The position numbers and the translations under genes were made by a program. Under the pieces are notes generated by a model, which was not told the origin of the DNA, searched no databases, and was given only the letters and a program-made list of their open reading frames with translations. A stretch of DNA of 64,000 bases from Nitrospira sp. CR1.1 (GTDB taxonomy: Bacteria > Nitrospirota > Nitrospiria > Nitrospirales > Nitrospiraceae). The stretch is taken from assembly GCA_014055465.1 (NCBI GenBank), contig WIAF01000011.1, forward strand, positions 1 to 64,000. Direction: 5' to 3'. This document shows positions 1 to 64,000 of the stretch, piece by piece (position 1 is the first letter of the stretch; each line of letters opens with the position of its first letter).

Positions 1-60
1 AAGAAAGAACCTGCCGGTGGCCATGCTGGTCACAACCACGGCATGGAAGGCATGTACTAA
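1..60 (+). CDS. groL: C-terminal end of a GroEL-like chaperonin (partial)
   Basis: Only the last 19 codons and a TAA stop are inside the window. The tail is Gly/Met/His-rich and ends G-M-E-G-M-Y. This resembles the flexible Gly-Met C-terminal tail of the 60-kDa chaperonin, here with several His residues. The gene is convergent with the next gene and their stop codons overlap. With so little sequence the assignment rests on tail composition alone; any other protein with a His-Gly-Met tail is possible. Confidence 0.5.
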   Translation, partial: KKEPAGGHAGHNHGMEGMY

Positions 61-1871
61 GGTTTCCGTTTCTTCTTCGCTGTCGAAGACCGGTCCGGCG
101 GTGGCCCCGCCGGGCCGGTCTCTTTTTCGAGCCGAGACGGGTTGCGGCGGGAGTGGCCTTCCGCCGCAGCCACCACGGCGTTCAGAAGCGCAGACGTTTC
201 CGGGTGATAGAACAGCGACCTGAACGTGTGGTGCACTACCGCCGTATGCCGCTGCCGATCCGCCAGGAACTGACTCATCGCCGTCTCCCGAGACTCCCCG
301 TAGTATCCCATTCGAATCGCACAACGCTGCAGCTCTTCATGGCTGTCTGGCAACGCATGCGTCTGCAAATCGTGCATCATCTGCAACTTGTGTTCGACAT
401 CCCGCAAAAACCAATAGGCCTCAGTCAACCGCTGCTGATCGTCCTCGTTCACGAAGCGATATCGACAGAACCGGTGAAGAGCTCCCACGGTCTTACGGTC
501 CAGGATGTCGGGCACAGCCTTGCCGATCAGCACTTGAATCGTCTGCACCAGGAATTCGATCTCCCGAATGCCCCCGGTCCCCAACTTCACATTTCGATGC
601 TGGTGCCCTCGAATAGCAATCTTCTCGTCGATCATTTCTTTCACTGAACGCACCTCGCGAATCAACGCCAAGGCACGCTCCCGCGTCAAGGGCTGGGGAT
701 CGGGCTGAAACACGAATCCTTCCGCCATCTGCACGAACGCCTGCCCAACCGCACGTGAACCGGCGACCGGCCAGGCCTTCAATAAAGCCAGCCGCTCCCA
801 GACCTGCCCGCGCTGCGCATAGTATTTCGCATAGGCCTCCACCGAGCGAGCCAGTTGCCCCACGGTGCCTTCCGCGCGGAGCCGAAGATCCACGCGAAAC
901 ACCGCGCCTTCGCGAGTCTGTTCAGCCAGGGCTTTCGTCAACGCGCGAGCCAGCATCTCGAAATATTCTTCATTCGACAGGGGCTCGATGTCGGCCTGAC
1001 GATGGCTTTTTCCCTTACGCGTTTCACCATCCGCCGACGCATACACATAAATCAGATCGACATCCGAGCTGTAATTCAGCTCATGCGCGCCCAATTTTCC
1101 CATGCCGATCACGACAAATTCGGTTTCCACCCACGTGCCGTCTGTTCGTTGATGCATTGGCGTCCCGTGCTGCGCCTTAAGGTCCTTGTCGACGATCTCA
1201 TAGGCTCCATGAATCAACACCGACGCAAGATCGGACAGCGATCCCACCGTTTCTTCAACAGTGGCCAGGCGCAGAAGATCGCGCACGCCGATCCGCAACA
1301 TTTCTCGACGCCGCACGCGCCGTAGCACGTCCAGCTTCAATTCAGTGGCCTTGAGCGAGCCGAGGCTTTGGCGCAACGCCGCGACCATCCCGTCCCTGGT
1401 CGGGGCGGTCGTCAACACATCTTCTTCTGCCAGCCAATAGACCAACATGGGATCGCGGATAAGGGCGAATGCGAGGGAATCGCTGTTTCCAAAAATCGTG
1501 CAGAGCAGCCCCAACATCCTGGGCGAGGCTTGCAGGTATTGCAGAAGGGATGAACGGGTTGCACTCCCGGTAAAGAGGCGTTCCCAATGATTCAACGCTT
1601 GGTCGGGATCGGCGGTGCGGGCCACCTCCGCTAACAGACGGGGGAGAATCGCGGCCAACAGGCGGCGCGTGTGAGGCTCCCCTGCCATGCTTTGAATATT
1701 CGCATCCGCCTCGGCCGGATTCGCGACTCCGTAAGGTCCCAGAATCCGTACGACCTGGTCCGGTTCAAGACCGGAGGCGACCAGCAAGGGAGTCGGATCG
1801 GGGAAAACCGGAGGGGCTCCGGTTCCCGGAGGCTCGGCGAGCGGATCATGCTGTGAATCACGTCGTGTCAT
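57..1871 (-). CDS. glnE: GlnE-like glutamine synthetase adenylyltransferase, single catalytic half
   Basis: A 604-residue protein of the GlnE family, which adds or removes AMP on a tyrosine of glutamine synthetase. A helical N-terminal region (about residues 30-240) is followed by the nucleotidyltransferase core, with GKLG-x-H-E-L-N near residue 260 and the S-S-D-V-D-L metal-binding signature just after it. An R-V-D-L-R-L-R strand lies near residue 325, and a GlnD/GlnE-type helical domain fills the C-terminal third. Usual GlnE has two such cores in about 950 residues; this one has a single core, most like the N-terminal half. It ends in a Lys/Arg-rich tail. A GlnE-like gene with ACT domains is divergent from it. 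The target GlnA (14790-16199) keeps the modifiable Tyr. Family assignment is firm; whether it adenylylates or deadenylylates is not decided by sequence. Confidence 0.8.
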   Translation of the reverse strand: MTRRDSQHDPLAEPPGTGAPPVFPDPTPLLVASGLEPDQVVRILGPYGVANPAEADANIQSMAGEPHTRRLLAAILPRLLAEVARTADPDQALNHWERLFTGSATRSSLLQYLQASPRMLGLLCTIFGNSDSLAFALIRDPMLVYWLAEEDVLTTAPTRDGMVAALRQSLGSLKATELKLDVLRRVRRREMLRIGVRDLLRLATVEETVGSLSDLASVLIHGAYEIVDKDLKAQHGTPMHQRTDGTWVETEFVVIGMGKLGAHELNYSSDVDLIYVYASADGETRKGKSHRQADIEPLSNEEYFEMLARALTKALAEQTREGAVFRVDLRLRAEGTVGQLARSVEAYAKYYAQRGQVWERLALLKAWPVAGSRAVGQAFVQMAEGFVFQPDPQPLTRERALALIREVRSVKEMIDEKIAIRGHQHRNVKLGTGGIREIEFLVQTIQVLIGKAVPDILDRKTVGALHRFCRYRFVNEDDQQRLTEAYWFLRDVEHKLQMMHDLQTHALPDSHEELQRCAIRMGYYGESRETAMSQFLADRQRHTAVVHHTFRSLFYHPETSALLNAVVAAAEGHSRRNPSRLEKETGPAGPPPDRSSTAKKKRKP

Positions 1872-1941
1872 GGCGCCGCATTATACTGACGCAATTCTTC
1901 CGGTACAACGAGAGCACCTTCGGGTATACTCCACAGCAATC
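1872..1941. promoter_or_regulatory. Divergent promoter region between the two glnE-like genes
   Basis: The minus strand carries a perfect TATAAT at 1885-1880, with only a weak -35 candidate (TTGTAC) 17 bases upstream. Transcription would start almost at the ATG at 1871, giving a near-leaderless mRNA. On the plus strand TATACT occurs at 1882-1887 and again at 1925-1930, the second just before the ATG at 1942. No good -35 box or Shine-Dalgarno sequence is seen for either gene. Confidence 0.35.
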
Positions 1942-4218
1942 ATGCCGCATGCGAACGCCGACCGCGATCAGATCTTCGCCACCTTGGCTCCGCTCTGCCC
2001 GGGCATCGATGCCGACATCCTGCAAGACTTCACAACCAGGATGGACACCGATTATTTCGCGGCATTTCCTCCCAAACTCCTCGCCGAACATGTAACCCTG
2101 GCAGCACTCCTGACGCCGGACCATCCCTGCGAAATCCGATTCGCAAAACTCGACCGCAAACGGTGGACCATCACCATTGTCGCCTACGATTACTTTTCAG
2201 AATTCGCCACGATCTGCGGGCTGCTCTCGGCCTTCGGATTGAATATCGAGGAAGGCCGCATCTTTACCTCTGCCGAAAGCGAACCGGCGCGAGCCGGCCG
2301 CTTAAGCACGCCGTACGGCACACGCCCAAGGCCGCAGGGTCGCCCGGGACTCACGAGAAAAAAGATTGTGGACGTCTTCACCGTAAGCCCCACCGAAGAA
2401 CAGCCGTTCACCGCCGCGGACCAGAAGCGGATGGCCGAGCAACTCTCACGCATGATCGTACTGCTGGACACGAACGAATTCGACGAGGCGCGGCAGCAGG
2501 TCAATCGCCAGCTGATCGAACACCTCGGCAAACGGCGCAGTTCCTTCAGCGGCCTGCTCCATACCGTCCACATCACCTTCGATAACAGCCAGTCTGCCAC
2601 CGATACCATCATGGACATCCGGTCGGACGACACGCCGGCCTTTCTTTACGCCTTCGCCAATGCGCTGGCCATGCGCAATGTCTACATCAGCAAGGCCCAA
2701 TTCTCGATCGAAGAAGGCAAACTGCACGACCGCTTCTACGTCCGCAATCGCTTCGGACAAAAGCTGCTCGATCCGACCGATCAGGAGCATCTCCGCCTCA
2801 CTGCCGTCCTCATCAAACAGTTCACTCACGCCCTCACCTGGGCGCCTGATCCCGCCAAAGCGCTGGAATCCTTCGATCAGTTTCTCGACCTTGTGCTCGA
2901 GGGCTCACGCCACGCCGGAAAGAAACAGGCCTGGGACTTCGTTAACGACAAGAAGACATTCCCACTCCTGGCCCGCCTGCTCGGCGCCAGCGACTTTTTG
3001 TGGGAAGACTTCCTCCGGCGGCAACACGTCAATCTGTTGCCGCTGCTCAAGGACTATCGCGATGCGCCGCTGATCAAGCCCCAAGCCACGCTGCGTAAGG
3101 ACTTGAACCGCGTCGTGGCGAAGGCCAAGACCGACGAAGCGCGCAAGGAGGCGCTCAACCGCTTCAAGGATCAGGAACTCTTCCGCATCGACATGAAGCA
3201 TATCGTCGAGCCGGGGACGAGCCTTCCCGACTTCTCCCTGGCGATTTCGGAACTGGCCGAAGTCATCGTCGAACGCAGCCTGATCGACTGCCAAGCCAAA
3301 CTCACCAAACGCTACGGCTCGCCTCGCCTCGTCAATAAGAAGCCCTGCCCCTTCGCCATCCTGGGCGCGGGAAAGTTCGGCGGCCGCGAACTCGGATATG
3401 CCTCCGACATCGAAGTGCTGTTCGTCTACGGCGGACCAGGACACACGACGGGGAAAGACGGCATCGAGAACAGCGAGTATTTCGAGCGGCTGGCGCAGGA
3501 ATTGTTGCAATGGATCGAGGCCAAGCAGGAAGGCATCTTCCACATCGACGTCCGTCTCCGGCCACACGGCGGAAAAGGATCACTCTCGAATGCGTTCGAT
3601 GAGGTTTGCAAATACTATAGCGTCGGCGGCCAGGCGGCTCCGTTCGAGAGGCAGGCGCTCATCAAGCTGCGCCATATCGCAGGAGACGCCGGGCTCGGCA
3701 AAAAGGTCGAGGCCCATCGCGACAGTTTTGTCTACAGTGGCGCCCCCTGGGACCTCCCAACCGCACTCGACCTACGCCGGCAACAAGTCAAGCAACTCGT
3801 CGAGCCCGGGCAGATCAACCTCAAACACAGCCACGGCGGCATCGTGACATTGGAATACGCGATTCAATACCTCCAGGTCATGCACGGCCACCGGCATCCG
3901 AGCCTACGCACACCGAACACGCTCCGCGCACTCGGAGCCTTGATGGACACGGGTCTCATCCCTCGCGCGACCGGTGACAACCTCCGCAAGTCCTACCTCT
4001 TCATCCGCATGCTGATCGATGGCCTGCGCATGGTGCGCGGCAACACCAAGGACCTCGTGCTTCCGCCGCCGGAGTCCGACGAATTCATCTTCCTCGCGCG
4101 CCGTGTCGGCTACCAGACCGACGATTGGCAAGCCGGGGCAAGACACCTCTTATCGGACATCGAAGAGCATATGAAACAAAATCAGGAGTTCTTCGAAAAG
4201 ATGTTTGGGAAGGTGTGA
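1942..4218 (+). CDS. GlnE-like nucleotidyltransferase with N-terminal ACT-like domains
   Basis: A 758-residue protein from the ATG at 1942; the frame stays open upstream to 1870, but that would overlap the divergent gene. Two regions look like ACT (small-molecule-sensing) modules: about residues 74-115, with the strand pattern W-T-I-T-I-V-A and then F-G-L-N-I-E, and about residues 205-270. The nucleotidyltransferase core follows near residue 475 (GAGKFGG-RELGY-ASDIEVLF), with an I-D-V-R-L-R-P-H strand and a GlnE-type helical C-terminus. The usual S-D-x-D is S-D-I-E here, which the superfamily tolerates. ACT repeats are normal in GlnD but not in GlnE, so this looks like a GlnE half that may sense an effector (perhaps glutamine) directly; that is inference. 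It could also modify a different target. Confidence 0.72.
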   Translation: MPHANADRDQIFATLAPLCPGIDADILQDFTTRMDTDYFAAFPPKLLAEHVTLAALLTPDHPCEIRFAKLDRKRWTITIVAYDYFSEFATICGLLSAFGLNIEEGRIFTSAESEPARAGRLSTPYGTRPRPQGRPGLTRKKIVDVFTVSPTEEQPFTAADQKRMAEQLSRMIVLLDTNEFDEARQQVNRQLIEHLGKRRSSFSGLLHTVHITFDNSQSATDTIMDIRSDDTPAFLYAFANALAMRNVYISKAQFSIEEGKLHDRFYVRNRFGQKLLDPTDQEHLRLTAVLIKQFTHALTWAPDPAKALESFDQFLDLVLEGSRHAGKKQAWDFVNDKKTFPLLARLLGASDFLWEDFLRRQHVNLLPLLKDYRDAPLIKPQATLRKDLNRVVAKAKTDEARKEALNRFKDQELFRIDMKHIVEPGTSLPDFSLAISELAEVIVERSLIDCQAKLTKRYGSPRLVNKKPCPFAILGAGKFGGRELGYASDIEVLFVYGGPGHTTGKDGIENSEYFERLAQELLQWIEAKQEGIFHIDVRLRPHGGKGSLSNAFDEVCKYYSVGGQAAPFERQALIKLRHIAGDAGLGKKVEAHRDSFVYSGAPWDLPTALDLRRQQVKQLVEPGQINLKHSHGGIVTLEYAIQYLQVMHGHRHPSLRTPNTLRALGALMDTGLIPRATGDNLRKSYLFIRMLIDGLRMVRGNTKDLVLPPPESDEFIFLARRVGYQTDDWQAGARHLLSDIEEHMKQNQEFFEKMFGKV

Positions 4219-4412
4219 CGGAAGGGAAGAAGATGGAGGAGGACGGGTCTTCGCGGCTCCGGCGATGGCTCAAGCATGCAGGGCCTTGTGGTCCCTCGGC
4301 ACTCAGGCCCGCTCCCGTGAAAGAAAAGGGCGAGCTTAGAAGGAACATTTAGATTTAGAGCGCCTTACCAATCGCTGTTCACTCCACACCCTAGAACCAG
4401 CCAAAGGATCGA

Positions 4413-4485
4413 TGAGCCGATCAGGGAACGTATTCGGCTCACACTTAGCTCAATTTATGATCCGAATATCTGTATAATCGGCTCA
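4413..4485 (+). promoter_or_regulatory. Promoter with paired inverted-repeat operators of the fic gene
   Basis: Four copies of an octamer-like half-site surround the promoter. TGAGCCGAT (4413-4421) faces ATTCGGCTCA (4432-4441), and TGATCCGAAT (4458-4467) faces ATCGGCTCA (4477-4485). The two dyads have centres about 44 bp apart. A perfect TATAAT lies at 4473-4478 inside the second dyad, seven bases before the ATG at 4485, so the mRNA is probably leaderless and its promoter would be covered by the bound protein. No clear -35 box is visible. The wHTH-bearing Fic protein encoded just downstream is the natural candidate repressor. Confidence 0.65.
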
Positions 4486-5585
4486 TGGCTTATAACTGGG
4501 AACAGCCTGACTGGCCCAACTTCCGCTACGACCTCTCTGGTATTCAAGATGCCCTTCTTCTACTCGCCGAAAGAACCGGTCATGCGAGTGGGCTCCTGCA
4601 GGGGCTGACCCCTGACGCGCAGGTCGAAGCCACCGTCATGATCATGGTGACCGAAGCGCTCAAGACCTCGGCGATTGAAGGCGAACTCCTCAGCCGCAAG
4701 GACGTCATGTCTTCGATCCGAAAGAACCTTGGTTTGGAGACAGGCTTCCCCAGCGGAGGCAAGCGCGCACAAGGCGCCGCCGCGCTGATGCTGGCTGTCC
4801 GGAATAGTGTTGATACGGCGCTGTCCGAAGACCTGCTCTTTACCTGGCATCGCACAGTGATGGCAGGGCACCGGCATGTGGCCACGGGACAATGGCGGAC
4901 CGATGCGGAACCAATGCAAGTCGTGTCCGGGGCATACGGGCACGAGAAGGTGCATTTCGAAGCACCGCCTTCCTCTCGCGTCCCGGCGGAGATGCAGCGT
5001 TTCATCGGCTGGTTCAACGAGACGGCGCCCGATGGGGGGAAAGATCTTCCGAAGGCCGCGGTGCGCTCAGCCATCGCACACCTGTACTTCGAATCGATCC
5101 ATCCTTTCGAGGACGGCAACGGCCGGATCGGCAGAGCTCTGTCCGAGAAGGCCCTTTCGCAGGGACTCGGCCGACCCGCCTTGCTGAGCCTTTCGAGCAG
5201 CATCGACGCCAAGCGCCGCGACTACTATGACGCACTGAAGGAAGCCCAACAGACAAATGAGATTACGCCGTGGGTGACCTGGTTCGTTCACATGACAGTC
5301 GAGGCGCAGGCCCAGGCCGAAGCGCAGATTGACTTCACCTTAAGAAAAGCAAGGCTGTTCGACCGGCATCGCGACCAGCTCAACGAGCGGCAGTTGCAGA
5401 TCCTGCGCCGCATGCTGGAGGAAGGCCCGAGCGGCTTCGAAGGCGGCATGAGCGCCAAGAAATATATGTCGATCACCGGTGCCTCAAAAGCCACGGCAAC
5501 ACGCGACCTCCAGGAACTGACCACGAAGGGGATCTTCGAACCGATCGGTGGCGGTCGAAGTACGGGGTATAGGGTCAATCTCTAG
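4485..5585 (+). CDS. Fic-domain AMP transferase with C-terminal winged helix
   Basis: A 366-residue Fic/DOC protein. The catalytic loop H-P-F-E-D-G-N-G-R-I-G-R lies near residue 206; its His and GNGR motif bind and transfer AMP from ATP to target hydroxyl groups. An N-terminal inhibitory helix with T-S-A-I-E-G near residue 61 matches the (S/T)xxxE(G/N) autoinhibition motif of class II Fic proteins. The last 65 residues form a winged-helix DNA-binding region, an architecture known for stand-alone Fic regulators. There is no Shine-Dalgarno sequence; the TATAAT seven bases upstream implies a leaderless message. Paired dyads over the promoter suggest autorepression. The target protein is unknown. 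The isolated position suggests an accessory gene. Confidence 0.88.
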   Translation: MAYNWEQPDWPNFRYDLSGIQDALLLLAERTGHASGLLQGLTPDAQVEATVMIMVTEALKTSAIEGELLSRKDVMSSIRKNLGLETGFPSGGKRAQGAAALMLAVRNSVDTALSEDLLFTWHRTVMAGHRHVATGQWRTDAEPMQVVSGAYGHEKVHFEAPPSSRVPAEMQRFIGWFNETAPDGGKDLPKAAVRSAIAHLYFESIHPFEDGNGRIGRALSEKALSQGLGRPALLSLSSSIDAKRRDYYDALKEAQQTNEITPWVTWFVHMTVEAQAQAEAQIDFTLRKARLFDRHRDQLNERQLQILRRMLEEGPSGFEGGMSAKKYMSITGASKATATRDLQELTTKGIFEPIGGGRSTGYRVNL

Positions 5586-5906
5586 AATTGAGAGTGCCCG
5601 CCGATCTCCCGCGTTCACAGCCCTTCCACCAAGACCAATGACATGTTGAATTGATGACAGTGGTCGGTCGATGTGGGCACCGGGAGATTCGACAGGTATC
5701 CTCCGCAGGGATGCGAACCGCGCAAGTCGCTCGCACTCCCTCCATTTTTCCTTGGGAGAGCAGGTAAGCGCGCTTGGGGTATGAAACGGTGTCAGCTACT
5801 GAACGCTTGTCGTGCGTGGAAACCCTGTCAAGAACGGTTTCATTGTGAGCGCGTGAGTGTTCGAGAAGAAACACCCGTCGGTCACACCCCTCGCGGTGTT
5901 GTCAGG
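5586..5906. other. Intergenic stretch with no gene recognised
   Basis: A stretch of 321 bases between fic and a small exported protein gene. The frame of the small gene is open upstream from 5673, but the added peptide is Cys/Arg-rich with no recognisable fold, so I do not include it. A 7-bp inverted pair (ATGAAAC near 5780, GTTTCAT near 5839) is the only structure noted. Confidence 0.4.
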
Positions 5907-6155
5907 ATGCAGACCATGCTGACACGCGGTCTCGGTTTCCTTATCACCGCTCTCGTTTTGACTGCAAGCAGTGTCGCGGCAAGTGAGCCGGAACGAATCT
6001 CGACTCAGCGATTGCTGTCTCCCCAAGGAATCTCATACGAAAGCCATCTGGTGCCCCTGCAGAGCGGGGCAAGTGGCACTCACATGACCTCGCCGATCCA
6101 AGTTCGAGTACAGGCCACCGCGATCGAGGGTCTTATTTCAAACCGAACGCCGTGA
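5907..6155 (+). CDS. Small exported protein of unknown function
   Basis: An 82-residue frame starting M-Q-T-M-L-T-R, followed by a hydrophobic segment (G-L-G-F-L-I-T-A-L-V-L-T-A) and A-x-A type signal-peptidase sites around residue 24. The remaining 55 residues are polar with no recognised domain. ATG 5916 is an alternative start. The signal peptide is the main argument that it is real; there is no strong ribosome-binding site. No homologous family is recognised. It could be a decayed fragment. Confidence 0.4.
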   Translation: MQTMLTRGLGFLITALVLTASSVAASEPERISTQRLLSPQGISYESHLVPLQSGASGTHMTSPIQVRVQATAIEGLISNRTP

Positions 6156-6337
6156 CATGAGCAATAGCCGAGGCTAGTAAATCGTCTCAGGAACAATCTA
6201 CCCAATGGCGCTTTCCAGTAACTTCCCCTTCCATACCAACTGAACAGTCGTGCGTTTTCCCTTCTTGAATAGCCTCCCTCTCGATTCCTTCATATAATAC
6301 CCTGTCCGCCGGAACTCCCCTCACCCAAGAGGTCACC

Positions 6338-7399
6338 ATGAAGATTCCAAGCAAGCAAGCCGCAGTGGTCCGGGAAGCCCTCGCCGAATGGAAACGCGAA
6401 GGGTTGATCGCTGAGGCGCAGGCCGCCACGTTGGCCGCAACCATTGAAGTGCAATATTTCGATTGGCGTAGGCTGGCGAAGTACTCGTTTGGAATTGCGC
6501 TATTCTCGATCATTACCTCGATCAGCGCAGTTCTGTCCGATCGCGTGTTGGTAGCACTCCTCAAAGCTCTTTTTGAAACCCCTCCACTCACCCGCTGCGC
6601 CATGCTTACGGTCGGCGCGGGAGGTTTGTATCGATGGGGGCAGCTTCGACGTGCAGAGGCTCCGAACAAGATCTATCGCAACGAGGCCATCATGTTCCTA
6701 GGCGTCCTGGCGACAGCAGGCGCTGTGTCGCAACTGGGCCTCGCCTTGGATACGGGTTCCGGGCATTTCTCCCTGCTACTCCTGCTGTCATTTGTTGTGT
6801 ATGCAGTGCTGGGGCTGCTTCTCCAATCGAACCTGATCTGGATCTTTGCGATGGCTTCCCTTGGAAGCTGGATGGGAACGGAAACGGGCTATATGTCGGG
6901 GTGGGGCGCCTATTACCTGGGCATGAACTATCCGCTGCGGTTCGTCTTGTTCGGAGCGCTGCTCACGGGGGCAGCACTAGCATTGGAGAACCATCCACTC
7001 GGCGCCCACTTTTATCGAAGTACGTTGGTGATGGGGTTGCTGTACTTATTCATCGCACTGTGGATCATGTCGATCTTCGGCAACTACGGCGACATGCACG
7101 CTTGGGAACGAGTCAGACAGATCGAATTGTTCCATTGGTCGATTCTCTTTGCTGCCGTCGCCGGCTGGGCAATCTATCACGGACTGCGTCACGACAACGG
7201 CACCACGAAAGGGTTCGGGCTGACGTTTCTGGGAATCAACCTGTACACGCGTTTCTTCGAACTCTTTTGGAACGGCCTGCACAAAGCGCTGTTTTTTGGC
7301 CTCCTGGGCGCGAGCTTTTGGTACATCGGCAATAGAGCCGAGACCGTATGGAACCTCGGTAAACACAAGCGTCCAACCTTGCCGACAGCGGCAAGATAG
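6338..7399 (+). CDS. DUF2157-type multi-spanning membrane protein
   Basis: A 353-residue integral membrane protein. A soluble N-terminus (about 45 residues, with A-L-A-E-W-K-R-E-G-L-I) precedes about ten hydrophobic segments. The N-terminal helix followed by many transmembrane helices is the pattern of the DUF2157 family of predicted membrane proteins, whose function is not established. AGAGG lies seven bases before the ATG, and a perfect TATAAT stands at 6293-6298, although TTGAAT is too far away (22 bp) for a normal -35 box. It is a single gene with no operon partner. Confidence 0.72.
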   Translation: MKIPSKQAAVVREALAEWKREGLIAEAQAATLAATIEVQYFDWRRLAKYSFGIALFSIITSISAVLSDRVLVALLKALFETPPLTRCAMLTVGAGGLYRWGQLRRAEAPNKIYRNEAIMFLGVLATAGAVSQLGLALDTGSGHFSLLLLLSFVVYAVLGLLLQSNLIWIFAMASLGSWMGTETGYMSGWGAYYLGMNYPLRFVLFGALLTGAALALENHPLGAHFYRSTLVMGLLYLFIALWIMSIFGNYGDMHAWERVRQIELFHWSILFAAVAGWAIYHGLRHDNGTTKGFGLTFLGINLYTRFFELFWNGLHKALFFGLLGASFWYIGNRAETVWNLGKHKRPTLPTAAR

Positions 7400-7542
7400 A
7401 CCAGTAGCGCGCATCAATGGACGCAGGAACCGAAATTGTGCCAGGAATGGCCTGCGGACTCCCGGTCGTCTCGACGGCACTTGTGCAAAAGACTCATTTA
7501 GTGGGTTATTCCTACTTGATCCTGAAACAGAAAAGACTCCCC

Positions 7543-8225
7543 ATGCCGAGGAAAATGCTCGTGGTCCTGACCACTACAGCAACATACCCCAACCTGAATC
7601 GCACGGCCGGCATCTGGCTTGGCGAGGCCGTGCACTTCGTCGAGAAGGTCGAATAGGCCGGATTGGCCGTGGACTACCTGACTCCGTCAGGCGGATATAC
7701 CCCGATCGATCCCCACAGCCTCGCCATGGCGGAACCGATCGACTGGGACTGGTACCACAACCGCCAGTTCATGAACCGTCTCGGCGCAACGCTCAAGCCC
7801 AGCGACGTGAATCCCGATGACTATGCCGCCATCTATTTTATAGGCGGGCACGGCGTACTCTGGGATTTTCCCGACAATGCCGATTTTCAGCAGCTCAGCC
7901 GCAAGATCTACGAGAACGGCGGAATCGTCTCATCAGTCTGCCACGGCGCCGTCGGCTTGCTGAACATCACCCTGTCGGACGGGACGCTGCTGAATATAGG
8001 TAAACAGGTCACGGGATTCTCGGATGAGGAAGAACGTCTGGCCAACTCGATCAATACGTCCCGTTCATAACCGAGACGGAACTGAAGAAACGAGGCGCCG
8101 CCTACAGAAAGGCGGAGAAGCCCTGGGAAGCATTCGCCATCGCAGATCGTCGCGTGATCACAGGACAGAACCCTGCCTCCGGCGGCGCCGTGGCCGACCT
8201 GATTATCAAGGCCCTGAAGGGCTGA
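7543..8225 (+). pseudogene. Broken DJ-1/PfpI-type amidotransferase-like gene
   Basis: Reading through two lesions restores a 227-codon DJ-1/PfpI protein (Hsp31/PfpI-like glutamine-amidotransferase fold, chaperone, protease or deglycase relatives). The first lesion is an in-frame TAG at 7654-7656, between G-E-A-V-H-F-V-E-K-V-E and A-G-L-A-V-D-Y-L. The second is a one-base loss near 8044, after which the frame continues from 8046 (L-D-Q-Y-V-P-F) to TGA 8223-8225. The nucleophile elbow is intact at V-C-H-G-A, preceded by I-Y-F-I-G-G-H-G. Two independent lesions make decay more likely than programmed recoding, but sequencing error could explain either. Confidence 0.75.
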
Positions 8226-8376
8226 TCGCAACCAGATTTCCCCATAGGCAGGTGTCGTCAGCGCTGCGCGATCACGAATTCCCCGCCATGCCCGGCAGTT
8301 CACTCTGTCAGTTCCCCGCGTCGAGATTCGGCCAAATCATGTTACAGTGGGAACTGCGGAGTGATTGGAGGGGATG

Positions 8377-8808
8377 ATGCTACGACGACTATCTGTAGTC
8401 CTGCTCTGCTGTGCGGGTCTGACTGCATGCGGAGAAAGCGGTGACAGCACCGGTCCCGGCCTCAAGCCGGTGGGAGAATGGGCGAAGATCGGCGAGACGG
8501 ACAACTACGTGTATTATGCTGACCACGCCAGCATCAAGAAAGCCGACGAGACCGTCGTGATGCTGGACCTGTTCGATTACAAGAGCCCACAGACAGAGGG
8601 TGGAGGCGCACCCGCTCTTTCCAAAGCCACACAACGCGAATACGACTGCCAGAACAAGAAAAGCCAGTCGCTCAAGTCGAGCTGGTTCTCAGGGCAAATG
8701 GGAGCGGGTACTGTCGTGCGCTCCGGCGGCACGTCGAACCAATGGTCTGCCGCCACGCAAGGCACTGCTACCGGCGGGCTTTTGAAAGCCGCCTGCGGGA
8801 GTTCGTAG
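8377..8808 (+). CDS. Surface-adhesin-E-like lipoprotein
   Basis: A 143-residue lipoprotein. The signal M-L-R-R-L-S-V-V-L-L-C-C-A-G-L-T-A-C carries a lipobox L-T-A-C. The mature part has W-A-K-I-G-E-T-D-N-Y-V-Y-Y-A-D and later Y-D-C-Q-N-K-K and A-A-C. This pattern resembles the small 'surface-adhesin protein E' domain, with two Cys that may pair. GGAGG at 8368-8372 fits the second of two adjacent ATGs (8377) better than the first (8374). It is convergent with the next gene. A role in surface attachment is only a family hint. Confidence 0.65.
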   Translation: MLRRLSVVLLCCAGLTACGESGDSTGPGLKPVGEWAKIGETDNYVYYADHASIKKADETVVMLDLFDYKSPQTEGGGAPALSKATQREYDCQNKKSQSLKSSWFSGQMGAGTVVRSGGTSNQWSAATQGTATGGLLKAACGSS

Positions 8809-8888
8809 CCCGACTAATCGATTGGGCCGTCCAAAGCGATCTCCACCAGCACCTCTGCACAGATGGCCTTGGCACTATCCGCCTGCCC

Positions 8889-10058
8889 CTACTCCACACA
8901 GGACGCGTAGGCCTTGGGGCAGGTCGGATTGAGCCCACGGGCCTGGCCATCCGCCGCAGGCAGCCCATTCATTAGTTCCAACACCTTGGGATAATAGTTC
9001 GGGGCGCGGGTCCAAAAAATATAATTTGCCCGTAACCGGTCCCGCGCGAAGGCGAACAGCTCAGCAATGGTCGGCACTCTCCCTCTTCCATCGTGTTGCG
9101 TATTCTCGTAGTTGGACTGCATCACCGACGGCGTCAGCGGCACGAGCCCGGACAGCGGCGCATACAAATGATAGACCCCCTTGGGTTTGTTCGGATGGTC
9201 GAAGTTCAATCCGGGATCGTCGATAAACACATCGGGCCCGCCCAATGCCGTGCCGATCGTCCTCATCTGGCCGACGAACGACGGCAAAATATCGCGCGGG
9301 TAGTTCACGAATTGGTAGGTCATCGTGTTTGGAAATGCCGCCCGCATCTCTCGCTGCACACTAAGGAGGTTGTCATAGAATCGCTCGACCTCTCGTCCGG
9401 ACACCGGCACGAGCGGTTGCCCCATGGAGGATTCCGATAAGCCGATGCCCTCGAAATGCGCATGGCCGTTGAAGCGTTTTCCCAACTCACGGATGAGCGC
9501 CACCAATCGATCCTGCACCCCCGCATTCCAGAGTTTCAGATTATTGCCTCGCGGCACGGCTGTACCGAAATTGCTGAACGGGAAGGCGCCCCCCTCGTAT
9601 TTCGCTGCCGCCATGTATGAGGGAACCGGCGCGACTTGAGGCTTGAAGGACTTAAGTTCCAGCAGCACAATCAGCCGCTTGTTCTGCGCCGTCAATTCCG
9701 CCAGCACCTGCTCAATCACCGTAACGTCATACCGGCCTTCTTCCGGCTCCAATTCCGGCCACTCATAACGAACCTGCAACCCGCGCAAGGCAGGTGTCGC
9801 TTTGAGTTCGCTATACACCTGCGCCATGATTTTCGGATTGGTCCTCATGAAATTCATCGGCGCATAATAATGGCCGGGGTGCCATTTGACTGCACTGAGA
9901 TCCGACGAGCTTGCAGCGTCACTTGTTCCCAGCCATCCACCTGAAAACACTATGACACCAAGCATCAGGCTCCTGAGGCTCAGGGTGACACCGTACCTTC
10001 CAACGGCCGCTAGGAATTCGGATCGCTGCTTCTGCGCTTGCGGCTCACCTTCGTTCAT
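8889..10058 (-). CDS. Exported TIM-barrel-like (glycoside-hydrolase-like) protein
   Basis: A 389-residue protein with a signal/anchor segment at about residues 25-50 (long N-region, then L-M-L-G-V-I-V-F-S-G-G-W-L-G). The mature part has features of a (beta/alpha)8 hydrolase: Y-E-W-P-E-L-E-P-E-E-G-R-Y-D near residue 105, as in the second strand of many family glycosidases, R-L-I-V-L-L-E, and G-I-G-L-S-E-S-S where a catalytic acid could sit. No specific CAZy family is assigned. The C-terminal region has paired Cys. It is monocistronic and convergent with the lipoprotein gene. Substrate unknown. Confidence 0.5.
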   Translation of the reverse strand: MNEGEPQAQKQRSEFLAAVGRYGVTLSLRSLMLGVIVFSGGWLGTSDAASSSDLSAVKWHPGHYYAPMNFMRTNPKIMAQVYSELKATPALRGLQVRYEWPELEPEEGRYDVTVIEQVLAELTAQNKRLIVLLELKSFKPQVAPVPSYMAAAKYEGGAFPFSNFGTAVPRGNNLKLWNAGVQDRLVALIRELGKRFNGHAHFEGIGLSESSMGQPLVPVSGREVERFYDNLLSVQREMRAAFPNTMTYQFVNYPRDILPSFVGQMRTIGTALGGPDVFIDDPGLNFDHPNKPKGVYHLYAPLSGLVPLTPSVMQSNYENTQHDGRGRVPTIAELFAFARDRLRANYIFWTRAPNYYPKVLELMNGLPAADGQARGLNPTCPKAYASCVE

Positions 10059-10427
10059 CTTTCCTCATCCCTTCCCCCTCTCGCCGCCCACGACAGTGTC
10101 GCGGCAACCGTTCCACGCCCACATGGAGAGGATCATTCTGGCAGCATCGCTGCGACGCCGCTATACCAGATGGAACGGCTCTGAGGTAGTGGAAATGAGG
10201 ATGGTCGTGTGACCTTCCTGTAGCGGGTGGAGATCAGACAACGGTTCGTGAGCCCGATACTAGACATGGATGATTGAATCGATGAGAGGAGATGAGAGGA
10301 GGCGTTGCAGGACATTCATGGTGGCCGCGACGGCGAGGCCAGAACCAACGCGGAGCCGACCATACCCTCGAGGGTATGGTCGGCCTCCGCGCGAGAAGAA
10401 TAGACTGTAGAGACTCCACACGTACCG
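10059..10427. other. Intergenic stretch holding only a strong palindrome
   Basis: A stretch of 369 bases between the exported-protein gene and the CBS-protein gene, both on the minus strand. Apart from the palindrome at 10349-10391, I see no gene or convincing promoter here. Confidence 0.5.
10349..10391. repeat. 43-bp near-perfect palindrome (hairpin)
   Basis: A perfect 30-bp palindrome at 10355-10384 has its centre at CTCGAG (arms GCCGACCATACCCTC and its complement). CGCGGA on the left and TCCGCG on the right extend it, with one bulged C. It lies 37 bp beyond the stop of the CBS-protein gene. No T-run follows on either strand, so it is not a classic intrinsic terminator. It may be an mRNA-end stabiliser, a protein-binding dyad or a relic of a palindromic element. 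Confidence 0.8.
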
Positions 10428-11204
10428 CTACAGCTCAAGCACCTTCTGATACGCTCTGAGCATATCGCCAACGGACAACACCCCGATGATCGTGCCGTCT
10501 TCCGTCACCGGCAGGTGTCGGATGCCCTCTTTCTTCATCAATCTAAGCGCTTCCATCAACGGCTCATTGTCCTCAATGGTGACCACGGATTTGCTCATGC
10601 ACGTGAGGACGGTGGTTGCGTTCGGATCGAGTCCCTTGGCGACCGCTTTCCGGCTGAGATCCGTATCCGTGATGATGCCGATATACCGCGATCCGTCGTC
10701 GACCAGCAGAGAACCGATCCGCCACTTCTGCAACAGACGGCCGGCCTCCTTGATCGACGAACTCTTGTGCACACTCCGGACTTCGGCCGACATGAACTCA
10801 GCCACCGTGTGACCATCGATCCGCTCACCGAGGGTCCGCCGCCAATCCCGACCTGCTCTGGTAGCCTTTCTCAACTCCAGCTGGGCCAGACAACTTTCCA
10901 ACACCTGCTTCCGTTGATGAAGGCTTTCGCGTTCCACGTTGTGCGTGCCGGCCTCCTGCGCTTCCTCCGGCAGGATCGCGGCCTCACCCAGCTTGGCATA
11001 CTGATAGGCTTCGAGTTCCTCGGACGATCCGCCGAAGGTTTCACTCAGCACTTCCTCGGTCTGCTCATCGAATCCGTCCAACGACGCGGTAGCCTTCCGT
11101 CGCGATAAGAACGGCTGGATCGCCACCAACGTCGCTTGAATCCGCTCTATGTGCCGGCTGAGAAGGTCCGCCGGTTCCTGACTCGACTTCACTCTCTTGG
11201 CCAT
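10428..11204 (-). CDS. CBS-domain-pair protein with helical N-terminal region
   Basis: A 258-residue protein. The first 125 residues are predicted helical (many Glu/Gln/Leu, including a TraR/DksA-like spacing without zinc cysteines). Two CBS modules follow: V-A-E-F-M-S-A-E-V-R-S-V-H then G-I-I-T-D-T-D-L-S-R-K-A-V-A, and C-M-S-K-S-V-V-T-I-E then R-H-L-P-V-T-E-D-G-T-I-I-G-V-L-S-V-G-D. CBS pairs bind adenosyl nucleotides and usually regulate a partner. AAGGAGG lies six bases upstream of the ATG. It follows nirA by 103 bp and could be the last gene of that operon. No target is recognised. Confidence 0.8.
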   Translation of the reverse strand: MAKRVKSSQEPADLLSRHIERIQATLVAIQPFLSRRKATASLDGFDEQTEEVLSETFGGSSEELEAYQYAKLGEAAILPEEAQEAGTHNVERESLHQRKQVLESCLAQLELRKATRAGRDWRRTLGERIDGHTVAEFMSAEVRSVHKSSSIKEAGRLLQKWRIGSLLVDDGSRYIGIITDTDLSRKAVAKGLDPNATTVLTCMSKSVVTIEDNEPLMEALRLMKKEGIRHLPVTEDGTIIGVLSVGDMLRAYQKVLEL

Positions 11205-11307
11205 ACTGCCTCCTTGTTGAGGGCAAGAGAATAACGCAACTGTCGCGGCGGCTCAAGCCTTCGTGCTTAGCCGGATGCTGAAAAATCCGTCAGCGTGGAA
11301 GAACGCT

Positions 11308-12903
11308 CTAAGCAGGAATCGGTTGGGGCGTGAGCCCCGTCGTCTCGTTGCCGGATGCCGTCGCCTTCGAGCCCCCCGCGCCTTTTGGCGCGGCCTTCCC
11401 GCGCACACGATGCATTTTTTCTCGCGTGTGATAGGGCATGACCATTTCCAACACTGCTGGAAGCCGGTCACAGGGCACATCCTCCATGATTTTGATGGCG
11501 AGCTTGGGATCGGGGCCCGAGCGCCCGCTCACAAACACATCCACGGCATCGACGACCTTTCCGCCCACCTTCGCCTTCTTGCCCAAAAGCCCGATATCCG
11601 CCACGAGATGGTTTCCGCACCCGGCCGGACAACCGGACCAGTGCAGCGTGATCGGCTTGAGGGTATCGCCCAGCTTCCGCTCCAGCACTCGCGCCGTTTC
11701 AACGGCCCGGCTTTTGGTTTCAATGACAGCCAGATTGCAGTAGTCGCTTCCCACACAACTGACCAGTCCCTTGTAGAGCGCGGATGGGTTGTAGGCGAAT
11801 TGCTTCACCAGCGGCTCTTCCGCCAATTCTCCCACCAATCGATCGCTGATATGAGGGATCACAAAGGCCTGCGCCGGCGAGAGACGGACCTCTCCGTTCC
11901 CGTACCGAAGCGCCAGCGCGGCGATGTTCCGGAGATCAGCCGCCTTCACCCGCCCGACCAACACCTTCAGCCCTACATAGTTCATCCCCCGTTGTTTTTG
12001 ACGGAAGATGCCGATATGGTCGCGCTCCGCCGCGCCCCTCGCATCCACCCCTGCCGTGGGCAGGGTTCTCCCGACCAGCCGTTCGACTTCGTGCCGCAAC
12101 CGGGCTTCGCCCCAGGCCTCCACGAGAAAGGCGAGGCGCGCTTGGGTGCGATTCTCACGCGGTCCATGATCGCGGTAGAGATGCAGCAGCGTCCGGCAGA
12201 CCTCGAAGGCCTCCGCCGGATTCACGAACATATCCAGCGAACTTGCAATCCGATACCCGCCGGATCCCAGTTTCCCCCCGACGAACACATTGTACCCGTA
12301 ACACTTGTCATGCCCCAGGTCGTGATAGGCCGGGACCAGCGCGATGTCTTGCGTCTCCGTGTGGAGGCAATTATCCGGACAACCGGTGACCGCAATATTG
12401 CACTTGCGCGGCAGATTCGTATAGGCAGGATTACCCAGCACTTCACGATTGATCGCGCGCACAATGTCCGTTGCATCAAGCAACTCGCTGGGATTCAAGC
12501 CGGCCACGGGACACGTCATGATGTTCCGTACCGTGTCCATACCGGTTTGCATAGACGTGAGTCCGACCTCTTCCAGCTTGGCAAATACCACCGGCACATG
12601 GGCGATCGTCAGATGGCGCAGTTGCACTTGTTGACGCGTGGTGACATCGATGACGCCATTGCCGTAAGCGAGGGCGATGTCCGCCAGCGCTTGGAGTTGA
12701 ACCGACGTGGTTTGGCCGCCCGGCATCCGCACCCGCAACATGAAAAAACCCGGCGTGGGATTCCGCAAATACAGCCCGTACCATTTCAGGCGTTGAATAT
12801 CGTCTTCCGGAATAGCCTCCCATCCGGCTTCCGCATAGTATGCGATCATGTCGCGCACCGTTAACCCATCCCGCTCGGACTTGATCGCCTCAATCTTGTT
12901 CAT
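11308..12903 (-). CDS. nirA: Ferredoxin-dependent assimilatory nitrite reductase
   Basis: A 531-residue sirohaem / [4Fe-4S] enzyme that reduces nitrite to ammonium with six electrons from ferredoxin. Two nitrite/sulfite-reductase half-domains are each followed by a sirohaem-binding region. The cluster cysteines are in C-V-G-S-D-Y-C-N-L-A and S-G-C-P-A-G-C-G-N-H (C-x5-C and C-x3-C) near residues 390-440. The earlier T-G-C-P-D-N-C repeat belongs to the first half. There is no extra FAD/NADH module, so it is NirA-type, not NirB. Its start overlaps the stop of the preceding small gene (ATGA at 12903-12900), implying coupled translation. With nirC and cynS it forms a nitrite/cyanate assimilation operon downstream of the ANTAR leader. 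Confidence 0.9.
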   Translation of the reverse strand: MNKIEAIKSERDGLTVRDMIAYYAEAGWEAIPEDDIQRLKWYGLYLRNPTPGFFMLRVRMPGGQTTSVQLQALADIALAYGNGVIDVTTRQQVQLRHLTIAHVPVVFAKLEEVGLTSMQTGMDTVRNIMTCPVAGLNPSELLDATDIVRAINREVLGNPAYTNLPRKCNIAVTGCPDNCLHTETQDIALVPAYHDLGHDKCYGYNVFVGGKLGSGGYRIASSLDMFVNPAEAFEVCRTLLHLYRDHGPRENRTQARLAFLVEAWGEARLRHEVERLVGRTLPTAGVDARGAAERDHIGIFRQKQRGMNYVGLKVLVGRVKAADLRNIAALALRYGNGEVRLSPAQAFVIPHISDRLVGELAEEPLVKQFAYNPSALYKGLVSCVGSDYCNLAVIETKSRAVETARVLERKLGDTLKPITLHWSGCPAGCGNHLVADIGLLGKKAKVGGKVVDAVDVFVSGRSGPDPKLAIKIMEDVPCDRLPAVLEMVMPYHTREKMHRVRGKAAPKGAGGSKATASGNETTGLTPQPIPA

Positions 12904-13097
12904 ATCGTACTCCCCAATGCGACAGAATAGTCCAGGCCGGATTTTCTCAGCACCACTGCGCCCTCGCGACTCAATCGATCGACTACCAGCAAAACCTGTG
13001 AGGCGCTGAGACCGGAAAGAGCCATCAATTCCTGGAATGATTGAGGCGCCTGCCGCTCGAGAAGCGTCAGCACTGCGGTTGCGTCATTCGTCTCCAT
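12900..13097 (-). CDS. Small winged-helix-like protein coupled to nirA
   Basis: A 65-residue protein from ATG 13097, with a strong AGGAGG just upstream. The sequence S-F-Q-E-L-M-A-L-S-G-L-S-A-S-Q-V-L-L-V-V-D-R-L-S-R-E-G is a helix-turn-helix followed by a wing-like V-V-L-R-K. It overlaps nirA by four bases. The size is that of a bare DNA-binding domain or a small partner protein of nitrite reductase. I do not recognise a named family. A local regulator of the operon is possible. Confidence 0.7.
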   Translation of the reverse strand: METNDATAVLTLLERQAPQSFQELMALSGLSASQVLLVVDRLSREGAVVLRKSGLDYSVALGSTI

Positions 13098-13149
13098 GAT
13101 GTCCTCCCTCCTGCGCATGCCGTCTCAGCGGCATCACGCGGTTCGTCAA

Positions 13150-13590
13150 TTAGAACGTTTTGTATTCGAGCCACTTGCCGTTCAGAGTGATCTTGCAGCG
13201 GGCTTCCCCCTGACTGCCGGTGACCTTTTCCATATCCAGCGTAAAATCGATGGCGCTCATGATCCCGTCGCCGAACATTTCATTGGCCATCTCCCGCAGT
13301 GAATCACCATAGACACCGATCACCTCCATCAGGCGATATTTAAACGGATCCGTCAGATTCGGAAAATCTGCGCGTATCGGAAACGCGCTCAAGGCAGCCA
13401 CTTGTTCGGTATTCAAACCCAACAAGACTCCGACCTTCGCCGCCTCCGCAGGCGCCAGCCGGTGATTGCCGTTTAAGGCAGCCGCCACAAACGTCGGATT
13501 CTTCCCGACCTTTTTGGCCACCTGGGCAATCGTTACCTTCTTCTTCAACCGCTGCGCCTTGATCGCCTTCCGCATCGCGTCCTTCTCCAT
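13150..13590 (-). CDS. cynS: Cyanase (cyanate hydratase)
   Basis: A 146-residue enzyme that converts cyanate and bicarbonate to ammonia and CO2. The N-terminal helix-turn-helix-like bundle (K-K-V-T-I-A-Q-V-A-K-K-V-G-K-N-P-T-F) is followed by the catalytic C-terminal region: Y-R-L-M-E-V-I-G-V-Y-G supplies the conserved Arg and Glu, and G-I-M-S-A-I-D-F the conserved Ser of the decamer active site. AGGAGG precedes the ATG at 13590; the frame stays open upstream but adds no family sequence. It lies between nirC and the small winged-helix gene. The FNT channel beside it may also serve cyanate (inference). Confidence 0.95.
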   Translation of the reverse strand: MEKDAMRKAIKAQRLKKKVTIAQVAKKVGKNPTFVAAALNGNHRLAPAEAAKVGVLLGLNTEQVAALSAFPIRADFPNLTDPFKYRLMEVIGVYGDSLREMANEMFGDGIMSAIDFTLDMEKVTGSQGEARCKITLNGKWLEYKTF

Positions 13591-13643
13591 CGTGTCCTCC
13601 TGTGATTGATCCGCCTGCACTGATGCACGCTCGCCACTCCGCC

Positions 13644-14474
13644 TTACGACCCGACCACCGCCGATGTGGCCGGCCGGGGGACCGATGCCACCGGAGCTTC
13701 GGCCACGCGGTAGGGACTCACCATCCAATAGAGCCCCCCGACAAATAACCCGCCGCCCACGAGGTTCCCCAGCACAACAAACAATTGGTTGTACCAAAAC
13801 GCCCCCCAAGTCACCGCTGCGTCATGCGGCAGAAACAGCGCCATGCCTAACAGCGATTGATTGGCGATGCTATGCTCGAACCCGGTACCGATGAAGGCAA
13901 ACAGGCACCAGAAAATCAGGAGAATCTTCGCCGTATCGTTGTTCGTCCGCCCTGTCATCCAAACCGCCAGACAGATCAGCCAATTGCAGAGAATGCCCCG
14001 CACGAACAGCTCCCAGGCAGGTAGCGACATTTTGACTGAGGCCACTTTCTCGATGAGTTCCGTCGTCGGCCCTTTGGCAAAGACGCCAGATTGGACGATA
14101 AGCCACGCCAACCCCAACGAACCCGCCAGATTGCCGAGCCAGGACCAGGCATTGAGCTGAATGACTTGCGTCCAGGTGAGACTTTTTGTCAGACCTCCGA
14201 TCGTGCCGATGAGGTTGTTGCCAGTGAACAGCTCAGACCCGGCAAAAATCACCAGCGTCAACGCGATACCGAAGGACACGCCCATGACGAGTTTCACCAC
14301 CGGAGAGCCAGCCGCCGCCAACGGCCCTCCGAGACTGAAGATCAACGCAATTCCAAACCCGAGATAGATCCCGGCTAGAGCCGACAGGATAAAATACCCG
14401 CCCGGCGCTTGTTCTAAAAACGCCCACTTCTTGGCTGCCACCCCCGCGATTCGCTCGTGATCCGCTATATGCAT
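13644..14474 (-). CDS. nirC: Formate/nitrite-family channel, probable nitrite transporter
   Basis: A 276-residue FNT-family membrane protein with six transmembrane helices. The family glycine-rich segments G-I-Y-L-G-F-G-I-A-L near residue 36 and G-S-E-L-F-T-G-N-N near residue 105 form the channel constrictions, and N-W-L-I-C-L-A-V-W starts the second half. FNT proteins pass nitrite, formate or related small anions across the inner membrane. The neighbours nirA and cynS point to nitrite (perhaps cyanate) import for assimilation. AAGGAGAG lies six bases before the ATG. Its transcript begins with two ANTAR/terminator units between 14514 and 14716. Confidence 0.88.
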   Translation of the reverse strand: MHIADHERIAGVAAKKWAFLEQAPGGYFILSALAGIYLGFGIALIFSLGGPLAAAGSPVVKLVMGVSFGIALTLVIFAGSELFTGNNLIGTIGGLTKSLTWTQVIQLNAWSWLGNLAGSLGLAWLIVQSGVFAKGPTTELIEKVASVKMSLPAWELFVRGILCNWLICLAVWMTGRTNNDTAKILLIFWCLFAFIGTGFEHSIANQSLLGMALFLPHDAAVTWGAFWYNQLFVVLGNLVGGGLFVGGLYWMVSPYRVAEAPVASVPRPATSAVVGS

Positions 14475-14513
14475 CTGACTCTCCTTTCGGTGGTCATGAT
14501 GTCCGCACAGCTC

Positions 14514-14552
14514 AAAAAAAACGTCCTCATCCCGTACTCGGGAAGAGGACGT
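14514..14552 (-). terminator. Intrinsic terminator T2 in the nirC leader
   Basis: On the minus strand the hairpin arms ACGTCCTC and GAGGACGT (inner CCCG/CGGG) are followed by eight T (14521-14514). It lies 40 bases before nirC, so it must be bypassed for nirC expression. The 5' arm shares bases 14546-14552 with the P2' stem-loop. Confidence 0.85.
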
Positions 14553-14617
14553 CGTTGTCCTGCTCGGCGAGGTTGAGACGACCTCGCCCGGTGCTCTGTG
14601 CCGACTTCAGCGTCAGC
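14514..14617 (-). promoter_or_regulatory. ANTAR-type antiterminator leader, second unit before nirC
   Basis: P1' (14617-14600) is GCTGAC-[GCTGAA]-GTCGGC, a six-base loop with G at position 4 but G instead of A at position 1. P2' (14561-14546) is AGGAC-[AACGAC]-GTCCT with the canonical A1 and G4. A 7-base-loop hairpin (14588-14566) lies between them. P2' and terminator T2 are mutually exclusive. P1' looks degenerate. Confidence 0.65.
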
Positions 14618-14624
14618 AGGAATT

Positions 14625-14664
14625 AAAAAAGGCGTCCGCCACTCTTGAAAGAATGACGGACGCC
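14625..14664 (-). terminator. Intrinsic terminator T1 in the nirC leader
   Basis: On the minus strand GGCGTCCG (14664-14657) pairs with CGGACGCC (14638-14631), followed by six T (14630-14625). The 5' arm overlaps the 3' half of the P2 stem-loop. It may also stop readthrough from glnA. Confidence 0.85.
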
Positions 14665-14716
14665 TTTGTCCGTATACCGTATGTGGTGCAGGTTCGATGT
14701 CGGGCGTCGTTGCCCA
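14625..14716 (-). promoter_or_regulatory. ANTAR-type antiterminator leader, first unit before nirC
   Basis: P1 (14715-14702) is GGGC-[AACGAC]-GCCC. P2 (14673-14656) is ACGGAC-[AAAGGC]-GTCCGT. Both loops are six bases with A1 and G4 and a closing C-G pair, the signature of RNA bound by ANTAR-domain proteins such as NasR and AmiR. The linker is 27 bases. Forming P2 uses bases needed for T1, so a bound ANTAR dimer would prevent termination. Confidence 0.85.
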
Positions 14717-14735
14717 CTCTCACCCGCGCAGTGCA

Positions 14736-14764
14736 TGTATACCACCACCTCCAGGATTCGTCAA
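14736..14764 (-). promoter_or_regulatory. Sigma-70-type promoter of the nirC operon
   Basis: On the minus strand, -35 TTGACG (14764-14759), 17-base spacer, -10 TATACA (14741-14736). The start of transcription would be near 14729, about 13 bases before P1, so the leader begins with the ANTAR motif. Confidence 0.8.
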
Positions 14765-14789
14765 GTTCCCTCGACGGGGAGGCTGCAGG

Positions 14790-16199
14790 CTACACGTCGT
14801 AATACAGGAAAAATTCGTACGGATGCGGCCGCAACCGCATCGTATCAACTTCCTTGGTCCGCTTATATCCGATCCACGACTCGATGAGATCCTCGCTGAA
14901 CACCCCGCCCTTGAGGAGGAACTGATGGTCCTTCTCCAGGTGGTTGAGCGCCTCGTCCAGGCTGCCCGGCATGGTACGGATCTTGGCGGCTTCCTTGGCT
15001 TCGAGATCGTACAGGTCCTTTTCTGCCGGCTCTCCAGGATTGATCTTGTTCTCGATCCCGTCGAGGCCGGCCATCAACATCGCGGAAAACGCCAGATAAG
15101 GATTGGCCGCCGGATCCGGGAAGCGCACTTCGATCCGCTTCGCCTTCGGGCTCGGGGAGTACATGGGGATGCGGATACCGGCCGACCGGTTCCGGCTCGA
15201 ATAGGCCAACAAGACCGGCGCTTCAAAACCCGGCGTCAACCGCTTATAGGAGTTGGTTGACGGATTGGTGAAGGCGGCCAGCGCGGGCGCATGCTTCAAA
15301 ATTCCACCGATGTAGTGCAGACACATCTGAGAGACCCCGGCATACTCCTTCCCGGCAAACAGCGGCTTGCCGTCCTTCCAGATGCTCTGGTGGGTGTGCA
15401 TGCCCGATCCGTTGTCGCCGAAAATCGGCTTCGGCATGAAAGTCACCGTCTTCCCGTGCCGACGCGCGACGTTCTTAACGATGTACTTAAACATCATCAT
15501 TTTGTCCGCCGTCCGTAACAGGCTGTCGAAGCGAATGTCGATTTCCGCCTGGCCAGCCGTCGCCACTTCGTGGTGATGCTTCTCCGTTGCAATGCCGGCC
15601 TTTTCCATTTCCAAGATCATTTCCGTGCGGATGTCCTGCTGCGTATCCGTCGGCGGGACAGGAAAATAGCCTTCCTTGTGGCGGATCTTGCCGCCCAGGT
15701 TGACGCCGTCCTGGCCCATGTTCCAGACGCCCTCGTCGGAATCGATGTAGTAGTAGGCGCTGTGATTCGTCTGGTCGTAGCGGGCATGGTCGAAAATGAA
15801 GAACTCGGCTTCCGGCCCCCAGTAGGAGGTGTCGCCGATCTTGGTGCTCTGGAGATACTTTTCCGCCTTCTGGGCGATGAACCGCGGATCGCGGTCATAC
15901 ATTTCACGCGTGATCGGATCGACTACATTCCCGATCAGGCTCAATGTGGGCACGGAGCAAAAGGGATCCATGCAGGCGGTTGTCGGGTCCGGCACGAGCA
16001 GCATGTCGCTGTTGTTGATCGCTCTCCAACCACGAATCGACGAACCATCGAGCCCGGAGCCATCCTTGAACAGGCCCTCGGTCAGCTCACTGACAGGAAT
16101 CGTAAAATGCTGCCAGGTGCCGATCAGGTCCACGAACTTCATGTCCACGACCTGGACCTTATTCTTCTTTGCAAAATCTAACACCTCACGAACGTTCAT
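14790..16199 (-). CDS. glnA: Glutamine synthetase type I
   Basis: A 469-residue dodecameric GSI enzyme that makes glutamine from glutamate, ammonium and ATP. Metal and substrate residues are in [23 protein letters not shown] and [10 protein letters not shown]. The adenylylation loop K-D-L-Y-D-L near residue 395 keeps the Tyr that GlnE modifies, consistent with GlnE-like genes at 57-4218. GGAGGAGGGG stands just before the ATG. It follows glnD by 49 bp, so amtB-glnB-glnD-glnA look like one operon. The nirC promoter starts just after its stop. Confidence 0.97.
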
Positions 16200-16248
16200 C
16201 CCCTCCTCCTTTCAACCGCCGATAAAAGAACTCCCCGCACCTTGTTGT

Positions 16249-18933
16249 TTACGCCGCATGAGCTCCGAGAAACAGCTCAATCTCATTAAGGATCGACGCC
16301 CGGATGGTTTCCAGACGGCCGGCCTCTTCCACCTTTTTCCCCTCCATACCCGTCACGTAAAACACGTCGGCCACCTGATCGAGCCGGGTGGAAATCCGGG
16401 ACGCATGCACCGACAAGCCCAATTGAAAAATGGCGTTCGTGATAATGTACAACAATCCCTGCCGATCATCCGCAAAAACATCAAGAATCGTAAACCGGTC
16501 GGAGGTCTCGTTGTCGATCCGCACTTCCGCCGGCTGCCGGTGCACGGGTAACGAGCGCCCCAGGCTCAGCCTGGCCCCGCGCTGCATCACCGCCTCGATG
16601 GCCTGCCGGCCGGTCAACACCTCCGTGATCGTCGCCGCGATCGACTCGCGCCGCTCCATGGGAGGCTCGCCCTGATAGTCCGGGTCGGCGACCTGGAAGG
16701 TATCGACAACCACGCCATCTTTTCTGGTCACGATCTGCGCGTCCAGAATCTGCAACCCGCCTCCCGCCATCACCCCGGCAATCTTGGAAAACAATCCGGG
16801 GATCACATCATTATGCGCAATCACGGCATATTCACATGTGCCTAAGGGTGCGTTAAATTCCGTCTCCACCACTACCCCGCCATCCTGCAAACGGCGGATG
16901 GCGCCCAGGTGAACGGCAATGCGACGCGGACTCGTGCCGTAGGCATACCGCAGTGGGAACTGTTCGAGTTCCGAGCTGATCCAGGCCTTGTCACGTGACA
17001 GATCCTGAACCCCATGGGACTGTGCCACCACGTCGTCAGCGATCCGTGCCAGCCGCTGCGGCTCATCGGCCGTCTCGCGCTCGCCGGAGACTTCCTGCAT
17101 GGCTCGCAGATACAGTTCGACCAAGAGAGACTCTTTCCATTTCGTCAGCACATCCGGGCCGACGGCGGCGATGTCCGCGGCGGTCAGAGCTAGCAATTTG
17201 CGCAAGACTTCCGGCGTGCCGACTTCACGCGCGAAGGGCAACAACACTTTTTCATCATAGGGGTCGCGTCGAAAAGCCGTGTGCGCCATCAACAAATGCC
17301 GATGGACCAGCATGACCAACGTGCGCGACTCCCGCTCATCGAACCCCAGGCGCACCGCGGTTTCTTCTGCCAACCGCTTCCCGACTTCACTATGGTCTTC
17401 TTCGTGGCCCTTGCCCAGATCGTGAAGGAGCAGGGCCAGATGGAGCAGATCTTTCCGCTTAATCTCCCGATACACCTCTCCGAGCACACCGGCATGATCG
17501 GCAAGAGCTTCGGCCTTCGCCACGGCCAACAGGCTATGCTCATCAACCGTGTACTTGTGATATTGATTGAATTGCATCAGTCCGCGCACACGCGAGAAGG
17601 CCGGCACGAGTTTCTCCAACAAATGCGCGCGGTGCATAGCCTCCAACGCCCGCGCCGTCCCGGGGCCCGCCAGAATCGATAAAAAGGTACGGCCCGTTTC
17701 CGGCGTGTGGAATTGCTCGACGGACAACGTCTCGGCATGCCGGTGAATATCTTCCAGGAGAGCCGGATCGATGCTCAACTTGCGCGATCGGGCCAGATTA
17801 AACAGGGTCAGGAGCAAGGACGGCTGCGCCAGCACCTGGGAACGCAGTTCCACCGGTACGGTCAACGCTTCGCCATCGACGGCGAAATACTGCTCGATTC
17901 GAGGAGACGGCAGCCATCGTACGAGTTGCTGCCACAGCGAGCGGCGGCGACAGCGCTCGACAAATCGCATCAAGGCCGCATGCAGCCCCATGGTATGCCG
18001 GTAATATTGCTGCATGAACTGCTCAACCGCGAGCAAATGCGGCTGATCGGCAAAGCCCCAGTGTTTGGCCAACCAGACCTGCTCATCAAACGTCAGAATT
18101 TCCTGGGCCATGCCGGCGCGAATATGCAGAAATGAACGGACCCGCAGCAAAAACTCACGCGCTTCTTTGATCGCGCGATAATCCGCTTGAGACAGAATGC
18201 CCCGGTCGGACAATTCCCGGATGGTGGGCGCCTGAAATCGCGCAGATCCAATCCATTGCAGGAGGTGCAGGTCGCGCAAGCCGCCTTTGCTTTTCTTGAC
18301 GTTCGGCTCCAGCAGGTACACCGTCTCGCCGAACTTCTGGTACTCACGCTGCCGTTCGGCCACCTTCTGCTCGAGATACCCATCGAAGCCGCTCGACACG
18401 ACTTTGCGGACATACCGCGCATGAAACTGCTGAAACAGCTCGGGGCTTCCCGCAAGAAACCGGGCCTCCATCATGGACGTACGGACCGTCAGATCGGCCA
18501 AGCCTAAATCAAGGCAGTCCTGAATGGTTCGCACGCTATGACCGACCTGAAATCCGATATCCCAGAGCGGATGCAGCACCTGCTTCACCAGTTCAGGAAT
18601 CACCTTGGCTGCATCCTGGTGAAAGAGGAACATCAGATCGATATCGGAGTGCGGCGCCAATTCCCGCCGCCCGTAGCCCCCGATGGCCACAAGGCAGCAA
18701 TGCTGAAACCCTGCGGTCGTCAGCGCCTCGCCGCCGGTCCGTGCCGCGGTCCGGTACCGGCCAACGATCACGCCATCGACCAGATCCGTCGTGGCTGCGA
18801 CCACTTCATCGCCGGACGCCCCGGCCAACAACCGCTGCTGAATCGCCTGGCGTTGGTCAGCCAGCAGTTGGGCCACCGCCATGGAAGCCGCGTCGTGCAC
18901 CATATGGGAATCCGCGTCCAACGCCTGCGACAT
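16249..18933 (-). CDS. glnD: [Protein PII] uridylyltransferase / uridylyl-removing enzyme
   Basis: An 894-residue bifunctional sensor of glutamine that uridylylates PII when glutamine is low and removes UMP when it is high. Domains in order: nucleotidyltransferase (G-G-Y-G-R-R-E-L-A-P-H-S-D-I-D-L-M-F near residue 92), helical linker, HD hydrolase (L-H-D-L-G-K-G-H-E-E-D-H near residue 490) and two C-terminal ACT domains (about 700-780 and 810-890). Length is normal. It starts two bases after the glnB stop. Confidence 0.96.
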   Translation of the reverse strand: MSQALDADSHMVHDAASMAVAQLLADQRQAIQQRLLAGASGDEVVAATTDLVDGVIVGRYRTAARTGGEALTTAGFQHCCLVAIGGYGRRELAPHSDIDLMFLFHQDAAKVIPELVKQVLHPLWDIGFQVGHSVRTIQDCLDLGLADLTVRTSMMEARFLAGSPELFQQFHARYVRKVVSSGFDGYLEQKVAERQREYQKFGETVYLLEPNVKKSKGGLRDLHLLQWIGSARFQAPTIRELSDRGILSQADYRAIKEAREFLLRVRSFLHIRAGMAQEILTFDEQVWLAKHWGFADQPHLLAVEQFMQQYYRHTMGLHAALMRFVERCRRRSLWQQLVRWLPSPRIEQYFAVDGEALTVPVELRSQVLAQPSLLLTLFNLARSRKLSIDPALLEDIHRHAETLSVEQFHTPETGRTFLSILAGPGTARALEAMHRAHLLEKLVPAFSRVRGLMQFNQYHKYTVDEHSLLAVAKAEALADHAGVLGEVYREIKRKDLLHLALLLHDLGKGHEEDHSEVGKRLAEETAVRLGFDERESRTLVMLVHRHLLMAHTAFRRDPYDEKVLLPFAREVGTPEVLRKLLALTAADIAAVGPDVLTKWKESLLVELYLRAMQEVSGERETADEPQRLARIADDVVAQSHGVQDLSRDKAWISSELEQFPLRYAYGTSPRRIAVHLGAIRRLQDGGVVVETEFNAPLGTCEYAVIAHNDVIPGLFSKIAGVMAGGGLQILDAQIVTRKDGVVVDTFQVADPDYQGEPPMERRESIAATITEVLTGRQAIEAVMQRGARLSLGRSLPVHRQPAEVRIDNETSDRFTILDVFADDRQGLLYIITNAIFQLGLSVHASRISTRLDQVADVFYVTGMEGKKVEEAGRLETIRASILNEIELFLGAHAA

Positions 18934-18935
18934 AC

Positions 18936-20649
<1,714 letters not shown>

Positions 20650-20669
20650 GCTGTCCTCCTTCGGCTACG

Positions 20670-20722
20670 CTGCCTGCCAAGAGGCCTCCTCCGTCACCGT
20701 GCTCAGGAAGAGGCCCAGGCAG
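20670..20722. repeat. Intercistronic long hairpin before amtB
   Basis: GGCCTCCTCC (20683-20692) pairs with GGAAGAGGCC (20706-20715), with an outer CTGCCTG / CAGGCAG pair (20670-20676 and 20716-20722). It fills the gap between the porin stop and amtB. It lacks a T-run, so RNA processing or message stability is more likely than termination. Confidence 0.6.
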
Positions 20723-20726
20723 AAGC

Positions 20727-21605
20727 TTAAAACGTCTTCGTGAACTTCAGCTTATAAAAATCCTGATTGTCTGTCAGATCTTTCCCGGCCGTGAACCGGA
20801 ACGCCATGTTCCCCGGCAGCTTCATTTCGACATACGGACCAATCCAGCGATAATAGTCCTGCGCCGCCCCGGGCGCACTGCTGTCACGCGTTGTCAGCAA
20901 ATGCTCATAGTGTGCTCCAACAGACCACATGCTGTTCATGCGTACGCCGGCACTCACCCAATAGTGCAGGAAGTCCCAGGTTCCCCGGCCGCCGGTCTGA
21001 CTGGCGCCCAAGCAATTCGTGTCGACGAGTCCACTGCACCCGGTCGCACCGCCGCCTCCGCTTCCCCCTTCACTCCGGATGGCCTTGTAGTAGCCCATGT
21101 AGAACTCGCCTTCGAAACGGTTGTCGATATAGTTGGCGATAATGTTCGGAACCGCGCCCTCAAAGGCCGTGGTTCTCTCGTTGATGCTGCCGCCGCCGTT
21201 CGGGAAGAACCCGCCGCGGGACGACAACAAACTGCCATGCACAAAGCCGATCATGGGCGTGACGGACAGACGTTTTTCCAGGAACGTAAAATTGAGACCC
21301 ACGTCCGTTTCGAGCCAGGGGGCATTGTCATGTACCCCCACACCGCTGATCATGGTCCAATAGGTGAAGTTAAAGGCGAGCGCGATGTTGTCGGTCAGAC
21401 CGTAGGTGCCATAAATAGATGGATTGAACCCGAAGAAACTGTCGGCCTGCATCGCCATCGTCACCGACACCGGGTGTTTGGTGGTGTCCATCAAGTCGTC
21501 CGTTGTTGCGGCTTGCGCCTCGCCAAGAGCGCCTCCCCCGCCACCTGTCATCAATGCCAACCCCAACACCCACGCCCGCGCTTGTCGCCCAACCAGCATA
21601 TTCAT
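20727..21605 (-). CDS. Outer-membrane beta-barrel protein linked to amtB
   Basis: A 292-residue exported protein. The signal peptide runs M-N-M-L-V-G-R-Q-A-R-A-W-V-L-G-L-A-L to A-Q-A. The mature part has alternating hydrophobic/aromatic strands (F-N-F-T-Y-W-T, L-N-F-T-F-L) and ends with Phe, as outer-membrane barrels do. GGAGG precedes ATG 21605; upstream codons are rejected because they precede the signal peptide. Its place between nadE and amtB, behind its own ANTAR-type stem-loops, suggests a channel for ammonium or another nitrogen source, which is inference. I do not recognise the family with certainty. Confidence 0.6.
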   Translation of the reverse strand: MNMLVGRQARAWVLGLALMTGGGGGALGEAQAATTDDLMDTTKHPVSVTMAMQADSFFGFNPSIYGTYGLTDNIALAFNFTYWTMISGVGVHDNAPWLETDVGLNFTFLEKRLSVTPMIGFVHGSLLSSRGGFFPNGGGSINERTTAFEGAVPNIIANYIDNRFEGEFYMGYYKAIRSEGGSGGGGATGCSGLVDTNCLGASQTGGRGTWDFLHYWVSAGVRMNSMWSVGAHYEHLLTTRDSSAPGAAQDYYRWIGPYVEMKLPGNMAFRFTAGKDLTDNQDFYKLKFTKTF

Positions 21606-21644
21606 GACGCCTCCAAGGAGAGAATAAGTGAAAGTAACCCGCTC

Positions 21645-21725
21645 CCAGACCATCGTGCCCAACGATCTGGAAGTTCCGTCTCTCTGGCGCCATTGCCAGT
21701 GTTGCTGACCGACGTCGTTGTCGGT
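21645..21725 (-). promoter_or_regulatory. ANTAR-type stem-loop pair before the porin-amtB genes
   Basis: P1 (21725-21708) is ACCGAC-[AACGAC]-GTCGGT. P2 (21699-21684) is CTGGC-[AATGGC]-GCCAG. Both loops show A1, G4 and a C-G closing pair, with an 8-base linker. P1 starts 15 bases after the nadE stop. Downstream, CCAGA...TCTGG (21670-21645) forms a separate hairpin without a clear T-run, so the way this unit works is less certain than for the other leaders. Confidence 0.7.
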
Positions 21726-21739
21726 CGGGATGCTGCTGC

Positions 21740-23509
21740 CTACCGATACCCGTTGGTGATCGGCATTCGCCGATCCTTGCCGAATGCCCGATGCGTGATC
21801 TTGATGCCGAGCGGCGCTTGCCTGCGCTTATACTCACTGCGATCCACCATCACCATCACACGTGCCACTGTTTCCCGATCAAATCCCATGGCCACGATGT
21901 CCTCGAGGGCGCGATCCTCCTCCACATAGGCCTTCAAGATGGGATCCAGCACCGGATAGGGCGGCAAACTGTCTTCATCTTTTTGATCCGGTCGCAACTC
22001 TGCGGTCGGAGGCCGCTCCAGCACGCGTTTTGGAATCACCGGCTCCGGTCCGCTCAGATTTCGCAGATGCGAGAGTTCATAGACCATGGTCTTGGGTACA
22101 TCCTTGATCACCGCAAATCCCCCCGCCATGTCGCCATAGAGGGTGGCGTAGCCGACGCTCATTTCGCTCTTGTTCCCGGTGGTCAGGACCAGGTGGCCGA
22201 ATTTGTTGGAATAGGCCATGAGCAGATTGCCCCTGATCCGAGCCTGCAAATTCTCTTCGGTGGTGTCGGGACGGTGCCCGGAGAATGGCTTAGACAGCGT
22301 CCGGAGATAACTGTTGAAGGTCGCCGTGATTGAGAGGGTTTCCACCTGGATGCACAGACGCCGGGCGAGGTCGGCCACATCCTCGCGACTAGCCCGCGAC
22401 GTGTAGGGCGACGGCATGAACACCCCGAGGACATGTTCCGCGCCGACCGCATCCACCGCGATGACGGCCGTGAGAGCCGAGTCGATGCCGCCGCTCAAAC
22501 CGATGACGACCCGCTTGAACCCGTTTTTTCGCACATAATCCCGCACACCCAGGACCAACGCGCGATAGGCTTCCTCGAGCCGATCCAACGGCGATTCCAA
22601 GGCCGGGACCACGATCGACGATGACTTCCTCGCCGGCACCCGCACCGCAACCCGCTCCACCAGCGCGGCTACACGTGGCGGCAAGGGCTTTGTGCGCCGT
22701 TCGCCTTGTCGCACTCGTCCCACGGCCGCGATATCGAGATCCCCAATCAGAAGGTCTTGCTCAAAAGACTTTCCGCGCGCGACCACCTCGCCGGTCTGAT
22801 CCACGATCAGGCTGCAGCCGTCGAACACCAGCTCGTCCTGCCCGCCCACCGTGTTGGTATAGGTCACCACCACGCGATTCTCGCGCGCCCGGGTGGCCAA
22901 TACCTGCTCGCGCAGGCGGCTCTTGCCGACGTGGAACGGCGAGGCGTTGATATTCACGATCACCTCGGCGCCCGCCGCAGCCTGCGCACGCGTCGGCCCC
23001 TCGGGAGACCAGATATCCTCGCAAATGTTCACCCCAATCGTCGTGCCATTCAGAACCAGCAACGGCAGGCGCGTGCCGGGACGGAAATACCGGCTCTCAT
23101 CAAAGACGCCATAGTTCGGCAACAAGCGCTTGCAGTAGTTGGCGACCACGCGGCGCTCATACAGCACAGCGGCTGCATTGTAGAGATCATGCCGCCCGGC
23201 CGGCGAGAAAGCAGAGGACTCCGACGAAGTTGCTCCCGTCGCCTCCCGTCCGACATACCCCACCACCACCACCAACCCGTGAGCTTCCGCCGCCACCGCT
23301 TTCAACGCGCGGTGGGTGTCTTCGATAAAGCGGGGCTTGAACAGTAGATCCTCAGGCGGGTACCCGGTGATGGCCAGTTCGGGAAACGCCACAAGGTCAG
23401 CCTTCGCACGGCGAGCGTCCTTGATCCAGGCCTTGATCAGCGCCGTATTCCCAGCAAGGTCGCCGACGGTCGGATTGATCTGGGCCATGGCCATGCGCAA
23501 GAACCGCAT
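21740..23509 (-). CDS. nadE: Glutamine-dependent NAD+ synthetase
   Basis: A 589-residue two-domain enzyme that amidates nicotinic acid adenine dinucleotide to NAD+ using glutamine. The N-terminal nitrilase-fold glutaminase has its Glu in F-P-E-L-A-I-T-G-Y-P, Lys in C-K-R-L-L-P-N-Y and Cys in V-N-I-C-E-D-I-W. The C-terminal ammonia-using synthetase has the P-loop S-G-G-I-D-S-A near residue 310. It heads the nadE-porin-amtB-glnB-glnD-glnA group. Its leader carries an ANTAR motif and terminator, then a palindromic element (23556-23680). Nitrogen-linked control of a glutamine-consuming enzyme is plausible. Confidence 0.95.
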   Translation of the reverse strand: MRFLRMAMAQINPTVGDLAGNTALIKAWIKDARRAKADLVAFPELAITGYPPEDLLFKPRFIEDTHRALKAVAAEAHGLVVVVGYVGREATGATSSESSAFSPAGRHDLYNAAAVLYERRVVANYCKRLLPNYGVFDESRYFRPGTRLPLLVLNGTTIGVNICEDIWSPEGPTRAQAAAGAEVIVNINASPFHVGKSRLREQVLATRARENRVVVTYTNTVGGQDELVFDGCSLIVDQTGEVVARGKSFEQDLLIGDLDIAAVGRVRQGERRTKPLPPRVAALVERVAVRVPARKSSSIVVPALESPLDRLEEAYRALVLGVRDYVRKNGFKRVVIGLSGGIDSALTAVIAVDAVGAEHVLGVFMPSPYTSRASREDVADLARRLCIQVETLSITATFNSYLRTLSKPFSGHRPDTTEENLQARIRGNLLMAYSNKFGHLVLTTGNKSEMSVGYATLYGDMAGGFAVIKDVPKTMVYELSHLRNLSGPEPVIPKRVLERPPTAELRPDQKDEDSLPPYPVLDPILKAYVEEDRALEDIVAMGFDRETVARVMVMVDRSEYKRRQAPLGIKITHRAFGKDRRMPITNGYR

Positions 23510-23555
23510 CAGTATTCACCAAGCCTTGGCAATTCAGAGATCCGAGACATTTCAC

Positions 23556-23680
23556 GCAGCATGCTCAAAACCGTCGTCCCGCAAGGCCGCAGCGCAATGA
23601 GGATCTGAGGCGTACTGAAGTCGTACGTCGAAGATCCGAATCAGCGAGAACGAAGCGGGCGGCGGTTTTCAGCATGCTGC
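23556..23680. repeat. Interspersed palindromic element, copy B
   Basis: A 125-bp element with perfect 10-bp ends (GCAGCATGCT / AGCATGCTGC), longer imperfect arms (CTCAAAACCGTCGTCCCGC / GCGGGCGGCGGTTTTCAG) and the family core CAAGGCCGCAG and GAGAACGAAGCG. It sits between the nadE leader terminator and the nadE start. Its centre has diverged from the other copies. Confidence 0.8.
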
Positions 23681-23682
23681 TC

Positions 23683-23726
23683 AAAAAAAAAGTCCTCGGA
23701 CCCACCGGACCGGTGGACCAGAGGAC
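23683..23726 (-). terminator. Intrinsic terminator in the nadE leader
   Basis: On the minus strand GTCCTC pairs with GAGGAC around an inner GG-CCACCGG / CCGGTGG-CC stem (23726-23692), followed by nine T (23691-23683). The 5' arm is shared with the P2 stem-loop. Confidence 0.85.
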
Positions 23727-23782
23727 GTCGTTGTCCTGCGCCATCTCTATAAGGGATAGCCTCCTGAGACTCCGTTGTCCCT
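23683..23782 (-). promoter_or_regulatory. ANTAR-type antiterminator leader before nadE
   Basis: P1 (23782-23767) is GGGAC-[AACGGA]-GTCTC with one G-U pair. P2 (23737-23722) is AGGAC-[AACGAC]-GTCCT. Both loops show A1 and G4 with a C-G closing pair. The linker is 29 bases. P2 excludes the terminator hairpin. Confidence 0.83.
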
Positions 23783-23798
23783 GGAAAAGCTGGCGATC

Positions 23799-23827
23799 AT
23801 ATAGCACCAGCCGGAATCGACTGTCAA
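23799..23827 (-). promoter_or_regulatory. Sigma-70-type promoter of nadE
   Basis: On the minus strand, a perfect -35 TTGACA (23827-23822), 17-base spacer, -10 TATATG (23804-23799); TATGAT overlaps it with a 19-base spacer. Transcription would start near 23792, ten bases before P1. Confidence 0.72.
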
Positions 23828-23878
23828 CCAATACGGGCGGGGTTGGCGTGAAATCCCCCGCAGCCAGGAGGCCGGTCT

Positions 23879-24811
23879 ATGATACAATCCCGCCCCATGC
23901 GCGGTGTGATTCAACAACTGATGTCGTCCGCAGGACAACCTCTTCGGCTTTGGAAAGCCTGGCTGATGGTCCTTCCATGCCTGCTTCTGGTCGCCTGCAG
24001 CGCCATCTCCCCGCTGACGTCCGTCGGGGAGGGGCCATTAGGGACCGTCACGCTTGAACGCCTGGCCAACCGTGGGACCACCGCCAGATACGGCAGCCCT
24101 CAAAGCGCCTTTCAGGCGTCCCATCCGGCCACGGTGTCGGCATCGGTCATCTCACGCCTGCTTTCCGGGCTGTCCATCTCAGGCCTCGACCGGCCAGGCG
24201 CCGCACCGGCACCAGAGCAATATCCGCTGTTTTCTCAGGAAGAAGTAGATTTTTTCACCCCGCTCATCATCCGTGCCCTGTCGCAGGCCCAGCCGGACCA
24301 ACGAGTGCGGTTCACTATGCAAGATGACGGACTCCTAACCCAGGGCACGCTCTATCTGCATGGGACGACCCTCCGGGTCAGTCTCTCTCACTATCGTGCC
24401 TCGCAGGGTCAAAGCAAGACCAGACCGGCGGCGCTCGCCTTGTCCTTTACGCCTTTAGAGGCGCTCGTGCGGCACGATGTGCCGCAGTCCTGGATGATTA
24501 TCGAACCGGAGCATCCACACCTCGCCGTTTCGCTCGACGCCCTCAATCAGCTTCCCGCTACCGTTCCTACCCGAGCCGCGCAGACACCAGTCGCTACAGT
24601 CGCGCCTCTTCCGGTCTCTCCCGCATCCGAACAGAGCGACGCGCAACAGGAACTGCGGGCGACGAAGGACCTGGTCGTCAAACAGGCTCAGGAACTCCAG
24701 CAACTCAAGGCGGAACTGGAATCGTTGCGACGACAACTCGCAGAAAAAGAATCCGCCGCACCAAAGCCAAAACCAAAGACGTCCCCTCGCAAAACGGCGC
24801 CCACACCTTAA
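23879..24811 (+). CDS. Lipoprotein, paralogue of the one at 38395-39345
   Basis: A 310-residue lipoprotein with lipobox L-V-A-C at residues 37-40. AGGAGG (23866-23871) seven bases before ATG 23879 fixes the start. The centre holds F-S-Q-E-E-V-D-F-F-T-P-L-I and A-Q-P-D-Q-R-V-R-F, matched by F-S-Q-E-D-I-D-F-L-A-P-V-I and A-A-P-D-Q-Q-V-S-F in the 38.4-kb gene. A Pro/Ala linker and a coiled coil (about residues 245-290) end in a Lys/Pro-rich tail. It is divergent from the nadE leader promoter. Function unknown; an envelope-anchored scaffold is possible. Confidence 0.78.
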   Translation: MIQSRPMRGVIQQLMSSAGQPLRLWKAWLMVLPCLLLVACSAISPLTSVGEGPLGTVTLERLANRGTTARYGSPQSAFQASHPATVSASVISRLLSGLSISGLDRPGAAPAPEQYPLFSQEEVDFFTPLIIRALSQAQPDQRVRFTMQDDGLLTQGTLYLHGTTLRVSLSHYRASQGQSKTRPAALALSFTPLEALVRHDVPQSWMIIEPEHPHLAVSLDALNQLPATVPTRAAQTPVATVAPLPVSPASEQSDAQQELRATKDLVVKQAQELQQLKAELESLRRQLAEKESAAPKPKPKTSPRKTAPTP

Positions 24812-24855
24812 CGACACATCCGGACGATCATCACAAGACGACCTTCACCATTCGT

Positions 24856-25725
24856 CTAATAATGTCGAAGCGCCGGTCTTGCCAGACCGAGGACTTCGCG
24901 TCTGGTTGTGTCCCACAAGAGTTCCTCCACCTTTGCCAGCGCTTCAGACGAGCGGGCCACCAATTTGACGGCCAATCCAGGAACAGGCGGCTCCGTCACT
25001 CCACCCAGAAGATCGCTACCCAATGAGTCCAGTATTCCGGCCACCGTCTCGCGTACTGCCGGCCACCGTGTCGGATCGATGGCATCACTCACCACGAAGA
25101 ACGATGCGACATAGTCATATGCGGACACCAAGCCAACTGCAGCCGGTTCCTGTTCCGGCCTGACATGGTATCGCTCCAGCAATCGCGCGCCGGACGCCGT
25201 GGTGAGGTGAATCTCATTGCGCAACGAGGTGAAGGCCCAGCGTTCTCCTCGCGCCACACGGCCGGACGCGAGACTGTCCCAGATCAGCGCCGTCGCGCCC
25301 TTGGCCAACATGACCGTCAGGGTCTGAATAAAACGTGAGCCCGCGAACGGGATGGTGACCTCCGGAAACCACTCGATGACGGCATCCGGCGCAACGGAAA
25401 GGGTGACGGACTGCCTGGACTCTTCACTCACAGAACGATACACGCGATTGGCAGAAGGTGTCGTCATGACCACGTGCGCCCCCTCTTCCAGTGCGGCATG
25501 AATCGAGAGGTCGTCACCGGCCACGAATCCGCCCGACGGGTTCACCAAAGACGTGAAGGCGCAGCCGCTGTCATCCAAATAGGCAGGGGGAAAGAAATGC
25601 CAGGGAGTAGAGCAGCGGGATGCGGTGAGGATCGTGCGCGGCCCCTCGCGCCGATAACGGAGATCCAGGCAGCCGACCCGCCCGATGTCCGCCATGGCGG
25701 ATTGGTTCGAAAGCAACGGCGGCAT
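24856..25725 (-). CDS. ureD: Urease accessory protein UreD
   Basis: A 289-residue UreD/UreH-family chaperone that binds apo-urease and lets UreF and UreG deliver nickel and CO2. Family motifs visible: N-P-S-G-G-F-V-A-G-D-D-L near residue 65, T-P-S-A-N-R-V-Y-R and G-E-R-W-A-F. It is the last gene of the urt-ure run, 15 bp after ureG. Confidence 0.93.
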   Translation of the reverse strand: MPPLLSNQSAMADIGRVGCLDLRYRREGPRTILTASRCSTPWHFFPPAYLDDSGCAFTSLVNPSGGFVAGDDLSIHAALEEGAHVVMTTPSANRVYRSVSEESRQSVTLSVAPDAVIEWFPEVTIPFAGSRFIQTLTVMLAKGATALIWDSLASGRVARGERWAFTSLRNEIHLTTASGARLLERYHVRPEQEPAAVGLVSAYDYVASFFVVSDAIDPTRWPAVRETVAGILDSLGSDLLGGVTEPPVPGLAVKLVARSSEALAKVEELLWDTTRREVLGLARPALRHY

Positions 25726-25740
25726 GGGCGCTTCGGTCCC

Positions 25741-26412
25741 TCAGTGAGGATGCGCGTGTAAGGGAAGGGTCTGCTCGATCCACGCGATGACGCGGTCCAA
25801 CCCATCGCCCGTATGCAAGTTGGTGAAGACAACGGGCAGCGCGCCGCGCATTTTCCTGCTGTCGCGATCCATCACGGCCAGATCCGCGCCGACGTGCGGT
25901 GCGAGATCGATTTTGTTGATCACCAGCAAATCAGACCGAGTAATCCCCGGCCCGCCCTTGCGTGGAATCTTATCGCCGGCGGCGACGTCGATCACGTAGA
26001 TGACGCGATCGACCAGTTCAGGGCTGAAGGTGGCAGCCAGGTTGTCGCCCCCGCTTTCCACGAACATCAATTCCACGTTCGGATGCCGCTTCAACAAATC
26101 GTCGAGCGCCGCCTGATTATGGGATGCGTCTTCGCGAATCGCCGTGTGGGGGCAGCCTCCGGTTTCCACGCCGAGAATACGGTCCTGCGGCAAGGCGCCC
26201 CGTCTGGTCAAAAACTCCGCGTCTTCCTTCGTAAAAATATCGTTGGTCACCACCGCCAGACTATAGCGGTCGCGCAATTTCAAACAGAGCGCCTCCACCA
26301 GCGCCGTCTTGCCGGAGCCGACCGGGCCGCCGATCCCGATAATCGGAATACCCTTTGCCCGCGCGTCGGTCGTGCGGCCAGATCCGCAAAAATGTTCGTC
26401 ATCACGATGCAT
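25741..26412 (-). CDS. ureG: Urease accessory GTPase UreG
   Basis: A 223-residue SIMIBI-class GTPase that powers nickel insertion into urease. The P-loop G-G-P-V-G-S-G-K-T lies near residue 30, the metal-binding C-P-H near residue 92, then E-S-G-G-D-N and N-K-I-D-L. The first 20 residues are an extra His-containing N-terminus that may bind nickel. It lies between ureF and ureD. Confidence 0.95.
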
Positions 26413-26472
26413 GGTATTCGTCCCTCATCATCCGTATCGCATGAAGCATCTCGTCGGGCGCCTCCTCTGAAT

Positions 26473-27162
26473 TCAGGATCGAAAGAGCCGCGACTCCAGA
26501 CGACTGTGGCGCATGCCGTAAATATCCTGCACCGGCGACCATGCGGTCATCGAGGTCGCCTCTGTTGCGTCCTTGGCACATTCGTCGAACAGGGGTGTCC
26601 AGCGCTCCAACAAATGCTGCCCCTCTCGCTGGCCCATCGGCAGAAGTTTCAGCGCGGCAGATACAAACCCGATCGCCGTCTGATAGCAGAATGCGGCGAT
26701 GGTTTCCCCTCTGTCCCATCCTGCATCAGCCAGCGTCATCCCCAGCGCCACAGGGAAATGGCCCGGCGTCCGATCGGTCTTCATCGCCGCATAAAAATCT
26801 TTGAGGACCGCATGCGCGGCCGGCGGTTCCGCCGCAATCTTCATCACCTGACGGCCCATCTGCTGACTTCCCACTCGCGACTCTTGCCCGAGTTTCATCG
26901 CATGCAATTCATGATCGATAGCCAGCGCCATTTGGACGTCGTTACGCAGCACCGCCTCATGAGCGATCCCCACGGCGACAGCCTCTCGCCGCGCCACGCC
27001 ATGCCGGAACATCTGTTCCACATACTGGGAGAGTTGGTCGCCGGTCCGCACCGCGCCTCCTTGAACCGCGGCCTCCAACCCCGACGAGTAGGCATAGCCC
27101 CCGGATGGAAAGAAGCTATCGATGAACCGGAGCCCGTGAAGCAACGAAAGCGTATTCAGCAT
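26473..27162 (-). CDS. ureF: Urease accessory protein UreF
   Basis: A 229-residue all-helical UreF protein that bridges UreD and UreG in the urease activation complex. Motifs: D-S-F-F-P-S-G-G-Y-A-Y-S-S-G-L-E near residue 15, and G-M-T-L-A-D-A-G-W near residue 140. No UreE gene is seen in this run. The 436-base gap from ureC is filled with palindromic repeats. Confidence 0.92.
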   Translation of the reverse strand: MLNTLSLLHGLRFIDSFFPSGGYAYSSGLEAAVQGGAVRTGDQLSQYVEQMFRHGVARREAVAVGIAHEAVLRNDVQMALAIDHELHAMKLGQESRVGSQQMGRQVMKIAAEPPAAHAVLKDFYAAMKTDRTPGHFPVALGMTLADAGWDRGETIAAFCYQTAIGFVSAALKLLPMGQREGQHLLERWTPLFDECAKDATEATSMTAWSPVQDIYGMRHSRLESRLFRS

Positions 27163-27288
27163 AGACTCCCATCCAATCCCTTCTTGACTGCGAAATGTTC
27201 ACCACGGCGTTTCGACAAAGCCGCAAGCAACGCACGACTTGAGGCCTCCTAAACAAGAAAACTGCCCGACGGTTCCCGCATTTCAGCA

Positions 27289-27340
27289 GGCGACTCAAAA
27301 CGTTGTCCGGCAAGGCCGCAGCCGACGAACGCACCGGAGG
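27289..27340. repeat. Palindromic element, left-half fragment (copy C1)
   Basis: It begins GGCGACTCAAAACGTTGTCC, runs through CAAGGCCGCAGCCGACGAA and breaks off after CACCGGAGG. The right half is missing. Confidence 0.75.
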
Positions 27341-27379
27341 TAAAAGAGCACGGTATTCGTGGACCTTTCCCACGTCATC

Positions 27380-27440
27380 ACGGATGCTCAAAAAGGTTTT
27401 CCAACTAGGCCGCAGGCGCAGGCAAAGCCGGAAACCGATT
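27380..27440. repeat. Palindromic element, diverged fragment (copy C2)
   Basis: It begins GGATGCTCAAAAAGG and keeps AGGCCGCAGGCGCAGGC, then loses similarity. Confidence 0.5.
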
Positions 27441-27477
27441 AACCACAAGATTCACCCGACGTTCCCGCATTTCAACA

Positions 27478-27597
27478 GGCGATTCAAAACGTTGTCCGGC
27501 AAGGCCGCAGCCGACGAATGCACCGGAGGCGTACCCTCGGGGTACGTTGAGGATGCGTTCGAGGCGAGAACGCAGCTGGACGGCGTTTTCAGTCGCC
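27478..27597. repeat. Interspersed palindromic element, full copy C3
   Basis: A 120-bp element with ends GGCGATTCAAAACG and CGTTTTCAGTCGCC. The core has CAAGGCCGCAG, an inner palindrome GGCGTACCC / GGGTACG, then TTGAGGAT and GAGAACGCAGCTGGACG. It ends two bases from the ureC stop codon. Confidence 0.85.
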
Positions 27598-27598
27598 G

Positions 27599-29326
27599 TC
27601 AGAAAAGGAAGTAGCGCTGCGCCATCGGCAACACCTCAACCGGATCGCATCTCAACAAAATGCCGTCCGCGCGCACTTCGTACGTTTCCGAATCCACTTC
27701 GATCTGCGGCAGCGCGTCATTCAACTTGAGATCACGCTTCCCGATGCTCCGACAGCCTTTCACAGCAGCCACGCGCTTCTGCAATCCCAGCTGTTTCGGC
27801 ACGTCGCGCTCCAGCGCTGTTTGCGAAAGAAAGGTCAGACTTGTGCGAAAAGGCGCCCGCCCGTAACTGCCGAACATCGGCCGCGTCAACACCGGCTGCG
27901 GCGTCGGGATGGAAGCATTGGGGTCGCCCATGGCTGCCGACATCGGAAAGCCACCCTTGATCACGATCTCGGGCTTGACCCCGAAGAAGGCCGGTTTCCA
28001 CAGAACCAGATCGGCCAGTTTACCGACTTCCACCGAGCCCACCTCGTGCGCCACCCCATGCGCAATGGCAGGATTGATCGTGTACTTCGCCACGTACCGT
28101 CTGGCGCGCCAGTTATCATGTTGGCCGTCCTGCGGCTCGACGCCACGCTCCGACAAATGCCCCCGCTGCACCTTCATTTTATGGGCGGTCTGCCAGGTCC
28201 GGATGATGACTTCCCCCACACGCCCCATGGCCTGCGAATCGGACGACATGATGCTGATCGCGCCCATATCGTGCAGGATATCCTCGGCCGCAATCGTCTC
28301 GCGGCGGATACGCGACTCGGCGAAGGCGATGTCTTCCGGCACGCGCGGGTTCAGGTGGTGGCAGACCATGAGCATGTCGAGATGCTCATCCATCGTATTG
28401 ACCGTGAACGGCATGGTGGGATTCGTCGACGACGGCAACACGTTCGGCTCACCGCACACCTTGATGATGTCCGGCGCATGTCCGCCGCCGGCGCCTTCCG
28501 TATGGAATGAATGGATCGTCCGGCCCTTGAAGGCCTTGATCGTGTCTTCCACAAACCCCGCTTCATTGATCGTATCCGTATGGATCGCCACCTGAATGTC
28601 ATACCGTTCCGCAACACTCAGGCAGGTATCGATGGCGGCTGGAGTCGTCCCCCAGTCCTCGTGCAGCTTCAGTCCAATCGCCCCCGCTTCGACCTGTTCG
28701 TTCAAGCCGTCCGGCAATGACGAATTCCCTTTGCCCAGGAACCCCAGATTGATCGGGAACCCATCCGCCGCCTCCAGCATGCGATGAATGTTCCATGGAC
28801 CAGGGGTGCAGGTCGTCGCATTCGTCCCGGTGGCCGGGCCAGTCCCGCCGCCGATCAGCGTCGTCAGTCCGTTCGCCAGCGCTTCGGTGATGATTTGCGG
28901 GCAGATAAAATGGATATGCGTATCGATCCCGCCGGCGGTGATGATCTTTCCCTCAGCCGACAACACCTCCGTGCAAGGCCCGATCTCCATGCCTTTCGTG
29001 ACGCCGTCCATGAGGTCGGAATTCCCGGCCTTGCCGATGCCGACAATGCGGCCGTCCCTGATCCCGATGTCCGCCTTCACTACACCCCACCAGTCGATGA
29101 TGACGGCATTCGTGATGACGAGGTCCAAGCCTCCTTTCGCACGCGTAGCCGCCGGCGATTGCCCCATGCCATCTCGAATGACCTTGCCGCCGCCGAATTT
29201 GGCCTCTTCACCAGGAACGGTCAGATCGCGAGTAATCTCGACCAGCAGGTCCGTATCGGCCAAGCGGATCCGATCCCCAGTCGTGGGGCCGTAGAGGTCG
29301 TGGTATTGGCGTCTAGGAATCTTCAT
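27599..29326 (-). CDS. ureC: Urease subunit alpha
   Basis: A 575-residue catalytic subunit with the dinuclear nickel centre that splits urea to ammonia and carbamate. The carbamylated Lys is in G-L-K-L-H-E-D-W-G near residue 218. Nickel histidines are in T-H-I-H-F, the H-T-D-T and [10 protein letters not shown] region. The flap has M-V-C-H-H-L-N-P with the conserved Cys-His. The family start M-K-I-P-R-R-Q-Y is at 29326; the open frame beyond it lies inside a palindromic element. The ribosome-binding site is weak (TTAAG). Confidence 0.97.
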
Positions 29327-29333
29327 CTTAATC

Positions 29334-29454
29334 GGCTGCTGAAAATGGCTCCCAGCTTCGTTCTCGGATCGCCACAATCCTCAACGTACCGCTGCGGGTA
29401 CGCTTCCGGTTGTGCTGCGCCTGCGGCCTTGCTAGAGAGCCATTTTGAGCAACC
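29334..29454. repeat. Interspersed palindromic element, copy D (between ureB and ureC)
   Basis: A 121-bp element in inverted orientation relative to copies B, C3 and E. It starts GGCTGCTGAAAATGGCTCCC and ends GAGAGCCATTTTGAGCAACC, with CAACGTACC / GGGTACG near the centre and CTGCGGCCTTG. It ends 7 bp before the ureC ATG. Confidence 0.85.
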
Positions 29455-29484
29455 GCGCTCCTTTCTCTTAGAAAGGCCACGGTC

Positions 29485-29949
29485 CTAGCCCTTTGTCCCT
29501 ATAAAACCCTGTTCGCGAGCGGCCGACAAGGCCTTCTCGCGCACATTCGCATCGTCGAGCTTGCCGTTGACCAACCCATTGATGCCATAGGCCACTCGAT
29601 TCCCCCCGAGCGCCACCAAGGTCACGCGTTTGGATTCTCCCGGCTCAAACCGCACCGCCGTTCCCGCCGGTACCTGAAGACGAAATCCGTAGCTCTGCTC
29701 TCGATCGAACTTCAGCGCTCGATTGGCTTCAAAGAAATGGCAATGCGATCCAATTTGAATCGGCCGATCGCCGATATTCGACACGGTGAGTTCAATCGTC
29801 TGCCGACCGTGCAGAGCGATGATATCACCTTCTCCGGGGATAATTTCGCCGGGGATAATTGGGGCAGGCTTCAGCATCTTCGATGAGCGAATAGTCGACT
29901 TCGACTTTGACGATGATTTCTTTTCAGCGCTCTTCGATGTCTTCTTCAT
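29485..29949 (-). CDS. ureB: Urease subunit beta with Lys/Ser-rich N-terminal extension
   Basis: A 154-residue protein. The family core starts at about residue 28 ([13 protein letters not shown]) and includes [19 protein letters not shown] and the Y-G-I-N-G-L-V-N-G end. The usual bacterial beta subunit is about 100-110 residues; here an extra 25 Lys/Ser residues precede the core. AGGTGA lies before ATG 29949, while the internal ATG (29877) lacks a ribosome-binding site, so the extension is probably translated. Eight bases separate it from ureA. Confidence 0.92.
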
Positions 29950-29957
29950 CCCGTCAC

Positions 29958-30260
29958 CTACCTGATCGGCTCATGGACGGTCACCAGTTTCGTCCCATCG
30001 GGGAATGTCCCCTCGACCTGCAGCTCCGGTATCATTTCGGGCACGCCCGGCATGACATCCTTCCGAGCGAGCAAGGTCGCGCCATAACTCATCAGCTCCG
30101 ATACGGACTTCCCATCTCGAATGCCTTCGAGAATCTCGGCCGTGATGAAGGCGACGGCTTCCGGATGGTTGAGCTTCAGGCCGCGGTTCCTGCGCTCCTT
30201 GGCCAAATTCGCCGCCACATAGATCAATAGCTTTTCCTGCTCGCGCGGTGTCAGATGCAT
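29958..30260 (-). CDS. ureA: Urease subunit gamma
   Basis: A 100-residue small structural subunit: [12 protein letters not shown] start, [20 protein letters not shown] and the [14 protein letters not shown] end, all standard. It is the first urease structural gene after the lipoprotein gene. Confidence 0.96.
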
Positions 30261-30335
30261 CCTAAACTCTCGTTGGTGGTCATTCGTTAACTGTCAAAAC
30301 ATGCCTTTGAGACAGGGAGGAGTACCCCGTGAAAG

Positions 30336-30710
30336 TTACGGAGCAGGCTCCGCCAGAACCTCTTTCGCCTCGTAGACATCATCGGCACCCGCCGGCTTCC
30401 TGCCTTTGTACATCGTGACTGTCATCGACGTTCGGCGCGAGAGCGCGAGCACATCTGCCCGTTGTGCCAAATGAAAGAAATCGTACCCTTCGCGCAAGGT
30501 CAGTTCCGCGCAGCGTCGACGCAAATAAGCGTCTAGTTGTTCCTGCGACGTAAACGAGCTGACACGATATTCGACGCGGTAGACATTCTCCTTGAGCTGT
30601 TCGATCTCATCTTTATCGACCCCAGCGAGCGGTTGGTACTGCCCCGTGGCGCAAGCGCTGGCTACGCAGGCAACCAATACCATCAGACTGGCATTCCAAA
30701 CCTTACTCAT
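30336..30710 (-). CDS. Small lipoprotein between urtE and ureA
   Basis: A 124-residue protein with signal peptide and lipobox A-S-A-C near residue 20. The mature part is charged (E-Q-L-K-E-N-V-Y-R-V-E-Y-R-V) with one further Cys in R-R-R-C-A-E-L-T and the strand pattern of a small mixed alpha/beta domain. No named family is recognised. Its position inside the urea operon suggests co-expression, perhaps an envelope factor for urea uptake. Confidence 0.6.
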   Translation of the reverse strand: MSKVWNASLMVLVACVASACATGQYQPLAGVDKDEIEQLKENVYRVEYRVSSFTSQEQLDAYLRRRCAELTLREGYDFFHLAQRADVLALSRRTSMTVTMYKGRKPAGADDVYEAKEVLAEPAP

Positions 30711-30867
30711 GGGATATGATCATCGACTAGCTCGCAGTACCGGAAGGTTTCCTCATATATTTCTGCCCAGCTTCGCTTGCCCGGAAGCAATGCGGTGCAT
30801 ACTAGCCAGGTGCGTGAACCAGATCAACCAGATGGTTTCGACCTCTTGCCCAGAAGGTATCAGAAAC

Positions 30868-30966
30868 AGGACAGGAGCCGGGAGTGGTTTCAATTGCGCG
30901 CGTCCAACGAGGGCCTTCCGAGGCCGCGCGTTGCGCGAGCAGGAAAGCACTCCCGGCTCCTCTGTC
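30868..30966. repeat. About 100-bp inverted repeat just after urtE
   Basis: GGACAGGAGCCGGGAGTG (30868-30885) pairs with its complement at 30947-30966, with a 2-base bulge. GC-rich inner segments (GCGCGCG and CGCGCG) extend the stem. It ends four bases from the urtE stop. Its sequence differs from the 120-bp element family. Probable message-end stabiliser or partial terminator inside the operon. Confidence 0.75.
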
Positions 30967-30970
30967 CTGA

Positions 30971-31681
30971 TCAGACCGTCAGATGCTGCTTCACCATTTC
31001 CGCGCTCAATTCCTCTTTTTTTCCCGCCGCCATGACCACCCCTTTGGCCATCACGACGTAACTATCCGCCAGCCGCGCCGCGAAGTGCAGCCCCTGTTCG
31101 ACCAGCACGATAGCAAATCGCCGAGCTCTCTTGAAGCCAATGATCACGTCTTCGATCTGATCGACGATCGACGGCTGAATGCCCTCCGTCGGTTCATCGA
31201 GCAAGAGCACTTTCGGGCTCGACAGGATCGCCCGGCCAATAGCAAGTTGTTGCTGCTCACCACCGCTCAGCACACCACCAGGCCGCTCCAAAATCTGCGT
31301 GAGCTTGGGGAACAATGTGTACACCTCGTCGAACGCCGCTTTTTCAGTCATGCCGTTGGACGACGTTCCGCGCGCCCAATATCCCAACTTCAGGTTTTCG
31401 CGCACCGAGAGATGCGGGATGATCTCCCGTCCCTGAGGCACATATGCCAGACCTCGCTTGGCGCGACGATCGGTCGGGGCTTTTGTAATATCCGTTCCGT
31501 CAAAGATCACCTGCCCGCTGCGCACCGGCAGTAGGCCCATGATGGCCTTGAGCGTGGTTGATTTACCGACGCCGTTACGACCCATCACACAGGCCACTTG
31601 TCCTGCCTCGATGTGGAACGACACGTTCCGCAGAATGTGGCTTTCGCCGTAATAGACGTTGACCTTGTCAAGTTGTAGCAT
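30971..31681 (-). CDS. urtE: Urea ABC transporter ATPase UrtE
   Basis: A 236-residue LivF-like ATPase: Walker A G-R-N-G-V-G-K-S-T near residue 36, signature L-S-G-G-E-Q-Q-Q-L, Walker B V-L-L-L-D-E-P. With UrtD it powers the UrtBC permease. It is separated from urtD by a palindromic element. Confidence 0.93.
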   Translation of the reverse strand: MLQLDKVNVYYGESHILRNVSFHIEAGQVACVMGRNGVGKSTTLKAIMGLLPVRSGQVIFDGTDITKAPTDRRAKRGLAYVPQGREIIPHLSVRENLKLGYWARGTSSNGMTEKAAFDEVYTLFPKLTQILERPGGVLSGGEQQQLAIGRAILSSPKVLLLDEPTEGIQPSIVDQIEDVIIGFKRARRFAIVLVEQGLHFAARLADSYVVMAKGVVMAAGKKEELSAEMVKQHLTV

Positions 31682-31703
31682 CGTAAGTATTGACTACCTC
31701 AAA

Positions 31704-31824
31704 AGGATGTTCAAAAGGCTCTCCGGCGAGGCCGCAGGCAAGAGAAGACCGGAGACGTACCCTTGCGGTACGTTGAGGATCTTGTCGAGCCGAGAACGAA
31801 GCTGGAGGGACTTTTCAACATCCT
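31704..31824. repeat. Interspersed palindromic element, copy E
   Basis: A 121-bp element with 14-bp ends differing at one base (AGGATGTTCAAAAG / CTTTTCAACATCCT). Core: GAGGCCGCAGG, CGTACCC...GGTACGTTGAGGAT, CGAGAACGAAGCTGGAGGG. It ends one base from the urtD stop codon. Confidence 0.87.
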
Positions 31825-31825
31825 G

Positions 31826-32593
31826 TTACGCATGTGCCACTTTCTGGCGCCCAAGATAGATCTCTCTCACCCGGTCATCCGCCTGCACCTTTTCTACCGT
31901 CCCCTCGCAAATCACGGTGCCTTCGTGCAGCACCGTGACAATACGGGCGATCTGCCGCACAAACTCCATATCATGCTCAATCACGATGATGGCATGTTTT
32001 TCGGCCAGCGATTGGAGCAAGCGCCCGGTTTGTTCCGTTTCTTCGTCGGTCATTCCGGCCACCGGTTCATCAACCAGCAATAACTCCGGATCCTGCAAAA
32101 TGACCATGCCGATTTCGAGCCATTGTTTCTGTCCATGCGACAAGGAGCCCGCACGTTTGCGCACCTGGTCCTTCAATCCAATGGTCTCCAATGTGCGGTC
32201 GATCTCTTCCCGCTCGGCCGCCGTTGAGATGCCCCTCAGCGTGGCCAGGACACCCTTACTGGGACGGCTCAACGACAGATCGAGATTCTCCCAGACGCTC
32301 AGGTTGCCGTAGATCGATGGGGCTTGAAATTTCCGCCCGATTCCGAGCTGCGTAATCTCATACTCGCGCATTCCCATCAGGTCCCGGTCTTTGCCGAAAA
32401 TCACCCGCCCTGCCACCGGTTTCGTCTTGCCTGAAATCACGTCGAGGAGGGTTGTCTTCCCCGCGCCGTTCGGCCCGATGACGACGCGCAATTCTCGGTG
32501 GTTGACGATGAAGTTCAGATTGTTCAACGCCTTGAACCCGTCATAATCGACGGTCACGCCCTCCAGATAAATGATGGAGCCGTGTTCCGTCAT
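31826..32593 (-). CDS. urtD: Urea ABC transporter ATPase UrtD
   Basis: A 255-residue LivG-like ATPase: Walker [10 protein letters not shown] near residue 40, signature L-S-H-G-Q-K-Q-W-L-E-I-G (the LSHGQ form typical of UrtD), Walker B L-L-L-V-D-E-P. It overlaps urtC by four bases. Confidence 0.94.
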   Translation of the reverse strand: MTEHGSIIYLEGVTVDYDGFKALNNLNFIVNHRELRVVIGPNGAGKTTLLDVISGKTKPVAGRVIFGKDRDLMGMREYEITQLGIGRKFQAPSIYGNLSVWENLDLSLSRPSKGVLATLRGISTAAEREEIDRTLETIGLKDQVRKRAGSLSHGQKQWLEIGMVILQDPELLLVDEPVAGMTDEETEQTGRLLQSLAEKHAIIVIEHDMEFVRQIARIVTVLHEGTVICEGTVEKVQADDRVREIYLGRQKVAHA

Positions 32594-33687
32594 ACCTGCT
32601 CCCCCTCAACCGCCCGAGTCTTCGGCAATCTGACGGCCCTTTCCGCAAGTTTTCCTCGAACCTGCTTCGCAATCCCCATCACGCCGTCGGGAAACAGCAG
32701 GACCACCATCACAAACAGTCCGCCGAGAAAAAACGGCCACAGTTCCGGGAAGGAATTGGTCAGAATGCTGCGACCCAGATTGACCCCCACGGCGCCGACA
32801 ATGGCCCCCACGAGCGTGGCGCGCCCTCCCACTGCGACCCAGACCACCATCTCCAACGATGGCAAGACACCCATCTGCGCCGGGGTGATGATGCCGACTT
32901 GCGGCACATAGAGAATTCCCGCGAGTCCCGCCAATACTGCCGACACCACGAAGACGAAGAGTTTATACGTGGCTGGCGAATAGCCAGAAAACAACACCCG
33001 CTGCTCACTATCACGAATCGCAATTAAGACTCGGCCGGCGCGAGACGCGATGATCCAGCGGCACATCGCATAGGCCCCGCCCAGACAGAGCACCGTGACG
33101 ACATACAGCGCGAGCTGCGTCCCGGGCGCCGACAGGCGGAAACCGAGAATCGTTTTGAAGTCGGTCAGGCCGTTTGTGCCGCCGAGATTCGTTTCGTTGC
33201 GATTGAAGACCAACCAGGCCATCAGCGCCAAAGCCTGCGTGATGATGGCAAAATAGACGCCCCGGATCCGGCTGCGAAAGGCGAGAAACCCGAAGATGAG
33301 CGCGAAGCAGGCCGGCGCCAGGAGACCGGCCAGCACGGCGGCAGAGAAACTGTAGAATGGCTTCCAGAAAAAGGGTAATTCCGTCACCTGATTCCACACC
33401 ATGAAATCCGGCAACGCGCTGCCATAGACGCTTTGGCTTCCGATCGTGAGCATGAGGTGCATGCCCATACAGTAGGCGCCGATCCCGAAAAACACTCCCT
33501 GGCCAAGGCTCAGGATGCCCGCATAGCCCCAGATCAAATCGAGCCCCAGCGCCAGGATGGCAAAGGCCAGGAATTTGCCAAACCGGTTAAGCGCAAAGTC
33601 TGACACATGCAACCAAGAATCTTCCGCCGGCAAGACATTGAGTACCGGTAGGACAAACAACAGCACGAATCCGACTATCCAGAACAT
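32590..33687 (-). CDS. urtC: Urea ABC transporter permease UrtC
   Basis: A 365-residue LivM-type permease with about nine transmembrane helices; W-G-Y-A-G-I-L-S-L-G-Q-G-V-F-F-G-I-G-A-Y is the family loop. I chose ATG 33687 because AAGGA lies five bases upstream and the membrane region follows at once. ATG 33738 is an alternative that adds a 17-residue polar leader with a poorly spaced GGAGG. Confidence 0.92.
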   Translation of the reverse strand: MFWIVGFVLLFVLPVLNVLPAEDSWLHVSDFALNRFGKFLAFAILALGLDLIWGYAGILSLGQGVFFGIGAYCMGMHLMLTIGSQSVYGSALPDFMVWNQVTELPFFWKPFYSFSAAVLAGLLAPACFALIFGFLAFRSRIRGVYFAIITQALALMAWLVFNRNETNLGGTNGLTDFKTILGFRLSAPGTQLALYVVTVLCLGGAYAMCRWIIASRAGRVLIAIRDSEQRVLFSGYSPATYKLFVFVVSAVLAGLAGILYVPQVGIITPAQMGVLPSLEMVVWVAVGGRATLVGAIVGAVGVNLGRSILTNSFPELWPFFLGGLFVMVVLLFPDGVMGIAKQVRGKLAERAVRLPKTRAVEGEQV

Positions 33688-33766
33688 GGTTCCTTCGTGT
33701 CGTTCCCCGCTCGATGATGATGGCACTGATTCTCCCATGCGCGTTGCTCGATCCCTCCGCTCTGCG

Positions 33767-35308
33767 TTATCCCTCGGCGTGACGCCCCTTGACCGCAAAC
33801 AACCCAGAGGGCCGCCGTTGCAGGAACAAAATCACCAACACCAGGATCAAGACCTTGCCATAGACGGCCCCCAAACTCGGCTCCATCACCTTATTCAGCC
33901 CGCCGATTCCCAGCGACGCGATGATGGTCCCCGCAAGTTTGCCCACCCCGCCTGTGACGACCACCATGAAGGAGTCTACGATATAGTTCTGCCCAAGACC
34001 CGGTTCGACATTTCCCACCAGGGTCAATGCCCAGCCCGCGATCCCGGCCAGACCGGACCCGAAGGCGAAGGTGTAGGCATCTACTTTTCTCGTGGGAATC
34101 CCCAAACAGGCGCTCATGCTGCGATTCTGCGTGACGGCCCGCACCCGCAGCCCGATGCTCGAACGAAACAGCAGGGCGTAAATCCCGATGACACTGAGGA
34201 TGGACAGGCCGATGATGAACAACCGGTTGAAAGGCAGGAAGACGCCCACCAGCACCTGCGCGCCGCCGTTCAGCCATGACGGCGCGGTAATGGCTGTCAA
34301 ATCTCCAAAATACATGCGCGCGCCCTGAATCAAGATCAGGCTGACGCCCCAAGTGGCCAACATCGTCTCCAGCGGACGGCCATAGAGAAAGCGAATGACA
34401 GCAGCTTCCAGGAGCAACCCGAACAGGGCCGCGGCAAGAAAGGCAGCGGGAAGCGCCGCCAGGTAATAGGAGTCGAACCAGCTCTCAGGGAAATACAGCT
34501 TAAAACATTCCTGCACGACGAAGGTCGCATAGGCGCCGATCATCATCAGCTCGCCATGTGCCATATTGATGACGCCCATCAACCCGAACACAATCGCGAG
34601 CCCGAGGGACATGATCAGGAGAATCGAACTCAGACTGATGCCGCGAAACAGCGTTTCGATGGTGCTGGACCAGACGTTCCAGGATTCGATCCGTTCGATC
34701 GCGGCCGTGGCCGTCTGTGCCAGAGCCTTCTGCTCTCCGGTCGCCGACTCGCCACTCCCCGTCTGCACGAGGGCTTGCAATGCCGGCACGGCGTTCTGGC
34801 TCCGCATCTCGCCCAGCTGTGCCGCGGCCTGCTGCTGACGTGCCGGATTGTCGGCGGCCAATTGCAAGAGCAGCGCAGACTCCTCCATCGCATAGCGAAC
34901 CCAGCGATGCGATTCGTTGGCTGCCGCCGCCTGCAGCCAGGGAATGGCCGCAGGGCGCCCATTCATGCCGAGATCTGTAGCGGCCGTGCGGCGCGTGTCA
35001 GAATCCGGACTGGCCAGGTTCGCGCGATTCCGCCAGGTGTCGATCACCGGCTTGATCGCCATGCGTAGGCTGCGGTCCGCGTTGGCCCGCAATTCCTCCA
35101 GTCGCGGCAGCAGCGACGCATCGCCCTGCTCGATGAAAAGAGCAACCGCCTGCTCTCGCGCGCTCTCAGCCTCACTCGATAAGTCCGCGAACGCCTGCTC
35201 CAGTTTGGACGGCGGAGACGCATTCAGCTGCGCCTCCGCCGCAACACTATTCAGCGTACACCAGCCCAGGCACCATGCGATCAACCCGATTCCGATGACT
35301 GCCTTCAT
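33767..35308 (-). CDS. urtB: Urea ABC transporter permease UrtB
   Basis: A 513-residue protein. The signal-like N-terminus and about 170 residues of HEAT-like helical repeats (Ala/Arg/Glu-rich, with A-A-T-D-L-G-M-N-G-R-P-A-A-I-P-W-L) precede a LivH-type permease domain with G-L-M-G-V-I-N-M-A-H-G-E-L. The long periplasmic N-terminus is usual for UrtB and separates it from ordinary LivH. Confidence 0.93.
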   Translation of the reverse strand: MKAVIGIGLIAWCLGWCTLNSVAAEAQLNASPPSKLEQAFADLSSEAESAREQAVALFIEQGDASLLPRLEELRANADRSLRMAIKPVIDTWRNRANLASPDSDTRRTAATDLGMNGRPAAIPWLQAAAANESHRWVRYAMEESALLLQLAADNPARQQQAAAQLGEMRSQNAVPALQALVQTGSGESATGEQKALAQTATAAIERIESWNVWSSTIETLFRGISLSSILLIMSLGLAIVFGLMGVINMAHGELMMIGAYATFVVQECFKLYFPESWFDSYYLAALPAAFLAAALFGLLLEAAVIRFLYGRPLETMLATWGVSLILIQGARMYFGDLTAITAPSWLNGGAQVLVGVFLPFNRLFIIGLSILSVIGIYALLFRSSIGLRVRAVTQNRSMSACLGIPTRKVDAYTFAFGSGLAGIAGWALTLVGNVEPGLGQNYIVDSFMVVVTGGVGKLAGTIIASLGIGGLNKVMEPSLGAVYGKVLILVLVILFLQRRPSGLFAVKGRHAEG

Positions 35309-35345
35309 GCGATGACGACTCTCATCCGCTGCAACCTCCGAGCCA

Positions 35346-36713
35346 TCAGGCCTTCTTATAGGTCCCTTGGTGTTTCACCCAATCACACCCTTTGTCAGGG
35401 TTCGTGTATTCGCTCCAGGGCTCGGGTTTGACCAATCCCTTGGATCGCCAGACGACTTTGATCTGGCCGTCTTTCATGATCTCGCCGATCAACACCGGCT
35501 TATGCGTATGGTGGTTGGCCTCATCCATCATGATCTCTCCACCCGGCGCGAGAAATTTCTGCCCGTAGACCGCCTTACGCACCACGTTTACCTCCGTAGT
35601 GCCCGCCTTCTCGACAGCCTGTTTCCAGACATGGACACCGAAATAGGCGGCCTCTATCGGATCGTCTGTGACGCGTTTGTCGCCGTCCGGGAGATTGTTC
35701 TTTTTGCAGTACGCCTTAAAATCGGCGACAAACTGCTTGTTCTGCGGCGTGTCGACGCTCTGGTAGTAATTCCAGGCGGCCAGGTGGCCGACCAGTGCGG
35801 TCTTGTCCATTCCGCGCAACTCGTCTTCCGCCACGCTGAACGCCATGATCGGCGCATCCTCGGCGCGTAGCCCCTGATTGGCGAACTCTTTATAGAACGG
35901 CACGTTGCTGTCGCCGTTGATCGTGCTGATGACGCAGGCTCCTCCGCCGGCGGCGAACTTCTTAATCTTGCCGACAATCGTCTGATAGTCCTGATGGTGG
36001 AAGGGCGTGTACTCTTCCATGATGTTGGCGGCCGGCACTTTCTTCGCCAGCAACATGGCGCGCAAAATCTTGTTCGTCGTCTTTGGATAGACGTAGTCGG
36101 TTCCCAGCAGATAGAACTTCTTGTAGCCGCCGCCTTCTTTGCTCATCAGGTATTCAACCGCCGGCACTGCTTGCTGGTTGACCGCTGCCCCGGTGTAGAA
36201 CACATTCTTCGAACATTCCTCGCCTTCGTACTGCACGGGATAGAACAGCAACCCGTTATGTTCCTCGAACACCGGTAAGACGGACTTCCGGCTGACCGAC
36301 GTCCAGCAGCCGAACACCACTGCGACCTTCTCCTGCACGAGCAATTGTTTGGCCTTCTCTGCAAACAGGTCCCAGTTGGAGGCGGGATCCACGACCACCA
36401 ATTTCAATTGACGGCCCAACACCCCGCCTTTCGCGTTGATTTCCTGGACCGCCATCGAAACGACGTCCTTTAACGACACTTCACTGATGGCCATCGTGCC
36501 ACTTAATGAATGCAATACGCCGACCTTGATGGGCTCGGTGTCCGCCCCCAAAGACAAGGCCCAGGTGCCCAGATTGCCTAAAATTGCCGCGATCCCGATA
36601 CCGGCAGCCGTGCGCGAGCTTTGCACTAGGAAGTCCCGTCGCGAGGGGAGGTGTGTATCGGTGATCGTTGCAGTCTTTGTATCGTCGCCATGTGCTTTCT
36701 GTGGGTTCATCAT
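35346..36713 (-). CDS. urtA: Urea ABC transporter substrate-binding protein UrtA
   Basis: A 455-residue periplasmic binding protein with a twin-arginine signal (S-R-R-D-F-L-V near residue 24) and a hydrophobic stretch to about residue 55. The core G-V-L-H-S-L-S-G-T-M-A-I-S-E and T-D-Y-V-Y-P-K-T are typical of UrtA and amide-binding relatives (AmiC/FmdD). Tat export fits folding before secretion. It follows the porin gene by 27 bp. Confidence 0.95.
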   Translation of the reverse strand: MMNPQKAHGDDTKTATITDTHLPSRRDFLVQSSRTAAGIGIAAILGNLGTWALSLGADTEPIKVGVLHSLSGTMAISEVSLKDVVSMAVQEINAKGGVLGRQLKLVVVDPASNWDLFAEKAKQLLVQEKVAVVFGCWTSVSRKSVLPVFEEHNGLLFYPVQYEGEECSKNVFYTGAAVNQQAVPAVEYLMSKEGGGYKKFYLLGTDYVYPKTTNKILRAMLLAKKVPAANIMEEYTPFHHQDYQTIVGKIKKFAAGGGACVISTINGDSNVPFYKEFANQGLRAEDAPIMAFSVAEDELRGMDKTALVGHLAAWNYYQSVDTPQNKQFVADFKAYCKKNNLPDGDKRVTDDPIEAAYFGVHVWKQAVEKAGTTEVNVVRKAVYGQKFLAPGGEIMMDEANHHTHKPVLIGEIMKDGQIKVVWRSKGLVKPEPWSEYTNPDKGCDWVKHQGTYKKA

Positions 36714-36740
36714 TCGGCTCCTTTCGCCGTCAAGTCAGGA

Positions 36741-38111
36741 CTAAAAGTTGTACCAAGTCGACAGCATGAAGTTGTCGCCGGCGAAATGCTCTCTCGTGGA
36801 CCATTCGGTCATGAGGTGATTCCACTCCAGAGATGCGTACAAGTCGCCCCAAATGTGACGGACGGCCGTCAGGTAGGTCCGGTGATTCAGGATATATTGC
36901 GTGTCTGCACCGGCGGTCGTGCCGTTCAGATCGGAGTTCAATGGATTGTCGAACCCGTATCCGGCAATGAGCGTGAGCCGATGATCATAGGCGTAATCCA
37001 ACTCGCCCCATCCGACCACGGTCCTGATGGCCTTGCCCGTGCCCAGGTTGCGCTCCTGGCCGAACCGGAAGAACTCCACGCCCAGTGCTTGTCCATAGGC
37101 GATCTCACCGGTAAATTTCAGTCTATTGGTAATGGGCACGGCCAGTTCCGCTCCGACGAGATAGGAATTGATGTCTTGCCCGGAAGGAATGCCGCCTGCC
37201 GTGGGCGCGGACCGGTAATGCCGGAAAGCGGCATTCAGCGCCACCATGAAGCCCGCCTGATCACCAGTCCCCATATAGGCGAAGCGGGTCCCGACATAGG
37301 GCATTTGCACCGGATCATTGAAAGCATTTTCAGAACAGGCAAATCCGCTGCTGCCGCAACTGCCCGGCGCAGCCGCCGCCGCGCCGGCCCCTTGGAACGT
37401 CCGTCGTTGCGTCTGCGGCTGAATGGCCGACAGCCCGCGCTCAAATCGCATGACGGTCAGGAGGCCATTGACGTTCTCGGTGAACTGATGCTTCACCGTG
37501 AGTTGCGGAAGACGCTGCCACAAGTTGCCGTTGTAGCCCATGATGGAGAAATCGATCAGGTTCGGATGGGAGGACATGATCGGCGTCCAATCCATACCGG
37601 CCGTGATGGTGGTCCGACTATTGTTGGGAGAATATTTGACGTTCGCCAGCCGCAAGCGGGGTGAGATGTTTCCCGCGTTGTCGGTTTGGCTGTAGAAGTC
37701 CGCTTCCACGACACCCGTGAGGGAATGGGTGCCGTCGGTTCGATCCGCGCGTAACCCGAACACGCTATAGCGGGGATTGAACGTCGATGAGGCGTTACTG
37801 CTCTTTCCTGCCGCGGTCGCATAGCCATTGAACTGACCCGGATCAAGCGGGTTGGTGTTGCGGTTGCTATAAATCCCGTCTAATTCGATACGACCATACG
37901 GAACGATGCTGCCCTTGCCCTCTCCGGCAAAGGTGGGCGTGACACAGCCGCCGCAAATCACTGCCGGTGGAGTTTCCACTTCCCGCGATAGTCGCCCGGC
38001 CCCGGCCGCCTCTCCGGCACTCTGTTCCTCTGCTCCCACCGGCGTGGTAATGGCCATGACCACTATCACGCTCACGCAGAGCGCAAGTTTTCTCAGCCCT
38101 CGTATGTCCAT
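36741..38111 (-). CDS. FmdC-like outer-membrane porin for urea/short amides
   Basis: A 456-residue exported barrel. The signal peptide runs from M-D-I-R-G-L-R-K-L-A to V-G-A; an I-C-G-G-C motif follows near residue 56. Amphipathic strands alternate throughout, and the C-terminus ends Y-N-F. GGAGG precedes ATG 38111. Its position directly before urtA matches the FmdC-type porin found with urea and short-chain amide transporters; substrate is inferred from that context. It is the first gene after the ANTAR leader. Confidence 0.78.
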   Translation of the reverse strand: MDIRGLRKLALCVSVIVVMAITTPVGAEEQSAGEAAGAGRLSREVETPPAVICGGCVTPTFAGEGKGSIVPYGRIELDGIYSNRNTNPLDPGQFNGYATAAGKSSNASSTFNPRYSVFGLRADRTDGTHSLTGVVEADFYSQTDNAGNISPRLRLANVKYSPNNSRTTITAGMDWTPIMSSHPNLIDFSIMGYNGNLWQRLPQLTVKHQFTENVNGLLTVMRFERGLSAIQPQTQRRTFQGAGAAAAAPGSCGSSGFACSENAFNDPVQMPYVGTRFAYMGTGDQAGFMVALNAAFRHYRSAPTAGGIPSGQDINSYLVGAELAVPITNRLKFTGEIAYGQALGVEFFRFGQERNLGTGKAIRTVVGWGELDYAYDHRLTLIAGYGFDNPLNSDLNGTTAGADTQYILNHRTYLTAVRHIWGDLYASLEWNHLMTEWSTREHFAGDNFMLSTWYNF

Positions 38112-38174
38112 CCTGGTCGCCCTCCTGGTTCGGATCGATGTGACTGTCACCGGACCGGACGGGCTTGCAGGCAC

Positions 38175-38216
38175 AAAAAAACGCCCCTCCGGTCCAACCG
38201 TTGGACCAAAAGGACG
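38175..38216 (-). terminator. Intrinsic terminator in the fmdC-urt leader
   Basis: On the minus strand a 16-bp hairpin with G-U pairs (38216-38182, loop CGG) ends in seven T (38181-38175). It lies about 64 bases before the porin ATG. The 5' arm contains GTCCT of the P2 stem-loop. Confidence 0.87.
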
Positions 38217-38270
38217 TCATTGTCCTCTGCCTCTGTGGCGTCTGCGAAAATTCAGGACGTCGTTGTCCTG
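38175..38270 (-). promoter_or_regulatory. ANTAR-type antiterminator leader before fmdC-urt-ure
   Basis: P1 (38270-38253) is CAGGAC-[AACGAC]-GTCCTG. P2 (38226-38211) is AGGAC-[AATGAC]-GTCCT. Both loops have A1, G4 and a C-G closing pair; the linker is 26 bases. P2 and the terminator exclude each other. The gene for an ANTAR protein lies 1.1 kb away. Confidence 0.88.
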
Positions 38271-38292
38271 CCTTCATCGCATACGGGTGAGG

Positions 38293-38322
38293 TCTATACG
38301 CCTCCTTCCATGATCTTGTCAA
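38293..38322 (-). promoter_or_regulatory. Sigma-70-type promoter of the urea operon
   Basis: On the minus strand, perfect -35 TTGACA (38322-38317), 18-base spacer, -10 TATAGA (38298-38293). The transcript would begin near 38286, about 16 bases before P1. Confidence 0.75.
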
Positions 38323-38394
38323 GCGCCCCCTCAGCCGTTCTTGTCCCTTTGTGAATGAATCCTGTGGTACACTGCGCGACATGCAGGCCGATGT

Positions 38395-39345
38395 ATGACG
38401 AGAATCCCTTTCTTGAGCTATCGCTACGTACTGGCCCTCGTCGGAATTCTGTCTCTGTTCGTGACCGGTTGCGCCACCGGCCCGCAACGTGACCTGACCA
38501 TCCAGCAATCAGCCAGAGGCGGGGTGTATCTCGAACGAATCCCGACACGGCAATTTCAAGCCGCGCACCCGGTCCGACTTGCCCCCGAGCTCATTGCCAA
38601 AACGTTGCACGGTGTCCAGATCCGCGAGGGGAAGGGCCTCCTGCAATCATTCAGTGCACAGCAAAATCAGGCCGTCTCCGTCTTTTCCCAGGAGGACATC
38701 GACTTTCTGGCTCCTGTCATTGCGGAGGGATTGAACCAAGCCGCGCCGGATCAGCAAGTGAGCTTTCGTATTGTGCAGGCAGGAGACATCGTGACGCGGG
38801 ACAAAACCGGGGCCGGGGTGGGATCAGGGACAGGCTCACTCCAACGAAATCAGGACAGCACCACGGCCGGCAGGCTGTTCGTCTATGGGCGATCGTTGTA
38901 CCTGACCATTCACCAGTTCCGGCACTACACGGAACCACCCGACACCATTAATATGCCGAATCGCCGGCTTCCCGAGCCAACCGGATTGAGAAACCGAACG
39001 CTGCTGTTCATGCCGGAATCCGCGCTCCGCCCCGACAGCTACGCGCCGCCCTTTGCCGCGGAAGGCAGGCTGGCCACACTGGTCATTGACTATGATGCTC
39101 TGGCAAAAACGCCCGCCGTGGCACTGCCACCCGTACCTTCTCTCCCTGAGCCGACTCCTGACGTCGCGCCGACCGCGACACCTGCCACTGCCCCGCCGCT
39201 TCACGAGGATGTGCAACAGATCAAAGCCCAGATGAAACAGAAGGAAGTAGAAGTGGAAGAGCTGCGGAAGGAATTGCAGGAGATCAAACGTCAGCTGGGA
39301 AACCAGCCGGCCAAGGGCGGCCAGCCCCCTTCAAACAAGCCGTAG
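38395..39345 (+). CDS. Lipoprotein, paralogue of the one at 23879-24811
   Basis: A 316-residue lipoprotein; signal to V-T-G-C near residue 24. The centre shares F-S-Q-E-D-I-D-F-L-A-P-V-I and A-P-D-Q-Q-V-S-F with the paralogue. A Pro/Ala linker leads to a coiled coil (about residues 280-305, Q-M-K-Q-K-E-V-E-V-E-E-L) and a Gly/Pro tail. It is divergent from the fmdC-urt promoter and convergent with the ANTAR gene. Function unknown. Confidence 0.78.
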   Translation: MTRIPFLSYRYVLALVGILSLFVTGCATGPQRDLTIQQSARGGVYLERIPTRQFQAAHPVRLAPELIAKTLHGVQIREGKGLLQSFSAQQNQAVSVFSQEDIDFLAPVIAEGLNQAAPDQQVSFRIVQAGDIVTRDKTGAGVGSGTGSLQRNQDSTTAGRLFVYGRSLYLTIHQFRHYTEPPDTINMPNRRLPEPTGLRNRTLLFMPESALRPDSYAPPFAAEGRLATLVIDYDALAKTPAVALPPVPSLPEPTPDVAPTATPATAPPLHEDVQQIKAQMKQKEVEVEELRKELQEIKRQLGNQPAKGGQPPSNKP

Positions 39346-39364
39346 CGCCATACACCGGCAACCG

Positions 39365-40624
39365 TCACCCTCGGTTCTTATCTGCCCGGTCTTCAATTTC
39401 ACCCGCCAGCAAAATCGCTTCGGCAATCTCCCGCATGGACTTGCGGAGATCCATGCTCTGTCGCTGAATCAGCTTGAACGCCTCCTCTTCAGAGAGACGT
39501 TTGGACCGCATGAGGTACCCCTTGGCCCGATCGAGCAACTTACGGACTTGCAACGCTTCCTGCATCTCAAACGACTTCTCCAACAGCGTCGTGTGCTCGA
39601 TGGAGATCGCCGCTTGATTGGCAATGGCCTGCATGAGCTTCACATCCTCCGACGTAAACGTATGGGGCTTGGACGTATACGTATTGATGACCCCGATCGC
39701 TTTTTCCCGCACCAGCATGGGCACACAGAGGAGCGAACAGAGTCCTTCCTTCGCGGCCATGTCCGGGTACACGTAGGAGCCTTCTTTGGTGACATCCGGG
39801 ACGATGATCGGCCGGCGATCCTGAACCGCACGCCCGCTGATACTTTGGCCGATCTTCACGTTGGGCTTGCGCCGGTACTGCTCGCTCAAACTTTGCGTGG
39901 CGGCGATGCGTAATTCACCGGTCGGCTGATCCAAAAGGATAATGGAACAGATTTTCGACCCCATCATTTGCGCCGTCATCGTCACAATCAGCTGCAACAC
40001 ATCTTCCATCAAGCGATTCGACGAGACCGTTTCCGACACCTGAGACAAGGTGTCGAGTTGCAGCGCCTTGCGGGTCATCTGGTCGTAGAGCCGGGCGTTT
40101 TCGATGGCTCCGCCGACCTGCGTGGCAATGGTCGACAGTAGCGCCAGCTCATCAGGGCGGTATCGCCGCGACCGCTTATGTTGCACATTGATGACGCCGA
40201 CAACCTCCTGTTTGGTCGTGATGGGCACGGAGACAAACGCCTGGTACCGGTCTTCCGGGAGGTTGTGAAAAAACTTAAACCGCGAATCATCGCTTGCGCT
40301 GTTGGGAATCACCACGCGAGTCCTCTCCCGCGCAACCCAGCCGGTGATCCCCTCTCCCAATCCAATCGTGATGCGCCCGATGAGCTTTGGATGAGGATTT
40401 TTCGAGGCCCGAAGAATCAGCTCGTCCCGGTTATCGGACAGCAGATATAACAAACAGGCATCGGCCTTCGTCGCCTCAACCACCACATCGACGATGTGCC
40501 GAAGGACTGACTCCAAATCGAGGGTGCTGCTGATCGATTCGCTGATGCGGTGCAAGACATCGACTTCGCGTGTTTTTTCACGCAACGCCTGTTCTAATTG
40601 CGGCACGGTTCGCTTCGATGCCAT
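39365..40624 (-). CDS. GAF-GAF-ANTAR transcription antiterminator
   Basis: A 419-residue protein. A short coiled coil (residues 8-25) precedes two GAF sensor domains (about 25-175, ending R-Y-R-P-D-E-L-A-L-L; about 200-340, ending F-T-S-E-D-V-K-L-M). The C-terminal ANTAR domain (about 355-410) has R-K-L-L-D-R-A-K-G-Y-L-M, then L-S-E-E-E-A-F-K-L-I-Q-R and S-M-R-E-I-A-E-A-I-L. ANTAR proteins bind paired hexaloop stem-loops in nascent RNA and block terminators; NasR and AmiR are known examples. The ligand is not predictable from the GAF sequence. TAGGAG precedes ATG 40624. It starts seven bases after aroB ends. The leaders before nirC, nadE, the amtB-linked porin and fmdC are its likely targets. 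Confidence 0.9.
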   Translation of the reverse strand: MASKRTVPQLEQALREKTREVDVLHRISESISSTLDLESVLRHIVDVVVEATKADACLLYLLSDNRDELILRASKNPHPKLIGRITIGLGEGITGWVARERTRVVIPNSASDDSRFKFFHNLPEDRYQAFVSVPITTKQEVVGVINVQHKRSRRYRPDELALLSTIATQVGGAIENARLYDQMTRKALQLDTLSQVSETVSSNRLMEDVLQLIVTMTAQMMGSKICSIILLDQPTGELRIAATQSLSEQYRRKPNVKIGQSISGRAVQDRRPIIVPDVTKEGSYVYPDMAAKEGLCSLLCVPMLVREKAIGVINTYTSKPHTFTSEDVKLMQAIANQAAISIEHTTLLEKSFEMQEALQVRKLLDRAKGYLMRSKRLSEEEAFKLIQRQSMDLRKSMREIAEAILLAGEIEDRADKNRG

Positions 40625-40631
40625 GACACTC

Positions 40632-41789
40632 CTACCGCGGCGGCTGCTTGTCCGGAATGAGATGCCGGGAACGGGTGTCGCGAATGCGGACGGTCTCATA
40701 CCAGGCGCGAGTCTGCTCCTTCGCTAACGGAACAATTCGCACCGACCCGATTCGTTCCGGGACCACACAGTACACGGTCCCGGCGGATACTTTTTTATCC
40801 TGCTGCATCGCATCCCACAGCGCCCGGAACGGCACGTCCGGCGCACGGACCGGCAACCCCGCGGCCGCAACGAGGGCGCGCAGACGGGTGACGACATTGT
40901 GATCGCAATACCCGAGGTGCCTTGCCAGATCCGCTTCATACACCATCCCGACGGCGACCGCTTCACCATGAATCAGGCCGCGGTACCCTCCAAGAGACTC
41001 CAAAGCATGGCCGATCGTATGTCCGAAATTTAGGATGCGACGGCGGTCGGCTTCGCGCTCGTCCTCGGAAACCACCTGTGCCTTGATTTCGCAAGACCGC
41101 TTCACAATGTGAGCAACCGGCGCGTCACTCAGCGTAAGAATGGACGCGATCTGCTGTTCTAGATACCCGAAAAATGCCTCATCCTCGATGACCCCATACT
41201 TGATCACCTCCGCCAACCCGGCGATCCATTCCCGTTCAGGCAACGTGCGCAGTGTGGCTGGATCGATCAAGACGGCTCGCGGCTGATTAAATGCGCCGAT
41301 CAGATTCTTCCCTTTGGGATGATCCACCCCTGTTTTTCCGCCAACACTGGAATCAACCTGCGCCACCAGACTGGTCGGGACCTGCACAAAGGGAATCCCG
41401 CGTTGATAGATGGCCGCAGCAAATCCGGTAATATCGCCGATCACCCCACCCCCCAAGGCCAGTAGCGTGGAACTGCGTTCAAAGCGGGCGTCTACCAGAG
41501 CGTCCATCACCGTTCCGATCGAACGCAAGGTTTTGGTTCGTTCGCCAGGCGGCAGCACGATCGGAACCACCGTATAGCCGGAGGCCTTCAGCACGCGCGT
41601 CACCGGCTTCAGGTAGTGGGCGGCAAGGTTGCGGTCAGTCACCACCCCCACCTTGCCTGCACATCGGAGGTGAGTCAACTCAATGCCGACTTCCTTCAGC
41701 AGACCAGGGCCGATATGAATGTCATAACTTCTGGCGCCCAATTCGAGATGGATGGTTTCACGGGGCATGTCAGAATTGGGTGTTGCCAT
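40632..41789 (-). CDS. aroB: 3-dehydroquinate synthase
   Basis: A 385-residue NAD+- and zinc-dependent shikimate-pathway enzyme that converts DAHP to 3-dehydroquinate. Motifs: G-G-G-V-I-G-D-I-T-G-F-A-A near residue 113, V-D-S-S-V-G-G-K-T-G-V-D-H and N-F-G-H-T-I-G-H-A-L-E with metal His residues. The C-terminus extends about 20 residues beyond the core. It shares a transcript with the ANTAR gene, an unusual pairing. Confidence 0.96.
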   Translation of the reverse strand: MATPNSDMPRETIHLELGARSYDIHIGPGLLKEVGIELTHLRCAGKVGVVTDRNLAAHYLKPVTRVLKASGYTVVPIVLPPGERTKTLRSIGTVMDALVDARFERSSTLLALGGGVIGDITGFAAAIYQRGIPFVQVPTSLVAQVDSSVGGKTGVDHPKGKNLIGAFNQPRAVLIDPATLRTLPEREWIAGLAEVIKYGVIEDEAFFGYLEQQIASILTLSDAPVAHIVKRSCEIKAQVVSEDEREADRRRILNFGHTIGHALESLGGYRGLIHGEAVAVGMVYEADLARHLGYCDHNVVTRLRALVAAAGLPVRAPDVPFRALWDAMQQDKKVSAGTVYCVVPERIGSVRIVPLAKEQTRAWYETVRIRDTRSRHLIPDKQPPR

Positions 41790-41988
41790 GAAATGTCATC
41801 CGGTGACTGGGCAGAGTTCCCTTTGTCGCAATCGCATAGCGTGGGCACCCCCACGCGGCCGCCAGGCCGCTGAGTCACCCGAGGCAACAGTGTGGCTGAA
41901 GAGCGGATTGCGGGCGGTACGATCTTGAGGGAGAAGAAGCCCGGAAGAAGCGCCATCTAGAACGGGGAGGAGACACGTTCCATGGGAT

Positions 41989-42029
41989 TCGCCCCCATTG
42001 AGACAGCGTACCATCATCAATGGGGGCGA
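41989..42029. terminator. Hairpin after pilQ, probable transcription end
   Basis: Perfect 12-bp arms TCGCCCCCATTG (41989-42000) and CAATGGGGGCGA (42018-42029) with a 17-base loop, 26 bases beyond the pilQ stop. There is no long T-run on the minus strand, so it may act with Rho or as a message-end block. Confidence 0.6.
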
Positions 42030-42055
42030 TTATTAGCGTGTCGAGCAGGGACCTG

Positions 42056-44014
42056 TCAAGTTGTGGAGCGCACGATCGTCGGAGTCAGGAAGATCAACAG
42101 TTCCTGCTTCGAGACGTTCTCGGTCTTGTTTTTAAACAACCAGCCCAGCACCGGGACGCGGGACAGATAGGGAATACCAGCGACGTTGTTCGATTGCGTA
42201 TCGACGAATACGCCGCCGATGACCATGGTTTCCCCGTCACGCACCAGCACCTGGGTGGTGGCTTCACGACGGTCGATGCTCGGACCCGCCGGGTTGCTTC
42301 GCGCACCGACCGCGTTTCTCGTGGCCCGCACTTTCATGAGAATCTGCTTCCCGATCTCCTTCGGATCACGGGAGGTGATTTGCGGAGTCACGTTTAATTC
42401 CAGGTTCGCGTCCACAAACGTGGTTTGGGTTCCCTGCAAGGAAGTCGTCTGGAACGGGATGGATTCACCTTGTGCAATCTTGGCATCTCGCTTGTCCAAC
42501 GTGGTGATCTTCGGTGCGGCGATGACCTTGGTCAAGCCCAGCAATTCGCCGGCCGACAACCGCACATCCAGCATCGCGCCGTCGGTTTTCCCGATCGAGA
42601 ACCCGGCGCCGGGTACAGAGGGCAATCCCGGGTTAGCCGGCAAGTTGATCAGGAAGTCCGAGACCTGCGCGCCAAAGGCTCCGGTGGTGCCGGTCTTGAA
42701 GGCGGACGTTCCGCTCGCAGCACCCAATTGGTTGACGTTCTGAATGCCCCACTGCACACCCAGCGACCGCGTGTAGGTCGTATCGGCCTGAACGATGCGC
42801 GCCTCGATCTGCACCTGCGGCACCTCGAGATCGACCCCGTCCAGCAACTGCCGGAGGACTTCCAGCTTGGACTCCGTATCGCTGATGATCAACGCATTGC
42901 TCGCGGCACTGACCGTCATGGTCCCGCGGGGGCTCAGATTCTGTCGTAAGGAAGTTTGCACTTCCGTCGCGTTCAGATTGCGGATGTAGAACACCCGGGT
43001 GACGATCGGCTCGGCCTTGGCTCTGGAATCCTTGGCGCGCGCCTCTTCGTCCTGCTGCTTGGCAATATTCTGCAAGGTATCGACCCACACAATATTGCCT
43101 TGGCGAATCATGCCCAGGGCGTTCATCTTCAGCAGCATCTCGAGAGCCTGATCCCAGGGCACATTGGCCAACTTCATGGTGACTTTGTTCTTCACGCCTT
43201 CGCCGACCACGATGTTGAAGCCGCTGACCTCCGCGATCAGGCGCAGCACATTGCTGATGTCTGCTTGCTGAAAATCGAGCGAGATCCGCCGCCCGACAAA
43301 GCGCGAGGCACCGTTCACCACTTCGTTACTCTCCGGCTTCCGGTCTTCCTTCTGAACCGACTCGGCCGTCAGTTGAACCGGCTGGACACGGAACAGCGCA
43401 TGAGGGGTCTTATTGGAGACCACCATCGATCGAGGCGCTGCAGCCTGCTCGGCCAATGGCGCAGCATCGCCCTCCGCCTTCATATCGTTGATGGATGCAA
43501 CGAGCTTCGGCTCAAGCGCGAGCACCAGACGTCCGTCGATTGATGTGACGCTGTGCTCCGCGGGCTGGGCAAGATCAAGCACCAATCGCACCTTATCAGC
43601 GTGGTACCCGAATCGCACTTTCGACAGCAGCGCGTGACCGACGGCTATCTGTGACTGCCGTCCCTGCGATTGGATATGCGGCATATCGAGCACCATCCGG
43701 CGATCCCCGATCATTTTCACCGTGTGGTCGAATACGCCGTTGCCGGTCAGGATCAGCGCCACCCGTCCGCCCTCGGGCTTGGCTTCTACGCTCGTCAACA
43801 ACGTCGCGGTCGGAGCAGCCCCGACCGGGTGTTCCTCCTTCACTGCGGCGAGCTCTGCAGAGGCCGTAACGCCTTGGTCCGTGGCCTGGGTGAATCCGGC
43901 CAGTCCGGTCGTTTCGCCAGGCGCGGCGGCTTGCACGTACCCGGCAAGCCCTAACAGTCCGGCCATCACTGTGACACTCAACAGCGGATGTACACCAACC
44001 TGTGCTTGTTTCAT
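42056..44014 (-). CDS. pilQ: Type IV pilus secretin PilQ
   Basis: A 652-residue outer-membrane secretin through which the pilus passes. A signal peptide (residues 1-30) is followed by one AMIN domain (about 60-165, V-A-L-I-L-T-G-N-G), an STN/N0 domain (I-S-L-D-F-Q-Q-A-D-I-S-N-V-L-R-L), N1 and the secretin core with V-P-Q-V-Q-I-E-A-R-I-V and V-P-V-L-G-W-L-F. It is last in the pilMNOPQ operon. Confidence 0.95.
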   Translation of the reverse strand: MKQAQVGVHPLLSVTVMAGLLGLAGYVQAAAPGETTGLAGFTQATDQGVTASAELAAVKEEHPVGAAPTATLLTSVEAKPEGGRVALILTGNGVFDHTVKMIGDRRMVLDMPHIQSQGRQSQIAVGHALLSKVRFGYHADKVRLVLDLAQPAEHSVTSIDGRLVLALEPKLVASINDMKAEGDAAPLAEQAAAPRSMVVSNKTPHALFRVQPVQLTAESVQKEDRKPESNEVVNGASRFVGRRISLDFQQADISNVLRLIAEVSGFNIVVGEGVKNKVTMKLANVPWDQALEMLLKMNALGMIRQGNIVWVDTLQNIAKQQDEEARAKDSRAKAEPIVTRVFYIRNLNATEVQTSLRQNLSPRGTMTVSAASNALIISDTESKLEVLRQLLDGVDLEVPQVQIEARIVQADTTYTRSLGVQWGIQNVNQLGAASGTSAFKTGTTGAFGAQVSDFLINLPANPGLPSVPGAGFSIGKTDGAMLDVRLSAGELLGLTKVIAAPKITTLDKRDAKIAQGESIPFQTTSLQGTQTTFVDANLELNVTPQITSRDPKEIGKQILMKVRATRNAVGARSNPAGPSIDRREATTQVLVRDGETMVIGGVFVDTQSNNVAGIPYLSRVPVLGWLFKNKTENVSKQELLIFLTPTIVRSTT

Positions 44015-44670
44015 TCTGTGCCCTCTTTCGGGTGCAGGAGCTTGACATACTCGCGCTCCTGTTTATTCCCGTACACGTCCGTGAACCGCTCTTGAACGAT
44101 GATGCCTCGTTCGGTGATTGAACTGACCACACCATTGTTAGGCCCGATTCGTGTTCCGCGACGGATGCTGTACCCCTTGCCATCCGGCGTCTGAACCATG
44201 GCCGTGTATCCGTAGTTGCCCCACAGCACACCAATCAAACTCAATTCCGTGAGGCCGACACGCTGCAGCGGGGGCAGGCTCGCATCTTGCTCCACCTGCT
44301 GACCGAGCTGGACCATCGGCAGGAAGGGATCTCGACGCCCGGAAGGATCATAGGACGCGCCGGAAAATTCCATCGTCATGGAATCACCCGGTTGCGAGAC
44401 TGACGCATCGACGCGAGGAGCCGGCGATTCTATCGCGGGAACCGGCTTCTGTCCCTCGGGCAGCGGCATGACCTTCAGAGAATCGGCCGGCCGCATGGAT
44501 GCAATCTGACGCAAGTGCGGCAGGGATTTTGACTCCACCGGCATGGAGGTGCCTGCGATTAGCAGCACCATCGCTCCGACGCTCATCGGCCGTATCCACG
44601 TATTCCAGCAGGCTCGTGTATTCACGGTACGCCCTCTTACATTGGACATGAGCTGGGCTCCATTCCTCAC
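44011..44670 (-). CDS. pilP: Type IV pilus lipoprotein-like PilP
   Basis: A 219-residue periplasmic protein linking PilNO to PilQ. A long N-terminus with a hydrophobic stretch (about 33-42) is followed by a PilP-type domain: Y-D-P-S-G-R-R-D-P-F-L-P near residue 110, L-S-L-I-G-V-L-W and R-G-T-R-I-G-P-N-N-G-V-V. No lipobox is seen, unlike most PilP. Overlaps pilO and pilQ by four bases each. Confidence 0.88.
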   Translation of the reverse strand: MRNGAQLMSNVRGRTVNTRACWNTWIRPMSVGAMVLLIAGTSMPVESKSLPHLRQIASMRPADSLKVMPLPEGQKPVPAIESPAPRVDASVSQPGDSMTMEFSGASYDPSGRRDPFLPMVQLGQQVEQDASLPPLQRVGLTELSLIGVLWGNYGYTAMVQTPDGKGYSIRRGTRIGPNNGVVSSITERGIIVQERFTDVYGNKQEREYVKLLHPKEGTE

Positions 44671-45290
44671 TTCGGCTTTGCCGCAGGCGCCGGCGCACCC
44701 GGTTTCTTTTCCTGCGGAGCGGCGTAGGCCACCAGATCAAACACTGTTTGCGTCACCACACGGCCCTGGTCGACCCGAGCGGCGCCGATGCGGACATCCT
44801 GAACGGTGACGATCCGGGACAACTTGCTGATTCGATCGAAGAAGATAGCGGCTGTATGGTATCCGCCGGCCACCTCCACGTTGATGGGCATTCGAATGAA
44901 CAACTTGGAAGGGTCCTCGGCTTGCGCGCCAGGCTTCCACAATTTCACATCCAGGCCCAACCGGAGCCCCAGGTCGGAAACTTGCTTCAGCAGCATCACC
45001 GCCTCTTCTTCCGGGGGGAGGCGTTCCTTCTTTGCCGCCAATTCGATCTCCAACTGTTTATTGGCCGCCACGAGCTCATCCAGGTGTTTGACCTTGAGCG
45101 TGAGGTTCTGGATCTCGGTATCCAACTGAGCCACCTGCCCTTGCACAACTTCGAGCTCGACGGTCTTCGGATCGACGACGTAAAAGTAAAACCCGACTAA
45201 AATTCCCGCCACCAGTAATCCAAGCAGCGCAACTTTTTGGCCTGTCGGAATGCTGCGGAGGCTGTCTAAGCTGATTGCATTCAGACTCAT
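44667..45290 (-). CDS. pilO: Type IV pilus inner-membrane protein PilO
   Basis: A 207-residue bitopic protein: one transmembrane helix (about residues 19-37), a periplasmic coiled coil (L-D-T-E-I-Q-N-L-T-L-K-V-K-H-L) and a ferredoxin-like domain. It pairs with PilN to align the pilus machine. Confidence 0.9.
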   Translation of the reverse strand: MSLNAISLDSLRSIPTGQKVALLGLLVAGILVGFYFYVVDPKTVELEVVQGQVAQLDTEIQNLTLKVKHLDELVAANKQLEIELAAKKERLPPEEEAVMLLKQVSDLGLRLGLDVKLWKPGAQAEDPSKLFIRMPINVEVAGGYHTAAIFFDRISKLSRIVTVQDVRIGAARVDQGRVVTQTVFDLVAYAAPQEKKPGAPAPAAKPK

Positions 45291-45291
45291 G

Positions 45292-45846
45292 TTAGCCTTT
45301 CATCGACAGGTCAAGTCGGAATTGATAGGTATTCATCTTGTTGTCCAGCCCGGCCCGGCTTTCCATCAAGTTGATGGCGCCGAACTGATCGGTCCGCCGG
45401 AGATTATTGACAAATTCGACGACGTCATCGTTGGTCAAGGCACGGCCTTCAATCTCGACGCTGTTCCCCTTGAGGTTCAGCCGTACCAGCCAAACCTTGA
45501 GGGGATTCAGGCTCTGGCTGACATGGTCCAACACTTTGACCGGGCCCGTCCGGCTTTTCTCCAATTGATCGATGATGCGGTTCTTGGCTTCAAGCTGCTT
45601 TTTCTTTTCTTCAAAGTCATGAACCGCCTTCACTTGTTCCTTCAACTGCGCCACTTGCTTGTCCTTGAGCTGCTTCTCCGCTTGCTTAGCCTGAATCTCC
45701 TCGTCCAGCGACGAGGCGTAAAACCAACAACCGGTGAGCGTGATCAACAGCACCCCGACCCCGAGCAATGCCTCGGCGCGTACATCCCACTTCGGCTTGG
45801 CTTTTCTGGACCGTGGCCCAGTTGCGAGCAAGTTGATTTTAATCAT
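45292..45846 (-). CDS. pilN: Type IV pilus inner-membrane protein PilN
   Basis: A 184-residue protein starting M-I-K-I-N-L-L, the conserved cytoplasmic N-terminus that binds PilM. A transmembrane helix (about 25-45), a coiled coil and a small periplasmic domain follow. The start overlaps the pilM stop by four bases. Confidence 0.93.
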   Translation of the reverse strand: MIKINLLATGPRSRKAKPKWDVRAEALLGVGVLLITLTGCWFYASSLDEEIQAKQAEKQLKDKQVAQLKEQVKAVHDFEEKKKQLEAKNRIIDQLEKSRTGPVKVLDHVSQSLNPLKVWLVRLNLKGNSVEIEGRALTNDDVVEFVNNLRRTDQFGAINLMESRAGLDNKMNTYQFRLDLSMKG

Positions 45847-46940
45847 CGGTCCCCCACCGTCCGCAGCGCGAGGCCAACCCCCACTGCCGCAAGCGACCCC
45901 ATCTCCGCCAATTGCTCAGGATCGACGTTGCACTGCGAGGTGTCGATCTCATGAAAGGGATTTGCAAGTTCCACATCGACATGCATTCGATCACGAAGCT
46001 GTTGAGCCAACCCCTTCACCTTCGCTCCCCCACCAAACAGCAAGACCCGCGCGATTTCGCTCTCTGAGGAAGTAGTCTTGAAATAATCGATCGTGCGCGC
46101 AATTTCCGATGCCACTTCAGCATTGACGCTTTCCATCACGGCCGCAAGTGTATGATCGTCATCTCCATCGTTTTTCTTGAGTTGCTCCGCTTCTTCGTAC
46201 GACACGCCCATTTCACGCTGCACCGCTTCCGAATAGCGATTTCCCCCCAGAGGAATGTCGCGAGTAAACAGCGAGACGCCTCTGCCAACAATGTTCACAT
46301 TCATGACGCTGGCGCCGATGTTGACCAGAATCGTCGTGTCATCTTGAGTAGAGGGCGAGGTCACGCCATACATGTTTTCCACGGCAAACGCATCCACATC
46401 CATGACGATAGGGACCAAGCCTGCCGCCTTGACCAATTCCGTCAGCTCGTTGATTTTGTCTTTTTTCGCTGCGACCAGCACGATCGACATTTCGCTCTGC
46501 TCGTCAGGATTTTCCGACGGCGGCAAGACGTAGAAGTCGAGGTTCACCTCGTTGATATCGAACGGAATGTACTGTTCCGCCGCCAGTTTCACCTGGGCGT
46601 CAAGTTCCTCGTCCGGCATCGGCGGCAACGTGATCTTTTTGACGATGACCGCATGACCGGAAATCGACACGGCAACCTGCTTCAATTTGACGTTGTGCTC
46701 CGCCAGCAATTCCTTGATGGCCGAGACCACTTGTCCTTCGTCCATCACCGTACCGTCAACGATCACCTCAGGCTCCAGCTCCTTGACGCCGAACTTCTGC
46801 AAGGTATACCGACCCCGGTGCTCCTTGATCTGCACCAGCTTGATGCTGCTCGAACCGATGTCCAGCCCCAACAGCTGTCGTTGGGGGGAAAACATCGACA
46901 GGAAATCCATGTCAGCGAGGTGTTTCAGTGAAGCCAGCAT
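45843..46940 (-). CDS. pilM: Type IV pilus actin-like ATPase PilM
   Basis: A 365-residue FtsA/PilM-fold protein: G-L-D-I-G-S-S-S-I-K-L-V phosphate-1 motif near residue 26, V-N-I-G-A-S-V-M-N and L-F-G-G-G-A-K-V-K-G adenosine motif near the end. ATG 46940 with GAGGG upstream is preferred over the farther 46979, which would overlap the MerR-like gene. Confidence 0.94.
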   Translation of the reverse strand: MLASLKHLADMDFLSMFSPQRQLLGLDIGSSSIKLVQIKEHRGRYTLQKFGVKELEPEVIVDGTVMDEGQVVSAIKELLAEHNVKLKQVAVSISGHAVIVKKITLPPMPDEELDAQVKLAAEQYIPFDINEVNLDFYVLPPSENPDEQSEMSIVLVAAKKDKINELTELVKAAGLVPIVMDVDAFAVENMYGVTSPSTQDDTTILVNIGASVMNVNIVGRGVSLFTRDIPLGGNRYSEAVQREMGVSYEEAEQLKKNDGDDDHTLAAVMESVNAEVASEIARTIDYFKTTSSESEIARVLLFGGGAKVKGLAQQLRDRMHVDVELANPFHEIDTSQCNVDPEQLAEMGSLAAVGVGLALRTVGDR

Positions 46941-46953
46941 GCCTTTGCCCTCT

Positions 46954-47169
46954 CTACGCAACGTCTTTGCGACCGCCACCCATCACATGCTTGATCTGCT
47001 CGACATTTTCCGCCGTATAGAGCCGCCAGTTCCGCCAATCTCGCGGCGGACCGGTGATCAACCCTTCGCGCTCCCAACGAAACAACGTTGCGCGCGAGAT
47101 GTCGAACATCTCGCAGACCTCGTTGGTCTTGTAGAGTTTCTTTTTTTGAACATCGCTCACTTTCTTCAC
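46954..47169 (-). CDS. Small MerR/HTH_17-like DNA-binding protein
   Basis: A 71-residue protein from GTG 47169 (GAGG seven bases upstream). The MerR-type helix-turn-helix Y-K-T-N-E-V-C-E-M-F-D-I-S-R-A-T-L-F-R-W-E-R-E-G-L is followed by a wing (P-P-R-D-W-R-N-W-R-L-Y) and a helix, with no dimerisation or effector domain. It lies 13 bp before pilM, so it may control pilus gene expression. Confidence 0.8.
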   Translation of the reverse strand: MKKVSDVQKKKLYKTNEVCEMFDISRATLFRWEREGLITGPPRDWRNWRLYTAENVEQIKHVMGGGRKDVA

Positions 47170-47220
47170 GCACAGCCTCAAACGCCGCTATTCATCGCAT
47201 AATTCGAGCCCACGGAATTA

Positions 47221-47248
47221 AGTATAGTTGATATAGTCCACCTGTCAA
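47221..47248 (-). promoter_or_regulatory. Strong sigma-70-type promoter of the pil operon
   Basis: On the minus strand, -35 TTGACA (47248-47243), 16-base spacer, -10 TATACT (47226-47221). The start near 47214 gives a leader of about 45 bases before the MerR-like gene. Confidence 0.82.
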
Positions 47249-47304
47249 GAAAGCGGACCCTGAGAGGGACGATCGCAGAAAAAGGGGGAAATCCCGCTCT
47301 GAGA

Positions 47305-48171
47305 CTAGGATTTTTGCAGGTCGCGGTTGGTTACGGACACTTCGTAACCGAGGACGGCAAATTGTTCCCGAAGGCGCAATGCCATGGTCACCGACCGATG
47401 GCGCCCCCCGGTACATCCGATGCCGATACTGAGGTAACTTCGTTGATCCCGCTCGTAGAGTGGAATCAGGAAAGCCAAGAGCTTTTCTAAATGCTCGAGA
47501 AACTGACCGGCGGTCTGATCTCCCAACACATACTGCTGGACTCGGACATCTTCTCCCGTCAAGGCTTTCAGCTCGGGGACGAAGAAGGGATTTCTGATGA
47601 AGCGAACGTCAAACAGAAGATCGATATCGTAGGGGACGCCAAATTTGTATCCGAATGTGACCAGCGAGATGGTCATGCGCCGCGCGGTCGTCTCCTGGCG
47701 GAACTGCCTGATCAACAACTCGCGCAACTCGTGCACCGTCAGCGTGGAGGTGTCGATGACTCGGTCGGCATGTTTGCGCAGTTCGCTGAGACGCTCACGT
47801 TCGAACCGCACTCCCTCCACGACAGGCATATGCGGCAGCAGCGGATGCGGGCGGCGACTCTCTGAGAATCGACGAACCAGCACCTCCTCGCGGGCTTCCA
47901 AAAACACCAACTGCAGGGCGTGCCCATGCGCCTTTAACTCGGCGAGCACCTGTGCCAGGTCACCGAAAAATACTCCTTCGCGAATGTCGATCCCAAGGGC
48001 GACATTCTTAATCTCGCCGCCCTGCTGGTGGCATAACTCGACGAATGTGGGAAGCAAGGCCGGGGGAAGGTTGTCGACACAAAAATATCCCGCGTCCTCG
48101 AAGGCTTTCAGAGCATGGCTCTTTCCGGACCCGGAAAGACCGCTGATGACAACAAGATTAAGTGCGGCCAT
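47305..48171 (-). CDS. rapZ: RNase adapter / nucleotide-binding protein RapZ
   Basis: A 288-residue RapZ/YvcJ-family protein with P-loop G-L-S-G-S-G-K-S near residue 9, V-D-N-L-P, and the C-terminal G-C-T-G-G-R-H-R-S-V that binds small RNA or metabolites in relatives. ATG 48171 starts inside the end of hpf. It is part of the rpoN-hpf-rapZ cluster, but no ptsN gene lies between them as in enterobacteria. Confidence 0.92.
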   Translation of the reverse strand: MAALNLVVISGLSGSGKSHALKAFEDAGYFCVDNLPPALLPTFVELCHQQGGEIKNVALGIDIREGVFFGDLAQVLAELKAHGHALQLVFLEAREEVLVRRFSESRRPHPLLPHMPVVEGVRFERERLSELRKHADRVIDTSTLTVHELRELLIRQFRQETTARRMTISLVTFGYKFGVPYDIDLLFDVRFIRNPFFVPELKALTGEDVRVQQYVLGDQTAGQFLEHLEKLLAFLIPLYERDQRSYLSIGIGCTGGRHRSVTMALRLREQFAVLGYEVSVTNRDLQKS

Positions 48172-48709
48172 GAGCGACGCGAGCACGGTCGCTCGCAGGA
48201 TCAATCAGGGACAGTCGTCCGTTCGGCAGCCGTTGGAGCACCTGAATAGATCCGGACAGCGCGTTGACAAACATCAAGATGGCAAGCTTCCCGGCGTCGA
48301 GCGTCTCAACCGCTTCCTGAATGGTCAAGGCTTCGAGCTTTGGACGCACCACTTCCATTCCGTTATCTTTGGAGCGAGGGGCCTTGCGAGCCACGGCGCG
48401 CACGCGCGGCTGATCGCCGAATTTGTGATTCACCTTGCGCTCTTTCAATTTGCGCAATTGCGCGCCGAGCTTATCCACGACTTCGTCAATCGACGCATAC
48501 ATTTCTTCAGTCGAGGTCTTGGCTTGTAACCGTCGCCCCTGGACGACACCTACAACCTCCGCCACATGGTGAAACTTTTCCACACTCAGCAGAATTTGAA
48601 GCGTGCCCAGCTTCAACCCATAGCGGTCAAGCCGCTCCATACGTGCCTCGATATACTCCCGCAATGCCGGAGTGACCGCCACATGCCGTCCCGTGATCAT
48701 CAAACGCAT
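48158..48709 (-). CDS. hpf: Ribosome hibernation factor HPF, long form
   Basis: A 183-residue protein. The N-terminal S30AE domain (M-R-L-M-I-T-G-R-H...V-V-D-K-L, residues 1-95) binds the 30S subunit. The C-terminal dimerisation domain (L-E-A-L-T-I-Q-E-A-V-E-T-L to end) makes 100S dimers. It follows rpoN. Confidence 0.93.
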   Translation of the reverse strand: MRLMITGRHVAVTPALREYIEARMERLDRYGLKLGTLQILLSVEKFHHVAEVVGVVQGRRLQAKTSTEEMYASIDEVVDKLGAQLRKLKERKVNHKFGDQPRVRAVARKAPRSKDNGMEVVRPKLEALTIQEAVETLDAGKLAILMFVNALSGSIQVLQRLPNGRLSLIDPASDRARVAHGRT

Positions 48710-48815
48710 GCCACCCTCGTTTCTCGGGCCCCGAACACCACTCCGCGTTCAAGCCCGTCGCGACAATTGTTGTACCGCCATAGAGACGTCTCCATGGCGC
48801 CAGACCGCGCGCACC

Positions 48816-50333
48816 TCAAAAAAATTTCCGCCGTTGCGTGGCGGAGGGAATGTTGTCCTCTGCGCGATATTTCGCGACCGTCCGGCGGGCAATTAACACT
48901 TGCTGAGTCCGCAATCGCGCGGCAATCTCTTCATCTTTAAGCGGTTTGCGCGCATCCTCAGCCGCGACCATTTTCCGGATCATTTCGCGCACGCTCACTG
49001 AAGACAGCATATCCGCCGGCTGATCAGCGCGCTGAAGTCCGGCGTTGAAGAAAAACTTCAGTTCCAACATCCCCTGCGGACAATACATGTACTTATTGGC
49101 CGTGACCCGGCTAATCGTGGATTCATGCATACCGATATCTTCAGCCACCTGTTTGAGGACTAACGGTTTCAAGTGCTGAATCCCATGCTCAAAAAAAGCC
49201 TCTTGAAACTTCACGATACTCGAGACGACTTTCACAATCGTCTTGTTCCGCTGCTCGATGCTCCGGATGACCCACTGCGCTGCTCGGAGCTTGTCATCCA
49301 GATACGCCTTCGTCTCAGCCGAGCCTGACTGGCCTGAGGACATCAGTTGCTTGTAATACGGACTGATCCGCATGCGCGGCAGGCCGTCGTCATTGAGCAA
49401 CACCTCCCATACCCCTTCGTTCTTGACGACGAAGACGTCCGGCACGATCGCGTAATTCTGCGTGTTGGAGAAGGGGCGCCCGGGCTTCGGCTCCAAGCCC
49501 TCGATGATTCGAGTCGCCTCGAACACGTCATCCATGGAAATATTCAATGCCTTGGCGATGCGATTATATTGCTTCTTCTCCAAATCCTTCAGATGGTGGA
49601 GCACGATGGATTCAAGCACCGACCCCTTCAGCACTCCGGGCCGAGACCCCAAAGAGCCCAGCTGGCTTCGTCCGAGAAATTTGAGTTGCAGCAGCAGGCA
49701 TTCGGACAGGTCTCTTGCCGCCACGCCGTTGGGATCGAAGCCTTGAACATCTTTCAACACCGACTCAGCTTCCGCCACGGAATACTGGGATCCCGCCACC
49801 AATTCGTCCAACGTCATCCGGAGATATCCGTCATCGTCCAGATTCCCGATGATCAGGCGACCGATGGCCTTTTCGCGATCGGATAAGCCAGACAGGGACA
49901 ACTGCCACACAAGGTGATCTTCCAGAGAGGTCGACTTGGCGACGGTTTGCTCATAGGAGGGAAACTCCTCCTTGGACGAGGAGCTGTATTCAGTCTCGCC
50001 TCGGCGCATGTCGGTATCGAAATAATCTTCCCAGGTCGAGGCGGAAAATTCTTCGGCATTTTCTCCGCTCTCCGCCGGTTTGTCATCGCCTTCCCCGCGC
50101 GCCTCAGCTGCGACAGTGGTCGCAGTATCCGGCTGTTCACGCTCAGTAGCCGCAGTTTCCTCGCTCTCCTCGGTCTCTGCGACCAATTCGTCCAACAGCG
50201 GATTTTCCATCAGATGCTGTTGTAGACTTTGCTGAAGCTCCAAGCGAGATAATTGCAACAACTTGATCGCCTGCTGCAATTGCGGCGTCATGATCAGTTT
50301 CTGACTAAGCCGAAGATCCAGTCGCAGCTTCAT
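48816..50333 (-). CDS. rpoN: RNA polymerase sigma-54 factor
   Basis: A 505-residue protein with Gln-rich activator region I (L-S-Q-K-L-I-M-T-P-Q-L-Q-Q-A-I-K-L-L-Q-L), acidic region II, a core-binding region, and near the end the RpoN box A-R-R-T-V-A-K-Y-R that reads the -24 element. Upstream of hpf and downstream of lptB, a common arrangement. I did not find a convincing sigma-54 promoter on the nitrogen genes here. Confidence 0.96.
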   Translation of the reverse strand: MKLRLDLRLSQKLIMTPQLQQAIKLLQLSRLELQQSLQQHLMENPLLDELVAETEESEETAATEREQPDTATTVAAEARGEGDDKPAESGENAEEFSASTWEDYFDTDMRRGETEYSSSSKEEFPSYEQTVAKSTSLEDHLVWQLSLSGLSDREKAIGRLIIGNLDDDGYLRMTLDELVAGSQYSVAEAESVLKDVQGFDPNGVAARDLSECLLLQLKFLGRSQLGSLGSRPGVLKGSVLESIVLHHLKDLEKKQYNRIAKALNISMDDVFEATRIIEGLEPKPGRPFSNTQNYAIVPDVFVVKNEGVWEVLLNDDGLPRMRISPYYKQLMSSGQSGSAETKAYLDDKLRAAQWVIRSIEQRNKTIVKVVSSIVKFQEAFFEHGIQHLKPLVLKQVAEDIGMHESTISRVTANKYMYCPQGMLELKFFFNAGLQRADQPADMLSSVSVREMIRKMVAAEDARKPLKDEEIAARLRTQQVLIARRTVAKYRAEDNIPSATQRRKFF

Positions 50334-50351
50334 CGCCCCACTCCCTGCCTG

Positions 50352-51137
50352 CTATAGGCGAAATCCCTCGCCCAAATACACCGCCCGGGCCATTTCACTT
50401 TTCTCGATCACGCCGGGAGGCCCGGACTCCAGAATCGTGCCTTCATTGATGATATAGGCCCGATCCGTAATGGAAAGGGTTTCCCTCACATTGTGATCGG
50501 TAATCAACACCCCGATATGCCGTTGCTTCAATCGAATGATGATTTGCTGAATATCCGCGACTGCAATGGGATCGATGCCGGCAAATGGTTCGTCCAACAG
50601 CATGAAGAGCGGACTGGTTGCCAGCGCACGCGTAATCTCCAGCCTCCGGCGCTCCCCTCCCGACAAGGCATAGGCCTTACTTTTTCGAATATGCACCAGA
50701 TCCAGTTCTTTCAGCAATGTTTCTACGCGCTCCATCCGTTCACTTCTCGAATAGCCTAGCATCTCGAGAATCGCAAGGATATTGTGCTCCACGGACAACC
50801 GGCGAAATACCGACGACTCCTGGGGCAGGTATCCGATTCCCCGTCGAGCCCGCTTGTACATCGGCAAATCGGTGATGTCACTGCCGCTCAACGCAATCTG
50901 CCCCTCATCCGGCTGACAGAGGCCTACCATCATATCGAAAATCGTGGTCTTCCCCGCGCCGTTCGGCCCCAATAATCCGACGACTTCGCCGGCCTGCACA
51001 TCAAGGGACACGCCTTTGACCACCTTTCGCCCGCGAAAACTCTTCACCAGTCCGCTGGCCGCCAGGCGATCCGCTTTACCGGATAGATCCGCCAAACCCT
51101 CCTGTGGCGCCTGAGTGATTGGCTTGGTCTCGATCAC
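50352..51137 (-). CDS. lptB: LPS export ABC ATPase LptB
   Basis: A 261-residue ATPase: Walker [10 protein letters not shown], signature [13 protein letters not shown], Walker B L-L-D-E-P-F. It energises extraction of lipopolysaccharide from the inner membrane. An N-terminal extension of about 25 residues precedes the ATPase core. Overlaps lptA by four bases. Confidence 0.95.
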
Positions 51138-51808
51138 CGCTTGGCACCGCCTTCACCCTCGATAATGACCTGGGAGTCCCCTTCCACCACGCTTCGGTCT
51201 TCGTCCAGAAACATAATGATCCGCTTTCCTGACACACGAGTTCCCTTCTGCCAGGCGACCGGCTCGCCCGTAAGAACGATTTTTTTCTGGTCCTCATAAT
51301 ACACGGCCTTCTGACACGTGGCGTGGCCGTCTTCCTTCTTAATGTTGACCCGACCCGTGGCTTCAACCATACGAATACTGCGCTCGGAAACGGCGGGCGC
51401 CGGATCCCGTTCCTTCGACTCGGCCGTAGCCAGACCGGCGGGATTCTTTGATTTTGTCGCCCCGGCGGAATCCTTATGTTCGCCGCCATTACGGCTCGGG
51501 TGAAAAGACACCACCATGTGGTCCGACTGCACAACTAACGGGCCGCGCGTCAACACAACGGCCCCGTCAAAAATCGCCGTGTTCTCCTGATTGTTGACCG
51601 TCATCGTCCGGGACGTAATCGTGGTAGGGGCGGAATTGGCCGGAGGCTCTTTGGTCACACGCGCCTCTGCCGCGTACGCAGTGTGGGTGATCGGCACCGC
51701 TTCGCCACTAAGAAGCAGGCACGACATCCACATGCACGTCGTCAAGAACCTGGAATTCCTCCGTATCCATCTTCCCCAACAACCCTCTGCCAGTAACTTG
51801 TAATCCAT
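51134..51808 (-). CDS. lptA: LPS transport periplasmic protein LptA
   Basis: A periplasmic bridge protein of the OstA/LptA fold: [22 protein letters not shown] and later G-R-V-N-I-K and [10 protein letters not shown] low-complexity insert (about residues 100-140) interrupts the fold. The start is uncertain because it lies within lptC; ATG 51808 gives a basic region and signal peptide ending A-Y-A. ATG 51733 is an alternative. Confidence 0.82.
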
Positions 51809-52280
51809 GCCCCTGAATAGTGACATGGTCCCCAGTTTGAATTTCATGCCGCGCGTCAGTCCATACGAGGTGGTTTGTCTGAATGGTATAGCCGCTTTGC
51901 GTCTCAACTACAATCGGCGTGGATCTATTCGATAATTGAAAGTTTTTCGTTTGGGTGTCCAGCGTGCCCTCTTCGCCGGACAAGGTCAGTTCTTTTCCCT
52001 GCACTCCGTAAAGAGTGATCTGCACGTTGCTCAGAACAGCCCGGCTCTCCTTCTCGTAGAGGCGAGCCTGCTCGGCTTGCACTTTCCACTGAACAAGATC
52101 GCCTTTGGTCTGGGTAAAGGTAAAATCCTGAATGCGCGCATCGGCGGATTCGGGCGCGACCGGGGTGACCGACCGTGACGAAGAGCCTGGATTGGAGCGT
52201 GTAATGAGCAAATACCCAAGAAATGCCGCAAGGACCACGCTGAGAGCTAGAAGACCTCGCCGAACCCAATGTTCCCACAT
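51708..52280 (-). CDS. lptC: LPS export protein LptC
   Basis: A 190-residue bitopic protein: an N-terminal transmembrane helix (G-L-L-A-L-S-V-V-L-A-A-F-L-G-Y-L-L) and a periplasmic jelly-roll domain (V-Q-W-K-V-Q-A-E-Q-A-R-L-Y). It hands LPS from LptBFG to LptA. Confidence 0.88.
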   Translation of the reverse strand: MWEHWVRRGLLALSVVLAAFLGYLLITRSNPGSSSRSVTPVAPESADARIQDFTFTQTKGDLVQWKVQAEQARLYEKESRAVLSNVQITLYGVQGKELTLSGEEGTLDTQTKNFQLSNRSTPIVVETQSGYTIQTNHLVWTDARHEIQTGDHVTIQGHGLQVTGRGLLGKMDTEEFQVLDDVHVDVVPAS

Positions 52281-52429
52281 GGAAAAAAGCCCCTAATTCA
52301 AAGAGCTTCCAAGGTCAGAGCTGGTGGCATGATAGTAGCATTCCACCAAAGCCAAGTAAACAAACGGGATGGCCTATGGCCTGAGAAAATGATGTGAATT
52401 GCAACGGGAGGAAGGCAGGGAAAAGAACC

Positions 52430-52468
52430 GAAGGCCACGACGCCGACGTGATCGCCGTCGTGGCCTTC
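52430..52468 (-). terminator. Terminator of the ribosomal protein operon
   Basis: Perfect 13-bp arms GAAGGCCACGACG / CGTCGTGGCCTTC (52430-52442 and 52456-52468), followed on the minus strand by GGTTCTTTT. It lies four bases beyond the rplQ stop. Confidence 0.85.
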
Positions 52469-52471
52469 TCA

Positions 52472-52915
52472 TCAGCTTTCTGCAGGGGCTTGATTTTTCT
52501 CAGTCGATTCTTTCTTTTCCCCCGCTGTTTCAGCGGAGGGCACCGCTTTAGGTTTCTCCGGTCTTGTGACCAATTCTATTGCAACCATCTCAGCGGCATC
52601 CCCGATCCGACGACGGGTTCTGATGATACGCGTGTAGCCGCCCGGACGATCCTGGAATCGTGACGCAACGTCGCTGAACAACTTCGACACCACGGCTTTG
52701 CTCCGCAAGAAGCTGAGCGCGCGCCGACGGGCTGGCAGGCTTCCCTCTTTGCCAAGGGAAATCATTCGATCCGTGAAACCACGAATTTCCTTCGCCTTCG
52801 CTTCCGTCGTTTCAATACGCTCCTGTTCCAACAGCGAAGTCACGAGACTTCTGAACAGGGCCCATCGGTGTTTGGTTTGACGTCCGAGCTGTCGACCCTT
52901 CTTTTTGTGGCGCAC
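52472..52915 (-). CDS. rplQ: 50S ribosomal protein L17
   Basis: A 147-residue protein with the [12 protein letters not shown] start, [11 protein letters not shown] and G-G-Y-T-R-I-I-R. A Lys/Glu/Ala-rich tail of about 30 residues follows the core. Last gene of the operon. Confidence 0.97.
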
Positions 52916-52933
52916 GGTAGTCCTGTTCCTTTC

Positions 52934-53935
52934 TTACTCTGAACGCACGCCCGCGTCGCCTGACGGCAAGGCGTCGACTTTCATTCCAAGGCTCAGTCCC
53001 ATTTCGGTCAGGATTTCCTTGATTTCATTGAGCGACTTCTTCCCGAAATTTTTCGTTTTCAACATCTCCGCTTCGGTCTTTTGCACCAGATCGGCGATCG
53101 TCTTGATATTGGCATTCTTGAGGCAATTGGCCGCACGAACGGACAACTCCAATTCATTGACGCTGCGATAGAGATTCTTGTTCACTTCATCGGACAAATC
53201 TTCGCTACCAGCGGATGGTTTCGCATCAGAGCGCTCTTCGGGATTGATGAAGATATCCAGATGTTCGCGAAGAATCCCTGCCGCGTTGGACAACGCATCG
53301 CGCGGAGAAATCGTGCCGTCCGTCCAGATCTCCAACGTCAATTTGTCATAGTCCGTCATTCGACCGACGCGAGCATTTTCGACGTGGAAATTCACCCGCT
53401 TGATAGGGGAGAAAATCGAGTCGATGGCAATCACCCCGATCGGCAATCCTTCTTCCTTATTGCGCTCGGCCGGGACAAACCCGCGACCATGCTTGATGGT
53501 CATTTCCATATCCAGCGCGGCATCCTTGTCCAGCGTCGCAATGTGCAAATCCGGCGTGAGGATCGTCACGTCTCCGTCGTGGGTGATATCGGAACCTTTG
53601 GCTTCCCCTGGCCCCTTTTTCTTGAGACGAATCGTCTTCGGCTTGTCGCCATGAAGCGCCAGCCGGAGACTCTTCACATTCAAAATAATCGAGGTCACGT
53701 CTTCGGTCACGCCGGGGATCGTGGAGAACTCATGTAACACGCCTTCGATCTTGACGGTGGTCGCCGCAGCTCCCGTCAAGGAGGACAGCAAGACACGGCG
53801 CAAGGAATTTCCCACCGTGGTGCCGAAGCCTCGCTCAAATGCCTCGGTCGTAAATCTTCCGAATGTCGGGGAAAGAGTGTCCTTGTCGACTTCCACCCGC
53901 ATGGGGATCTGAAAGTCTTTCATCGCTTTAATCAT
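52934..53935 (-). CDS. rpoA: RNA polymerase alpha subunit
   Basis: A 333-residue protein: N-terminal dimerisation domain (E-P-x-type [27 protein letters not shown] split here for reading) and the C-terminal DNA- and activator-binding domain ([12 protein letters not shown] near residue 265). GGGGGAG precedes the ATG. Confidence 0.97.
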
Positions 53936-54019
53936 GACTCCCCCTTCATTAACTCGTGTATGCCCATATATCGTTCAACCATGGTTGGATACGACCAGTG
54001 ACTCGCCAACCATGTATCT

Positions 54020-54646
54020 CTAGCGTGAATACAGTTCGACGACCATCTGCTCATTGACAGGCAACACAATATGTTCCTTGGTCGGCAAGGACCGAATCGT
54101 CCCCTTGTAAGCGGTCCTGTCGAGTTCGAGCCATTCAGGAATGCCGCGACCGTCCACTGCCGCAAGCGCCCCCTGAATCGGGAGCAATTCACGGCTCTTT
54201 TGCCGAACCTCGATAGAATCACCAGTCTTGACGAGAGCACCGGGCGCCTTCACCTTACGGCCATTGATCATCAAATGACCATGATTGACCAACTGCCGGG
54301 CCTCTTTTCGTGAGGCCCCGAAGCCGAGCCGATACACTACATTGTCCAAGCGACATTCCAAGAGGCGCAGCAGAGTATCGCCCGTCACGCCGGCTTGACG
54401 TTCCGCTCGCTCGAAAATGCCGCGGAATTGGCATTCCTGGAGGCCATAAATTCTCTTCAGTTTCTGCTTTTCTCGCAACTGCAAACTGTAGTCTGACGTC
54501 CGCTGACGGGCCTGACCGTGCTGTCCAGGGGGATAACTCCGGCGCTCAATCGCGCACTTCTCGGTCATGCAACGAGACCCCTTCAAAAAGAGTTTCTCGC
54601 CCTCTCTCCGGCACAAGCGGCAGACAGGTCCACTATATTTTGCCAC
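54020..54646 (-). CDS. rpsD: 30S ribosomal protein S4
   Basis: A 208-residue primary 16S-binding protein. The N-terminus keeps a four-Cys zinc motif (C-R-L-C ... S-R-C-M-T-E-K-C). The S4 RNA-binding fold follows (R-L-D-N-V-V-Y-R-L-G-F). Confidence 0.97.
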   Translation of the reverse strand: MAKYSGPVCRLCRREGEKLFLKGSRCMTEKCAIERRSYPPGQHGQARQRTSDYSLQLREKQKLKRIYGLQECQFRGIFERAERQAGVTGDTLLRLLECRLDNVVYRLGFGASRKEARQLVNHGHLMINGRKVKAPGALVKTGDSIEVRQKSRELLPIQGALAAVDGRGIPEWLELDRTAYKGTIRSLPTKEHIVLPVNEQMVVELYSR

Positions 54647-54726
54647 GCTACTACCCCTCCTCTACCTCAACAACTTAAGTACAACCGAGTCAGATATGTC
54701 GTTACTGCGAGATGCCTGGACCTCTC

Positions 54727-55110
54727 CTACACCCGCCGACGTTTCGGCGGCCGGCATCCGTTGTGAGGAATCGGCGTCACGTCGCGGATCAAGTTGATAC
54801 GCAATCCGGCACTTTGCAATGAGCGAATGGCAGACTCTCGTCCAGCACCAGGCCCATTGACATAGACATCAACCTGGCGCATGCCATTCTCCATGGCTTT
54901 TCTGGCCGCAGCCTCGCCGGCCCGTTGAGCTGCAAAGGGGGTACTCTTGCGTGACCCTTTAAACCCTTGGTTGCCTGAACTGGCCCACACCACGGTGTTG
55001 CCGCTCATATCCGTAATCGTCACGATCGTGTTATTGAACGACGCCTGAACGTGAGCCACTCCACTCTGAACAATCTTCCGTTCTTTCTTTTTCCCCTTCT
55101 TCACACTCAT
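54727..55110 (-). CDS. rpsK: 30S ribosomal protein S11
   Basis: A 127-residue protein with [16 protein letters not shown] and the C-terminal [13 protein letters not shown]. Confidence 0.97.
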
Positions 55111-55151
55111 AGAATCTCCCTCAGCGCATGGCGCCTGATCGGTCTAATCTC

Positions 55152-55541
55152 TTATGCTCTGGAACCAGCGGGCTTCTGCGGTTTGCTGCCCACGCCCGCG
55201 CGTCTTCCTTTACGGGTGCGCGCATTTGTTTTGGTCCGCTGTCCGCGAACAGGCAACCCTTTGCGATGCCGAAGCCCACGAAATGTTCCTGTATCTACCA
55301 AACGCTTGATATTCATTGACACTTCTTTGCGCAGGTCACCTTCCACGCGATAATCACGTTCAATGACTTCCCGAATCTTGACGATCTTGTCTTCGCTGAC
55401 ATCCTTCACGCGAATGGAGCCATCAACCCCGGCTTTTTTTAGAATCGCTTGCGCAGCCACGCGACCGATCCCGAACACATAGGTCAAGCCAATTTCGATT
55501 CGTTTGTCTTTTGGCAAATCCACGCCAGCAATACGTGCCAT
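55152..55541 (-). CDS. rpsM: 30S ribosomal protein S13
   Basis: A 129-residue protein: [10 protein letters not shown] start, Y-V-F-G-I-G-R, and the basic [15 protein letters not shown] tail. Confidence 0.97.
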
Positions 55542-55676
55542 AATTACCCCCTAATTCATTTTCCTGATCGCATGATGAGCTGGCTCAGCAACGCTCCAAG
55601 AACCCTCTGTCGCTGTTCTATAGACGGATTCTGTACCGACCCTCGCGCATGCATTGCCAAGGCAACCCACATTCGG

Positions 55677-55790
55677 TCATCCCTGTCGTTGTTTATGCCG
55701 AGGATTCGCGCATAACACGCGAACAACCCCACGGCGACGGACCACTTTACACTTTGCACAAATCGGCTTTACTGACGACTTGACCTTCAT
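55677..55790 (-). CDS. rpmJ: 50S ribosomal protein L36
   Basis: A 37-residue protein: [15 protein letters not shown] ... [13 protein letters not shown]. The C-x2-C-x12-C-x4-H zinc motif is complete (the C+ form). It lies between infA and rpsM as usual. Confidence 0.95.
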
Positions 55791-55808
55791 AGCAATTCCA
55801 TTTCTCCA

Positions 55809-56027
55809 CTACTTGAAGCGATAAGTAATCCGCCCCCTTGTCAAATCATAGGGCGACAATTGAATCGTCACCTTATCGCCGGGAAGGATCCGGATGAAAT
55901 GCATCCGCATTTTTCCGGAGATATGAGCCAAAATTCGGTGTCCGTTTTCCAACTCTACGCGAAACATCGCATTAGGGAGGGTCTCAGCCACCGTGCCGGT
56001 CACTTCTATGACATCTTCTTTTGGCAC
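55809..56027 (-). CDS. infA: Translation initiation factor IF-1
   Basis: A 72-residue OB-fold protein of standard length: [21 protein letters not shown] and [14 protein letters not shown]. It lies 18 bp before rpmJ. Confidence 0.97.
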
Positions 56028-56048
56028 GTATCGGTACGCCTCCCGGTC

Positions 56049-56804
56049 TTAGTGTGACAGTTGCGAAAGAATCTTGGCCGGGCCACTCGGTTGAATGGCA
56101 ATGGTGTGCTCAAAATGAGCAGACCAACGGCCGTCCTGGGTGACCGCCGTCCACCGATCATCCAAAATGCGGACAGCACTGCCCCCCATATTCACCATTG
56201 GTTCGATAGCCAATACCATACCGACCTGGAGGCGTGGGCCCTGTCCAGGTTTGCCATAATTCGGAACCTGCGGTTCCTCGTGAAGTTGCCTTCCTATACC
56301 ATGCCCGACAAATTCCGTCACTACGGCAAAGCCTGCCTGCTCGACATGAGTCTGTATAGCATGAGAGACATCAGAAAGGCGATTCCCGACCACCGCCTTC
56401 GCAATTCCCCGATACATGGATTCTTCCGTCACCTGAATCAGGCGTAACGCCTCTGAGCTTGCAGCCCCAACCGGTACCGTGACGGCGGAGTCTCCATAGA
56501 AACCGGAGACAATAGCGCCCAGGTCCAGCCCTATGATGTCACCTTCTTTGAGTTTTCGTTTCGAGGGAATCCCGTGAACCACCTGCTCATTAACGGATGC
56601 ACAGAGGGTTTTAGGATAATTGCGATATCCCTTGAAGGCCGGGATGGCTCCACGACCGCGAATGGCCTCCTCTGCCATACGATCCAAATCCTCGGTCGTA
56701 ATGCCAGGTGCCACTTTCCCTTTCAGCAGAGCTAAGACTTCTGCCACCACTCTGGAGGCTTGCGCCATCAACGTAACTTCATCCGGCGTCTTGAAGACGA
56801 TCAT
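56049..56804 (-). CDS. map: Methionine aminopeptidase type I
   Basis: A 251-residue dinuclear-metal peptidase that removes the initiator Met. Metal ligands: G-L-D-L-G-A (D) and G-D-S-A-V-T (D), G-H-G-I-G (H), E-P-M-V (E) and H-F-E-H-T (E). Overlaps adk by four bases. Confidence 0.96.
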   Translation of the reverse strand: MIVFKTPDEVTLMAQASRVVAEVLALLKGKVAPGITTEDLDRMAEEAIRGRGAIPAFKGYRNYPKTLCASVNEQVVHGIPSKRKLKEGDIIGLDLGAIVSGFYGDSAVTVPVGAASSEALRLIQVTEESMYRGIAKAVVGNRLSDVSHAIQTHVEQAGFAVVTEFVGHGIGRQLHEEPQVPNYGKPGQGPRLQVGMVLAIEPMVNMGGSAVRILDDRWTAVTQDGRWSAHFEHTIAIQPSGPAKILSQLSH

Positions 56805-57457
56805 TGAGCGCCGAGCCCGCGCAGTACCGCGGAAAGCCTACCGTAGACCACAGCCATTTCGCCGGAGCCGTCCAGATCGCTCAAGAGATTTTTCCCCTGG
56901 TAATAGGCAATGAGCGGAGCAGTTTGCTCATCATAAACCTTCAAACGAGCCTCAATAGTTTCAGGCTTATCGTCGCTTCTCTGCACCAATGACGCTCCGC
57001 ATCGATCGCATTGCCCTTCGGCTTTCGGCGGAGCGAAGGCGATGTGGAACACGCTCTGGCATTTGGGACAGCTCCGTCGTCCGCTAAGACGTGTCACCAC
57101 ATCCTGGCGTGACACCCGGAAATTAATGACCTGATCAAGTTTTAGACTGCGACCGCTCAACATGGCGTGTAACTCTTCGGCCTGCGGAACCGTACGAGGG
57201 AAACCATCCAATACAAAGCCTGTTTGACAGGAAGGGGTGGCTAATCTTTCCCGCACCATGCCGATGACCACGTTATCCGGCACTAACTTTCCCGCGTCCA
57301 TGCTCGTTTTGGCTTCAAGACCGAGCTCGGTTTGATTCCGCACCGCTTCCCGCAATAGATCACCGGTAGAAATCTTCGGCCAGCCGAATTCGGCGGTGAC
57401 CCGATCAGCCTGAGTGCCCTTTCCAACCCCTGGTGCTCCGAGAAAAACCAGTCGCAT
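56801..57457 (-). CDS. adk: Adenylate kinase
   Basis: A 218-residue enzyme converting 2 ADP to ATP and AMP. P-loop G-A-P-G-V-G-K-G-T near residue 7; D-G-F-P-R-T; a long-type LID with a four-Cys zinc site (C-P-K-C ... C-D-R-C). It lies between secY and map. Confidence 0.97.
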   Translation of the reverse strand: MRLVFLGAPGVGKGTQADRVTAEFGWPKISTGDLLREAVRNQTELGLEAKTSMDAGKLVPDNVVIGMVRERLATPSCQTGFVLDGFPRTVPQAEELHAMLSGRSLKLDQVINFRVSRQDVVTRLSGRRSCPKCQSVFHIAFAPPKAEGQCDRCGASLVQRSDDKPETIEARLKVYDEQTAPLIAYYQGKNLLSDLDGSGEMAVVYGRLSAVLRGLGAQ

Positions 57458-57466
57458 GAGATGATC

Positions 57467-58780
57467 CTAGGACGTTCGACCGCGAAGTTTTCCTTTTTGA
57501 AGGAATCCATCGTAATTGCGGTTTAAAAGATGTGACTCAATCTGCTGAGCGGTGTCCAATCCCACTCCGATCACGATCAACAATGAGGTGCCGCCGAAAT
57601 AGAACGGCATATTCAATTTATAGATAAGGAATTCCGGAATGACGCACACAATGGCCAGATAAATAGCGCCGGCAAACGTGATCTTCGTCAGAACCGAGTA
57701 AATATAGTCTGACGTACGTTGCCCCGGTCGGATCCCCGGGACAAACCCGCCATATTTCTTGAGATTATCAGCCATATCGACGGGATTCATTACAACCGCC
57801 GTATAGAAGAAACAAAAGAACACGATCAACCCGACATACATCAGCGTATACAGCAGCGATCCTGGAGCGAGCTGCGTCCCGACCGCTTTGATCCATGGAG
57901 TCTCAAAAAATCCGGCAATCGTCGCAGGAAAGGCGATAATGGAAGACGCAAAAATCGGGGGAATAACCCCGGCAGTGTTGATCTTCAACGGAATATGGGT
58001 GCTTTGGCCGCCATATACCCTTCTGCCAATCACACGCTTCGCGTACTGAACCGGCACCTTTCTGCGCCCGCTCTCAAGAAAGACAATCGCAGCAACAACC
58101 CCGAACATGACGACCGTCAAGACAACCAAGAGCGGAAAGCTCAATTGCCCGACCTTGTAGAGATCAAACGTTTGCGCAACGGCTGCAGGGAGCCTGGCAA
58201 CAATTCCGGCGAAGATAATCAACGAAATGCCATTGCCGATCCCGCGTTCGGTGATCTGTTCACCAAGCCACATGAGGAAACCGGTGCCCGCGCAGAGCGT
58301 AATCACCGTCATGAAGCGAAATCCCCAGCCGGGACTCAGGACAAAGGCGCCCTGGTTCATCTGCTCCAGACCGACGGCGATCCCGAAGCCTTGAATAAGC
58401 GCAATGACAATGGTTCCGAAACGCGTGTATTGGATGATTTTTTTTCGCCCACGCTCCCCTTCTTTAGCCAGCTTGGAAAGGTGGGGGATGACGACGGTGA
58501 GTAGCTGAAGAATAATCGATGCGCTGATGTAGGGCATGATGCCCAGCGCAAAAATCGTCAGGCGCGAAAGAGATCCGCCGGAGAAAATATCCAAGAATCC
58601 AAGAAGCGCGCCGCCCTGCTTCTGAAGAAATTCGGATAGGGCCTCCCCGTTAATCCCAGGCGTGGGAATATGAGCGCCGACGCGATAAACAATCAGCATA
58701 CCCAACGTGAACAACACGCGGGTTCGCAGTTCTGGAATCTTGAAGATGTTTTGGAAACTGGTCAGCAGACGCTCAAACAC
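57467..58780 (-). CDS. secY: Protein translocase subunit SecY
   Basis: A 437-residue channel protein with ten transmembrane helices: A-L-G-I-M-P-Y-I-S-A-S-I-I near residue 75 and P-G-I-R-P-G-Q-R-T near residue 350. It overlaps rplO by eight bases. Confidence 0.97.
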   Translation of the reverse strand: MFERLLTSFQNIFKIPELRTRVLFTLGMLIVYRVGAHIPTPGINGEALSEFLQKQGGALLGFLDIFSGGSLSRLTIFALGIMPYISASIILQLLTVVIPHLSKLAKEGERGRKKIIQYTRFGTIVIALIQGFGIAVGLEQMNQGAFVLSPGWGFRFMTVITLCAGTGFLMWLGEQITERGIGNGISLIIFAGIVARLPAAVAQTFDLYKVGQLSFPLLVVLTVVMFGVVAAIVFLESGRRKVPVQYAKRVIGRRVYGGQSTHIPLKINTAGVIPPIFASSIIAFPATIAGFFETPWIKAVGTQLAPGSLLYTLMYVGLIVFFCFFYTAVVMNPVDMADNLKKYGGFVPGIRPGQRTSDYIYSVLTKITFAGAIYLAIVCVIPEFLIYKLNMPFYFGGTSLLIVIGVGLDTAQQIESHLLNRNYDGFLQKGKLRGRTS

Positions 58781-59222
58781 AGGGAATGACCTCGGCCCTC
58801 CCCCCGGCTGCCTGAATCTTTGCCTCGGCTGACTTGCTGAACTTGTGAGCCTGCACCACGAGAGGTTTTGTCAACTCTCCCTGGGCAAGGATCTTAATCA
58901 GCTCTCCTTTACGTCGAACAAGGCCTTCATTCACCAAGAGTTGGGGCGTAATGGCTTCAGTCGTTTCCAGACCAGCCAGACTTTTTAAATTAATGATCGT
59001 GTACTCGGTCCTGAACTGATTCGTAAATCCATACTTCGGGACTCGGCGAATCAGCGGCATCTGGCCGCCTTCAAAACCTGGGCGTTTCCCGCCGCCAGAA
59101 CGCGCTTTCAGGCCCTTATGACCTTTAGTCGCAGTCTTGCCATGCCCAGACCCAGGACCACGGCCAATTCGCTTTGGTTTGTGCTTCGCTCCTCGAGAAG
59201 GAGCAAGATCATGCAACTTCAT
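58773..59222 (-). CDS. rplO: 50S ribosomal protein L15
   Basis: A 149-residue protein: M-K-L-H-D-L-A-P start, Gly/Lys-rich R-G-P-G-S-G-H-G-K-T-A-T-K-G-H-K-G segment, and G-F-E-G-G-Q-M-P-L. Confidence 0.97.
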   Translation of the reverse strand: MKLHDLAPSRGAKHKPKRIGRGPGSGHGKTATKGHKGLKARSGGGKRPGFEGGQMPLIRRVPKYGFTNQFRTEYTIINLKSLAGLETTEAITPQLLVNEGLVRRKGELIKILAQGELTKPLVVQAHKFSKSAEAKIQAAGGRAEVIPCV

Positions 59223-59428
59223 TGGGGACTCACTTCCAGTAAATAGCCTACCTTGGCGATCATGCCCTTGACCTGATCGCTGGCAGGACGCAACACAGTG
59301 GCATTGAGTTTGCGCAGCCCTAAACCCCTGAGAACAAGGCGGTGCTTATACGGGGTTCCGATCGGACTACGCTTCAGCGTAATTCGAAGGCTCGCTTGAG
59401 CAGTCGTTGTCTTCTTTTCGGTAGCCAT
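59219..59428 (-). CDS. rpmD: 50S ribosomal protein L30
   Basis: A 69-residue protein; L-R-I-T-L-K-R-S-P-I-G-T and L-G-L-R-K-L-N-A-T-V. An N-terminal extension of about 12 residues is Thr/Lys-rich. The start at 59428 follows rpsE by seven bases; the open frame further upstream is inside rpsE. Confidence 0.95.
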   Translation of the reverse strand: MATEKKTTTAQASLRITLKRSPIGTPYKHRLVLRGLGLRKLNATVLRPASDQVKGMIAKVGYLLEVSPQ

Positions 59429-59435
59429 GTTGTCC

Positions 59436-59927
59436 CTACGCTTCACTACCAACAGCGCGCCGTAACCGCATAATTTCCTGCGGATCGCACAGCTGCTGAA
59501 GTCCATTAAGAGTGGCTCTGACCGCATTAAACGGGTTGCCGCGGCCCAATGTCTTGGCGATAATGTTGTGCGCACCCGCCAATTCAACAACCGCTCGCAC
59601 GGCGCCGCCGGCGATGATGCCGGTACCATCAGCGGCCGGCTTGAGAAGCACGTGCTCGGCGCCAAAAAGACCATGCACTTCGTGCGGAATGGTCCCCCCT
59701 TTGATAGGCACGCGAACCAAATGCTTTTTGGCCTGCTCAACGGCTTTTGAAATCGCGACCGGAACTTCGGCGGCTTTTCCTTTGCCGACACCAACATAGC
59801 CCTGTCCATCACCAACAACCACCAAAGCGCAAAAGTTGAATCGCTTGCCACCCTTCACAACTTTGGCCACGCGGTTGATGAAAACCACCTTGTCTTTTAG
59901 ACTCAATTCTTCGGGATTGACTCGCAC
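59436..59927 (-). CDS. rpsE: 30S ribosomal protein S5
   Basis: A 163-residue protein with a double-stranded RNA-binding fold: [15 protein letters not shown] and [10 protein letters not shown]; standard length. Confidence 0.97.
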
Positions 59928-59994
59928 AACGTCATTCTCCTTTAGGTCGTGCCATTTCTCTAGTTACAGGTCGGGGCATCCTGCCCGACCCGTT

Positions 59995-60360
59995 TTAAAA
60001 CTGTAAGCCACCCTCACGCGATGCGTCGGCCAAGGCCTTCACCCGCCCATGATATTGCCGCCCGCCACGATCAAAAACGACCGTTGAGACTTTAGCCGCC
60101 TTCGCTCGTTCGGCAATCAATTTCCCGACGGCTTTCGCGCCTTCAATGCTGCCCGTCGATTTCACGGCCTTCCGCAAGGATTCATCCAAGGTGGATGCCG
60201 CCGCCACCGTGTGCCCACGAAGATCGTCGATAATTTGGGCATAGATATGAGATCGACTACGGAAGACGTTCAACCGCGGACGATCACTCGTGCCGATGAC
60301 AGATTTTCGTACCCGCTGTTTACGTCGCGCTAATTTTCGATTTTTTTCTTGCGTATTCAT
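59995..60360 (-). CDS. rplR: 50S ribosomal protein L18
   Basis: A 121-residue 5S-rRNA-binding protein: [20 protein letters not shown] and [18 protein letters not shown]. Confidence 0.97.
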
Positions 60361-60369
60361 CAGATGCCT

Positions 60370-60906
60370 CTACTTGCCGGTTTTGCCCGCCTTCTTCCTT
60401 AACACTTCGCCGGCATATCGAATTCCTTTTTGCTTATACACATCGGGGGGCTTAATGGAACGAATGTTAGCCGCCACCTGACCCACCAGTCGTTTATCGA
60501 TCCCTTTTATCGAAATGAGTGTTTGCTTGTCGACCTTCACATCAATTCCCTGAGGCACCGTATAGGTGACTGGATTGATGTATCCGACATTGAAACTCAT
60601 CTCACGCCCCTGGAGTTGAGCTTTGTAGCCCACACCCGTGATCTCTAACGATTTCTCATACCCTTTAGTGACGCCTTGAATAATATTGCTCAATTCAGCG
60701 CGCACGAGTCCGTGCATGGCGCGCATGTCACGCGCATCACCCGCCCGATTGACAACAAGTTGCCCGTCAGCGACTGCGACGCTCAACCCCTCGGTCAGCT
60801 TCCAATCGAGTTTACCCATAGGCCCCTTGACCGATACGAGACGACCAGCGACTTTTACATCAACGCCGCTTGGAACTGAAATTGGTTTCCGCCCAATCCT
60901 CGACAT
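60370..60906 (-). CDS. rplF: 50S ribosomal protein L6
   Basis: A 178-residue protein: M-S-R-I-G-R-K-P-I start, G-V-G-Y-K-A-Q-L-Q-G near residue 84, and the K-P-P-D-V-Y-K-Q-K-G-I-R-Y end. Confidence 0.97.
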   Translation of the reverse strand: MSRIGRKPISVPSGVDVKVAGRLVSVKGPMGKLDWKLTEGLSVAVADGQLVVNRAGDARDMRAMHGLVRAELSNIIQGVTKGYEKSLEITGVGYKAQLQGREMSFNVGYINPVTYTVPQGIDVKVDKQTLISIKGIDKRLVGQVAANIRSIKPPDVYKQKGIRYAGEVLRKKAGKTGK

Positions 60907-60963
60907 ACGAACCCCGTTACGTTACAGCGATTCCGGTTATTACTGCGTCTTAGCCAACTCGTC

Positions 60964-61359
60964 TTACCAGACAGAACAAAGCACTTCACCACCCAATCCA
61001 GCCCGCCTGGAATCACTGTCGGTCATAAGACCTTTCGAGGTTGAAATGACAGCCACGCCAATTCCATTTCTTACCTTTGGCACATCATCTCTCCCGACAT
61101 ACACACGCCGACCCGGCTTACTGATTCGACGCATACCGGTGATCATCGGACGCGCTTCGTCGACATAGCGAAGCTGGACGGAGAAGATAGGGTGCCCATC
61201 TTCCTGCGTTTCCCCGTAGCCGAGGATGAATCCTTCTTTGCCGAGGATATTCAGAATCTGCCGTTTCACCTTTGACACTGGAACTTTGACGACATCCTGG
61301 CGGCGGCGAGCAGCGTTCCCCAGTCGAACCAATAAATCAGCAATAGGATCAGTAATCAT
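60964..61359 (-). CDS. rpsH: 30S ribosomal protein S8
   Basis: A 131-residue protein: D-P-I-A-D-L-L-V-R-L-G-N-A start and the C-terminal S-T-S-K-G-L-M-T-D ... G-G-E-V-L-C-S-V-W. Confidence 0.97.
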   Translation of the reverse strand: MITDPIADLLVRLGNAARRRQDVVKVPVSKVKRQILNILGKEGFILGYGETQEDGHPIFSVQLRYVDEARPMITGMRRISKPGRRVYVGRDDVPKVRNGIGVAVISTSKGLMTDSDSRRAGLGGEVLCSVW

Positions 61360-61404
61360 GCATTCCTCTTTTATGCCTACAGATGCAAGCTTCCTGCTGG
61401 TCGG

Positions 61405-61590
61405 CTACCAGCTTGACTTACGCACTCCGGGAATTTCTCCCTTGAGGCTCAAAAATCTAAAACAGATACGGCACATGCGAAACCGACGCAAGAATCCCCG
61501 CACGCGACCGCATAGCCCGCAGCGGTGATAGTCACGACAGGCAAACTTCGATTTCACTGCGGCCTTATTCTTGAGCGCTAATCTTGACAC
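61405..61590 (-). CDS. rpsZ: 30S ribosomal protein S14 type Z
   Basis: A 61-residue zinc-binding S14: R-C-G-L-C ... R-M-C-R-I-C gives two C-x2-C pairs, and the end reads [11 protein letters not shown]. The family start coincides with GTG at 61590, preceded by AAGGGGG; a longer frame upstream adds unrelated residues. Confidence 0.93.
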
Positions 61591-61653
61591 AATATCCCCC
61601 TTTATCCCTGCGTGACCCGCCACGGCCATGCCAACCTATTTGCATCGAACTAC

Positions 61654-62307
61654 TTAGGCTCGGAACGGCATGCCGAGATGCTTGAGCAGGGCCTTGCCTT
61701 CATCATTCGTACGCGCAGTGGTGACGATGGTGATATCCATTCCATGAATGGATGCAACGCTATCGTACTCAATCTCTGGAAAAATCAATTGTTCCTTCAG
61801 TCCAAGCGTATAATTGCCACGTCCATCAAACGCTTTGGGAGAGATCCCCCGAAAATCTCGAATACGAGGCAGAGCCAGGGATATCAAGCGATCCAAAAAT
61901 TCCCACATTCGTCGACTGCGTAAGGTCACCTTGGCGCCGATGGGCATACCCTGCCGCAACTTGAAGCCGGCGATGGCTTTTTTGGCCCTGGTCGTGACCG
62001 GCTTCTGTCCGGTGATAATGCCCAGTTCATTCGCGGCGCTCTCTAGCAACTTCACGTTTTGAATTGCCTCTCCCATGCCGACGTTCAGGACAATTCTTTC
62101 GAGACGCGGCACCTGCATCAAATTGCCGTAGCCGAATTCCTTCATCAGAGCGGGCACTACCTGATCCCGATAAGTCTCCCTGAGTCGCGGCGCAAATTGA
62201 TGTTCACTACCAGCCTCCTGCGAAATTTCAGGGGCTGCGACTTCCTTCTTAGCTGACGACCGCGGAGTTGCCGCCTTGCCGCCCTTACCCTTCTCTACTT
62301 TTGCCAT
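61654..62307 (-). CDS. rplE: 50S ribosomal protein L5 with N-terminal extension
   Basis: A 217-residue 5S-rRNA-binding protein. The usual core (about 180 residues) starts at R-L-R-E-T-Y-R-D near residue 41. The first 40 residues are Lys/Ala/Glu-rich and seem disordered. The ATG is in the normal slot after rplX. Confidence 0.95.
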
Positions 62308-62327
62308 GAACGTCTTTCCTGTTCCGA

Positions 62328-62654
62328 CTATTCAACAGTTTCTTTTGATTTCTTGCTTAATCTGGCCCGTCGGCCATCTTCCTGGCGCTTGACCCCCAAC
62401 CGGGTGGGTTTCTTCGTCACTGGGCACAAAAACATTACATTGGAAATGGCAAGAGGAGCCTCACGCTCAAGAATGCCACCCTGCCGGAGCTTTTGATTGG
62501 GCTTGGTGTGGCGCTTAATCATATTGAGCTTTTCGACCAAGACTTTGCCCGTTACGGTATCAACAGACAACACCTTGCCCGACTTACCACGCTCGCGCCC
62601 AGTCATCACCACAACAGTGTCGCCCTTCCGAATTTTCGTTTTGATTCGTGACAT
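62328..62654 (-). CDS. rplX: 50S ribosomal protein L24
   Basis: A 108-residue KOW-motif protein: [21 protein letters not shown] and R-H-T-K-P-N. ATG 62654 gives the family start M-S-R-I-K-T-K; upstream codons belong to the end of rplN and the spacer. Confidence 0.95.
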
Positions 62655-62680
62655 CCCTACCAGAACCTTTCTTCCTTCGA

Positions 62681-63049
62681 CTACAAGACTTCCGGCGCAA
62701 GCGAAATAATTTTCATAAACTTCTTCCAACGAAGTTCACGCGCGACTGGGCCGAAAATGCGAGTCCCAACTGGCTCGCCCTGAGCATTGATCAGGACGCA
62801 GGCGTTACGGTCAAACTTGATATAGGAACCGTCATCACGCCGCACTTCCTTGGTTGTACGCACAATGACCGCCCGACTCACGTCGCCCTTTTTTACGCCG
62901 GCCTGAGGAATTGCCTCCTTAACAGCGACCACGACAATGTCCCCAAGTGAGCCGTACCGACGCCTGGTTCCACCGAGAACGTGAAAACACATGACCTGCT
63001 TCGCGCCGGAATTATCGGCCACATCCATGTATGTGTAATTCTGAATCAT
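62681..63049 (-). CDS. rplN: 50S ribosomal protein L14
   Basis: A 122-residue protein: [17 protein letters not shown] start and [10 protein letters not shown] end, standard length. Confidence 0.97.
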
Positions 63050-63110
63050 ACCCCGCCCTACTCACCGCCAAAAGGATCTGGTCCTTCAGCTCTTCAGGTG
63101 TGTTCCGTAG

Positions 63111-63380
63111 TTACTTTTCAGGTTGCCCTTTGACCATGACGCGTACCACGCGCCAATGCTTATCCTTGCTGATTGGGCGGGTTTCGCTCAACTGAACTCG
63201 GTCCCCGACCTTACATACATTGCCCTCGTCGTGCGCCTTGAGCTTGGTGACCCGCCGAAGGACCTTTTTGTAAATAGGGTGAATAACCGATCGTTCAACG
63301 GCAACGACTACCGTTTTATTCATTTTGTTGCTGACGACGTTGCCATACCACTCGCGTCGATGTTGTTGGCCTTCCTTCAT
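63111..63380 (-). CDS. rpsQ: 30S ribosomal protein S17
   Basis: An 89-residue OB-fold protein: [15 protein letters not shown] and [15 protein letters not shown]. Located between rpmC and rplN. Confidence 0.96.
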
Positions 63381-63394
63381 ACGCCCCTTCTCTC

Positions 63395-63616
63395 TTACTT
63401 TCCGACCGACGGGTCGGCCTGTGTCTGCAGCAATTCCAATTGACGCCGTACTGTTTTCAGGCGGGCAATATCGCGCTTTGTACTTCTAACCTGCATTGGG
63501 TTTTCCAGGCGACCAATGCCGAGCTGGAATCGGAAATTAAACAGTTCCTGCCGCAACTGTTTTTCTTTTTCGGCCAACTCCTCCAGCGAGAGCCCGCTTA
63601 GATCCTTCACATCCAT
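63395..63616 (-). CDS. rpmC: 50S ribosomal protein L29
   Basis: A 73-residue helical protein: [21 protein letters not shown] and [15 protein letters not shown] 63616 is used; GTG 63634 is an alternative adding six residues. No strong ribosome-binding site for either. Confidence 0.93.
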
Positions 63617-63644
63617 CACATCACCACTTAACACGCGCTACAGG

Positions 63645-64000
63645 TTACTGAAACTCGCCGCGGACCACGAACTTCGTGGCAATGGGCAACTTATAGGAAG
63701 CAAGCTTCAACGCCTGCTTGGCAATATCAGGAGCCACACCACCCATTTCATACATGATGCGTCCAGGCTTCACCACGGCCACCCAATACTCTGGATTGCC
63801 CTTACCTTTACCCATGCGGGTTTCGGCCGGTTTCTTGGTAATTGGTTTATCCGGGAAAATTCTCGTCCAAACCTGACCGCCACGTTTCACGAAACGGGTA
63901 ATGGCAATTCGAGCAGCCTCGATTTGCCGGCTGGTGATCCATCCTGGCTCAAGGGCTTTCAAACCGAACTCCCCGAGAGTAATGGCTCCGCCCCGATAGG
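63645..64000 (-). CDS. rplP: 50S ribosomal protein L16 (partial)
   Basis: The C-terminal 118 residues; the 5' end lies beyond the window, since the frame continues [12 protein letters not shown] before the first internal start-like codon. Motifs: [27 protein letters not shown] and F-V-V-R. Confidence 0.96.

Follow-up and report, generated by a model that had tools for sequence, protein, structure and literature searches.

Antiterminators that respond to ANTAR proteins have been described as two hexaloop hairpins, each with A at loop position 1 and G at loop position 4 (A1/G4), the second of which lies over a terminator (PMC3369931). In the eut elements of E. faecalis, the linkers between the two hairpins are 5-12 nt long, and induction dropped drastically when one of them was altered to 3 or 14 nt; the same paper calls the linker of ANTAR elements variable (PMC3369931). 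Adding 20 nt to the linker abolished the action of EutV in vitro (PMC8934654). Action of NasR on nasF required A1 of the first hairpin, P1 (PMC3369936), and mutating A1 weakens the targets of both EutV and NasR (PMC3369931, PMC3369936), whereas in the crystal structure of EutV, G4 is specifically contacted and A1 is not (PMC8934654). It was already predicted in 2012 that ANTAR proteins control nitrogen genes and that one transcription unit can carry several elements (PMC3369931), and a paper on antitermination in the Pseudomonas nirBD operon is cited in PMC8092218.

We found that the leader of nirC in Nitrospira sp. CR1.1 contains two hairpin-terminator units, one after the other. The leader lies between glnA (14790-16199) and nirC (13644-14474) in the window, the 64,000-nt stretch of DNA that we analyzed. 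Read on the minus strand from 14764 to 14514, it consists of P1-P2-T1 followed by P1'-H-P2'-T2. A preliminary description of the sequence had proposed this order of P hairpins and terminators, and every part was found on that strand. Support for the RNA architecture is strong. The folding z score of the leader is -7.3, and 0/100 shuffled sequences were equally stable. In a search for units, we required a hairpin with an AxxGxx hexaloop and an intrinsic terminator that it overlaps. Dinucleotide shuffling of the leader (2000 sequences) yielded one or more units of P2 plus overlapping terminator in 5 cases and two units in none. The count in the 64-kb window is exactly four, every one on the minus strand, and the nirC leader accounts for two. 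A stricter search for P1-P2-T, run on 10 copies of the window generated by a Markov model, gave no matches.

The leader begins with a predicted promoter (14736-14764, minus), with a -35 box TTGACG (14764-14759), a 17-nt spacer, and a -10 box TATACA (14741-14736). The promoter had been claimed from the sequence, and the claim is borne out by related leaders: 23/23 related nirC leaders have TTGACG at -35 and TATAnn at -10. An automatic sigma-70 scan did not return this promoter because the scan demands T at the last position of the -10 box. An inverted repeat, CGTC(A/G)AG-4 nt-CTTGACG (window 14776-14759, minus), overlaps the -35 box and is kept in many relatives. No T-run follows the repeat, so it could be either an operator or the 3' hairpin of glnA.

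Unit 1, which the preliminary description had called canonical, has the features of an ANTAR dual hexaloop: A1/G4 in both loops, overlap of P2 with the terminator together with mutual exclusion of the two, and covariation in the stems. P1 (14701-14716, minus) is GGGC-AACGAC-GCCC (14715-14702) with an additional T-G pair at 14716/14701. P2 (14656-14673, minus) is ACGGAC-AAAGGC-GTCCGT. It overlaps T1 (14625-14667, minus), an intrinsic terminator with an 18-bp stem (hairpin 14667-14628) and a tail of six T (14630-14625) that is broken up in several relatives. When prefixes of the leader were folded, P2 was present at 95 nt and T1 stood in its place at 105 nt; in this folding model, P2 and T1 are mutually exclusive. 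Covariation of the P1 and P2 stems across the leaders of three operons was 0.437, compared to 0.226 in shuffles (0/500 shuffles reached this value). R1, a covariance model built from canonical units, found unit 1 at E 5.7e-15, but unit 1 is itself among the seeds of R1 and E-values of our own models are rough. The P1-P2 linker is 27 nt in unit 1, and 24 and 28 nt in the two other canonical units of the genome. These lengths are at or just over the upper end of those reported (5-12 nt for eut; 2-25 nt in actinobacteria).

Unit 2 has the same overlap of second hairpin and intrinsic terminator but differs in its first loop. P1' (14600-14617, minus) is GCTGAC-GCTGAA-GTCGGC, with G at loop positions 1 and 4 (G1/G4). 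P2' (14546-14561, minus) is AGGAC-AACGAC-GTCCT, with an A1/G4 loop, and overlaps T2 (14514-14552, minus; hairpin 14552-14521), which has a tail of eight T (14521-14514). An extra hairpin, H (14566-14588, minus), lies in the P1'-P2' linker and has compensatory changes at 5 of its 8 pairs across 22 leaders. The G at the first position of the P1' loop, the extra hairpin, and the lengths of both T-runs had all been noted beforehand, and we see each of them. Because of G1 in P1', we file unit 2 as a variant. Prefix folding gave the same alternation as in unit 1, with P2' present at 205 nt and T2 in its place at 215 nt, and in the model P2' and T2 are mutually exclusive.

The variant unit appears to be maintained. 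The P1' stem is paired in 99.2% of cells and T2 in 99.7%. The stem of P2' is nearly invariant across leaders, while H and the linkers vary. Across 22 nirC leaders, 6 of the 19 pairs in unit 2 changed on both sides, and 0/500 shuffles reached the covariation score. P1' could be recognised in 37 leaders. Its loop begins with G in 33 of them and with A in the other 4, and 36 have G at position 4, whereas every P1 loop detected in a first unit has A at position 1; these counts were made by hand and include related genomes, so they do not represent independent events. Judging from this pattern, G1 in P1' is probably a conserved variant and not decay. It need not abolish binding, since G4 and not A1 is specifically contacted in the EutV structure. 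By analogy with the A1 mutations that weaken EutV and NasR targets, ANTAR binding at unit 2 would probably be weaker than with A1. The P1'-P2' linker is ~38 nt, or ~16 nt without H, and H may keep P1' and P2' within reach of one dimer. T2 may be the main stop, because its tail is long in all 23 relatives (8-10 T among the first 11 nt) and the tail of T1 is interrupted in several.

The preliminary description had staked its proposal on close relatives keeping the second unit. Two units are present in 27/27 testable Nitrospira genomes and in five other genera, although relatedness inflates this and our other conservation counts. (G007 and G024, incomplete assemblies with no glnA match, were left out of the 27.) The same tandem with the same promoter is found at 23 of the 24 close nirC loci of the genus. 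In the exception (G016), the tandem is farther upstream, at the head of the operon after glnA. Two genomes without a close nirC (G012 and G004) keep it at the operon head, before cynS, and in G002 the second unit is rearranged. The cultured Candidatus Nitrospira defluvii also carries the tandem in its genome (L199). In other genera, matches to R2, a model of second units, fall ~100 nt downstream of R1 matches. Inspection of loci confirmed tandems in genera g4, g7, g8, g9, and g20, mostly with nirC or cynS next; one g4 genome (G100) has P2'-T2 and no clear P1'. The tandem is not obligatory, because at least one nirC leader in the Nitrospiraceae (L213) has a single unit between glnA and nirC. 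Lineages with the gene order cynS-nirC (L214-L219, L230) have one unit between these genes. These single-unit leaders are natural comparators for the tandem.

Other genomes have a second tandem locus (L132 17042-17200; L130 around 5630; L185 2414-2280; L178; L179). The P1 loop of its second unit is again G1 (G025, G020, G203), and some loops in the P2 position are also G1 (G028, G016). In L132, this locus precedes a lipoprotein-like ORF. In G025 (L132 9212-12361), an ANTAR-type element at 12361 (minus) is followed by a porin-like ORF and by two amtB-like ammonium transporters in a row.

The likely target of the leader is nirC-cynS-nirA, as had been suggested. All are on the minus strand. nirC belongs to the formate/nitrite transporter family (Pfam PF01226, E 2.4e-66; NCBIfam NirC-like below cut-off), cynS (13150-13590; Pfam) encodes cyanate lyase, and nirA (11308-12903; Pfam, with NCBIfam below cut-off) is of the ferredoxin-nitrite-reductase type. 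A CBS-domain protein (10428-11204; Pfam) is possibly encoded by the last gene of the operon. Two single ANTAR-type units are found elsewhere in the window, also on the minus strand. One (38172-38270; P1 AACGAC, P2 AATGAC, terminator) precedes a 477-aa ORF and urt genes. The other (23684-23781; P1 AACGGA, P2 AACGAC, terminator) precedes nadE-DUF6733-amtB-glnB-glnD-glnA. The genome thus has four elements in three nitrogen-gene leaders, all within ~24 kb, and only that of nirC is a tandem. Genome-wide, R1 reported nirC unit 1, these two units, and one weak match; the first three were seeds of the model, so the new information is that nothing else scores. The weak match (C2:224828, on another contig, E 0.014) was dropped as it lacks an overlapping terminator. 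A genome-wide search with the pattern GGACAANGNCGTCC, allowing one mismatch, was uninformative because a reversed control was commoner, and we used covariance models instead.

No terminator was detected in the interval from glnA to the nirC leader. Judging by this arrangement, both T1 and T2 would be expected to gate read-through from the amtB-glnB-glnD-glnA side in addition to transcripts from the local promoter. A search for NtrC, limited to the NtrC family, returned many proteins resembling sigma-54 activators, none over the NtrC cut-off. An Rfam match to 5_ureB_sRNA (RF02514; window 28885-29176, plus strand, 93.5 bits) lies antisense to the urease gene ureC and may reflect merely the conserved urease coding sequence.

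The genome encodes a single ANTAR protein, the presumed RNA-binding regulator. It has the domain order GAF-GAF-ANTAR and its gene (39365-40624, minus) adjoins aroB and pilQ. The ANTAR domain scored 68.6 bits against Pfam PF03861 (cut-off 27.3). Exactly one ANTAR protein is present in 29/29 Nitrospira genomes, and one in each of the 12 genomes tested from other genera of the family. We aligned the domain to EutV (PDB 6wsh, taking the numbering of the paper as chain position minus 2). Of 11 RNA-contact positions in EutV, 6 are identical (R142, K143, K149, E160, M172, R175), 3 are similar (K147R, Y164F, N173D), and 2 are changed (R168Q, R177S). All eleven positions are invariant across the 29 genomes. 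Binding by EutV was abolished when M172 was lost and fell ~60-fold with E160A. Family and structure-sequence searches showed that the N-terminal GAF domain resembles those of NifA and PtsP-type proteins, and this likeness suggests, by analogy, nitrogen status as the signal. With one such protein in the cell, both units of the nirC leader are apparently read by it.

We suggest that the nirC leader comprises two ANTAR-responsive transcription attenuators in series that would form an AND gate on nirC-cynS-nirA, and we put the probability of this reading at roughly 0.72. It builds on the observed anatomy, the alternation of P2 and terminator in folding, conservation, covariation, and the one candidate protein per genome; from these we infer that the ANTAR protein binds, where transcription terminates, the nature of the signal, and AND-type control. 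By default, RNA polymerase would halt at T1, and polymerases that escape would halt at T2. When activated, most likely by nitrogen status, a GAF-GAF-ANTAR dimer would bind the P1 and P2 hexaloops, hold P2, and so block T1. Past T1, binding would be repeated on P1' and P2' to block T2, with H shortening the effective distance between the two. The G1 loop of P1' probably weakens the second site, so that more active protein would be needed there. Expression of nirC-cynS-nirA, whether from its own promoter or by read-through from glnA, would then need two successive antitermination events. Two serial events would be expected to lower leak, given by (1-t1)(1-t2) where t1 and t2 are the termination efficiencies, and to steepen the response. 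The tandem may thus provide lower leak or two thresholds, in line with the tighter or two-level control proposed in the preliminary description.

All elements found in the genome precede nitrogen genes, which supports the series reading. Four points count against it. The linkers exceed the lengths that work in eut, being 24-28 nt in canonical units and ~38 nt in unit 2. NasR action needs A1 of P1, so G1 in P1' could mean weak binding or none. At two contact positions, the Nitrospira domain has Q in place of R168 and S in place of R177. Finally, the nirC leader of L213 has just one unit.

The G1 loop and the unequal tails also bear on whether both units respond to the protein. If only one unit, for example unit 1, were ANTAR-responsive, the other terminator could be constitutive or partial and insulate nirC from glnA read-through. 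Insulation would be useful given the lack of a detected terminator upstream of the leader, P1' breaks the A1 rule, R1 (built on canonical units) leaves unit 2 of this genome undetected, and it is the tail of T2 that is always long and that of T1 that is interrupted in several relatives. However, a plain terminator needs neither an A1/G4 hexaloop lying over it in nearly all leaders, on a stem that stays near-invariant while H and the linkers vary, nor an upstream hexaloop hairpin that keeps G4 in 36/37 leaders. We consider this explanation unlikely. The sharp difference in first-loop letters (G1 in 33/37 P1' loops, A1 in all first-unit loops detected), seen again in the second units of the other tandem locus, is what would be expected if unit 2 belonged to a distinct recognition class with another geometry or another factor, the two units then answering different signals. 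That is quite improbable with one ANTAR protein per genome; moreover, four P1' loops have A1, so the letters interchange, and A1 has no specific protein contact in the structure of EutV (PMC8934654).

Nor does the second unit look like a duplication without regulatory consequence. Single-unit leaders such as L213 exist, as this idea would predict, but six genera keep the same order of units and P1' is unlike P1, whereas a neutral copy of recent origin should look like unit 1; we give the idea very little credence. A conserved, structured leader with terminators could also be a ligand riboswitch or a leader-peptide attenuator, acting without protein-dependent antitermination. No Rfam riboswitch or leader family scored over cut-off in the nirC leader, linker indels among relatives are not multiples of three, and there are no conserved codons. 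In addition, the hexaloops agree with the consensus for ANTAR elements, and the genome that contains them has an ANTAR gene. Of all the explanations weighed, we find this one the hardest to credit.

Serial attenuation by the ANTAR protein can be taken a step further. We raise, tentatively and with more doubt than confidence, that units in the second position form an ANTAR class of their own, marked by a conserved G1/G4 P1' loop, a spacer hairpin and a different affinity, so that the tandem is a two-threshold AND switch. If so, one ANTAR protein could set separate activation points for nirC-cynS-nirA and for the single-unit urea and ammonium operons. More generally, the nirC leader and its sister leaders suggest that a single conserved GAF-GAF-ANTAR protein uses antitermination to run a regulon for nitrogen assimilation, and the nirC tandem offers a natural test of why terminators stand in series. 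The conserved G1 loops bear on the role of the first loop base, which mutagenesis indicates is needed and the crystal structure indicates is not specifically contacted. Among the papers that could be searched, we found no description of antitermination in the control of nitrogen assimilation in Nitrospira. No ANTAR systems of Nitrospira appear in the literature searched, although the supplementary tables of Ramesh 2012 (1902 genomes) may list some. A literature search on tandem antiterminators found nothing, and a conserved tandem in one leader and the G1 class are absent from those parts of the ANTAR literature that we examined.

The system closest in mechanism is EutV and the E. faecalis eut elements (Ramesh 2012, PMC3369931; PMC8934654), which share with the nirC leader the pairs of A1/G4 hexaloops, the overlap of P2 and terminator, an ANTAR protein, and most RNA-contact residues. 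The differences are the linkers (24-28 nt here, 5-12 nt in eut), the two full units per leader, and G1 in P1'. The regulators differ in that the Nitrospira protein carries GAF sensor domains and EutV a receiver domain. Desulfotomaculum acetoxidans, with 13 elements predicted across six transcription units, and Pelobacter also have several elements per unit at nitrogen genes, but these are predictions only, and the accessible text does not describe a tandem in one leader, a G1 class, or a linker hairpin (PMC3369931).

The target pathway is shared with the leaders under NasR or NasT control, those of nasF in Klebsiella (NasR), nirBD in Pseudomonas (P11), and nirA in Bradyrhizobium. In the accessible parts of the literature examined, no tandem is described in the NasR or NasT leaders of nitrate/nitrite assimilation. 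The upstream half of the nirC leader aligned to Rfam P11 over the full span with large internal gaps (E 0.0016, 23.4 bits versus a cut-off of 70), the aligned parts including P2 (GGAC-AAAGGC-GUCC) and the terminator. The nirC leader is therefore similar to P11 in P2 and terminator and is not a member of that family. We take P11 to be the NasT-dependent leader of Pseudomonas nirBD. The known nitrate/nitrite systems sense nitrate through NasR or NasS-NasT, in contrast to the GAF-GAF protein of Nitrospira. In their proposed logic, the two units resemble tandem T-box leaders and tandem riboswitches, in which serial conditional terminators act as an AND gate. There the effector is a tRNA or a metabolite, whereas the effector proposed for the nirC leader is a protein.
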